From IMG/VR virus record IMGVR_UViG_3300032323_000547, positions 1-33,615 of that record: 33,615 nucleotides of DNA; one strand, written 5' to 3'. The notes below the pieces were generated by a model that did no database searches, had not been told where the DNA came from, and saw only the letters and a list, made by a program, of their open reading frames with translations. The DNA comes from a virus. The first letter of the stretch is position 1. Every line of letters starts with the position of its first letter. The translations under genes and the position numbers were made by a program. This document shows positions 1-33,615 of the stretch, in pieces.

Positions 1-3927
<3,927 letters not shown>

Positions 3928-3954
3928 AATTAACTAAGGGAAAAAGGTAATCAA

Positions 3955-5361
3955 ATGAGTCTATCTAAAAGACTAAAGGCATCTGGCGAAGCCAGAGACA
4001 TGAACAGTCAGTACATACTTCCATTGATCCCACCTCGTCCTTTGTTTGGTGTAGCCAATACAGGTACATATGTTGACACAGAGTCTGCCATTCGCACATC
4101 TACAGTTTATGCATGTGTAAGACTACTTGGAGATACTATTTCTTCATTGCCAATGGGTGCTTATGTACGCAGAGGACGCAATCGTTTATCTTATGCATCA
4201 GTTTATGGAGAAGTTCCAACATGGGTAAACAATCCAAACCCAGAACAAACAAGACTAGAATTCATTGAGCAAGTTATCACATCCTTACATCTACACGGTA
4301 ACGCATTTATTTTGACGGTACGAGATGAGAACAACGAAGTAACAGAACTATTTGTACTAAACCCAAATGAAGTAAGAATTGAAAGACCTGTCCCAGGAGA
4401 GCCACTTGTCTATAGAGTTAAAGATCTAGATAATAATCTATATGATCAAATTCTAACAAGTAACGAAGTTCTTCATATTCCACTATTTAGAATGCCAGGA
4501 TCATACTATGGCTTAAGCCCAATTGGTGCTTGCCGTATGTCTGTTGGTATTGCACAGGCTTCTGATACATACGCTGCATCATATTTTGGTAACGCTGCTA
4601 ATCCTGGTGGAGTTATTGAAGTTGCAGGAGAATTAAACGCAGAACAAGCAGGAGATATTGCTCGTAACTGGCAAGAATCACACTCAGGTCCATACATGGC
4701 AGGTAAGGTTGGAATTCTTTCTGGTGGTGCATCATTTAAGCCACTATCATTAAATGCACAAGATGCACAACTACTTGAAGCAAGAAAGTTTAATGTTGAA
4801 GACATTGCAAGAATCTTCCGTGTTCCACTAACACTGCTAGGACACCCTGTTGCAGGTGCTATGTCTTACTCATCTGTAGAAGCACAGAACCTTTCATTTG
4901 TACAATATTCATTGCGTTCATTGCTAGAGCGTTTGGAACAAGCACTATCTCCACTACTTCCTGAGTCAGATGGATTTATTCGCTTTAATCTTGATGCACT
5001 TTTGCGTGGTACTACAATTGAGCGTTTTGATGCATACACAAAGGGACTAAGAGAAGGCTTCTTGTCACTAAACGATGTACGCAACTACGAAGACTTATCA
5101 TCACTTGGTGATCCAGGAGATCAGTACAGACTTCCTCTACAAAATATTGATGCTTCACAGGCACCACTTGTTGGAGATAAGATGAAGGCTGAGATTGCAT
5201 CTATCTTGGTACAGGTTGGTTACAACCCAGATGATGTTGCTAAGATGCTAGATATGACAGATCTAAATCATACAGGACTTCCTTCAGCACAACTACAGCA
5301 AGTATCCCTAGTTGATCCAACAGATCCAAAGGCTGCTTACAGTGATGAGGTCAAGGAGTAA
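3955..5361 (+). CDS. Portal protein (HK97 family)
   Basis: This 468-aa protein fits the HK97-type portal family, whose dodecameric ring at the head vertex is the DNA channel and the joint to the tail. Visible family signatures are an N-terminal stretch with STVYACVRLLGDTISSLP, then a core with LHLHGNAFI, a central FRMPGSYYGLSPI region and a late FRVPLTLLGH motif followed by an acidic, flexible C-terminus. An AAAAAGG ribosome site precedes the ATG at 3955. Its stop overlaps the protease ATG by one base, so the two are probably translated together. Length and order (portal, protease, capsid) are those of HK97-like head modules. Confidence 0.93.
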   Translation: MSLSKRLKASGEARDMNSQYILPLIPPRPLFGVANTGTYVDTESAIRTSTVYACVRLLGDTISSLPMGAYVRRGRNRLSYASVYGEVPTWVNNPNPEQTRLEFIEQVITSLHLHGNAFILTVRDENNEVTELFVLNPNEVRIERPVPGEPLVYRVKDLDNNLYDQILTSNEVLHIPLFRMPGSYYGLSPIGACRMSVGIAQASDTYAASYFGNAANPGGVIEVAGELNAEQAGDIARNWQESHSGPYMAGKVGILSGGASFKPLSLNAQDAQLLEARKFNVEDIARIFRVPLTLLGHPVAGAMSYSSVEAQNLSFVQYSLRSLLERLEQALSPLLPESDGFIRFNLDALLRGTTIERFDAYTKGLREGFLSLNDVRNYEDLSSLGDPGDQYRLPLQNIDASQAPLVGDKMKAEIASILVQVGYNPDDVAKMLDMTDLNHTGLPSAQLQQVSLVDPTDPKAAYSDEVKE

Positions 5362-6839
5362 TGCCAGTAGACAATGTTCCACAGTTCATTAGAGATAATG
5401 CACAAAGAGGATTAGATTACTTGCAAGAAGGTTTTGGTGGCGACGGTTTAACTGAAGGTACCAAGAGAGCAGCAAGAGAGATGGCAGCAGGTCGTATCTC
5501 TGATGATAAAGTAAGGAAGATGGCCCCTTGGTTCGCAAGACACAAGGCAGATGGACAAGCACCACAGAATAAAGATTCCTCAGATCCAGGATATCCTGGT
5601 GCAGGATTAGTTGCTTGGTTGCTATGGGGCGGAAATTCAAACTTTGATGATGCTGCTCAGGACTGGGCACAACGCCAAATTGATAAATTAGATAATGAAA
5701 CTAATAAAGCAAGGAGCAAGATGAAAAAGACAGAACGCCGTACCTTTACGGTCAGAGACATAGAGGCAAGACAGGCAGACGACGGTACTATGCGTATGGC
5801 AGGCTACGCTGCTGTGTTTAACGAAGCATCTGTTCCTCTGCCATTTATTGAAAAGATTGCACCAGGTGCATTCAGAAAGACACTATCTGAGACACCAGAT
5901 GTTCGTTTATTGGTTAACCACGAAGGATTACCTATGGCCAGAACCAAAAACGGTACAATGAGATTGTCTGAAGATGAAAAAGGACTATTCTTTGAAGCAG
6001 AACTAGCAAACACACAAGAAGCAAGAGACCTATATACTCTTGTTGAGCGTGGAGATGTTGATCAAATGTCTTTTGCATTCAGAGTTATCCGTCAAAACTG
6101 GAGCAAAGACCGTTCAGAAAGAACCCTTACTGAGGTATCCTTGGCTGATGGAGATGTATCAATCGTCACATATCCTGCATATACTGCAACTTCTGTAGAG
6201 GCTAGAGAAGCAATTAAGAGAGCCATGCATGAAATCAAGGCAGGCAGAGAAATAACAGGCGAATCACTATTAGTATTAAAGCAAATCTTTGGAGACTTAT
6301 CTGAAGGACACGAATACATCATGAAGGCAGTAGAAGTAATGTCTATGCTGTTTGGTGAAGGTGAGATGGAAGACGACTCTATGTCTCCATTAGAAGAAGT
6401 TGAACTAGACGAAGATTATGAAATGTCTAAGCGTGAAGAAGTTGGAGATTTTGTTCGTTGGAACTCATCTGGCGGAATCGCAAGAGGCCGTATTGTAGAA
6501 ATCAAGACAGAAGGATCTATCAATGTTCCTAACTCAGATTTCAGCATAACAGCAGAAGAAGGAGATCCAGCAGTTCTAATTCGTGTATACAGAGAAGTAG
6601 AAAGTGGCTGGGAAGCAACTGACACTCTTGTTGGACACAAAATGTCTGAACTAACATACATTGATCCACTTCCAGAAGCACAAGAAGAAAATGCCAATGT
6701 TATAGATGTAGTAGATGTTCCTGGTCAAGGTGGAAAGATTGTTGGAGATTTTCCATCAGTACTAAACTTCTTGCCAGATAACATGCCAAGATCAATGTCT
6801 CTACGCTTAGCACAAGCAAAGAGAAACACAATAAAATAA
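5361..6839 (+). CDS. HK97-type prohead (capsid maturation) protease with N- and C-terminal extensions
   Basis: The central part (about residues 125-290) is a HK97 prohead protease, a herpesvirus-assemblin-like serine protease that trims the capsid protein in the prohead. The likely catalytic His is H187 (LLVNHEG) and the Ser is S237 (GDVDQMSFAF). The protein is 492 aa, much longer than the usual 200 or so. Residues 1-115 are an extra domain with a RKMAPWFARHKAD motif. Residues about 358-440 (VGDFVRWNSSGG...) look like a small beta-barrel domain ending in the GHKMSELT motif. An AAGGAG site at 5711 lies just before an in-frame ATG at 5721 (M121), so a shorter 372-aa form that begins at the protease domain may also be made. 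Confidence 0.92.
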   Translation: MPVDNVPQFIRDNAQRGLDYLQEGFGGDGLTEGTKRAAREMAAGRISDDKVRKMAPWFARHKADGQAPQNKDSSDPGYPGAGLVAWLLWGGNSNFDDAAQDWAQRQIDKLDNETNKARSKMKKTERRTFTVRDIEARQADDGTMRMAGYAAVFNEASVPLPFIEKIAPGAFRKTLSETPDVRLLVNHEGLPMARTKNGTMRLSEDEKGLFFEAELANTQEARDLYTLVERGDVDQMSFAFRVIRQNWSKDRSERTLTEVSLADGDVSIVTYPAYTATSVEAREAIKRAMHEIKAGREITGESLLVLKQIFGDLSEGHEYIMKAVEVMSMLFGEGEMEDDSMSPLEEVELDEDYEMSKREEVGDFVRWNSSGGIARGRIVEIKTEGSINVPNSDFSITAEEGDPAVLIRVYREVESGWEATDTLVGHKMSELTYIDPLPEAQEENANVIDVVDVPGQGGKIVGDFPSVLNFLPDNMPRSMSLRLAQAKRNTIK

Positions 6840-6952
6840 TATTCCTATCCACAAGATAGGACTGAAGTCGGAGTTAGGCTCACACCCGTAAGCGTCGTGA
6901 AACCCGTAACCACCACCTCAAACTTAAAAATACTCACAAAGGAGAACAATAA
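6840..6952 (+). promoter_or_regulatory. Leader upstream of the capsid gene with hairpins and a repeated ACCCGTAA
   Basis: This 113-base gap holds no credible gene. It contains a perfect hairpin at 6844-6860 (CCTATC / GATAGG), a small GACT-GA-AGTC hairpin, a GAG/CTC hairpin and two copies of ACCCGTAA about 14 bases apart in an unusually GC-rich stretch. An AAAGGAGAA ribosome site ends it, just before the capsid ATG. It is either an mRNA leader controlling capsid expression or an RNA processing site; the function is inferred only from structure and location. Confidence 0.45.
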
Positions 6953-8302
6953 ATGTCTTATTTAGACAAAGTAATTGAACGCCGTGATGCAGTTAAGGCA
7001 GAGTTGGACGAAGTTCTTGAGGCAGTTGCCGCAGAGAACCGTACAGACCTTACAGAAGATGAATCAGCAAAGGTTGATACCTTGGTTGAAGAGTCACGCT
7101 CACTAGATTCAAAGATTGAAAAGTTAACTGCACAAGCATCAGCAGATGCTAAGGCTGCAGAAGCACGATCATCAGTTGCTGAAGTTGCAATGCCAAAGGT
7201 TGGCGGAACAAAGGTAACTCGTGAAAATCGTACATACTCACCAGAAGGTGAAGCATCATTCGTAAAGGATGCATTTGCAGCAAAGTTCAGCAATGACTAT
7301 GCAGCAGCAGAGCGTCTTGCTCGTCACACTCGTGAAGAGGAAGTTGAGCGTCGTGCAGTAGGAACTGGCAACTTTGCTGGTCTCGTAATTCCACAATACC
7401 TAGTTGATCTAGCAGCACCACTTGCTCGTGCAGGTCGCCCAACAGCAGACTTCGCAACAAACAAGATGGCTCTTCCAGCAGCAGGTATGACACTAAATAT
7501 CTCACGCATGACTACAGGTACATCAACAGCAGTTCAGGCTGCGGAAAATGATGCTATCTCAAATACAAATGCTGACGATACACTATTGACTGTGAATGTT
7601 CGTACAATCGCAGGTCAACAGGATATCTCAAAGCAGGCTATTGAGCGTGGTACAGGTATTGACCAATTCATCATTCAGGACTTGATCCGTGGATGGCACA
7701 CAACACTTGACAACCAGATCATCAATGGTGATGGAACATCAGGTGCAATCCTAGGCTTTAACGGTACACCTGGCATCAACGATGTTACATACAATGATGC
7801 AAGCCCATCAGTTGAAGACCTATATCCAAAGTTGGCAGATGCCTACCAGAAGATTCAGACAAATGTGTACATGAACCCAACACACTGGGTAATGCACCCA
7901 CGCCGTCTAGCATTCTTGTTAGCAGCAGTTGACGGATCAAAGCGTCCACTAGTACTTCCAGCCCTAAACGGCCCAATGAACGCAATTGCAACAGGTGCAG
8001 GAGCAGCAGCATACGGTAACTCAGGTTACACAATGTTTGGTCTTCCAATCATCGCAGATGCAAATGTTTCAACAGACGGTGGTGCTTCAGGAACTGAAGA
8101 CAAGATCTATTGCGTAAATGCAAATGAACTACACCTATGGGAGCAGCCAGGATCACCATTCGCATTGAACTTTGATGCAACTGGTGCAGGCTCACTCACA
8201 ATCAAGTCTGTAGTCTACGGATACGCAGCATTTACTGCTGGTCGTTACCCAGGAGCAGTTTCAAGAATCCTTGGAACAGGTCTAGTAGCACCTACATTCT
8301 AA
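6953..8302 (+). CDS. Major capsid protein (HK97 fold)
   Basis: This 449-aa protein has the layout of HK97 gp5-type capsid proteins: residues 1 to about 75 are a charged helical delta (scaffold) domain, followed by a linker and the shell domain. Typical shell features are FAGLVIPQYLVDLAAPLARAG, the E-loop region, DQFIIQDLIRGWHTTLDNQIING and the C-terminal MHPRRLAFLLAA...GRYPGAVSRI segment. The protease two positions upstream would remove the delta domain; the cleavage site is not evident. A strong AAAGGAGAA site precedes the start. Codons here are more regular and less AT-rich than in neighbouring genes, consistent with high expression. A terminator follows within 50 bases. Confidence 0.95.
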   Translation: MSYLDKVIERRDAVKAELDEVLEAVAAENRTDLTEDESAKVDTLVEESRSLDSKIEKLTAQASADAKAAEARSSVAEVAMPKVGGTKVTRENRTYSPEGEASFVKDAFAAKFSNDYAAAERLARHTREEEVERRAVGTGNFAGLVIPQYLVDLAAPLARAGRPTADFATNKMALPAAGMTLNISRMTTGTSTAVQAAENDAISNTNADDTLLTVNVRTIAGQQDISKQAIERGTGIDQFIIQDLIRGWHTTLDNQIINGDGTSGAILGFNGTPGINDVTYNDASPSVEDLYPKLADAYQKIQTNVYMNPTHWVMHPRRLAFLLAAVDGSKRPLVLPALNGPMNAIATGAGAAAYGNSGYTMFGLPIIADANVSTDGGASGTEDKIYCVNANELHLWEQPGSPFALNFDATGAGSLTIKSVVYGYAAFTAGRYPGAVSRILGTGLVAPTF

Positions 8303-8320
8303 TTTATATAGTTAACCCTA

Positions 8321-8326
8321 TATAAT
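8321..8326 (+). promoter_or_regulatory. Possible -10 box after the capsid gene
   Basis: A perfect TATAAT lies in CCCTATATAATACTTAGAGTAATC. No good -35 is seen 17 bases upstream. The downstream TTAGAGTAATC also occurs after the TATACT promoter at 23262, so this may be a shared promoter or start-site context. With the hairpin at 8348 it would give a very short transcript. Confidence 0.3.
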
Positions 8327-8347
8327 ACTTAGAGTAATCTAAGGTGG

Positions 8348-8387
8348 AGGACGGACCTAAAGACTGCCCCGTTTACGGGTCCGTCCT
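8348..8387 (+). terminator. Stem-loop terminator downstream of the capsid gene
   Basis: A perfect 10-bp stem (AGGACGGACC / GGTCCGTCCT) encloses a loop with an inner CCGT-TT-ACGG mini-hairpin, followed by TCATTTAAAAAAA. The T tract is weak. It may reduce transcription beyond the capsid gene, as is common in phages that need far more capsid than connector proteins, or it may stabilise the capsid mRNA 3' end. Confidence 0.75.
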
Positions 8388-8407
8388 TCATTTAAAAAAA
8401 GGAAGTT

Positions 8408-8512
8408 ATGAAAAGAATTAAGAATATCTTTAAGATTAAAAAAGAGACAGCAAGTGCTACTCCTAAGATGGAGAAGGCTATGTTGCCTAAATTGGAGAAG
8501 AGGAATAAATGA
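8408..8512 (+). CDS. Small basic protein, 34 aa, unknown function
   Basis: The ATG at 8408 follows an A7GGAAG ribosome site, and the stop overlaps the connector ATG (ATGA), which supports translation. The product is strongly basic with Lys/Arg-rich ends (MKRIKNIFKIKKE...) and no recognisable domain. Its first residues resemble those of the 25-aa product at 19442 (KRIK..FK). It could be a minor virion protein or mainly serve to couple translation of the connector gene past the upstream stem-loop. I do not recognise a family. Confidence 0.5.
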   Translation: MKRIKNIFKIKKETASATPKMEKAMLPKLEKRNK

Positions 8513-9147
8513 GCAGACCTACGCTTGCACAGAGTTCACAGCCTAATAATGTCTATACGACTTTAGCAGATGTGAGAAATGCACTGCAGATTGAAGACAG
8601 CCTGGATGATAATGATATCCAAGCAGCGATTCTTGCTGCAAGCCGTATGATTGACGAGTATTGCCAGAGATCTTTCTATCAAGAAGGTACATTGGCAGCA
8701 CCTGTAACTAAATATTACACACCTCTAAGTCCATGGTATCTAGAGATAGATGACCTTATTGAACCAACAGAAGTAAGATCAAGAGCAAATCAGTCTGGAC
8801 CATTCACACAAGTCTGGAACTTAGACACAGACATTATGTATGAGCCTGTTAATAATCCAGAAGTAGGTATGCCAATAACAAGACTATTAGCAATTCAGAC
8901 ATATGTCTTTCCTTACTTCTTTCCTCAGACAGTTAAAATAACTGGAGTCTGGGGTTTCAAAGCAGTACCTTACGAAGTAGAATTAGCCTGTAAGATTCAG
9001 GCATCAAGATTATTTGTTAGAAAGCAATCTCCATTTGGTATTGCAGGATCTGTAGAACTAGGAACAGTTCGTTTGAACTCTCGTCTAGATCCAGATGTTG
9101 AGATGCTTCTAAAGACATATCGTAGAAACTTTGGATTGGCATACTAA
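8509..9147 (+). CDS. Head-tail connector (adaptor) protein, gp6/gp15-like
   Basis: This 212-aa protein opens with YTTLADVRNALQIEDSLDDNDIQAAILAASRMIDEYCQRSFY, the helical pattern typical of phage head-tail connector proteins that form a ring beneath the portal. The rest is beta-rich (TKYYTPLSPWYLEIDDLIEPTEV) and ends in helices with CKIQASRLFVRKQSPFGIAGS. Position directly after the capsid gene and before a tail terminator candidate fits. It starts in an ATGA overlap with the 34-aa gene and its TAA overlaps the next ATG by one base. Confidence 0.8.
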   Translation: MSRPTLAQSSQPNNVYTTLADVRNALQIEDSLDDNDIQAAILAASRMIDEYCQRSFYQEGTLAAPVTKYYTPLSPWYLEIDDLIEPTEVRSRANQSGPFTQVWNLDTDIMYEPVNNPEVGMPITRLLAIQTYVFPYFFPQTVKITGVWGFKAVPYEVELACKIQASRLFVRKQSPFGIAGSVELGTVRLNSRLDPDVEMLLKTYRRNFGLAY

Positions 9148-9554
9148 TGGCTATTTCCAATATCAATGGCGTAAGAGATGCATTAAAAGCAAATCTACAA
9201 ACAATAACAAACTTGCGAGTTTATGACTTGCTTCCAGATGTTATTGTTCCGCCATGTGCAGTAGTAGGACAACTAGATTTCACATTTGACATTGACAATG
9301 CTCGTGGTTTAGACCAAGCATCTGTTGATGTTTTTGTGATTGTTCAAAGAATATCAGAAAGAAGTGGACAAGACAAACTTGATTTATTCTTGGCAGGTAG
9401 TGGAACAGGTTCCATTAAAACTGCTATAGAATCAGATAGATCATTAGGTGGCCTTGTTGATACACTCAGAGTTATAAGTGCAGAAAGTGGTACATATACT
9501 TCTGGTGAGCAGTCTTTCTTATCATATCGCTATAACCTCACAATCTGGGGCTAA
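9147..9554 (+). CDS. Putative tail terminator / head-tail joining protein
   Basis: A 135-aa alpha-beta protein that begins MAISNINGVRDALKANLQTITNLRVYDLLPD and continues with an ASVDVFVIVQRISERSGQDKLDLFL strand-helix pattern, ending in a YRYNLTIWG strand. This composition and the position between connector and tail tube genes match tail terminator proteins, which form a ring capping the tail tube and joining it to the head. No catalytic motif is expected or seen. The family call rests on context and general pattern, so it remains provisional. Confidence 0.6.
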   Translation: MAISNINGVRDALKANLQTITNLRVYDLLPDVIVPPCAVVGQLDFTFDIDNARGLDQASVDVFVIVQRISERSGQDKLDLFLAGSGTGSIKTAIESDRSLGGLVDTLRVISAESGTYTSGEQSFLSYRYNLTIWG

Positions 9555-9563
9555 GGAGAAGCA

Positions 9564-9794
9564 ATGGAATATACAGTAATCTCAAACACAACAGTTTGCG
9601 GTAAGGTAAAAGATGAGAAACTTACCAAAGATGATATACTTAGTGCAGGTGGAAGTGTTGAACATCTTCTTGCAGCAGGTCATATTGTATCCGCAAATGC
9701 AGTAAAAGCAACACCAGCAGTACCACAAGCAACACAGCAGGAACCAAAAGTTTCTGTTTTTAACTCAGTAAATAACGAACAAGGAGATAAATAA
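9564..9794 (+). CDS. Hypothetical protein, 76 aa, in the head-tail module
   Basis: The gene has a clear AAGGAGAA ribosome site and stops 2 bases before the first tail tube gene. The product begins with a beta-rich part (MEYTVISNTTVCGKVKDEKL), then a short helix with GGSVEHLLAAGHIV that resembles the C-terminal helix of small phage head-tail accessory proteins, and ends in an Ala/Pro/Gln-rich flexible tail. It may be a minor assembly factor, but no family is recognised. Confidence 0.65.
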   Translation: MEYTVISNTTVCGKVKDEKLTKDDILSAGGSVEHLLAAGHIVSANAVKATPAVPQATQQEPKVSVFNSVNNEQGDK

Positions 9795-9796
9795 CA

Positions 9797-10222
9797 ATGG
9801 CCAGATTAGTACTAACCAATGTTGAAGTAACAATTGCAGGCGTGAGCCTCGCAGATCATATTGCATCAGTAACGCTTGGAAGCACATATGATGTTTTGGA
9901 AACAACTGCATTCAAAGGCGGAAATGTTCCAGCAGCAGCAAAGACTCGTATTGCAGGACTTGTTGACAACTCAGTAACACTTGAGTTCCATCAGGATTTT
10001 GCAGCGGGATCAGTAAACTCAACAATTTACCCACTATTGGGTACAGAAGTAGCAGTAAGAATTCAACCAGTAAATGGTGCAATCTCTGCAAGCAATCCTG
10101 AATATCAATTTAACGCAATTGTTTCAGAGTGGACAGCCTTGAATGGTGCTGTAGGCGAACTAGCCACTGCATCAGTTACATGGCCAATCACAGGAGCAGT
10201 CATTCAGGATGTAACACCTTAA
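9797..10222 (+). CDS. Major tail protein paralogue 1 (tail tube)
   Basis: This 141-aa protein is beta-rich and Lys-poor (VLTNVEVTIAGVSLADHIASVTLGSTYDVLETTAF), as expected for a tail tube subunit that stacks in hexameric rings around the tape measure. It ends SVTWPITGAVIQDVTP. The next gene encodes a clearly related protein with the same start (LVLTN), the same NPEY.F.A.V.EWT.LN..VG segment and the same WPI.GA...DVTP end. Position before the tail chaperone is standard for the tube gene. Which of the two forms the bulk of the tube cannot be told; this copy is the more compact. Confidence 0.78.
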   Translation: MARLVLTNVEVTIAGVSLADHIASVTLGSTYDVLETTAFKGGNVPAAAKTRIAGLVDNSVTLEFHQDFAAGSVNSTIYPLLGTEVAVRIQPVNGAISASNPEYQFNAIVSEWTALNGAVGELATASVTWPITGAVIQDVTP

Positions 10223-10223
10223 T

Positions 10224-10682
10224 ATGTCAAAACTAGTCTTAACTAATGCAACAGTTGTGTTTGAAGGAGTCTATGATTTCAGCGACTTAATTTCAAGCAT
10301 AACTATTTCTACAGTACATGATGTTCTTGATGTTACGCCAGTTAAAGATGGAGTAATCTACAAGGAAGTAATTGCTGGTGTTGGGACTAACTCAGTAAGT
10401 TTTGAATTTTATCAAGACCTTACTACAGAATACGGTTCAGGAACAACTTTAACACTTGAAGAATTCTTTAATGGATATACAGGTGTTGCCTCAAGAGTAG
10501 GTACAAAAGTTGCCTGTGCCGTAAGAGCCTTAAACGCACCAATATCTAGTACAAATCCAGAATATAGATTTGATGCATTAGTTACTGAGTGGACACCACT
10601 CAACGCATCTGTTGGAGGCCTGAGCACTATTGTTGCGAACTGGCCTATATCTGGGGCTATCACTAAGGATGTAACTCCATAG
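10224..10682 (+). CDS. Major tail protein paralogue 2 (tail tube or decorated variant)
   Basis: A 152-aa paralogue of the preceding tail protein, starting one base after that gene's stop codon. Shared motifs are LVLTN near the start, NPEYRFDALVTEWTPLNASVG in the C-terminal half and the WPISGAITKDVTP end. An insertion around residues 70-95 (TTEYGSGTTLTLEEFFNGYTGVASR) sets it apart, possibly an exposed loop. It may mix into the tube, form a terminal ring or be the initiator complex subunit. Duplication followed by divergence is the simplest origin. Confidence 0.72.
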   Translation: MSKLVLTNATVVFEGVYDFSDLISSITISTVHDVLDVTPVKDGVIYKEVIAGVGTNSVSFEFYQDLTTEYGSGTTLTLEEFFNGYTGVASRVGTKVACAVRALNAPISSTNPEYRFDALVTEWTPLNASVGGLSTIVANWPISGAITKDVTP

Positions 10683-10724
10683 TGTTAAATATAAAACAAC
10701 TAAACCTATGAAAAGGGGCAAAAA

Positions 10725-11003
10725 ATGGATGGACTAAAGATAAAAGTAAAAACATCAGACGGAGATGAAGGAGTATACTCACTTCGTCCAAAGACTCTTG
10801 TTGCATTTGAAACAAAGTACAATAGAGGCTTTGCTAAGTTGCTAACAGAAGACCAGAAAATGGAGCATATCTACTTCCTGGCTTGGTCAGCGATGAAGGA
10901 CAGTGGTAAGGTTGTAAAGCCTTTTGGCGATGCTTTCTTAGACACACTAGAGAGTGTGGAACTAGAAACTGACCCAAATTCAGAATCCACAGAGACAGCC
11001 TAA
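10725..11003 (+). CDS. Tail assembly chaperone, unshifted form (gpG-like)
   Basis: A 92-aa protein located between tail tube and tape measure genes, the classical place of the G/GT chaperones that bind the tape measure protein and guide tube polymerisation. It opens MDGLKIKVKTSDGDEGVYSLRP and has a mostly helical core (KTLVAFETKYNRGFAKLLTEDQKMEHIYFLAWSAM). The GGGG of an AAAAGGGGC-type ribosome site ends 6 bases before the ATG. Near its end it carries the slippery heptamer CCCAAAT, and a -1 frame continues past its stop (see the fusion entry). Confidence 0.85.
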   Translation: MDGLKIKVKTSDGDEGVYSLRPKTLVAFETKYNRGFAKLLTEDQKMEHIYFLAWSAMKDSGKVVKPFGDAFLDTLESVELETDPNSESTETA

Positions 11004-11128
11004 CCTATACGGTAGCAATGATCTCTGTGGAGACTGGCTTATCTCCAAATGATTTGCTTGATGCACCAGATGGTGTACTTGAAGCAATCGTTATTTACAT
11101 TAAAGAAAAAAACAAGAATGTGGGCTAA
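10725..11128 (+). CDS. Tail assembly chaperone, -1 frameshift fusion (gpGT-like)
   Basis: If ribosomes slip back one base at 10973-10979, reading is join(10725..10979,10979..11128) and gives a 134-aa protein. The added C-terminal part reads PKFRIHRDSLTYTVAMISVE and then TGLSPNDLLDAPDGVLEAIV, which is the kind of helical T domain found in other phages. The -1 frame is closed by a TGA immediately upstream (10970) and by TAA at 11126, so it only makes sense as an extension. The downstream Met at 11018 lacks a good ribosome site. Frameshifted chaperones are a widely conserved feature of long-tailed phages. Confidence 0.82.
10973..10979 (+). promoter_or_regulatory. Slippery heptamer CCCAAAT (-1 programmed frameshift)
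   Basis: In the zero frame it reads C CCA AAT, matching X XXY YYZ. After a -1 slip the tRNAs re-pair on CCC and AAA. It lies 21 bases before the zero-frame stop. Confidence 0.8.
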
Positions 11129-11130
11129 TC

Positions 11131-11667
11131 GTGAGCAATGATGCAATAGTGTTAACAGGTGTTAAAGAGACACTACAAGCATTACAGTCTTTTGATAAGC
11201 AAGCAGTCAAAGAGTTCACTAAGGTTATTAACTCTGAACTTGCTAATGCTAAAAAAGATGCTCAAGGATTTGTTGCTGGTGATCCACCTCTTAGTGGGTG
11301 GAACACACAGCCTCCACTTAAACCTCGCAGTCGTGGTGGTGCAGGATGGCCTGCATGGGACCAGAGTATTATTAAGGCAGGAATATCCTCCACAAAGGCT
11401 GAGGGTAAAGTAAGAAAAGATTATACAACTTCTGCGGGAGCGTTGAAAAACAGATCAGCAGCAGGTGTAATATATGAATTGTCAGGTAGAAAAGGCAAGG
11501 GAACTGGTACATTTATTAGTAACCTTGAGAAGAAAGAGTCACAAGCATCTCGTTTAATCTGGAAATCAGTAGACAAGAACAGAGACAGAATAATTAATAA
11601 TGTCTTTAATGCATTAGAAGTGGCAAAGTTAAAATTACAACAAAATTTAGACAAGGAGAGATCATAG
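11131..11667 (+). CDS. Putative tail completion / minor tail protein (HK97 gp10-like?)
   Basis: A 178-aa protein starting at a GTG 2 bases after the chaperone fusion stop; an ATG at 11139 is in another frame. The N-terminal pattern (LTGVKETLQALQSFDKQAVKEFTKVINSELANAKKDAQG) resembles the helix of gp10-type head-tail joining proteins. A Gly/Pro-rich middle follows (PPLKPRSRGGAGWPAWDQS), then beta and basic helical parts. Such proteins usually sit before the tube gene, so the position just before the tape measure is unusual. The role may be in tail completion. The family call is tentative. Confidence 0.5.
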   Translation: MSNDAIVLTGVKETLQALQSFDKQAVKEFTKVINSELANAKKDAQGFVAGDPPLSGWNTQPPLKPRSRGGAGWPAWDQSIIKAGISSTKAEGKVRKDYTTSAGALKNRSAAGVIYELSGRKGKGTGTFISNLEKKESQASRLIWKSVDKNRDRIINNVFNALEVAKLKLQQNLDKERS

Positions 11668-11668
11668 C

Positions 11669-14560
11669 ATGGCAACAGGTGCAGTAGTAGCACGGATTCT
11701 CTCCCAATATTCTGATAAAGGATCTAAACAGGCTCAAAAGGACATTAAGAAACTTGGGCAAAACATTGATGCCTTTGGCAGAAAAGCATCACGATCTTTT
11801 GCTTTAGTTGGTGCAGCCACTGCTGCCTTTGCTTCTAAACTAGCAATTGATGCAGTAAGAGGTGCAGCAGCAGATGAAAAGCAACAAGCAGCCTTAGCAG
11901 TTGCTTTACGCAACACAACAGGTGCCACAGAAGATGCTATTGCTGCTAATGCTAAGTATTTAGATAGTCTTGAACTACAAGTTGCAATTGATAATGAAAA
12001 GTTAATTCCTGCTCTTCAGACATTGGTTACAGCAACAGGAGATTTAACACAAGCACAAGGATTACTTACTCTTGCCACAGATGTTTCAGCAGCCAGTGGC
12101 AAAGATTTAGGTGCAGTTTCTTTGGCACTTTCAAGAGCAGTAAATGGAAACTTTGCAGGACTAACAAGACTTGGACTTCCTCTTGATGCTGCTGCTATTA
12201 AGTCAAAAGACCTTGGAGCAATATTAGTTCAACTAGCCAGAATAAGTTCTGGTCAGGCAGATGCTGCAGCAAATACATTTTCAGGAACATTAGAAAGACT
12301 AAGGTTAAGTTTTAACCAAATAGCAGATTCAGTTGGATCAGCAATGATTCCTGCTTTAGTTACTTTTGCTTTATATCTTCAAAACACGGTTATTCCTCAA
12401 CTTGACTACTTTGTATTCTTAAATGAATATAAACTTCAAAATGCGTTGATGAGTGGCGTAGAAAACATTAAAGAAATAGTTCGTGCATTTACAAATATTT
12501 ATAATGTTATTCAAGGAATTAACGATATTCTTCCACTTGGTATTGCTGGATGGATTCAAATTGGAGTTGCTTTAGCAGTTGTTACTAAGTTGGGTATGCT
12601 TTATAATGCAGCATTTACTGCCCTTGGTATTGTATCAAAAGCAGGTGCAACAGCACTTACTCAAGCAGCAGCAGCAGGTTTAACAAACGCAGCAGCCCAG
12701 GGTGCAAATGCAACTGGTAGTGCTATAGCAGCAGGATGGATGGCAAAACTAAGTTTAGCAGTTAGAGCAAAAACCACAGCAATGATTGCAGACACCGTTG
12801 CAACATATAGACTAAGCGTTTCTACTCAGTTGCTTGGTGTTGCTATGAAGACAGGTGCTGGCAGTGTAAGTTTAATGAATCTTGCTTTAATTAGACTTGG
12901 AGCAACACTTAAAACAGCAATGGCTTTTCTTGCAAAATATTTTAAGCAAATTCTTTTGTTTATTGCTACTATGGAAGCCCTTGATTGGATCATTAAGAAA
13001 CTTACTGGTGATAGTGGTGCAAAGAAACTGTCTGAAGATGCACAAGCAGTTGCATATTCATTCTGGAAGGCAGAAAAAGCAACTACATCTATGGATGATG
13101 CTTTAAATGCTTATAGAGCCTCACAAGATAAAAAAATAAATAAGACTAAAGAAGAAATAGAACTAGAAAAACTATTGGCATCTATGAAGGCAAGATCTCT
13201 TGCTGAAGACAAGAAAAGAGCAAAGTTTGAAGCAGATTATGCTAAGTTAAATAAGAAACTTGCTGATAGAGCAGGTGTCAAACTTCTTTCAGGCGATGAT
13301 GAAAAACTAGTTCAAATCAATGCTGCTATAGCACTTAATGAAAGACAAGAAAAATTAGACAAGATTAATCTGTCACTTCTTAAGACATTAAAAGAAGAAG
13401 TATTATTGCAAAAGGTTAAGAATGATCTTGCAGAGCGATACAACGATATCCTTAAGATTTTGGCTCTATCAGATGATAAGTTGCCATCAGCAATTGCTGT
13501 ACTTGCAGCAAAGTGGGGCACCACAACTGAGGCTGTTAAGGCTTATATACTTCAGTTCCAAATTGTTCAAGATGGAACAATATCTGATGATGAAGTTACT
13601 AAACTTGCTATGTCTTGGGGCAGCACTAAAGAACAAGCAGCAAAGTATCTTGATTTCTTTGTAGCCCTAAATGATGGTGTACTAGACACTATTGAAATAG
13701 ACAAACTTAAGACAAAGTGGAGCATGACTGAACAACAGGTCAGAATGTATGCTGACTTTGTTGGTGTTGTAAATGACGGTAAGTTAGAAGATAAAGAAGT
13801 TCAGAAGTTAATGGATAAGTGGAAGTTGTCCACTGATCAAGTTGTTGAGTATATTAAGCAAATAGGTAGCCCTGTTTCTTATTCAGGTAGCCTGATTGAT
13901 CCTGCAAAGGCAGCAGAAATAGGTTGGAAGAATGCTTTAGCAGCACTTCTAGCATATCAAGCAGCCCTTGGAAATAAAGGAACTTCTTCTAGTTCTTCAA
14001 GTTCTTCAAGTTCGTCATCATCATCTTCTTCATCAAGTTCAGCAACTACTGCAGCAACAACAGCAGCAGCAGCATCAGCAACTAAAGCAGCAGAGTCTGC
14101 AGCATCAGCAATTGCGTATGCAGTAGCAAAAGCAACTGGAGATGAAACAAAAGCAGCCCTTGCAGCAGCAGGAGTTACTCCAAGTGCTCTTGCATCAGAA
14201 GAGTCTGGAGCAATTGGTGCAGCATCTATAGCAGCCCAATTAAGAGCAGCAGAAGAAGCAGTTAGAATATCATCATCATTGGCAGCATTTAAGGCTAAGG
14301 AAGCAGCAGATCAGGCAGCAACTTTAGCGATGCTTGGTTCACAAGACTATGATGAAAGATTTAGATTCAGAAACTCAATCACTATGGATAATTCTAAGAG
14401 CCTAATGGCTGGCGGAATGTCAAGTTCTAGTGGCAACACAACAGTTAATTTAACAGTTAATGGATCAGTAACTACTGAAAACGATTTAGTTGCAACAGTT
14501 AGAAATGGACTTTTGCGTGGTCAGTACAATGGTCAAACACTAACGCTAGAGGCAATATAA
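11669..14560 (+). CDS. Tape measure protein
   Basis: At 963 aa this is the longest tail gene and directly follows the chaperone region. It is helical and Ala-rich, with a KQAQKDIKKLGQNIDAFGRKASRSFALVGAATAAFA start typical of phage tape measures, hydrophobic segments around residues 290-330 and 410-440, and a charged coiled-coil region around 490-590. Residues 600-735 form four tandem 34-residue helical repeats. A run of 19 Ser (773-791) is followed by a long Ala/Ser-rich helix. The protein sets tail length and is expected to help DNA cross the cell envelope. By the usual 0.15 nm per residue rule the tail would be about 140 nm. Confidence 0.93.
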   Translation: MATGAVVARILSQYSDKGSKQAQKDIKKLGQNIDAFGRKASRSFALVGAATAAFASKLAIDAVRGAAADEKQQAALAVALRNTTGATEDAIAANAKYLDSLELQVAIDNEKLIPALQTLVTATGDLTQAQGLLTLATDVSAASGKDLGAVSLALSRAVNGNFAGLTRLGLPLDAAAIKSKDLGAILVQLARISSGQADAAANTFSGTLERLRLSFNQIADSVGSAMIPALVTFALYLQNTVIPQLDYFVFLNEYKLQNALMSGVENIKEIVRAFTNIYNVIQGINDILPLGIAGWIQIGVALAVVTKLGMLYNAAFTALGIVSKAGATALTQAAAAGLTNAAAQGANATGSAIAAGWMAKLSLAVRAKTTAMIADTVATYRLSVSTQLLGVAMKTGAGSVSLMNLALIRLGATLKTAMAFLAKYFKQILLFIATMEALDWIIKKLTGDSGAKKLSEDAQAVAYSFWKAEKATTSMDDALNAYRASQDKKINKTKEEIELEKLLASMKARSLAEDKKRAKFEADYAKLNKKLADRAGVKLLSGDDEKLVQINAAIALNERQEKLDKINLSLLKTLKEEVLLQKVKNDLAERYNDILKILALSDDKLPSAIAVLAAKWGTTTEAVKAYILQFQIVQDGTISDDEVTKLAMSWGSTKEQAAKYLDFFVALNDGVLDTIEIDKLKTKWSMTEQQVRMYADFVGVVNDGKLEDKEVQKLMDKWKLSTDQVVEYIKQIGSPVSYSGSLIDPAKAAEIGWKNALAALLAYQAALGNKGTSSSSSSSSSSSSSSSSSSSATTAATTAAAASATKAAESAASAIAYAVAKATGDETKAALAAAGVTPSALASEESGAIGAASIAAQLRAAEEAVRISSSLAAFKAKEAADQAATLAMLGSQDYDERFRFRNSITMDNSKSLMAGGMSSSSGNTTVNLTVNGSVTTENDLVATVRNGLLRGQYNGQTLTLEAI
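13466..13873 (+). repeat. Four tandem 102-base repeats in the tape measure gene
   Basis: Residues 600, 634, 668 and 702 each begin a 34-residue unit with the pattern .DG.L.D.E..KL...W..T..QV..Y..F. The first unit is the most diverged. The period is exact, with no insertions, which indicates internal duplication of a two-helix module. Confidence 0.85.
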
Positions 14561-14561
14561 A

Positions 14562-15884
14562 ATGGCAGCACCAGTATTAAAAGTAGAAATTGACTTTGCT
14601 AATGGAGCATCCTTTGGATATCCTCTTATTCTTAATGATCCAGTTTATGGAATTTTAGACACAAATATCTTAGGAGATCAGGCTGCAGACATTGTAGATA
14701 TATCTAGTCAAGTACTAAAAGTTTCTACTCGTAGAGGTCGTAACCGTATCCTTTCTAACTTTGAGGTTGGAACTGCGACGGTAACGCTAAATGATCCTAA
14801 TTCAGACTTTAATCCTCAGAACCAATCAAGTCCATACTGGGATCCAGTAACAGATAGTTCAAAGGTAGTACCACTACGCAAGATAAGAATCTATGCCTTA
14901 CCATTTGAAGGATCAACTGATGAAATTAACTTGTTTTCTGGATATATAAGTTCATATGATACTGGTTTCTACGAAGGTGTAAACACAACATCAACAGTTG
15001 TTTTGCAATGTGTTGATGGATTTAGACTTTTAAACAATGTTTCTACTGGTGTTTCTCCAGTTCCTGGATGTACTGCAGGACAACTATCTGGTACTAGAGT
15101 AGAGGAATTATTAAACTTTGCTGGTTTCCCAGCATCTATGAGAACTACATTCCCAGGACAGTCTACTATGCAAGCAGATCCAGGAGGAGCCAGATCAGTT
15201 TTGGCTGCTATTCAGACAATTGAACAATCTGAGTTTGGTGCTTTCTTTATGCAGAGGTCTGGAAAAACCCTTTTCTTTGATCGTGATACTGTTATTGAAA
15301 GAGCAGATGCTCCAGTTAGAATTTATTCAGATACAGGAGCACCTGGAGTCTTTCTATATCAAAGCATTGATTTTGCATATGATGATCAACTAGTTCTTAA
15401 TGATGTTACGGTTACAAGATATGACGATAACATTGGTCCTGATCCTGTACCTCAAACAGTTACAGACCCATTAAGTAAGGAAAGGTTCTTTACTAAATCA
15501 GGTCAAAGAACAGGAATTCTTGTACAAACAGATCAAGAGGCAAATGATCAAGCCAGAACACTATTGGCTTCTCGTAAAAATGCAGATTTAAGAATTGATT
15601 CTATTACTGTAAATAACTATGCAGACATTAGTCAATTAAATCTTATTATTAACCTGTCTTCAGATATCTATAACCTTGTTTTTGTGGAAAAAACAATGTC
15701 TGGTGGCAGCAATGTTACAAAAGAGTTGTTCATTCAAGGAGTGCAGCACGACATTACTCCAAATACCTGGACAACTAAACTGCTAACTGCTGAGCCTTTA
15801 ATCCAGGGCTTTATACTAGATTCAGAACTTCAAGGTATACTTGGAGACACTGTTCCACAAAACACTAACACGCTATCATACTAA
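14562..15884 (+). CDS. Minor tail protein (distal tail / hub-like)
   Basis: This 440-aa protein directly follows the tape measure gene, where the tail tip hub is usually encoded. It starts with an antiparallel beta pattern (VLKVEIDFANGASFGYPLIL), then STRRGRNRILSNFEVGTATVTLNDPNSDFNPQNQSSPY, a motif common in minor tail proteins of actinobacterial phages, then a long beta-rich part with LFSGYISSYDTG. The C-terminal third contains DQEANDQARTLLASRKNADLRIDSITVNN, a hub-like segment. It likely forms the ring under the tail tube that carries the receptor-binding proteins. Confidence 0.78.
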   Translation: MAAPVLKVEIDFANGASFGYPLILNDPVYGILDTNILGDQAADIVDISSQVLKVSTRRGRNRILSNFEVGTATVTLNDPNSDFNPQNQSSPYWDPVTDSSKVVPLRKIRIYALPFEGSTDEINLFSGYISSYDTGFYEGVNTTSTVVLQCVDGFRLLNNVSTGVSPVPGCTAGQLSGTRVEELLNFAGFPASMRTTFPGQSTMQADPGGARSVLAAIQTIEQSEFGAFFMQRSGKTLFFDRDTVIERADAPVRIYSDTGAPGVFLYQSIDFAYDDQLVLNDVTVTRYDDNIGPDPVPQTVTDPLSKERFFTKSGQRTGILVQTDQEANDQARTLLASRKNADLRIDSITVNNYADISQLNLIINLSSDIYNLVFVEKTMSGGSNVTKELFIQGVQHDITPNTWTTKLLTAEPLIQGFILDSELQGILGDTVPQNTNTLSY

Positions 15885-15896
15885 AGGAGAAAAACG

Positions 15897-16541
15897 ATGC
15901 CAATAGGTAGTCCAAACGCAGGATATCGTCTGTTTACAACAGGTGATGTTCTAACTGCAGCACAGGTTCAATTCAACCTGCAGAATCAAACAATCATGTA
16001 CTTTGCTAACGCTGCAGCAAGAGACGCTGCCCTAGGAGTAGGCGTTGTGCAAGAAGGCATGTTTGCCTACCTTGCTGATACTAACGCTACCGTTTTTTAC
16101 AACGGAACAGCCTGGGAAGGCATTGGAGACATGACCAATGGAACTCTAACATCACCAAAAGAAACAGTTCAAATTGTTGGAACTGGTGCAGCAACACTTG
16201 TTGATATTGATACTTTAACAGCATCTGTTGAAGTTATTACAGCAAATGCTACAGCAGACTGGGTACTAAATGTTCGTGGATCTAGTACAGTAACTCTTAA
16301 CTCAACAATGGCTGTTGGAGAGCAAATCTCTGTTGTTCTTGTTACACCTATTGGTGCTACAGCATATGAACCAGTTAATCCAAATGGATTTACTATTGAT
16401 GGAGTAGCAGTAACTCCTAAGTGGTTAGGTGGAACAGCACCTACAGGAAATATTAACTCAACAGATGTGTATGTCTATACAATTATAAAGACTGCATCTG
16501 CAACATATACAGTTCTAGCATCACAAAGTAAGTTTGCTTAA
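15897..16541 (+). CDS. Minor tail protein / fibre-like protein
   Basis: A 214-aa protein with an AAAGGAGAAAAACG ribosome site. The N-terminal half ([38 protein letters not shown]...[23 protein letters not shown]) is a module often seen in phage fibre or base-of-fibre proteins, where FAN..AR..A and YN.T.WE mark a small beta domain. The C-terminal half is a Thr-rich beta sandwich-like part with [22 protein letters not shown]. It may attach to the hub or be a receptor-binding tip. The exact role is not known. Confidence 0.7.
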
Positions 16542-16560
16542 TAACCAATAAGGAGTAGCA

Positions 16561-17124
16561 GTGAGTCCATTATTTCGTAACCCAAGTGGTATAGGTGTAC
16601 ACCTAAGAGTAGTTGCAGCACCAACGCCTACGCCTGTCCCAGTGCCAGTTCCTGTTCCTGTGGCTCCAACTCCTGTCCCTGTGGCTCCTACTCCTATTCC
16701 TATTCCAATTCCTGTGCCAGTAGCACCTACACCTATTCCTGTGCCTATTCCTGTACCAGTTGCTCCAACACCTGTTCCAGTGGCACCAACCCCAGTACCA
16801 GTTCCTATTCCAGTGCCTGTAGCACCAACACCAGTACCAGTACCAGTACCAGTGCCTGTAGCACCTACACCTGTAGCACCTACACCTGTAGCACCTACAC
16901 CTGCACCTACTCCAGTACCAGTGGCTCCTACACCAGTGGCTCCTACACCTGCACCTACACCAGTGCCCGTAGCACCTACTCCAGTAGCACCTACTCCAGT
17001 AGCACCAACTCCAGCACCAACACCAGTAGCACCTACACCAATTGATTGTTCTACTGCATACTGTGGAAATGATCCAGGACAGGCATGTTGCATCTATGTT
17101 GGTGGTGACTGTATTGGATGTTAG
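16561..17124 (+). CDS. Pro-rich stalk protein with Cys-rich C-terminal tip
   Basis: It starts at GTG with an AAGGAG site at the right distance. Residues about 20-160 are almost entirely Ala/Thr/Val/Ile-Pro dipeptides ([15 protein letters not shown] type), which should form an extended polyproline II rod of roughly 40 nm. The last 28 residues hold six Cys (CSTAYC...ACCIY...CIGC) and may fold as a small disulphide-knotted or metal-binding tip. The same AP/TP/VP dipeptides are hydroxylation and O-glycosylation sites in plant arabinogalactan proteins, and a 2-oxoglutarate oxygenase gene follows 700 bases later. The product is likely a tail-associated spacer or fibre; no exact family is recognised. 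Confidence 0.75.
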
Positions 17125-17143
17125 TACAAAACACTACAAATGA

Positions 17144-17149
17144 TATACT
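17144..17149 (+). promoter_or_regulatory. Possible extended -10 promoter before the small-gene cassette
   Basis: TGA-TATACT at 17141-17149 is an extended -10. The best -35 is poor (TTAGTA at 17121, spacing 17). A start near 17156 would place a short leader with an AAGGAG site before the 17168 gene. It would let the modification cassette be transcribed separately from the tail genes. Confidence 0.35.
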
Positions 17150-17167
17150 AAACACAAGGAGAAATTA

Positions 17168-17365
17168 ATGGCTAATAGAAAAATTGCTATGATAGACAAT
17201 AACAGTGTTGTCGTTGCAGTTATCGTTCTTAACGATGACGACGCTATAAGACAAGGAACTATTGCTGGAATGCTTTCAGAGCCAGAATGCTTTGAGGTTT
17301 CAGCATCTTCAAAGGTAGAAATGGGATGGAAATATATTAATGGCGTAGAAGTGGAAACAATATAA
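17168..17365 (+). CDS. Small tail-associated protein paralogue 1, unknown function
   Basis: A 65-aa protein after an AAGGAGAAATTA ribosome site. It begins with strands (RKIAMIDNNSVVVAVIVLND) and ends WKYINGVEVETI. The same layout, an N-terminal VAVI strand pair, a middle helix and an aromatic-x-aromatic-(D/N)-G ending, is found in the next gene, so the two are tandem paralogues. Proteins with such a terminal YDG or WDG hairpin are common beside phage fibre genes. No function is assigned. Confidence 0.7.
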   Translation: MANRKIAMIDNNSVVVAVIVLNDDDAIRQGTIAGMLSEPECFEVSASSKVEMGWKYINGVEVETI

Positions 17366-17554
17366 ATGAAAAAATTTATTCTAGTTGTAGAAGAAGATAT
17401 TGTTGCTGTAATAAATGTTCCAAGTAGAAGTAAGTTCCAAGATGTAACCAATGCTTGTTTAAATAATCCAGTTTTTGTTGAATTGCCAATGGATTCTGAA
17501 GTAGACAAAAATTGGACTTGGGATGGACTTGAGTTTTACCCACCAGAATCTTAA
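17366..17554 (+). CDS. Small tail-associated protein paralogue 2, unknown function
   Basis: A 62-aa protein whose ATG follows the preceding TAA with no gap (TAAATGA), so the two genes are surely coupled. It reads KKFILVVEEDIVAVINVPSR at the start and ends NWTWDGLEFYPPES. The pattern matches the 65-aa neighbour (VAVI near the start, W.W.G near the end), with sequence similarity otherwise low. The WDG..F.PP ending resembles a common small phage protein type. Its partner and role are unknown. Confidence 0.7.
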   Translation: MKKFILVVEEDIVAVINVPSRSKFQDVTNACLNNPVFVELPMDSEVDKNWTWDGLEFYPPES

Positions 17555-17590
17555 ATTTTAGTGTAAAATAGAATAACAAAAGGGGCACAT

Positions 17591-17818
17591 ATGTCAAAAT
17601 GGAGTGAATGGAAAGAGGCTCAAGGAGAAACAAAGCCTTGGGACCTTCTTGATCCAAGTAGGTATGTAGAAGATGAACAATTAGGAAAAACAAGGCTTGA
17701 AATATGTAAAGGCTGTCCAGAACTAATTAAAGTAACAAAAACATGTAAGAAGTGTGGATGTTTTATGACAGCAAAAACAAAACTACAAGGGGCAACATGT
17801 CCGTTAGGAAAGTGGTAA
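17591..17818 (+). CDS. Small zinc-ribbon protein of the CKKCGCFM...CPLGKW type
   Basis: A 75-aa protein preceded by AAAAGGGGC, whose last G lies 5 bases before the ATG. Four Cys form a probable zinc site: CKGC (residues 39-42), CKKCGC (52-57), with a late CPLGKW end. The C-terminal half (CKKCGCFMTAKTKL...CPLGKW) matches a small family often seen in aquatic phages next to 2-oxoglutarate oxygenase genes; that comparison is from memory. The N-terminal half is acidic and Trp-rich (KWSEWKEAQGETKPW). It ends one base before the oxygenase ATG, so the two are probably translated together and may cooperate. Confidence 0.75.
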   Translation: MSKWSEWKEAQGETKPWDLLDPSRYVEDEQLGKTRLEICKGCPELIKVTKTCKKCGCFMTAKTKLQGATCPLGKW

Positions 17819-17819
17819 A

Positions 17820-18416
17820 ATGTCAGAACAATATCCAGTAGTAATAAAAGATCCATTTATTGTAAAAAATATACTTACTAAGGAAGATCTAACCAGTCTT
17901 CAAAAGCATACTATGAATTTATGGGTACATAGTCCTGCATATGAGCCAGGTTTTGGTCGCCATCAATATCACGGTAATGCAGAAGTAGATAGAATCCATC
18001 ACAATTTAACTGAAGTAGCAAGAGAATACTTTGGTAGCCCAACGCTTATGCCGTCATGGGCTTTGCTTAGCATCTATGAAGGTGACGCAGCCAAGTTGTG
18101 GAAACACAAAGATGATAATGCCTGTACATATCACATTGATCTATGCGTATTTCAAAAAGATGGCTGGGATCTATGGGTAGAAGTCAATGGTGAAGATAAG
18201 CCTTATATGCTTGAAGAAAACGAAGGCCTATTTATGTATGGCAATGACCAGTTACACTGGAGAGAAAAGTTTCCAAATCCAGAGACTAATCTAGTTGCAA
18301 ATGCTTTCTTTTTCTTCTGTGAGCCAGATCACTGGTTCTTTGAACATGGACCAGAATACCTACACACTCACATCCGTAAAGATAAGCCAGTAGACGATAC
18401 TCCAAAGATGATGTAA
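17820..18416 (+). CDS. 2-oxoglutarate/Fe(II)-dependent oxygenase
   Basis: The 198-aa protein has the double-stranded beta-helix signature of this superfamily. Likely iron ligands are H96 and D98 (WKHKDDN) and H146 (QLHWREKF), with a basic residue such as R148 near the 2-oxoglutarate site. The motifs ACTYHIDLC, WDLWVEVNG and GNDQLHWRE are typical of a phage branch of the family. Such enzymes hydroxylate protein side chains, nucleic acid bases or small molecules using 2-oxoglutarate and O2. The substrate is not visible. The nearby Pro-rich stalk protein and collagen-like fibre make a prolyl or lysyl hydroxylase role a reasonable guess. DNA modification is the alternative. Confidence 0.82.
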   Translation: MSEQYPVVIKDPFIVKNILTKEDLTSLQKHTMNLWVHSPAYEPGFGRHQYHGNAEVDRIHHNLTEVAREYFGSPTLMPSWALLSIYEGDAAKLWKHKDDNACTYHIDLCVFQKDGWDLWVEVNGEDKPYMLEENEGLFMYGNDQLHWREKFPNPETNLVANAFFFFCEPDHWFFEHGPEYLHTHIRKDKPVDDTPKMM

Positions 18417-19448
18417 ATGAAGAAGTTATTTTTTCAATTATATAATCCAACAGGCTTAATAAATCAGGTAATGAGTCTTGAACTTGCAGCAGGGTTATCT
18501 AATGAATTAAATATTCCTGCAATAGTCCATTATGCACAATACAAGGCTGATCCTAATTTGTATAATACAAACAGTATTGCTATCTTTACTCCAAGTAGAT
18601 TTTACAATCAACAAAGAGAAGGTTTTACAAATCCAGATCAGTTTCCACATCTATTAGACTTATTAGATTTTGATGCAGACTTAATGTTTATTAATGAAAA
18701 AATAGATAGTTTTAAACAGGAACAATTTGTTATTGATGATATTATGAATAACTACTATTACAGCAATAAGCCAACCATCTCAATTGATGAGATAGCATTT
18801 GCTGAGGGCAGACAAAGATTACCATTAGACAAAGACTTGCATGTAAAACTAACATTAGGCTGGTACTCAAGATTTTTCTATGACAGAAGTCCTGAGTTAA
18901 ACAAGGCAATATCTTCAGTTAAGTTTAAGAAAGAATACACAGATTTAGCCAAGAAGATTTATTACTCTATTGGACATTTTCAGGGTATCCATCTAAGACT
19001 ATCTGATCATGTCAATATGTTTAACACAACACAGGAGATGTTTGAGGGATGGCTAGATAAGTTTGGAGGAAACAACTTACCAGTAGTTGTCTCAACATGT
19101 GAGCCAGGACATAAAATGGTTCAAGACAATAAACATAAGTTTATTCTATTAGATGAATACATTGTGAATAACTTTGCAGATGATTTCAAAGCCCTTCCAT
19201 TTCAGGATGAGGTAGTCTTTGGGCTTATCTGTAACTTAGTTATGCAAGAAGCAGATATTTTTGTTGGTACATCAGGAAGTACATACAGTGCCTACATTCA
19301 TAGGAATAGACACCAAAAAGGAATAGAGACATGGGATTATCTTGATAACCCACCAAAAGCAGAAGGAAAGCCATATTCATGGAACGAGTATCCATTAGAT
19401 AATGGCAAAAAAATGTGGTGGAGAGAATGGCCAGAGTCAAAATGCTAA
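18417..19448 (+). CDS. Fucosyltransferase-like glycosyltransferase (GT-B, O-FucT/GT23-like)
   Basis: This 343-aa protein opens LFFQLYNPTGLINQVMSLELA, like the G.GNQ start of fucosyltransferases. It has the hallmark HxRxxD motif at residues 192-197 (GIHLRLSDH) and a late VGTSGSTYSAYI (283-294) matching the nucleotide-sugar site of protein O- and alpha-1,6-fucosyltransferases. It should move a GDP-linked sugar, perhaps GDP-L-fucose or GDP-L-galactose, to a protein or glycan. The ATG follows the oxygenase TAA with no gap (TAAATGA). A GDP-mannose 3,5-epimerase-like gene 2.4 kb downstream could supply the donor. Acceptor specificity is unknown. Confidence 0.7.
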   Translation: MKKLFFQLYNPTGLINQVMSLELAAGLSNELNIPAIVHYAQYKADPNLYNTNSIAIFTPSRFYNQQREGFTNPDQFPHLLDLLDFDADLMFINEKIDSFKQEQFVIDDIMNNYYYSNKPTISIDEIAFAEGRQRLPLDKDLHVKLTLGWYSRFFYDRSPELNKAISSVKFKKEYTDLAKKIYYSIGHFQGIHLRLSDHVNMFNTTQEMFEGWLDKFGGNNLPVVVSTCEPGHKMVQDNKHKFILLDEYIVNNFADDFKALPFQDEVVFGLICNLVMQEADIFVGTSGSTYSAYIHRNRHQKGIETWDYLDNPPKAEGKPYSWNEYPLDNGKKMWWREWPESKC

Positions 19449-19519
19449 AAAGAATAAAATACAAGTTTAAGATGTGGCGTAAATATAGAAAGATTAACAA
19501 GAATGGCTTTATCTACTAA
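19442..19519 (+). CDS. Very small basic protein, 25 aa
   Basis: An ATG overlaps the end of the glycosyltransferase gene by 7 bases, and the stop overlaps the next ATG (TAATG). This continuous coupling supports translation. The product has 11 Lys/Arg among 25 residues (MLKRIKYKFKMWRKYRKINK...) and ends NGFIY. It resembles the start of the 34-aa product at 8408. It could bind nucleic acid or membranes, or only keep ribosomes moving to the next gene. No family is recognised. Confidence 0.45.
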   Translation: MLKRIKYKFKMWRKYRKINKNGFIY

Positions 19520-20460
19520 TGCTATTTGACATGTTCAGCCCAAGAGTTATTCCTCATGGAGGGGTAGATAGAGATAATCCTAATAAAGATTATAGTTCTA
19601 TTAGCCCAATATTAGCAGGACATGCTGAGATAGCCAGACCAGAATATGATTATAAATGGAATAGTGACGGTTTAAGGACCATAGAGTTTTCCTCACATGC
19701 CCCTATTGTAGCCCTAGGATGCTCTATAACGCTTGGACAGGGCCTTCCCTATGACCTAGTATGGCCTCAACTACTTACAGGCCTCTATGGGGCTCCTGTG
19801 GCTTCTATTGCCTACTCTGGAGCATCTGCAAATAAGGTCATTTCTAGTTTTTTTGGCATGATTCATCAATATCAATATAAGCCTGAAATAGTCATTGCCC
19901 ACTTTGCTAACTTTGAAAGGCTATTCTTCGTAAATCCAGAGGGTACTGGAATGCAAGAATGGTTCATTAATCATAGTCCTAAAGTGACAAAGGCTAAAGC
20001 ACCTTGGAACTATCAAGAGATCTTGCCATTTGAATGGGTTTATTACCAGAATTTAGATCACATAAAAATGTTAGAGGCATTCTGTGAAACAAATGGAATT
20101 AAGTTATACTGGTCTTGCTGGTCAAATGGTCTAACTGATGAACAAGAACAATTCCTTAAAGATAACTTTAGACACTATGTTCCAGACACAACAAAGCATG
20201 AGTTTCCAACTAATTTTGAATTTGGTGTAAATGCAAAAACGGTAGATGATTTGCCTGATCAATATGCAATGCTAAATTGGCAAGGCTGTCATCAAGAATG
20301 GAAAGACAAGTATCCAGAGATATTTGACTATGCCTACGATTATCACAAGTTTCCATATGACTATGGCAGAGTAAAAGGTCCTGGTGCTCATCAACCACAT
20401 CCAGGATTGCATCAACAATTACACATCGCAGAGTTTTGGAATAATCAACTATGTCAATAA
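19519..20460 (+). CDS. SGNH/GDSL-type hydrolase or acyltransferase domain protein
   Basis: A 313-aa protein with SGNH-fold blocks: GCSITLGQG with nucleophile S69 (block I), YSGASANKV with G101 (block II), HFANFERL with Asn (block III) and a late AHQPHPGLHQQLH with H294 as the likely catalytic His (block V). Members remove or transfer acyl groups on carbohydrates and lipids. There is no signal peptide, so it acts in the cytoplasm or within the virion. Flanked by a glycosyltransferase and a carbamoyltransferase, it most likely edits or adds an acyl group on the phage-made sugar. A virion esterase acting on host polysaccharide is the alternative. Confidence 0.72.
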   Translation: MLFDMFSPRVIPHGGVDRDNPNKDYSSISPILAGHAEIARPEYDYKWNSDGLRTIEFSSHAPIVALGCSITLGQGLPYDLVWPQLLTGLYGAPVASIAYSGASANKVISSFFGMIHQYQYKPEIVIAHFANFERLFFVNPEGTGMQEWFINHSPKVTKAKAPWNYQEILPFEWVYYQNLDHIKMLEAFCETNGIKLYWSCWSNGLTDEQEQFLKDNFRHYVPDTTKHEFPTNFEFGVNAKTVDDLPDQYAMLNWQGCHQEWKDKYPEIFDYAYDYHKFPYDYGRVKGPGAHQPHPGLHQQLHIAEFWNNQLCQ

Positions 20461-21893
20461 TTTTAGGAATCAATGAAACTACTCACGATGCATCAGTATC
20501 TCTTATCCAGGATGGAAAAATTCTCTTCGCAGGACATGCTGAAAGATACAGCAAGAACAAGAACGACTGGTTCACGAATAGAGAACTTATCAAGGATGCT
20601 CTTCAGTACGGCTACCCAGATCAAATCGCATACTACGAAAAACCACTACTAAAGAAAACAAGACTTATCTTAAAAGGTGGTTTTGGTGGTGGAAGGCCTT
20701 GGTTTGAGGGTACTGAATTGGGAGATCTGCCAAGAAAAAATTTTAGTCATCATCGTTCTCATGCTTCAGCAGGATATTACACAAGCCCATTTGATGACGC
20801 AGTAATTGTTGTACTAGATGCAATTGGAGAATGGGATACCTGCAGTGTTTGGGTAGGTGAAGGCGATAAGATTAAGCATGTCTACTCTGATATCTACCCT
20901 TTTAGTTTTGGCCTGTTCTATTCAGCGTTTACTCAACTTATAGGATTGATGCCTAACCAGGAAGAGTACATCATGATGGGTATGGCTGCTTATGGTGATT
21001 GGCAAAAGCATTACAAGAAAGTTAACTCATACTTTGATTCAGTATCATGTCAGAAGTATAACTTCCACAGAGGCATTCATGACTGGGGTGTCATTGAAAA
21101 CGAGCAAGACAGATTTGATATCGCAGCAGCCGTTCAGTATGTATATCAAAAAAGATTATTAGAGTTTATGAATTTGGCTAAGGCTAACACTGGCAAAAGC
21201 AATCTTGTATTTATGGGAGGCTGTGCCCTTAACTCATCAGCCAACACAAGCCTTTGGAGCATCTTTAAAGATATCTGGATCATGCCTAACCCAGGAGATG
21301 CAGGTAGTTCTTTAGGTGCTGCTGCAGCCCTATACGGAAAGCACATAGATTGGCAAAATCCATATCTGGGCTATGATTTAGGTGGAGAGTATCCAGTAAG
21401 TCAAATCGTTACTGGTCTAATTAGAGACAAGGTTGTTGCTGTTGCTTCAGGTAAGGCTGAGTATGGTCCAAGGGCTTTGGGTAACAGATCAATTCTGGCA
21501 GATCCAAGAGACCCTAACATCAAGGATAAAGTAAACTTGATTAAGAAGCGTGAACTGTTTAGACCGTTTGCTCCTGTAGTTTTAGAAGAACATGCACACA
21601 AATGGTTCAAGATGGACTTTGCAAGTCCTTATATGCAATACACTGTTGAGTGCTTGCAACCAGATAAGATTCCTGCTGTCGTTCATGCAGACGGTACTTC
21701 AAGGGTACAGACTGTAAATAAAGAACAACATCCAGGACTATATGAAGTGCTATCCAATTGGTACGCCATGACAGGAGTTCCAGTGCTTCTAAATACCAGT
21801 CTAAATATCAAGGGTCAGCCATTGCTTAATGATGAAACTGATATCTTAGAGTGGGAACAAACATACAATACAAAGATTGTGGGGCCAAAATGA
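20451..21893 (+). CDS. Carbamoyltransferase (NodU/CmcH/TobZ family)
   Basis: This 480-aa protein has the full two-part layout. Residues 1 to about 340 form the Kae1-like domain with ILGINETTHDASVSL, HHRSHA (100-105, probable metal and catalytic His) and VLDAIGEWDT (121-130). The C-terminal YrdC-like part includes GKAEYGPRALGNRSILADPRD and VPVLLNTSLN. The enzyme uses carbamoyl phosphate and ATP to O-carbamoylate a sugar or small molecule. It overlaps the SGNH gene by 10 bases and shares ATGA with the next gene. The slightly short length against the 540-600 aa of NodU/CmcH reflects a compact linker. In this context a sugar hydroxyl is the probable acceptor. Confidence 0.9.
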   Translation: MSIILGINETTHDASVSLIQDGKILFAGHAERYSKNKNDWFTNRELIKDALQYGYPDQIAYYEKPLLKKTRLILKGGFGGGRPWFEGTELGDLPRKNFSHHRSHASAGYYTSPFDDAVIVVLDAIGEWDTCSVWVGEGDKIKHVYSDIYPFSFGLFYSAFTQLIGLMPNQEEYIMMGMAAYGDWQKHYKKVNSYFDSVSCQKYNFHRGIHDWGVIENEQDRFDIAAAVQYVYQKRLLEFMNLAKANTGKSNLVFMGGCALNSSANTSLWSIFKDIWIMPNPGDAGSSLGAAAALYGKHIDWQNPYLGYDLGGEYPVSQIVTGLIRDKVVAVASGKAEYGPRALGNRSILADPRDPNIKDKVNLIKKRELFRPFAPVVLEEHAHKWFKMDFASPYMQYTVECLQPDKIPAVVHADGTSRVQTVNKEQHPGLYEVLSNWYAMTGVPVLLNTSLNIKGQPLLNDETDILEWEQTYNTKIVGPK

Positions 21894-22843
21894 AAAGAGC
21901 ATTAGTACTAGGAGCAGGTGGATTTATAGGAAGTCACCTGGTTAAGAAGTTAGTTGAGCAAGGATACTGGGTCAGAGGTGTTGATCTAAAAGCACCAGAC
22001 CATTGGAATACATATGCTGATCATTTTGTGATTGGTGATTTGAGAGATCCATTTGTTGTATCAAATGTGATTGATAGACAGTTTGATGAGGTCTACCAAC
22101 TAGCAGCAGATATGGGTGGGGCAGGATACATCAACACTGGTGCTAACGATGCTGATGTTATGAGCAACTCAATTTTGATCAATGTAAATGTTTTAAAACG
22201 AGCACACGAAGTTGGAATTAAATCTATATTCTTTTCATCAACAGCATGTGTGTATCCTGAATATAATCAGATGGACCCAGACAAGATTAACTGTAAAGAA
22301 GATTCTGTTTACCCTGCTGCACCTGACACAGAATACGGTTGGGAAAAGTTGTTTAGTGAAAGATTATACTTAGCGTATAATAAGAATTACAACATGACTA
22401 ATAAGGTTGCTAGATATCACAATGTCTACGGTCCTTATGGAACATGGGACGGTGGCAAAGAAAAGGCTCCAGCAGCCATTTGTCGCAAGGTAGCAAAAGC
22501 AACAGATGAAATAGAAATTTGGGGCAACGGTGAACAGCATCGTTCATTCCTATACATTGATGAAGCAATTAAAGCCACAATAGACTTTTATAGGCAAGAC
22601 AAATACTTTGAGCCAATCAACATTGGTTCTGAGAGAAATGTGTCTATAAATGAGTTAGTGGATATTGTTTGCAATATAGCAGACAAAACTCTAACTAAAA
22701 AACATATTCCAGGGCCACTTGGAGTACACGCAAGAACCTCACACAATGCACTAATTAAAAGTGTTTTGGGATATGCTCCAGATGAAAATCTAGAGTATGG
22801 ATTATCTGAAACATACAAATGGATACAAGGAGAAATCAAGTGA
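21890..22843 (+). CDS. GDP-mannose 3,5-epimerase-like NDP-sugar epimerase
   Basis: Starting at the ATGA overlap with the carbamoyltransferase stop (an in-frame upstream Met at 21851 would overlap deeply) gives 317 aa. It is an extended short-chain dehydrogenase with GAGGFIGSHL at 8-17, LAADMGGAGYI at 71-81 and YGWEK at 149-153 (Y149 and K153 catalytic). The key residues of GDP-mannose 3,5-epimerase are present: a Cys in SSTACVYPE (C120) and a Lys in GGKEKAPAAICRK (K192), after GPYGTWDGG. The family turns GDP-D-mannose into GDP-L-galactose or GDP-L-gulose. The product probably feeds the fucosyltransferase-like enzyme encoded upstream. Confidence 0.86.
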   Translation: MKRALVLGAGGFIGSHLVKKLVEQGYWVRGVDLKAPDHWNTYADHFVIGDLRDPFVVSNVIDRQFDEVYQLAADMGGAGYINTGANDADVMSNSILINVNVLKRAHEVGIKSIFFSSTACVYPEYNQMDPDKINCKEDSVYPAAPDTEYGWEKLFSERLYLAYNKNYNMTNKVARYHNVYGPYGTWDGGKEKAPAAICRKVAKATDEIEIWGNGEQHRSFLYIDEAIKATIDFYRQDKYFEPINIGSERNVSINELVDIVCNIADKTLTKKHIPGPLGVHARTSHNALIKSVLGYAPDENLEYGLSETYKWIQGEIK

Positions 22844-23073
22844 CACCACAAGAATGGGCTGGCTTAGCCGTAGCCGTAACAACAATAGTAACTGCCTATG
22901 TAGGATCAATTAGATGGCTAGTCAAGCACTATCTATCTGAACTACATAAAAATGGTGGGAGCAGCCTCAGAGATTCTGTGGATAGACTTGAGGACCAGGT
23001 AGAACAGATAATGATAATTCTCATGACTCAAAATCAAAAGCCAGTTAGAAGAAAGGCAAAAGAAAATGAATAA
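22840..23073 (+). CDS. Membrane protein with coiled coil (holin-associated / DUF2746-like)
   Basis: The start is probably GTG at 22840 (AAGGAG site 22828, and GTGA overlap with the epimerase stop), giving 77 aa. An N-terminal transmembrane helix (WAGLAVAVTTIVTAYVGSI) is followed by a basic boundary and a coiled coil (NGGSSLRDSVDRLEDQVEQIMIILM) with a Lys/Arg-rich end. Such proteins stand just before holins in many actinobacterial phages and may be a second holin component or a lysis regulator. An in-frame ATG at 22819 within the epimerase gene is less likely. It overlaps the next gene (ATGAATAA). Confidence 0.75.
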   Translation: MTPQEWAGLAVAVTTIVTAYVGSIRWLVKHYLSELHKNGGSSLRDSVDRLEDQVEQIMIILMTQNQKPVRRKAKENE

Positions 23074-23254
23074 ACAAACATTAATTGCAGTTGGATCAAC
23101 ATATCTTAGAGCAGCCGTAGCAGCAGTACTTGCTATGTACATGGCAGGAATCACAGATCCAAAGGTATTAGCAAACGCATTCGTGGCTGCATTGGCAGGA
23201 CCACTACTAAAAGCATTACAGCCTAATGAAAAAGAATTTGGCATTAAAAAATAA
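23066..23254 (+). CDS. Putative holin
   Basis: A 62-aa protein with two hydrophobic stretches: YLRAAVAAVLAMYMAG (about residues 13-28) and ANAFVAALAGPLLKALQ (36-52). A charged tail (NEKEFGIKK) ends it. This layout fits small phage holins that open the membrane for the muralytic enzyme. The gene follows the coiled-coil membrane protein with an 8-base overlap and precedes the lytic enzyme, which supports a lysis role. A phage protein with a similar ITDPKVLANAFVAALAGPLLKALQP segment is common in the group, but this is from memory. Confidence 0.72.
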   Translation: MNKQTLIAVGSTYLRAAVAAVLAMYMAGITDPKVLANAFVAALAGPLLKALQPNEKEFGIKK

Positions 23255-23267
23255 ATAAGAGTATACT
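23238..23267 (+). promoter_or_regulatory. Promoter TTGGCA-18-TATACT
   Basis: A good sigma-70-like pair lies at the end of the holin gene. The expected start is near 23274. The terminator at 23324-23362 would end this RNA after about 90 bases unless it is bypassed. Confidence 0.5.
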
Positions 23268-23273
23268 AAGAGT

Positions 23274-23362
23274 ATTAGAGTAATCACAGCACACCACACT
23301 ATATCACCTGTGAATTAATCTATAAGGAAGGGCCTGGAGCAATCTGGGCCTCTTTCCTTTTT
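23274..23362 (+). ncRNA. Possible short RNA between holin and lysis enzyme
   Basis: Between a TTGGCA/TATACT promoter and a terminator there is an RNA of about 90 bases with no ORF. Its size and build match the better-supported candidate at 24239-24327. Confidence 0.35.
23324..23362 (+). terminator. Rho-independent terminator after the holin gene
   Basis: The stem pairs AAGGAA and GGCC with GGCC and TTCCTT around a TGGAGCAATCTG-type loop, with a small internal bulge. It is followed by TTTTTA. It ends the late operon after the holin gene. Confidence 0.75.
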
Positions 23363-23386
23363 ACTAGAATGGTGTAAACTAGAGTA

Positions 23387-23527
23387 ATGGAGCAGTACAA
23401 AGAAGGTTTCCAAGATGGCTATACTTACGCCAAGGAGGAACTCGTAGACAAACTCTCAGAGGTTGAAGGGCTAGACTCTTGGACCATTGAGCGTATCTGC
23501 GACATGATAGAAAGAAACGAACTATAG
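23387..23527 (+). CDS. Small acidic protein, 46 aa, unknown function
   Basis: The ATG at 23387 lies exactly 7 bases after a -10-like TAAACT (23375-23380), so the message may be leaderless. The product is acidic with likely helices (MEQYKEGFQDGYTYAKEELV, then WTIERICDMIERNEL). The GFQDGYTYAKEEL part resembles small phage proteins with a FxDGYxxA helix. It ends just before the AGGAGG site of the lysis gene. No function is assigned. Confidence 0.6.
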   Translation: MEQYKEGFQDGYTYAKEELVDKLSEVEGLDSWTIERICDMIERNEL

Positions 23528-23538
23528 GAGGTAAATCT

Positions 23539-24005
23539 ATGATCAATGGCTGGGGCAGTTTTTTCACCAACCAAAGGAGAGATTTATTAAGCGAAATAAA
23601 AACAATTGGCAAAGAGCAGTAATTGCAGTTTTGCTAGCAGTATTTTTACAAGCGAGTATTACAACAGATACAGCAAGTCCAGAACCAGCAATAGTATATG
23701 AGCCAAGGCCAATACTAGAGCAGGTATCTGCAAAAGAAATAGCAAAAGAATTGCTTGATCCTAAGCAGTTTGTATGCCTGACCAAATTGGTAGGGAAAGA
23801 GTCAGCCTGGAGACCAGAGGCTCAGAACCCTACTTCCACCGCAAGTGGGATTGGACAGATGCTAGACAGCACAGTAAGCAGTCTTGGCATGAAGAAGTCA
23901 GATAGTGCAGTAGCCCAATTGGTTGCTACGCTGTCTTACATATCAAGACGACATTCCACTCCATGCGGAGCCTGGAAACATTTTCAAAAGAATAGGTGGT
24001 ACTAA
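23539..24005 (+). CDS. Membrane-anchored lytic transglycosylase-like enzyme (needs -1 shift at a T6 run)
   Basis: A strong AGGAGG site (23526) stands 7 bases before the ATG at 23539, but that frame ends after 27 codons. The muralytic frame is -1 to it, is open from 23535 and has no good ATG or ribosome site of its own (first standard start is TTG at 23631). Slipping back one base at TTTTTTC (23559-23565) gives 155 aa: a basic N-terminus, a signal anchor (NWQRAVIAVLLAVFLQ), a linker, then a transglycosylase-like domain with catalytic Glu in KESAWRPEAQNP and ASGIGQM. It would cleave peptidoglycan from outside the membrane. Either frameshifting is real or one T is missing from the assembly. Confidence 0.75.
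23559..23565 (+). promoter_or_regulatory. Slippery heptamer TTTTTTC in the lysis gene
   Basis: In the frame of the ATG at 23539 it reads T TTT TTC, a good X XXY YYZ -1 site. A 7-T run would make the gene continuous, so this may be a homopolymer error. Confidence 0.55.
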
Positions 24006-24006
24006 A

Positions 24007-24105
24007 ATGGCAGAGAAAGAACAACTTTCGTTAGATTCTTTGGAATACGAAGAAGTAACAAAAATTGATAAAAACGGCAACACCGTAACAGTGAAAGTCT
24101 ACTAA
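24007..24105 (+). CDS. Small protein, 32 aa, IDKNGN type
   Basis: Starts 2 bases after the lysis gene stop. The product is acidic at the start (MAEKEQLSLDSLEYEE) and ends as a beta hairpin (VTKIDKNGNTVTVKVY). The next small gene and the 24427 gene contain the same hairpin type (D..GN.....), suggesting related origin. No function is assigned. Confidence 0.6.
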   Translation: MAEKEQLSLDSLEYEEVTKIDKNGNTVTVKVY

Positions 24106-24114
24106 GGAGAAATC

Positions 24115-24207
24115 ATGACAGACCATACAGAAGAAATTTTAGAAGAAGAACTTTTCGTCACAAGCATAGACGCAGAAGGAAATATCACAACAACACCTGT
24201 TGTTTGA
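24115..24207 (+). CDS. Small acidic protein, 30 aa, IDAEGN type
   Basis: A strong AAGGAGA site starting within the preceding stop codon region supports translation. The product is very acidic (TDHTEEILEEELF) and then forms a hairpin VTSIDAEGNITTTPVV like that in its neighbour. Its TGA overlaps the -35 box of the downstream promoter. Confidence 0.6.
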   Translation: MTDHTEEILEEELFVTSIDAEGNITTTPVV

Positions 24208-24232
24208 CATGTGTTATAACACCTGCTATACT
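24204..24232 (+). promoter_or_regulatory. Strong extended promoter TTGACA-17-TGC-TATACT with palindromic operator
   Basis: A perfect -35 (24204-24209), 17-base spacing, extended -10 TGC and TATACT (24227-24232) point to a strong promoter. Transcription should begin near 24239. The spacer contains a perfect 12-base palindrome, GTGTTATAACAC (24211-24222), so a dimeric regulator may control it. Confidence 0.8.
24211..24222. promoter_or_regulatory. Palindromic operator GTGTTATAACAC
   Basis: Perfect 12-base inverted repeat between -35 and -10. A bound dimer would block or remodel RNA polymerase. No such palindrome was noticed in the other promoter spacers of the window. Confidence 0.5.
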
Positions 24233-24238
24233 AATATT

Positions 24239-24327
24239 CTATGAAGTTCACCTCCGTGATTTCCATAGAACCTGAAGGGCCTTACAGAGTTTAATCCCAT
24301 TCTCTTTGTAGGGCCCTTCTTCTTTTG
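24239..24327 (+). ncRNA. Candidate small RNA between promoter and terminator
   Basis: About 89 bases from the expected start to the end of the terminator, without an ORF or ribosome site of use. The 5' end forms a 7-bp hairpin (TTCTATG / CATAGAA, 24237-24270) whose loop carries ACCTCC, the anti-Shine-Dalgarno core, so it might bind ribosome sites of mRNAs. The 3' hairpin is the terminator. The next promoter is separate, 42 bases downstream. Confidence 0.55.
24274..24327 (+). terminator. Rho-independent terminator of the small RNA
   Basis: An 8-bp stem GAAGGGCC / GGCCCTTC (24274-24281 with 24312-24319), extended inside by imperfect TTACAGAG / CTCTTTGTA pairing, followed by TTCTTTTG. Confidence 0.78.
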
Positions 24328-24368
24328 TCCCTTATGTCCGTTTTGTCCTATTTCTAAAACAGGCATAG

Positions 24369-24398
24369 TTGACACTTATTAAACAATCATGGTAAGAT
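24369..24398 (+). promoter_or_regulatory. Promoter TTGACA-18-TGG-TAAGAT
   Basis: Perfect -35 (24369-24374), 18-base spacing and extended -10 (TGG, TAAGAT at 24393-24398). Transcription should start near 24405, which places the upstream ATG at 24412 too close for a ribosome site but suits the ATG at 24427. Confidence 0.7.
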
Positions 24399-24426
24399 AG
24401 ATACACGACACATGAATGGGGCAGAA

Positions 24427-24729
24427 ATGTACATTAAGCAGGTACGATCAAAAGACAACAGGTATAGCACTGTTGAGTATGACAACGATGGAAACATTAT
24501 TTTGCAAACAAAGGCTGCAAGAAAAGCCAGAGCAGAAGCAAGAAAAAAAGAAGAAGCAAAAAAACAAAAGTTAAAAACTGCTGTAAAATGTAGTGCATTA
24601 ACAAAGAAGATGAAGCCTTGTCCAAACATCGTTGATGAATGGCGAGGTGGTACATTATGTCATGTACATGATCCAAACGGAACATTTAGAACACAAGTCA
24701 AAGAAAAAAGGGAACGATACAAAAAATAA
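24427..24729 (+). CDS. Small basic protein with CxxxT-CP...CHVH zinc-binding motif
   Basis: The ATG at 24427 is chosen because GGGG of ATGGGGC lies 5 bases upstream; an in-frame ATG at 24412 is the alternative. The 100-aa product has a beta part (STVEYDNDGNIILQ), a charged helix of Lys/Ala/Arg/Glu (about residues 30-55) and a C-terminal CSALTKKMKPCPN...LCHVHDPNG with Cys/His ligands, a small zinc-finger type found in many actinobacterial phages. It may bind nucleic acid. Its own promoter suggests early or regulated expression. Confidence 0.72.
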   Translation: MYIKQVRSKDNRYSTVEYDNDGNIILQTKAARKARAEARKKEEAKKQKLKTAVKCSALTKKMKPCPNIVDEWRGGTLCHVHDPNGTFRTQVKEKRERYKK

Positions 24730-25035
24730 AATTGCAGTAAACAAATACTCTTTTCAGAATCTGAGTGTACTCTCAGAGGGAACAACACCTAGGGTTACAG
24801 TAGGGACCAAGGCGTAAGGTAAAATCTTACAGAGTTTGAGATAAAGTGGAGGATTGGTAATCAGCACTCTCAAAGGAAAGTTTCTGGAGGGCATTAGTAA
24901 AAAATACTAATGAAAGTTCCCTACCTGAGTTGTATCAAAAAACAATTACATAATACGCTTGCTTCGCAAGCAAAGCCTTACGGCTTTAGAATCAAGGTAT
25001 TAGACCAGGAGAAGATTCCATGATACAATAAAGTA
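24730..25035 (+). ncRNA. Highly structured noncoding stretch, about 300 bases
   Basis: No convincing gene lies here. Perfect local pairings include TCTGAG/CTCAGA (24760/24772), GTAAG/CTTAC (24814/24826), TTTGAG-AGTG with CACT-CTCAAA (24835-24874) and CATTAGTA-A5-TACTAATG (24892-24912). GTAGGGA/TCCCTAC (24800/24918) encloses the middle ones. A second domain is closed by TTGTATC/GATACAA (24930/25022), then TAATAC/GTATTA (24951/24997), which holds two abutting hairpins GCTTGC-TTC-GCAAGC and AAAGCC-TTAC-GGCTTT. GAATC/GATTC could pair across. It may be an RNA gene, a long 3' leader element or a replication origin. Confidence 0.6.
25000..25029 (+). promoter_or_regulatory. Possible promoter TTAGAC-18-TGA-TACAAT (leaderless start at 25036)
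   Basis: Extended -10 TGA-TACAAT (25021-25029) with TTAGAC 18 bases upstream. The expected start, 7 bases after the -10, is the A of ATG at 25036. The -10 also forms the closing strand of the structured domain. Confidence 0.45.
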
Positions 25036-25266
25036 ATGGTAAGAAGATACTTTCATAAGTACATTAACGATAAACACTATAACAAGAAATGGGGTAAACA
25101 AATGGGTGGTCCAGAATATAAGATTTTAACACCAGAAGAAATTAATGGGTATGTAACAAGAGATACAGTACAAGAGTCAATAGATTCTTTGACAGCAGCA
25201 ATAGATAGACTTGATAAATTAATTCATGAATGGGTAGAGGTCTGTCCTTGCAAAGACAAAAAATGA
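25036..25266 (+). CDS. Small protein with C-terminal coiled coil, unknown function
   Basis: From ATG 25036 the product is 76 aa: a basic, aromatic N-terminus (MVRRYFHKYINDKHYNKKWGK), then LTPEEINGYVTRDTVQESID and a coiled-coil-like helix (SLTAAIDRLDKLIHEW) ending CPCKDKK. A leaderless start fits the promoter just upstream. An ATG at 25102 with GGGGT 7 bases before it would give 54 aa without the basic part and is a serious alternative. It ends in an ATGA overlap with the glycosyltransferase. Confidence 0.6.
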   Translation: MVRRYFHKYINDKHYNKKWGKQMGGPEYKILTPEEINGYVTRDTVQESIDSLTAAIDRLDKLIHEWVEVCPCKDKK

Positions 25267-26321
25267 GGTTTCATGTTGTAGCCCTACCTCATACTGAAGT
25301 AACTAAAGAATATAGTTCTTGTGCTTATACAGAAAAGATTATTGGATTTTGCAACATGATGACTTCTCTTGGTCATGAGGTATACCTGTACGCTTCTGGC
25401 AATAAGACAGATGCTAATGTTACTGACTTTATTCCTTGCCTTTCTGAGGAAGACAGAGCAAAGGCTGTAGGAAACAATCATTACACATCTGCTTCCTTTG
25501 ATAACTCATTACCTCATTGGCAAACATTTAATCGCAATGCAATTAATACAATAGCCAGACATATTGAAAAGAAGGACTTTATTTGCCTAATTGGTGGCCT
25601 TGCACAAAAGCCTGTTGCTGATGCCTTTCCTGACCATATGAGTGTAGAATGGGGCATAGGCTATAGTGGAACATTTGCTAAGTATAGAGTCTTTGAATCC
25701 AATACCTGGAGATCAGCAGTTTATGCACAGCATAGAAATGCAGCAGATATAGATATTAATTTCTATGATGGCGTTGTTAACGGATATTACAATGTAGAAG
25801 AGTTTCCAATGCAATTAGACAAAAAGGACTATTATGTCTACTTAGGTCGTATGACTCAACGCAAGGGCGTAGATATTGCAGCAGAGACTTGCAAGGCAAT
25901 AGGAGCCAAACTAATCTTTGCTGGATCAGGAAATTACATCCCTTCTTATGGAACTCACATAGGAGAAGTAGGAGCCAAGGAAAGAGCAGAACTCCTTGGA
26001 GGAGCAATCGCAGCCTTTAGTCCTACCATGTACCACGAACCCTTCTGTAACAGCCATATCCAGGCTCTGGCCGTAGGAACCCCTGTTTTGACTACAGACC
26101 TAGGAATCTTCACAGAAACCGTCCAGAACGGCTTCAATGGCTTTAGATGCAATACTCTGGCTGAGTTCGTAAAAGCGACGGAACAAGTAAAGACATTAGA
26201 CTATAGAGCAATAGCCACAGACGCATACTCAAAATACAGCACTGATATTATTAGATATAAATATGAAAGATATTTCAATAGATTATTAACCTTGTGGGAT
26301 GCTGGTTGGTACACTTTATAA
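25263..26321 (+). CDS. Glycosyltransferase, GT4 family
   Basis: The ATGA overlap sets the start at 25263, giving 352 aa. The N-terminal Rossmann domain starts RFHVVALPHTEVTKEYSSCAYTEKIIGFCNMM..LGHEVYLYA. The C-terminal donor-binding domain has YYVYLGRMTQRKGVDIAAETC, AKLIFAGSG, AFSPTMYHEPFCNSHIQALAVGTPVLTTDLG and VQNGFNGFRC. The EPFCNSHIQA segment corresponds to the EX7E-type motif of retaining GT4 enzymes, where it contacts the NDP-sugar. It likely works with the sugar genes at 18.4-22.8 kb, although it lies apart from them. Target (fibre protein, DNA or host surface glycan) is not evident. Confidence 0.86.
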   Translation: MRFHVVALPHTEVTKEYSSCAYTEKIIGFCNMMTSLGHEVYLYASGNKTDANVTDFIPCLSEEDRAKAVGNNHYTSASFDNSLPHWQTFNRNAINTIARHIEKKDFICLIGGLAQKPVADAFPDHMSVEWGIGYSGTFAKYRVFESNTWRSAVYAQHRNAADIDINFYDGVVNGYYNVEEFPMQLDKKDYYVYLGRMTQRKGVDIAAETCKAIGAKLIFAGSGNYIPSYGTHIGEVGAKERAELLGGAIAAFSPTMYHEPFCNSHIQALAVGTPVLTTDLGIFTETVQNGFNGFRCNTLAEFVKATEQVKTLDYRAIATDAYSKYSTDIIRYKYERYFNRLLTLWDAGWYTL

Positions 26322-26345
26322 CGAAATGATAACGATTTTAAAAAA

Positions 26346-26368
26346 AGTCCTAAAAAGGGCTATTTCTT
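26346..26368 (+). terminator. Weak terminator after the glycosyltransferase
   Basis: AGTCC / GGGCT stem of 5 pairs (one G-U) with a TAAAAA loop, followed by ATTTCTTT. The stem is short, so efficiency is doubtful. A promoter follows at once. Confidence 0.35.
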
Positions 26369-26397
26369 TGACAATCGTCATAATAGTGTGATACACT
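26368..26397 (+). promoter_or_regulatory. Promoter TTGACA-18-TGA-TACACT
   Basis: Perfect -35 (26368-26373), 18-base spacing and extended -10 (TGA, TACACT at 26392-26397). The start near 26404 would give a 43-base leader to the zinc-ribbon gene cluster. Confidence 0.65.
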
Positions 26398-26446
26398 TAT
26401 TATATGCAGCAGAGATGTTGCAAATACTAATAGGAATGGGAATAAA

Positions 26447-26611
26447 ATGAATACAGAAAACATGAACGCAGCAATTTGCATTTTTTGCGAGACAATCATT
26501 GCAGATAGAATAGATTACAGCATAACTCAATTTTGCGTAGATTGCAATGAGTACAAGAGCATCATGACCGTTGGAGAATATCTGATGGATTACGGGATGG
26601 TGAATGCATAA
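26447..26611 (+). CDS. Small zinc-ribbon protein, 54 aa
   Basis: First gene after the promoter; stop overlaps the HNH ATG (TAATG). Two CxxC pairs, CIFC (residues 11-14) and CVDC (30-33), form a likely zinc site. The rest is short and helical (YKSIMTVGEYLMDYGM). The ribosome site is AGGAATGGGAA. It is the first of five consecutive or near-consecutive CxxC proteins. It may bind nucleic acid or a host protein such as RNA polymerase; that is inference. Confidence 0.65.
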   Translation: MNTENMNAAICIFCETIIADRIDYSITQFCVDCNEYKSIMTVGEYLMDYGMVNA

Positions 26612-27126
26612 TGATTACTACAAAGACATGCACACAATGCAAAGAGACATATCCTGCAACATTAGAATATTTTTACAGTCATCCAAAAGGTAAGTATGGA
26701 CTACGCAGTAATTGCAAAGATTGTGTTCGTAGTAACCAACTAGATTACCTAAACAGCATGAGCCCACAAGAAAGATACGAAATGAAAAAGGCTGAGGCTC
26801 AAAGAAACATGCATACATATAGACAGGCAAGTAGAAAAAGGGTAGCCAAAGATAGAGGTGTCTATCATGAGAATTGGACAGAAAAGCAATTGTTTGACAC
26901 ATATGGAACAAACTGTTACATCTGCAATAAGGCAATTGACTTTGATGCACCTAAGCGTGGAGAAGGATCAGAACTTTCTTCTTGGCCAGATCACATAGTG
27001 CCTACATCTAGAGGTGGAGAAAACACCATAAGGAATGTTAGACCATGCCATCGCAAGTGCAATCAAGCAAAGTACACAATGACTTATGATGAGTTTATTA
27101 ACTCTGATAGGTATGAATTACTATGA
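26611..27126 (+). CDS. HNH endonuclease with N-terminal zinc ribbon
   Basis: A 171-aa protein. Residues 7-40 form a zinc ribbon (CTQCKETYPATLEYFY...CKDC) like those in two downstream neighbours. The C-terminal half is an HNH domain: CYIC, then DH at 127-128 (DHIVPTSRGGENTIRN), then CHRKCNQAKYTMT. The enzyme should nick or cut DNA using a metal ion. It is flanked by small genes and not by an intron, so it may be a free-standing homing endonuclease or a host-genome nuclease. It overlaps the next gene by 4 bases (ATGA). Confidence 0.87.
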   Translation: MITTKTCTQCKETYPATLEYFYSHPKGKYGLRSNCKDCVRSNQLDYLNSMSPQERYEMKKAEAQRNMHTYRQASRKRVAKDRGVYHENWTEKQLFDTYGTNCYICNKAIDFDAPKRGEGSELSSWPDHIVPTSRGGENTIRNVRPCHRKCNQAKYTMTYDEFINSDRYELL

Positions 27127-27374
27127 CTAGAGAATGCAGTAGATGCAAAGAACTAAAGGACTTAAGTATGTTCTACAGAAGAACTCCTTATCGTCCAACA
27201 GAAGACAGTTATGACTACTATTGCAAGGCATGTCGTAATGCATCAGCAAAGAAGACATTCAAGACAAACAAGGTAAGGTGCACAGTAGATGGATGCGACA
27301 ATCCAAACTATGCTCGTAAGGTCTGCAAGTCACATTACCACAAACAACTAAGAAGAGAGAAGAAAAATAAATGA
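27123..27374 (+). CDS. Zinc-ribbon protein, 83 aa
   Basis: An N-terminal ribbon (CSRCKELKDLSMFYRR...YCKACRNASAKK) matches that of the upstream HNH protein. A second Cys/His group (CTVDGCDNPNYARKVCKSHYHK) could bind another zinc. The end is Lys/Arg-rich. Composition suggests a nucleic-acid-binding protein. It appears to derive from the HNH protein's ribbon domain by duplication. It shares ATGA overlaps with both neighbours, so the cluster is one translational unit. Confidence 0.75.
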   Translation: MTRECSRCKELKDLSMFYRRTPYRPTEDSYDYYCKACRNASAKKTFKTNKVRCTVDGCDNPNYARKVCKSHYHKQLRREKKNK

Positions 27375-27577
27375 AGCCAGTAACAGACTTTGAACTAAAG
27401 TTCATAAGCGAATTCTTAACAACAGGAATCCAAACGATTCCTAATCCTGAAAGATCAGCATACGAATCAGATGAGCATCATAAATTTGCTACTATGATAA
27501 TAGATAGACTTCAGAAGTTCTATTCACTTTATCATGTTAAGACACCACTTTATGAAGAAGGCGATAAAGAGTGGTAA
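27371..27577 (+). CDS. Hypothetical protein, 68 aa
   Basis: ATGA overlap with the preceding gene supports the start. The product is helical (TDFELKFISEFLTTGIQT, then DEHHKFATMIIDRLQKFYSLYHV) and acidic at the end (YEEGDKEW). It is the only cluster member without Cys pairs. No family is recognised. Confidence 0.72.
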   Translation: MKPVTDFELKFISEFLTTGIQTIPNPERSAYESDEHHKFATMIIDRLQKFYSLYHVKTPLYEEGDKEW

Positions 27578-27578
27578 C

Positions 27579-27905
27579 ATGGAAGAGTCTAGAGTTTGTT
27601 CTAAATGCAAGATTGAGAAGCCACTAACTGAAGAGTTTTTTGGTCCTCAACAAAAGAACAAGGCTAGACTTCATACAGAATGTAGAGTATGCAAGAAGGC
27701 ATACATGACGAAATGGCAGCAAAATAAAAGGGCAGAGCAAGAAGTAGATGCGAAAAGAGATAAGCATATGTACACTATTAAAGAACTAACAGCAGAAGAG
27801 AAGAAACAGAAAATGCATGAGGCTTATGCTTACATACATTATCAAGCATTTGGTAAGCCATTACCAGCATGGAAGTTGAAAGAAATAGAAGGCATAGAGG
27901 AATGA
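27579..27905 (+). CDS. Zinc-ribbon protein with helical C-terminus, 108 aa
   Basis: The start is taken at ATG 27579, one base after the preceding stop; an in-frame ATG at 27534 lies inside that gene. The N-terminus carries the same ribbon type as 26611 and 27123 (CSKCKIEKPLTEEFFGPQ...CRVCKKAYMTKW). The C-terminal half is a charged helix (TAEEKKQKMHEAYAYIHYQAFGKPLPAWKLKEI). The function is not known; nucleic acid binding is plausible. Confidence 0.72.
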   Translation: MEESRVCSKCKIEKPLTEEFFGPQQKNKARLHTECRVCKKAYMTKWQQNKRAEQEVDAKRDKHMYTIKELTAEEKKQKMHEAYAYIHYQAFGKPLPAWKLKEIEGIEE

Positions 27906-28030
27906 TCTACAAGATCTACTATTGTAAAGATTGTAAGGCAGCATCAAAGGACGAGACAGAGTGTATCGTTTGTGGAAGGACTCAACAAGAAATAGGTTGG
28001 GTAGAAACAGAAGAATGGGAGAAGAACTAA
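27902..28030 (+). CDS. Very small zinc-ribbon protein, 42 aa
   Basis: ATGA overlap at the start and TAATG overlap at the end support translation. Two CxxC pairs, CKDC (residues 8-11) and CIVC (21-24), are 10 residues apart, a minimal zinc ribbon or knuckle. The C-terminus is acidic and Trp-rich (WVETEEWEKN). It could be a transcription or anti-host factor, but no family is recognised. Confidence 0.65.
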   Translation: MIYKIYYCKDCKAASKDETECIVCGRTQQEIGWVETEEWEKN

Positions 28031-28284
28031 TGCAATACTTTTGGATGTTTGGAGCAGGTGTAGTAGCATATACCAATGGTAGAGGAATGCTACGCTGGAT
28101 ATTAGCAGCATATATATTTAGTTGGTTCGCTGTTCTTATTGTATTATTCTTACCAAAGAACATTGCTAAGATGCAACAACGACAGCAAACATTCAAGGCA
28201 TTTGTAGAAGATTATGTTATTAAGAAAGAGTTCAAAGATGTTAACAATGTTGATGATCTCATGAAGCAGTTAGAAACAAAGTAA
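28030..28284 (+). CDS. Small membrane protein, 84 aa
   Basis: The start is ATG 28030, overlapping the preceding stop; an in-frame upstream GTG at 27961 lies inside the zinc-ribbon gene. Two hydrophobic stretches (YFWMFGAGVVAY and WILAAYIFSWFAVLIVLFL) are followed by a charged cytoplasmic-type helix (IAKMQQRQQTFKAFVEDYVI...DLMKQLETK). It may be a superinfection exclusion or inner membrane protein. No family is recognised. Confidence 0.7.
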   Translation: MQYFWMFGAGVVAYTNGRGMLRWILAAYIFSWFAVLIVLFLPKNIAKMQQRQQTFKAFVEDYVIKKEFKDVNNVDDLMKQLETK

Positions 28285-28302
28285 GCAAACAAAGGGGCTA
28301 AG

Positions 28303-29031
28303 ATGGACAACAACATGAATGTAGGTAAGTTAACTAAGAGTCAGTATCGTACTCTTAAGTCTAACCTTGCTGAGTTGCCTGAGTTGCAACAAGGTGCTGC
28401 ATCATTTGTTACTCCAGGAAGATCAGGCTCAGGTACAGTAAGCACAGAGAGATCAATTGGTTTCAATGTGAACGCACTAGATTACTCTATGGCTAATGAA
28501 TTGCTTGGGGTCATGCATAAGTATGAAGCAATCATCCGTAGAGGTAGGTCCCTAACTCCTCCAGCCTTACTGAAGAGAGAAGCCACAGTAGAACTAGAGG
28601 TTGCTGCAACAGTCTCATTCCACTTAGCCCATCTTGAATGGACAGTCCAACAGGATTGGGTGGAAGAGTTTGCGGGACTAATAAAGGAACTCCATAGCAA
28701 AGGAATGGCCTGTAATAAGAAGTTCATAGAACAACCAAGAAGAATCCCATGTCCTACTGATGAGTGTAGAGCACATATAGTTATTGATATAGAGAACCTC
28801 ATGGCTGGTGTTACCTGTCATAAGTGTCGTACCTCATGGACTCTCTATAGACTATTAGGGCTGGCGATGAATAATCCCAATAGAACCTTCTGGTTAGATA
28901 TAGATGCTATCTGTCTATGGATGAACATAACCAAGATAGATCTTAACAAGATAGTTAGAGATCACAACATACCCGTAAAGAATGGTCTGTATGATATCTC
29001 TGCTATTGCTAAGGCAAGGAGTTTAGTTTGA
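28303..29031 (+). CDS. DNA-binding-type protein with zinc ribbon and helix-turn-helix-like end
   Basis: Starts after AAAGGGGC with 5-base spacing. The 242-aa product has a helical N-terminal half, a zinc ribbon around C150, C155, C172 and C175 (PCPTDECRAH...TCHKCRTSW), and an end with WMNITKIDLNKIVRDHNIPVKNGLYDISAI, which looks like a helix-turn-helix. Such proteins are common among small genes of actinobacterial phages and may regulate transcription. It directly precedes a strong promoter, which it could control. Confidence 0.7.
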   Translation: MDNNMNVGKLTKSQYRTLKSNLAELPELQQGAASFVTPGRSGSGTVSTERSIGFNVNALDYSMANELLGVMHKYEAIIRRGRSLTPPALLKREATVELEVAATVSFHLAHLEWTVQQDWVEEFAGLIKELHSKGMACNKKFIEQPRRIPCPTDECRAHIVIDIENLMAGVTCHKCRTSWTLYRLLGLAMNNPNRTFWLDIDAICLWMNITKIDLNKIVRDHNIPVKNGLYDISAIAKARSLV

Positions 29032-29056
29032 CATTGTTTAAAATAACCTGTATAAT
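29028..29056 (+). promoter_or_regulatory. Consensus promoter TTGACA-17-TATAAT
   Basis: Both boxes are perfect, with 17-base spacing. It also shares flanking bases (TTGACAT, then CCTG just before the -10) with the promoter at 24204. Transcription should start near 29063, serving the next small genes and perhaps the packaging genes. Confidence 0.85.
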
Positions 29057-29107
29057 GATAGCAACTGATATTGTGCACCCATAAAGTTTGACGGGACAGA
29101 TAAAGCA

Positions 29108-29275
29108 ATGGCTAATATAACTAAGCAAGACCTTGATCAAATACAACTAATAGATGAGAAACTATCTAATGCTATTCTACTAAGAGCAGATACAATAGAC
29201 AGCAAGAAGCATTTAATTAATGATATGATAGAAGAACTACTAGATGAGAGGTTAAGGGTAAGCAAGAATGTTTGA
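29108..29275 (+). CDS. Small helical protein, 55 aa
   Basis: First gene after the consensus promoter. The product is acidic and almost wholly helical (ANITKQDLDQIQLIDEKLSN, later HLINDMIEELLDERLR), with a heptad-like pattern that suggests a dimeric coiled coil. The stop overlaps the next ATG (ATGTTTGA). The ribosome site is weak (AAAGCA). No family is recognised. Confidence 0.65.
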   Translation: MANITKQDLDQIQLIDEKLSNAILLRADTIDSKKHLINDMIEELLDERLRVSKNV

Positions 29276-29489
29276 TATTAATATAACGCTTGGCCCAATA
29301 AATGTGGGTATTACAACAGATGAAAGATTATCAGTAGATCTAATGGATATGCTAGTAGGCAAGGCAGTCATACAGGCAATGATATTAGATGAGAGCCACC
29401 TGGGTAACATGGTCAAGTATGATAACTATGATAATGATAATAATGTAGACTGTGATGAATGTTCATCTTTGAATGAAGAGCAAGACTAA
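29268..29489 (+). CDS. Acidic hypothetical protein, 73 aa
   Basis: The product begins as a beta hairpin (MFDINITLGPINVGITTDER), continues with a helix (LSVDLMDMLVGKAVIQAMIL) and ends in a strongly acidic, Asn/Asp-rich tail (YDNYDNDNNVDCDECSSLNE). It starts 8 bases within the upstream gene. The acidic tail could mimic DNA or bind cations. No family is recognised. Confidence 0.68.
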   Translation: MFDINITLGPINVGITTDERLSVDLMDMLVGKAVIQAMILDESHLGNMVKYDNYDNDNNVDCDECSSLNEEQD

Positions 29490-29519
29490 CTATATTAATT
29501 AATACAAAGGTTTTATATT

Positions 29520-29810
29520 ATGAGATTTAATAGGCCGTGCCCTGGATGTGGAATACTAGTAAGAAAATCTAGATGCGATCAATGTGCAAGACTCCAGACC
29601 CTCAGAAATCCAAGAAGAAGACATAATCAATACGACTATGAGTGGCAGAAATTATCAAGATTAGCAAGAAGCCTCCAGCCCTGGTGCACAAAATGTGGAA
29701 CAAATAAAGACCTGACGGCAGACCATATTTTATCTATTGCAAATGGTGGATTGAACACCTTAGATAACATTTCTGTTTTATGCAGAAGATGCAATAGTTC
29801 TAAAGGATAA
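29520..29810 (+). CDS. HNH endonuclease beside the terminase genes
   Basis: A 96-aa protein with an N-terminal CPGCG...CDQC ribbon and a compact HNH domain (WCTKCGTNKDLTADHILSIANGG, DH at 68-69, then LDNISVLCRRCNSSKG). HNH proteins encoded just before the small terminase are widespread in HK97-like phages and are known to help the terminase cut at cos in some of them. The position here is exactly that. The other HNH protein in the genome is longer and in a different setting. Confidence 0.87.
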   Translation: MRFNRPCPGCGILVRKSRCDQCARLQTLRNPRRRHNQYDYEWQKLSRLARSLQPWCTKCGTNKDLTADHILSIANGGLNTLDNISVLCRRCNSSKG

Positions 29811-29827
29811 AAATATAAACTAAGACA

Positions 29828-29880
29828 ACCACCCTCGCACCCATCCCTGGCAGACCCTGGGTACGGGTCAAAAGTTGAGC
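29828..29880 (+). other. GC-rich stretch between HNH and small terminase; candidate cos site
   Basis: Inside the 201-base gap 29811-30011 a short GC-rich segment (ACCACCCTCGCACCCATCCC and on to GTACGGGTC) stands out in AT-rich DNA. It has CCCTGG twice and a ACCC-T-GGGT motif. A packaging cut site is often found here. No cohesive-end boundary can be read directly, and the genome might instead be packaged by headful. Confidence 0.35.
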
Positions 29881-29894
29881 GTGAATAATCTTTG

Positions 29895-29923
29895 TTTACC
29901 CTGGCTGCCCTTTCGCATATAAT
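29895..29923 (+). promoter_or_regulatory. Promoter TTTACC-17-TATAAT before the packaging genes
   Basis: A perfect -10 (29918-29923) with an acceptable -35 17 bases upstream. Transcription should start near 29930 and read the terminase, head and tail genes (late operon). The remainder of the leader holds two GGACAT/GGACAA-like repeats and no gene. Confidence 0.6.
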
Positions 29924-30011
29924 ATAGCGAAAATACAAGATTTGGACATTTGGACAAAGTTTGTCTACCATGTTGCAAAAAGGAATTAGTAGAAAAGGAA
30001 AAAACTAAAAA

Positions 30012-30530
30012 ATGGCTCAACCAACTGCGGGAAGGCCTCCAAAGCCTAATGAGATTAAAAGACTTCTTGGCAACCCTGGAGGACGACCTTTGCCTGATTT
30101 AAATGTGATTACGCATTTGCCAATGGCTAAAGAAATACCAACACCACCTGAGAGTCTTAAGCATTCAGGATTAGATTTATGGAATCGTGCTTGGGGAATA
30201 GCCGTAACTTGGCTTAGTCCTGTTAGTGATATTGAGGCTATCAAGAATGCATCGCATTTGGCTGATGCTAATGAAGCAGCAAGAGACCGTTATATGATTT
30301 CTACAGAGCCTGCTGATGCTAAGGCATATGTGGCAATTAACAAAGCATACACAGATGCATTGACCTCACTGGGCTTTGATCCAGTTTCTAGATCTCGTTT
30401 AGGTGTAGCAGAAGTACGAGCAGCAACTTCAATTGATAGACTATTGGAGAAGAGAGAGCGTCGTGCTAAAATAGTATTTGACGAAGACACAATCAACCAA
30501 GGGGCAGACAATGAACAAGATAGCAATTAA
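30012..30530 (+). CDS. Terminase small subunit (P27 family)
   Basis: A 172-aa protein with the GRPPKPNEIKRLLGNPGGRPLP N-terminus typical of P27-type small terminases, then helices (HSGLDLWNRAWGIAVTWLSPVSDIEAIKNASHLADAN) and a DPVSRSRLGV segment near the end. It recognises phage DNA and hands it to the large subunit. It overlaps the S1-like gene by 20 bases. Confidence 0.9.
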   Translation: MAQPTAGRPPKPNEIKRLLGNPGGRPLPDLNVITHLPMAKEIPTPPESLKHSGLDLWNRAWGIAVTWLSPVSDIEAIKNASHLADANEAARDRYMISTEPADAKAYVAINKAYTDALTSLGFDPVSRSRLGVAEVRAATSIDRLLEKRERRAKIVFDEDTINQGADNEQDSN

Positions 30531-31314
30531 CGACATAGGGACAGCAGAAGACTTCCTAAGAGCAATAGATGAATCCATGAGATCATACGCAATTGGCGAT
30601 ATGGTTAAGGGCATAGTGGTTCAGATTGATCGTGATGGAGTTCTTGTTGATATAGGATCCAAGATGGAAGCGTTTATTCCAATGAAGGAGATATCAGCAA
30701 GACGAGTGTTTGATGTTTACGATATCTTGTCTATTGGTCAAATGGTCCAAGCCAACATAATCAGACTTGATGAAGAAGGACAGTTCGTCCTATCCATGAA
30801 GGAAGCAGAAGTAATTTCTCTATGGGATCAGGTAGAGGCTATCTGGAACTCTGAGCAAAAGGTTGTTACTGGTGTTATTACCAAGGTTGTTAAAGGTGGA
30901 ATGATTGTTGATATTGGAGTAAGAGCATTCTTACCTTCATCACAATCTCACATAAATAAAGATGCAGACTTTACTACATTTGTAGGTCAAACAGTAGAAG
31001 CCAAGATCATTCAGTTTGAACGACACAAGAGCAACATTGTAATATCTCGCAAGGCTCTTATTGACACTGACCTAAAGCAAGAAAAGATGATTCACCTTAG
31101 CAAACTTAAAGAAGGCCTGGCATATAAAGGAACAGTTTCTGGAATTAATAATTTTGGAGTCTTCGTGTCCCTTGGCCTAGTATCTGGTTTAGTTCATAAA
31201 TCTAAGATGGGCAAATGGACTCCTGAGCAATTTACAGTTGGCCATGAGGTAGAAGTTCAAGTCTTAGAGATTGATTTTGATAACGACAGGCTCTCTCTGG
31301 CATTCAAGGGTTAA
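30511..31314 (+). CDS. Ribosomal protein S1-like RNA-binding protein with three S1 domains
   Basis: The start is ATG 30511 because AAGGGGC ends 6 bases upstream. The 267-aa product has three S1 (OB-fold) domains: about 28-95 (GDMVKGIVVQIDRDGVLVDIGSKMEAFIP), 112-182 (VTGVITKVVKGGMIVDIGVRAFLP) and 198-267 (YKGTVSGINNFGVFVSLGLVSGLVHKSKM). Bacterial S1 binds mRNA leaders on the 30S subunit. This short form lacks the ribosome-docking domains of long S1 proteins. Its insertion between the two terminase genes is unusual. It may favour phage mRNA translation or act in RNA turnover. Confidence 0.9.
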   Translation: MNKIAINDIGTAEDFLRAIDESMRSYAIGDMVKGIVVQIDRDGVLVDIGSKMEAFIPMKEISARRVFDVYDILSIGQMVQANIIRLDEEGQFVLSMKEAEVISLWDQVEAIWNSEQKVVTGVITKVVKGGMIVDIGVRAFLPSSQSHINKDADFTTFVGQTVEAKIIQFERHKSNIVISRKALIDTDLKQEKMIHLSKLKEGLAYKGTVSGINNFGVFVSLGLVSGLVHKSKMGKWTPEQFTVGHEVEVQVLEIDFDNDRLSLAFKG

Positions 31315-31316
31315 TC

Positions 31317-32834
31317 ATGGAGAACAAAATAGAACATTGGCCTCCAACATATCTGTCTCCTGTCTCACATATTGAGAAGGCTAATAGCCGTGGATATGAT
31401 GTTATTGATTTTGCTGAGACGCTTTGTCGTATTACAGAAGACTCTATCGCTGGTAATGTTGGCGAGAAACTAGTCTTGCGTGACTGGCAGAAAGAACTGC
31501 TTATCAATTTATATGCAGAAAACGAAGATGGCCTTCTAAAACATCGCCGTGCTTTGATTGGGATTCCTCGTAAAGCAGGCAAGTCTGCACTTCTATCCAC
31601 TCTGGTGCTAGAGCAGTTATTGCTTGGCGTAAACGGTGGACAGATTTATTCTTGTGCTGCAGATAAAGAGCAGGCTAAGATTATTTTTAAAACGGTAAAG
31701 AGAATGGTTGAACTAGAACCAGAACTCTCAGAGGTATTACAAACATTCAGAGATGTTATATATAATCCTAGTACAGGTACCGTCTATAGAGCCCTTTCGT
31801 CAGAAGCGTTCACAAAAGAAGGTTTAAACTCTACATTTGTGGCATTTGACGAGTTGCACTCACAGCCAAATAGAGAACTATACGACACTATGTCACTTTC
31901 TATGGGTGCTCGTTTAGAGCCAATGCTTGTAGCAATTACCACTGCTGGAACGAAGTATGACTCATCAGGTAAAGAGTCCCTCTGTTTTCAAATGTACAAT
32001 AGAGGCGTACAACTATCCAAAGGAGAGGTTGAAGATCCTTCCTTCTTTTTTGCATGGTATCAGGGCGATGAAAAACTTAACTACAAGGACGAAGATAACT
32101 GGCGTTTAGCAAATCCATCTTATGGCGATATCCTATCTGCAGAAGATATGAAGTCTGCTTCGCTCTTGACTCCAGAGGCTGAATTTAAAACTAAAAGACT
32201 TAATCTATGGACTGACTCTGCTCAGACTTGGATTCCTACAGATGCTTGGGATGCGTTAACTGTTAAGAACAGAGAACAAATTCCTGGCGAAGATGTTATC
32301 TTAGGCTTTGACGGATCCTTTAATGGAGACTCAACAGCAATTGTTGCTTGGTATCTTGGTGGAGAAAAGCCTCACTTAGATGTTTTAGCAATTTGGGAAA
32401 GACCAGATGATGCAGATCAGAACTGGTTCATTCCAGTTGCTGAGGTAGAATCTGCTATAATAGAGGCATACAGAAATCCAGACTACAGCATTCGTGAGGT
32501 AGTATTTGATCCTGCCAGATATTCTAGAACTTTTATGCTATTTGATGAAGAGGGAATGCCCGTCGTGTCTTATCCAAACTCAGCAGAACGAATGGTACCA
32601 GCAACAGCCAAATTTTATGAGGCAGTTATGAATAACTCATTTACTCATTCTGGCCATGAAGCATTAAATAGACATGTAGCAAACTCTATGACGAAAACAT
32701 CCTCAAGAGGACTCATGATTCAAAAAGCAAACAGCAAAAAGAAGATTGACGCTTGCGTAGCATCAATCTTTTCTTATGATCGTGCCACAGTGCCAGTACC
32801 AGTAAAGCCTGTAGCAAGATTCTTTTCACTATAA
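31317..32834 (+). CDS. Terminase large subunit
   Basis: A 505-aa packaging ATPase/nuclease. Walker A is GIPRKAGKS (82-90) and Walker B is FVAFDELH (D178, E179), followed by a TAGTKYDSSG coupling motif. The nuclease part has LGFDGSFNGDSTAI with D332 as a likely metal ligand, and later VVFDPARYS. The HK97-type order around it (HNH, small terminase, large terminase, portal) is kept, although the S1-like gene and the fibre gene are inserted. It starts 2 bases after the S1-like gene stop. Confidence 0.94.
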   Translation: MENKIEHWPPTYLSPVSHIEKANSRGYDVIDFAETLCRITEDSIAGNVGEKLVLRDWQKELLINLYAENEDGLLKHRRALIGIPRKAGKSALLSTLVLEQLLLGVNGGQIYSCAADKEQAKIIFKTVKRMVELEPELSEVLQTFRDVIYNPSTGTVYRALSSEAFTKEGLNSTFVAFDELHSQPNRELYDTMSLSMGARLEPMLVAITTAGTKYDSSGKESLCFQMYNRGVQLSKGEVEDPSFFFAWYQGDEKLNYKDEDNWRLANPSYGDILSAEDMKSASLLTPEAEFKTKRLNLWTDSAQTWIPTDAWDALTVKNREQIPGEDVILGFDGSFNGDSTAIVAWYLGGEKPHLDVLAIWERPDDADQNWFIPVAEVESAIIEAYRNPDYSIREVVFDPARYSRTFMLFDEEGMPVVSYPNSAERMVPATAKFYEAVMNNSFTHSGHEALNRHVANSMTKTSSRGLMIQKANSKKKIDACVASIFSYDRATVPVPVKPVARFFSL

Positions 32835-32842
32835 GGAGAAAC

Positions 32843-32992
32843 ATGAAAACAAAGAAGCCAAACATAGACTGGTCATTAACGACTGAAGTAATTGGTGTAG
32901 GACTAGCAGCATATGGCTTATTCTTAATCTTTCCTCCTATTAGTTTCATCGCACTTGGCGGATTTTTAATCTGGGCTACGGAGAAAGAATAA
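32843..32992 (+). CDS. Small membrane protein, 49 aa
   Basis: The ATG follows ATAAGGAGAAAC, a strong ribosome site. One or two hydrophobic stretches (EVIGVGLAAYGLFLIFPPISFIALGGFLIW) form a helical hairpin, with Lys-rich start and charged end. It ends one base before the next ATG. It may be a virion or host-membrane protein; function unknown. Confidence 0.7.
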   Translation: MKTKKPNIDWSLTTEVIGVGLAAYGLFLIFPPISFIALGGFLIWATEKE

Positions 32993-32993
32993 C

Positions 32994-33350
32994 ATGGCTA
33001 TAGCAGGCATATACAATATCACAATGGATCAGGGTGCTCAATGGACACTCCAAGTTGACTACGACAACAACAACGGAACTCCATTTAACCTAACTGGATA
33101 CACTGCTCGTATGCAGGTTCGTCCTAAGTTTGGTGCTGATAATGCTGTGTTGACTCTTTCTTCTCCAAGTTCAGGAATTGTGATTACACCTTTGACTGGC
33201 ACACTTAATTTGACTGCTACAACAGCACAGACTGCTGCTATTGATGGTGGATTTTATGTTTATGATTTAGAAATAGAAAGTGGTGGCGTTGTCACCAGAC
33301 TAATGCAAGGTAGCGTAACAGTAAGAGATCAGGTGACACTCAATGCCTAA
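32994..33350 (+). CDS. Small beta-rich virion protein (fibre-anchoring candidate)
   Basis: A 118-aa protein with the pattern [39 protein letters not shown]...[30 protein letters not shown]. This is a widespread small beta-sandwich module in phage structural genes, similar to the N-terminal domain of some baseplate upper proteins. It overlaps the collagen-like fibre gene by 8 bases, so it may anchor the fibre to the virion. The role is inferred from sequence pattern and coupling. Confidence 0.75.
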
Positions 33351-33615
33351 TGTTAATGTTACAGCCGTTACAAATGTAGTTACCGTTGATGAAGTCAACA
33401 ACATTGTCACAGTTACTTCACCTGGTGGACAAGGAGCCGTTGGTCCTACTGGAGCGACTGGCTCAACTGGACCTACTGGAAGTACAGGTGCAACTGGATC
33501 AACAGGAGCAACAGGAAGTACTGGACCATCAGGTGCAACAGGAGTTACAGGACCCGTAGGTCAAACTGGATCAACTGGTGCGACAGGTCCTCAAGGTGTT
33601 ACAGGTGATGTAGGA
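33343..33615 (+). CDS. Collagen-like fibre protein (5' part; continues at base 1)
   Basis: The ATG at 33343 overlaps the stop of the preceding gene (ATGCCTAA), which indicates translational coupling. The first 26 or so residues ([20 protein letters not shown]...) form a short beta-rich anchor. After a PGGQG hinge the Gly-X-Thr repeat starts and runs to the window end with no stop. The last base closes a codon, and base 124 continues the same frame after the 123-base terminal overlap. This segment therefore supplies the N-terminal 50 unique residues plus 41 that are duplicated at the window start. The small structural gene just upstream may be a partner for the N-terminal anchor; that is inference. 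Confidence 0.85.
33493..33615. repeat. Terminal direct repeat, right copy
   Basis: An exact copy of the first 123 bases of the window. Removing one copy gives a unique circle of 33,492 bp. Confidence 0.9.

Follow-up and report, generated by a model that had tools for sequence, protein, structure and literature searches.

In Firmicutes, small RNAs (sRNAs) such as RsaE are encoded on the chromosome, and their exposed C-rich motif pairs with Shine-Dalgarno (SD) sequences. The 6C RNA is defined by loops that contain at least six consecutive C residues. Among phage RNAs that target host messages, those studied in depth belong for the most part to Hfq-dependent systems of Proteobacteria, in agreement with a review of the subject (PMC12197685). 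For example, VpdS of phage VP882 binds Hfq, and AgvB mimics the targets of a host sRNA (PMC12197685). The c4 RNA of phages P1 and P7 is an antisense RNA with a role in heteroimmunity, where its target is the ant message of the phage itself (PMC12197685). In M. abscessus, either C-rich loop of the B11 RNA represses a message whose leader contains a G-tract, and the repression is abolished when both loops are lost (PMC10470900). The literature was also searched for phage anti-SD small RNAs, and none was found.

The DNA studied here (the window) is a stretch of 33,615 nucleotides, IMG/VR record IMGVR_UViG_3300032323_000547. It is the genome of a tailed phage, with identified terminase, portal, capsid and transglycosylase genes and a GC content of 0.40. 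Positions 1-123 are exactly the same as 33493-33615, and this 123-bp terminal repeat indicates that the genome is circular or terminally redundant. Collagen-like GPT-type repeats are present in a tail-fibre-like ORF (1-3300), and a proline-rich PTPVPVAP-type repeat is located at 16620-17060.

The deposited terminase nearest to that of the window belongs to Pontimonas phage phiPsal1 (44%), and the relatives of the transglycosylase are almost exclusively in actinophages. The host is therefore very likely an actinobacterium, probably one with a small genome. No relative of the window was matched among the deposited phages by DNA comparison; Vibrio phages gave two matches, both short and weak, which were attributed to chance. 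A phage-borne carbamoyltransferase (Nol type, 20451-21893) has actinobacterial homologues that align with most of its length at no more than 39% identity, and such distant homologues are uninformative on the host lineage. One related locus (L124) is on a MAG, and genomes of the order of this MAG were used as the likely-host set. In this order, 254 of the 296 genomes encode a relative of the phage transglycosylase on the chromosome. The nine best scores are all within one subgroup, two genomes of which have GC contents of 0.40-0.41, close to that of the phage. The genomes of the order (roughly 0.6-2.2 Mb) are consistent with 'Ca. Nanopelagicales', for which cultured phages and hosts now exist (PMC10202952). 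If this is truly the host order, the target prediction presented below is directly testable.

Anatomy of the small RNA gene

The gene consists of a promoter, a first hairpin and an intrinsic terminator (Table 1). The promoter matches the consensus at 11 of 12 positions, has the extended -10 TG, and ranks first among the 15 found when 5 kb were scanned. Its -35 box overlaps the stop codon of a small ORF (24115-24207). The 5' end of the RNA was placed 6-7 nt past the -10 box. The region folds at -41.3 kcal/mol (z = -7.4), a value equalled by none of 200 shuffles. The CACCTCC motif in the loop of hairpin 1 is the only occurrence of this sequence on the + strand of the window.

Table 1. Features of the small RNA gene and their positions in the window.
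Feature	Position	Strand	Composition and basis
Promoter	24204-24232	+	TTGACA 24204-24209, 17-bp spacer, TATACT; extended -10 TGCTATACT 24224-24232; consensus scan
Palindrome GTGTTATAACAC, 12 bp	24211-24222		In the promoter spacer; regarded as a chance feature
Predicted small RNA, ~85-88 nt	24239-24326	+	Placed from promoter and terminator
Hairpin 1	24237-24270	+	Fold; arms TTCTATG 24237-24243 and CATAGAA 24264-24270
CACCTCC, anti-Shine-Dalgarno-like, in hairpin 1 loop	24249-24255	+	Alignment, predicted exposure
Intrinsic terminator	24274-24326	+	Fold; 16-bp stem 24274-24289 with 24304-24319; T-rich tail from 24320
TCCCATT, second C-rich motif, in terminator loop	24295-24301	+	Invariant alignment columns

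The near-perfect extended promoter, the strong terminator and the stretch without a gene between them, which the initial annotation had described, are all borne out. A 17-codon leaderless frame starting at ATG 24241 was rejected as a gene, as indels break the frame in one relative (L045) and the ATG is lost in another (L060). The 12-base palindrome in the promoter spacer, to which the same annotation had given an operator role, is present, but the role does not stand. The window contains 11 perfect 12-bp palindromes, compared to 9.6 expected, and this one is retained in 1 of 21 distinct promoter-spacer variants of the relatives, even though the promoter around it is conserved. The promoter, the hairpin and the terminator are above chance and conserved, and the palindrome is neither.

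Several other features are located near the gene. The transglycosylase frame (23539-24005) has no ATG, GTG or TTG close to the ribosome site AAAGGAGAGATTTATTAAG. Its start would require an ATT near 23586 or a shift from a short ORF at 23539, and the relatives are similar. The segment AGGAGGTAAATCTATG at 23526-23541 contains the sole + strand GGAGGT of the window. Downstream of the small RNA, the roughly 300 bases (24730-25035) that separate ORF 24412-24729 from the following ORF have no clear gene and contain repeat-like pieces, with CTTACAGAGTTT common to this stretch and the small-RNA terminator. This region is possibly another structured RNA.

Conservation and covariation among related phages

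One relative, L001, is a contig with the same promoter sequence, and others were sought by pattern scans. The set used here was chosen by the neighboring transglycosylase and not by the RNA, and comprises the best 80 loci encoding this protein. The RNA gene lies downstream of the transglycosylase in 55 of these 80 viral contigs, while 2 end before its position and 23, nearly all from more distant phages, lack the element and have another gene directly next; the tally is a manual count from the printed loci, and the metagenome contigs are partly redundant. The 124 bases of the element are identical in L001 and L004, and the genes on both flanks differ. A scan of genome contigs with the promoter-plus-loop pattern gave zero matches. 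Two loci that a promoter-loop pattern had picked up (L042 and L043) were rejected as members, as they have neither the transglycosylase nor a terminator and are probably due to chance.

The clade of the window type shares the promoter TTGACA-N-TG.TAYAMT, the stem TCTATG/CATAGA and the loop CACCUCC. At least three unrelated terminators are found 3' of the hairpin in this clade, every one with UCCC in its loop, and TCCC forms the invariant columns T59, C60, C61 and C62 of alignment A2 despite the differing terminator stems. The loops CACCUCC and UCCCRUU are found throughout the alignment. Promoters, hairpins and terminators are present in varying combinations, which points to module exchange by recombination.

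The stem of hairpin 1 covaries. More distant members carry other stems, including TCTATA/TATAGA (L060), GTTGA/TCAAC (L065, L066, L102), ATTGC/GCAAT (L068), GTCAG/CTGAC (L079, L090), TGTCA/TGACA (L095), CATCA/TGATG (L067) and CTATC/GATAG (L049). All nine stem types are fully complementary, and all five pairs tested are changed on both sides. The stem pairs are 100% paired, compared to 50% in shuffles, a percentage favored by selection because the arms were picked from individual folds; this selection has no bearing on how many different stems surround the one motif. A covariance model of the window clade finds the GTTGA type (L041 and L066) at E = 0.0008 and the other types weakly, with a short calibration.

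Had the initial annotation been mistaken, the loop might have varied freely among relatives; the opposite was found, with stems that vary and a loop that stays. CCUCC is kept in nearly all relatives. An exception is L049, with CUCCC in the loop GCUCCC and a low predicted exposure of 0.33. The mean unpaired probability of the CCUCC core is 0.83, compared to 0.69 with its surroundings shuffled, and it is higher in 38 of 44 distinct RNAs, a descriptive comparison since the 44 sequences are related. In three members (L076, L091 and L117), the motif is located in the linker between the hairpins rather than in a loop. Eleven distant members have a second invariant element, GUUGCCAU, positioned 5' of UCACCUCC on differing stems, with the variant GUUGCCAA in L117. 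The window's own RNA does not contain GUUGCCAU.

The locus is a real, conserved RNA gene, and from its promoter and terminator we infer that it is transcribed. Its own conserved promoter and intrinsic terminator, together with the lack of a conserved reading frame, make it an sRNA gene, self-contained and with an anti-SD-like loop as first proposed. The conserved, exposed seed and its predicted complementarity to translation initiation regions place it among candidate trans-acting sRNAs.

A second strongly conserved non-coding RNA, of roughly 200-230 nt (ACTTCAGAGCGTTTAGAGATCACATCAATGTTGGTTCTGAAGGGACTACGGGCAG...) and with its own promoter, immediately follows the small RNA in about 20 related contigs, for example at L080:2089-2400 and also in L045, L053, L054, L058, L061, L065-L067, L070, L073, L078, L088, L091 and L106. 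It has no match in Rfam even at E up to 1. In the window, ORF 24412-24729 occupies its place.

Predicted messages and alternative roles

The reading that we favor, and consider probable, is that of a trans-acting antisense sRNA that would occlude the strong SD sites of a few host messages; this judgement covers the class of mechanism and not an individual target. An RNA of ~85 nt would be made from the host-type promoter and would fold so that a stem-loop displays UCACCUCC and the loop of the terminator hairpin displays UCCCAUU. The displayed motif would pair with the extended SD sequence GGAGGUGA and keep ribosomes off those messages, with repression as the expected outcome. As GGAGG leads ~2% of genes, only a few messages would be affected, and translation as a whole would not. 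First among the targets would be the host DUF4193 mRNA, followed by gyrB. In the distant relatives, the DUF4193 message would also have its start codon covered, by the second loop GUUGCCAU.

The idea that the RNA could bind ribosome sites of mRNAs, also from the initial annotation, gains support as a specific target prediction from pattern searches and a two-site energy model. Read antiparallel, GUUGCCAU and UCACCUCC predict a message of the form GGAGGUGA-N-AUGGCAAC. The pattern GGAGGN{3,10}ATGGCAAC has 33 matches in 61 genomes, compared to 5 with the reversed pattern, which is a lenient control because an SD followed by ATGGC is favored by translation generally. The gene in which the predicted pattern recurs most often encodes DUF4193 (Pfam), a protein of 98 residues (MATDYDTPRK...). 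Among the DUF4193 leaders inspected in the low-GC subgroup, GGAGGTG is present in 19 of 19, GGAGGTGA in 9 and the start ATGGCAAC in 14. The sequence of the single-copy DUF4193 site is AAGGAGGUGACUGAUGGCAAC, with the leader AAGGAGGTGACTGATGGCAAC....

One complete low-GC genome of the likely host order was analyzed, with 1171 genes called by a simple ORF script. Six of the genes have a GGAGGTG leader, identified by eye as gyrB, secF, a response regulator, a coiled-coil/zinc-ribbon-like protein, rplX and DUF4193, and ten start with ATGGCAAC. The overlap between the two groups is DUF4193 only (1 observed, 0.05 expected), which is modest after several looks, as the target statistics came after the inspection of several motifs. 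The two-site energy model ranks DUF4193 first of the 1171 genes (-26.0 kcal/mol) and gyrB second (-25.2). When the second motif was scrambled 60 times, the best gene never went beyond -22.1 kcal/mol. In seven further genomes, GGAGGTGA and the start codon alone pick out DUF4193 in five, compared to two for the runner-up. With the core UCACCUCC of the window's RNA alone, DUF4193 is second, behind an antisense-rRNA artefact; with the full loop it falls to 28th and gyrB is first. As a result, support is stronger for the class of target than for any individual gene. No consistent host target was found for the terminator loop across nine variants.

We consider it possible, and short of probable, that DUF4193 is the main target. 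A fuller picture is put forward tentatively, in which the sRNA of a widespread family of phages infecting small-genome actinobacteria imitates the anti-SD tail, its two-loop form clamps the SD and the start codon of DUF4193, with gyrB as second target, and a host function is thereby switched off during infection. The small RNA itself would represent an RNA family of uncultured actinophages that is so far undescribed and whose mechanism is readable from sequence. Should DUF4193 prove to be the target, the phage would mark out a conserved but uncharacterised protein of actinobacteria as a point where the cell is vulnerable.

The loop could instead be a mimic of 16S rRNA that titrates SD sequences generally, or binds a protein that recognizes the 16S tail, and lowers host translation broadly. 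The motif is identical to the anti-SD core at the end of 16S rRNA, most fully in L074, where GGAUCACCUCC corresponds to the 16S 3' end, and some members (L079 and L083) have two such loops. However, there would be little to titrate with GGAGG leaders at ~2% of genes, and nothing in the 16S tail corresponds to the second motif GUUGCCAU, which fits a start codon; this account is unlikely. A global host shutoff through GGAGG leaders that spares phage genes was rejected, as GGAGG is equally rare in hosts and phages.

Self-regulation is quite unlikely as a general role. The RNA would pair with the phage sequence AGGAGGUAAAU upstream of the transglycosylase operon and time lysis or cell-wall digestion. 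The GGAGGT there (at 23527) precedes the aligned start of the transglycosylase frame by ~100 nt, and the window-type clade has kept it alongside the RNA gene. However, the leader is GGAGGUAA and not GGAGGUGA, so six pairs at most can form, and many RNA-bearing phages (L065-L067, L070-L072 and L076-L079) have no GGAGG upstream of the transglycosylase. Control of the phage's own transglycosylase leader is a possible role within the window clade.

It is very unlikely that the locus is an insulator between two gene blocks, or a leader that attenuates the downstream gene, with a loop that has no partner. The strong terminator would suit such a function, as would a second promoter (24369-24398) that serves ORF 24412-24729. 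Nevertheless, a pure insulator leaves unexplained the invariant loop on nine stems and the TCCC on exchanged terminators, and the gene that follows is served by a promoter of its own and is not the same from phage to phage. The timing switch of the initial annotation, with a repressor on the spacer palindrome, can be dismissed as extremely improbable: the palindrome exists within the spacer, but at chance frequency and unconserved, and the proposed regulator (the product at 28303) has a PHROG of unknown function as its only match and none in Pfam.

Comparison with described RNAs

No Rfam family matches the small RNA at the gathering threshold, and the matches at E up to 10 are sub-threshold and due to chance. 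The RF01066 covariance model gives no match at the gathering threshold in the window or in 12 relatives, and none in 24150-24400 even at E up to 10. The 6C RNA itself was found in 0 of 61 genomes of the likely host order.

The antisense sRNA favored here shares with c4 a phage origin, complementary stretches located in loops and the (here predicted) blocking of a ribosome-binding site. In comparison, its predicted targets are host messages, and its sequence and position are unrelated to those of c4, with no Rfam match. As with VpdS and AgvB of Proteobacteria, a phage-encoded sRNA would change host expression by pairing, but the motif here mimics the anti-SD tail. The exposed C-rich motif is similar to that of RsaE, which is chromosomal and has another architecture, and the lack of an Rfam match also sets the two apart.

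The RNA also resembles 6C/B11 (RF01066). Both are short RNAs with two stem-loops and exposed C-rich loops in an actinobacterial setting. On the other hand, the RNA described here belongs to a phage and not to a chromosome, and its loops are CACCUCC and UCCCRUU rather than runs of six C residues. By this analogy, the best explanation is that the small RNA would work in the manner of 6C/B11 while standing outside that family.

Follow-up and report, generated by a model that had tools for sequence, protein, structure and literature searches.

A structured noncoding RNA of a small phage genome and its replacement by different RNAs at the same position in close relatives

The locus and its surroundings

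The window, by which is meant the whole stretch of DNA analysed, is a virus record of 33,615 bases. It encodes portal, head protease, major capsid and tail fibre proteins, glycan-modifying enzymes, the terminase TerL (31317-32834) and an S1-domain protein (30478-31314); no tRNA was found in it. Among cultured phages, Pontimonas phage phiPsal1 has the closest TerL (44%), with Streptomyces phages next, and for this reason the host is likely to be actinobacterial. The related contigs used for comparison were taken from IMG/VR and are given L numbers here. The features of the locus are the following:

24369-24398, plus strand: promoter-like site 2 (TTGACA-18-TAAGAT), a consensus match found at the same place in relatives
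24412-24729, plus strand: open reading frame of a small basic Cys/His-rich protein of 105 aa, with an N-terminal domain seen only in type A/B phages
24741-24937, plus strand: conserved RNA core of type A, with helices H1-H7 in a five-way junction and hairpin H8 (covariance model score 229.9 bits, and covariation)
24957-24987, plus strand: two abutting hairpins (GCTTGC/GCAAGC and AAAGCC/GGCTTT), found only with RNA types A and B
24989-25018, plus strand: third hairpin (GAATC/GATTC), read by eye and without statistics
25036-25266, plus strand: 76-aa open reading frame downstream of the RNA

The stretch 24730-25035 is bounded by the stop of the 105-aa frame and the start of the 76-aa frame. An earlier note, made from the sequence alone, had described it as about 300 bases of dense RNA structure without a gene, and both halves of this description stand. 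The homologues have no open frame in common here, and none of 100 dinucleotide shuffles folded as well as the stretch on either strand (z -3.2 on the plus and -3.8 on the minus strand). When the genome was scanned in 335 windows of 200 nt, those of the stretch scored z -3.1 and -3.5, within the best dozen, and the strongest was the neighbouring sRNA/terminator at 24201-24400 (z -7.8). The structure is dense, and folding energy by itself is no proof. The gene that follows the RNA differs between phages, and in some relatives two extra genes and a promoter stand between the RNA and the homologue of the 76-aa frame.

Upstream, an sRNA-like unit (24204-24327) is made up of a promoter-like site, a hairpin TTCTATG/CATAGAA with TTCACCTCC in its loop and an intrinsic terminator. 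The CCTCC loop is kept in 36 of the 37 contigs; the stems (TCTATG/CATAGA, GTTGAT/ATCAAC) and the terminators vary. In L128 the loop reads GGATCACCTCCT, which resembles the 3' end of 16S rRNA, and the unit is a possible phage mimic of the anti-Shine-Dalgarno sequence. The earlier note also listed a ribosome- or capsid-linked RNA among its candidates; no structural gene adjoins the stretch, but both this unit and the S1-domain protein are conserved in the same phages. Pairing of the loop with a GGAGG inside the RNA (24848-24852) was also considered; it is not kept in L128 and was set aside. Transcription of the RNA presumably starts from promoter-like site 2.

The conserved core and its fold

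Homologues of the core were found in four other phage contigs (L002, L128/L153, L144 and L154), L002 being 97.6% identical to the window across the initial 287 bases of this region. The core is composed of a five-way junction and a hairpin, with 48 pairs in eight helices over 197 nt. Helix H1 closes the junction of H2, H3/H4, H5 and H6/H7, and H8 follows:

24748-24759, plus strand: 5' strand of H1, pairing with 24882-24891, with a two-base bulge at 24753-24754
24760-24777, plus strand: hairpin H2, with two-sided changes in 4 of its 6 pairs
24778-24786, plus strand: unpaired GAGGGAACAA, invariant in the alignment, joining H2 to H3
24787-24813, plus strand: H3 with hairpin H4, from the covariation alignment
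24814-24830, plus strand: hairpin H5 (GTAAG/CTTAC; GTGAG/CTCAC in L154)
24835-24874, plus strand: H6 with inner hairpin H7, from the covariation alignment
24882-24891, plus strand: 3' strand of H1, from the covariation alignment
24892-24912, plus strand: hairpin H8 (ATTAGT/ACTAAT), from the covariation alignment

This fold was drawn by eye on the alignment of the homologues and covariation was tested on the same alignment, which has only four really distinct sequences and in which L144 is misaligned in H7. With this basis, 96.2% of the cells assigned to pairs were paired, against 33.8-45.1% with the partners slid; two-sided changes were present in 14 pairs, against 1-4 in the slid controls, and the covariation score was matched by none of 500 shuffles. 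The pair of columns 14/151 in H1 varies between G-C, U-G and U-A, and H6/H7 has TTTGAG/CTCAAA in the window and L128 and TTGAAG/CTTCAA in L144 and L154. One position of H3/H4 is never Watson-Crick and changes from A.C to the isosteric G.U in L144/L154. G-U pairs outnumber A-C pairs in this fold, which was chosen with G-U allowed, and in all seven RNA types of the locus (see below) the consensus folds better on the plus, transcribed strand than on the minus strand. Moreover the long unpaired segments GAGGGAACAAC and AAGGAAAG are invariant, and the identity of the core exceeds that of the neighbouring transglycosylase (lysis) gene, both between the window and L128 (0.81 vs 0.69) and between the window and L144 (0.75 vs 0.59). 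A possible pseudoknot between the H4 loop and CUACCUG is suggestive in the window, L144 and L154 and weak in L128.

The novel phage RNA proposed in the earlier note is borne out by the covariation, by the sense-strand consensus folding of seven types and by the lack of an Rfam family. Lack of covariation, or homologues in which the region is a degraded gene, had been named there as grounds for rejecting it, and neither was found. A genuine structured noncoding RNA, presumably transcribed, is thus encoded here, with a fold unlike the one first drawn. The complementary words listed at the time are present, and the two abutting hairpins are kept in all eight type A/B phages; the first was seen in no other locus compared, and the second reads AAAGTCC/GGACTTT in L025 and L096. 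Only the window, L002 and L016 retain the supposed closing stem TTGTATC/GATACAA. Its GATACAA is part of the junction with the next gene and has no nearby partner in L025, L096, L128, L144 and L154. The stem TAATAC/GTATTA is not conserved in the relatives, nor is GGGAAC/GTTCCC, a stem of the minimum-free-energy structure. The words GAATC and GATTC, once thought to be cross-paired, form instead the third local hairpin, whose loop has a CCAgGAGAAG-like motif common to relatives when read by eye.

The covariance model of the core (R1) gave 203-230 bits for the core contigs, and its next match, a weak one of 20.5 bits in L134, lies inside a coding gene, an open frame of 184 aa. R1 finds no RNA of types B-G. 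No credible match was obtained in Rfam 15, GOLLD, ROOL, HEARO and riboswitches included, at the gathering score or at E<=10. In L142 a sub-threshold match to NsiR1 (26.1 bits; gathering score 39) covers its sRNA/terminator region. There were no blastn matches for types A, B, C and G in phages or for type A in plasmids. The pattern of type A was also scanned for in the genomes of 84,980 species, and its two exact matches are attributed to chance because they are inside long open frames (211 aa in L156 and 418 aa in L157) and come without the other motifs. The literature searched holds no description of the RNA; subscription journals were mostly outside that search, and novelty is provisional.

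One slot for several RNAs

The slot was read in about 35 contigs, anchored on the transglycosylase gene just upstream. Its order is constant: the end of the lysis genes, promoter-like site 1, the CCTCC-loop hairpin with its terminator, promoter-like site 2 and a structured RNA, which in types A and B is placed after the small-protein gene. One contig, L103 (= L012), lacks the CCTCC hairpin and holds no recognised RNA type. At least seven RNA types (A-G) of 130-430 nt occupy this one slot. Type A is that of the window and type B that of L016, L025 and L096/L102; type C has 13 distinct sequences and the divergent L021, type D four, type E five, and types F and G three each. With RNAalifold, 3-14 pairs with two-sided changes were counted per type, those of B, F and G from three sequences each, and the covariation of type C is slight because its sequences are so conserved. 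Relative to promoter 2, RNAs of types C-G begin roughly at its start site, and those of types A and B lie about 335 nt behind it.

Phages with different RNAs in the slot have TerL proteins that are 95-98% identical. The borders of the replacement are seen in L016: its flanks are collinear with those of the window, at 87% identity as far as 24742 and 83-91% from 24930 onward, and exactly 24743-24929 is replaced by the type B RNA, a different structured RNA. Judged from the two sequences, one cassette was cleanly exchanged for another, with breakpoints at the edges of the RNA itself.

The RNA is also linked to a protein gene. The N-terminal domain of the 105-aa protein was found only with type A and B RNAs. 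In types C-F the gene directly behind the RNA encodes a related small Cys-rich protein whose Cys/His residues are spaced as in a zinc ribbon, and the type A phages L128 and L154 have a module related to it in front of the RNA. No gene for a small Cys-rich protein adjoins the type G RNA. From their residues, the small proteins of types A-F probably bind zinc. The 105-aa protein belongs to no Pfam or PHROGs family, and the neighbouring proteins had no functional or defence-related match in Pfam, PHROGs and PADLOC. The earlier suggestion of a riboregulator of the glycosyltransferase operon lacks support, since relatives of the glycosyltransferase follow the slot when it holds quite different RNAs; in addition, another gene intervenes.

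Some further features can be mentioned. The type G RNA (L142:3582-4030, L140 and L088), with about 430 nt, is the largest of the slot, and has 14 pairs with two-sided changes in its three sequences. Type C RNAs (e.g. L120:3700-3890) contain GGGCAGA twice, and both copies change in L127 (GGGCAAA / AGGCAAA), as if they shared one partner. A terminator/promoter pair (26346-26397; TTGACA-18-TACACT) stands behind the glycosyltransferase gene.

Possible functions of the RNA

The function that we favour, tentatively and with less than even confidence, is that of an RNA or RNP acting in trans in host takeover or in conflicts between phage and host or between phages. The noncoding RNA would measure about 200-280 nt (core 24741-24937 and tandem 3' hairpins), would be transcribed rightwards together with the gene of the small basic, probably zinc-binding protein and would be one version of an exchangeable cassette, with at least six other structured RNAs at the same position in relatives. 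It may act alone or as an RNP with the neighbouring protein, and its target could be the host or a competing phage, the outcome being host takeover, counter-defence or superinfection exclusion. A changing target might then drive the swapping of the RNA. Action in trans is favoured because the order of gene and RNA varies, because the RNA is linked to a basic protein and because cassettes are exchanged at TerL identities of 95-98%. A fixed role in cis on the start of the small-protein gene is unlikely because the RNA precedes that gene in types C-F and follows it in A and B. Against this reading, type G is without a small Cys-rich protein, PADLOC found no defence-related neighbour, and the placement just behind a promoter suits a cis element equally well.

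This placement recalls phage HK022, in which putL is at the promoter and putR about 270 nt downstream (PMC9378689), and it makes antitermination a serious rival. In both cases a structured phage RNA lies close to a phage promoter, either right at it or some hundreds of bases downstream; here the promoter is promoter-like site 2. The nascent RNA would bind RNA polymerase and allow it to pass pauses and terminators in the promoter 2 operon, where a weak terminator-like site was seen at 26346-26361. However, a put RNA has about 70 nt and two stem-loops (PMC9378689), whereas here there are eight helices over 197 nt, and 130-430 nt with at least seven unrelated folds across the slot. Moreover the operon is short, and another promoter-like site, a strong one, occurs at 26368; in L128, L144, L154, L025 and L096 promoter-like sequences were seen by eye straight after the RNA. 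We consider this explanation unlikely; if the RNAs were antiterminators, they would be a new and much larger variety of put RNA.

It is also rather improbable that the RNA is an autoregulatory or ligand-sensing UTR of the small-protein operon, bound by the protein or by a metabolite. The RNA does adjoin the gene of a small basic Cys-rich protein in types A-F and forms its 5' UTR in types C-F, and C and D have a common 5' motif (CGTTTRGMGAT...ATCAAKGKT). Nevertheless the RNA stands behind that gene in A and B, the next gene varies between phages, and a single regulator would scarcely require seven unrelated folds among phages so nearly identical.

An element acting as DNA, either a recombination site or the replication origin suggested in the earlier note, folding as a single strand, is very unlikely: the slot is a recombination hot spot and the single-sequence z-score of the minus strand is similar, but all seven types have the better consensus fold on the sense strand, the G-U excess points the same way in a fold that allowed such pairs, and no turn in GC skew was found. 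Chance structure or a decayed gene has a negligible probability, for a z of -3.2 would be modest alone but is joined by covariation, by the lack of a common open frame and by conservation above that of the neighbouring coding gene.

Other phage RNAs can be compared with the trans-acting RNA proposed here. GOLLD and ROOL are large structured phage RNAs without a clear function, of 659 to more than 800 nt and often near tRNA islands (PMC12286853). The RNA of the window is likewise structured and without a clear function, but measures about 200-280 nt and matches no Rfam family, and the window has no tRNA. RNA anti-CRISPRs (Racr), as summarised in PMC10651486, mimic CRISPR repeats; they too are phage noncoding RNAs, whereas the fold here is large and multi-branched and a role in host conflict is only the leading guess. 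The manA and wcaG motifs of cyanophages are candidate 5' UTR elements of metabolic genes that were also found by comparative genomics in aquatic phages (PMC2864571). Both are in Rfam, and neither matches here.

Possibly, then, a slot in this clade of small phages is dedicated to the swapping of at least seven unrelated RNA families, mostly with a Cys-rich gene, as an RNA counterpart of the protein loci for anti-defence or immunity; we hold this view tentatively as well. We know of no described phage position at which one whole structured RNA is exchanged for an unrelated one between close relatives. What is new is the RNA families and the slot, and the function may turn out to be a version of one already known. 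Should the targets of these RNAs be host defences, polymerase or ribosomes, a single locus would provide a set of new folds with a shared task, and with it a direct route to the roles of phage RNAs of unknown function.

Elsewhere in the genome, the S1-domain protein has 278 aa with three S1 RNA-binding domains and sits between TerS and TerL. It has no PHROG match. Within the same phage group it is conserved at 87 loci, some of which overlap, with 50-98% identity among those listed. Many related contigs stop about 1,400 bases upstream of TerL, a point which the window crosses at about 29900, and this clustering suggests a fixed genome end there. The intergenic region 8303-8508, after the major capsid gene, ranks among the best-folding parts of the window (z -6.4 and -5.5); it contains GGACGGACC...GGTCCGTCC followed by TTCATTT and is terminator-like. 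Finally, a perfect promoter-like sequence, TTGACA-17-TATAAT, is present at 29028 (29028-29056).
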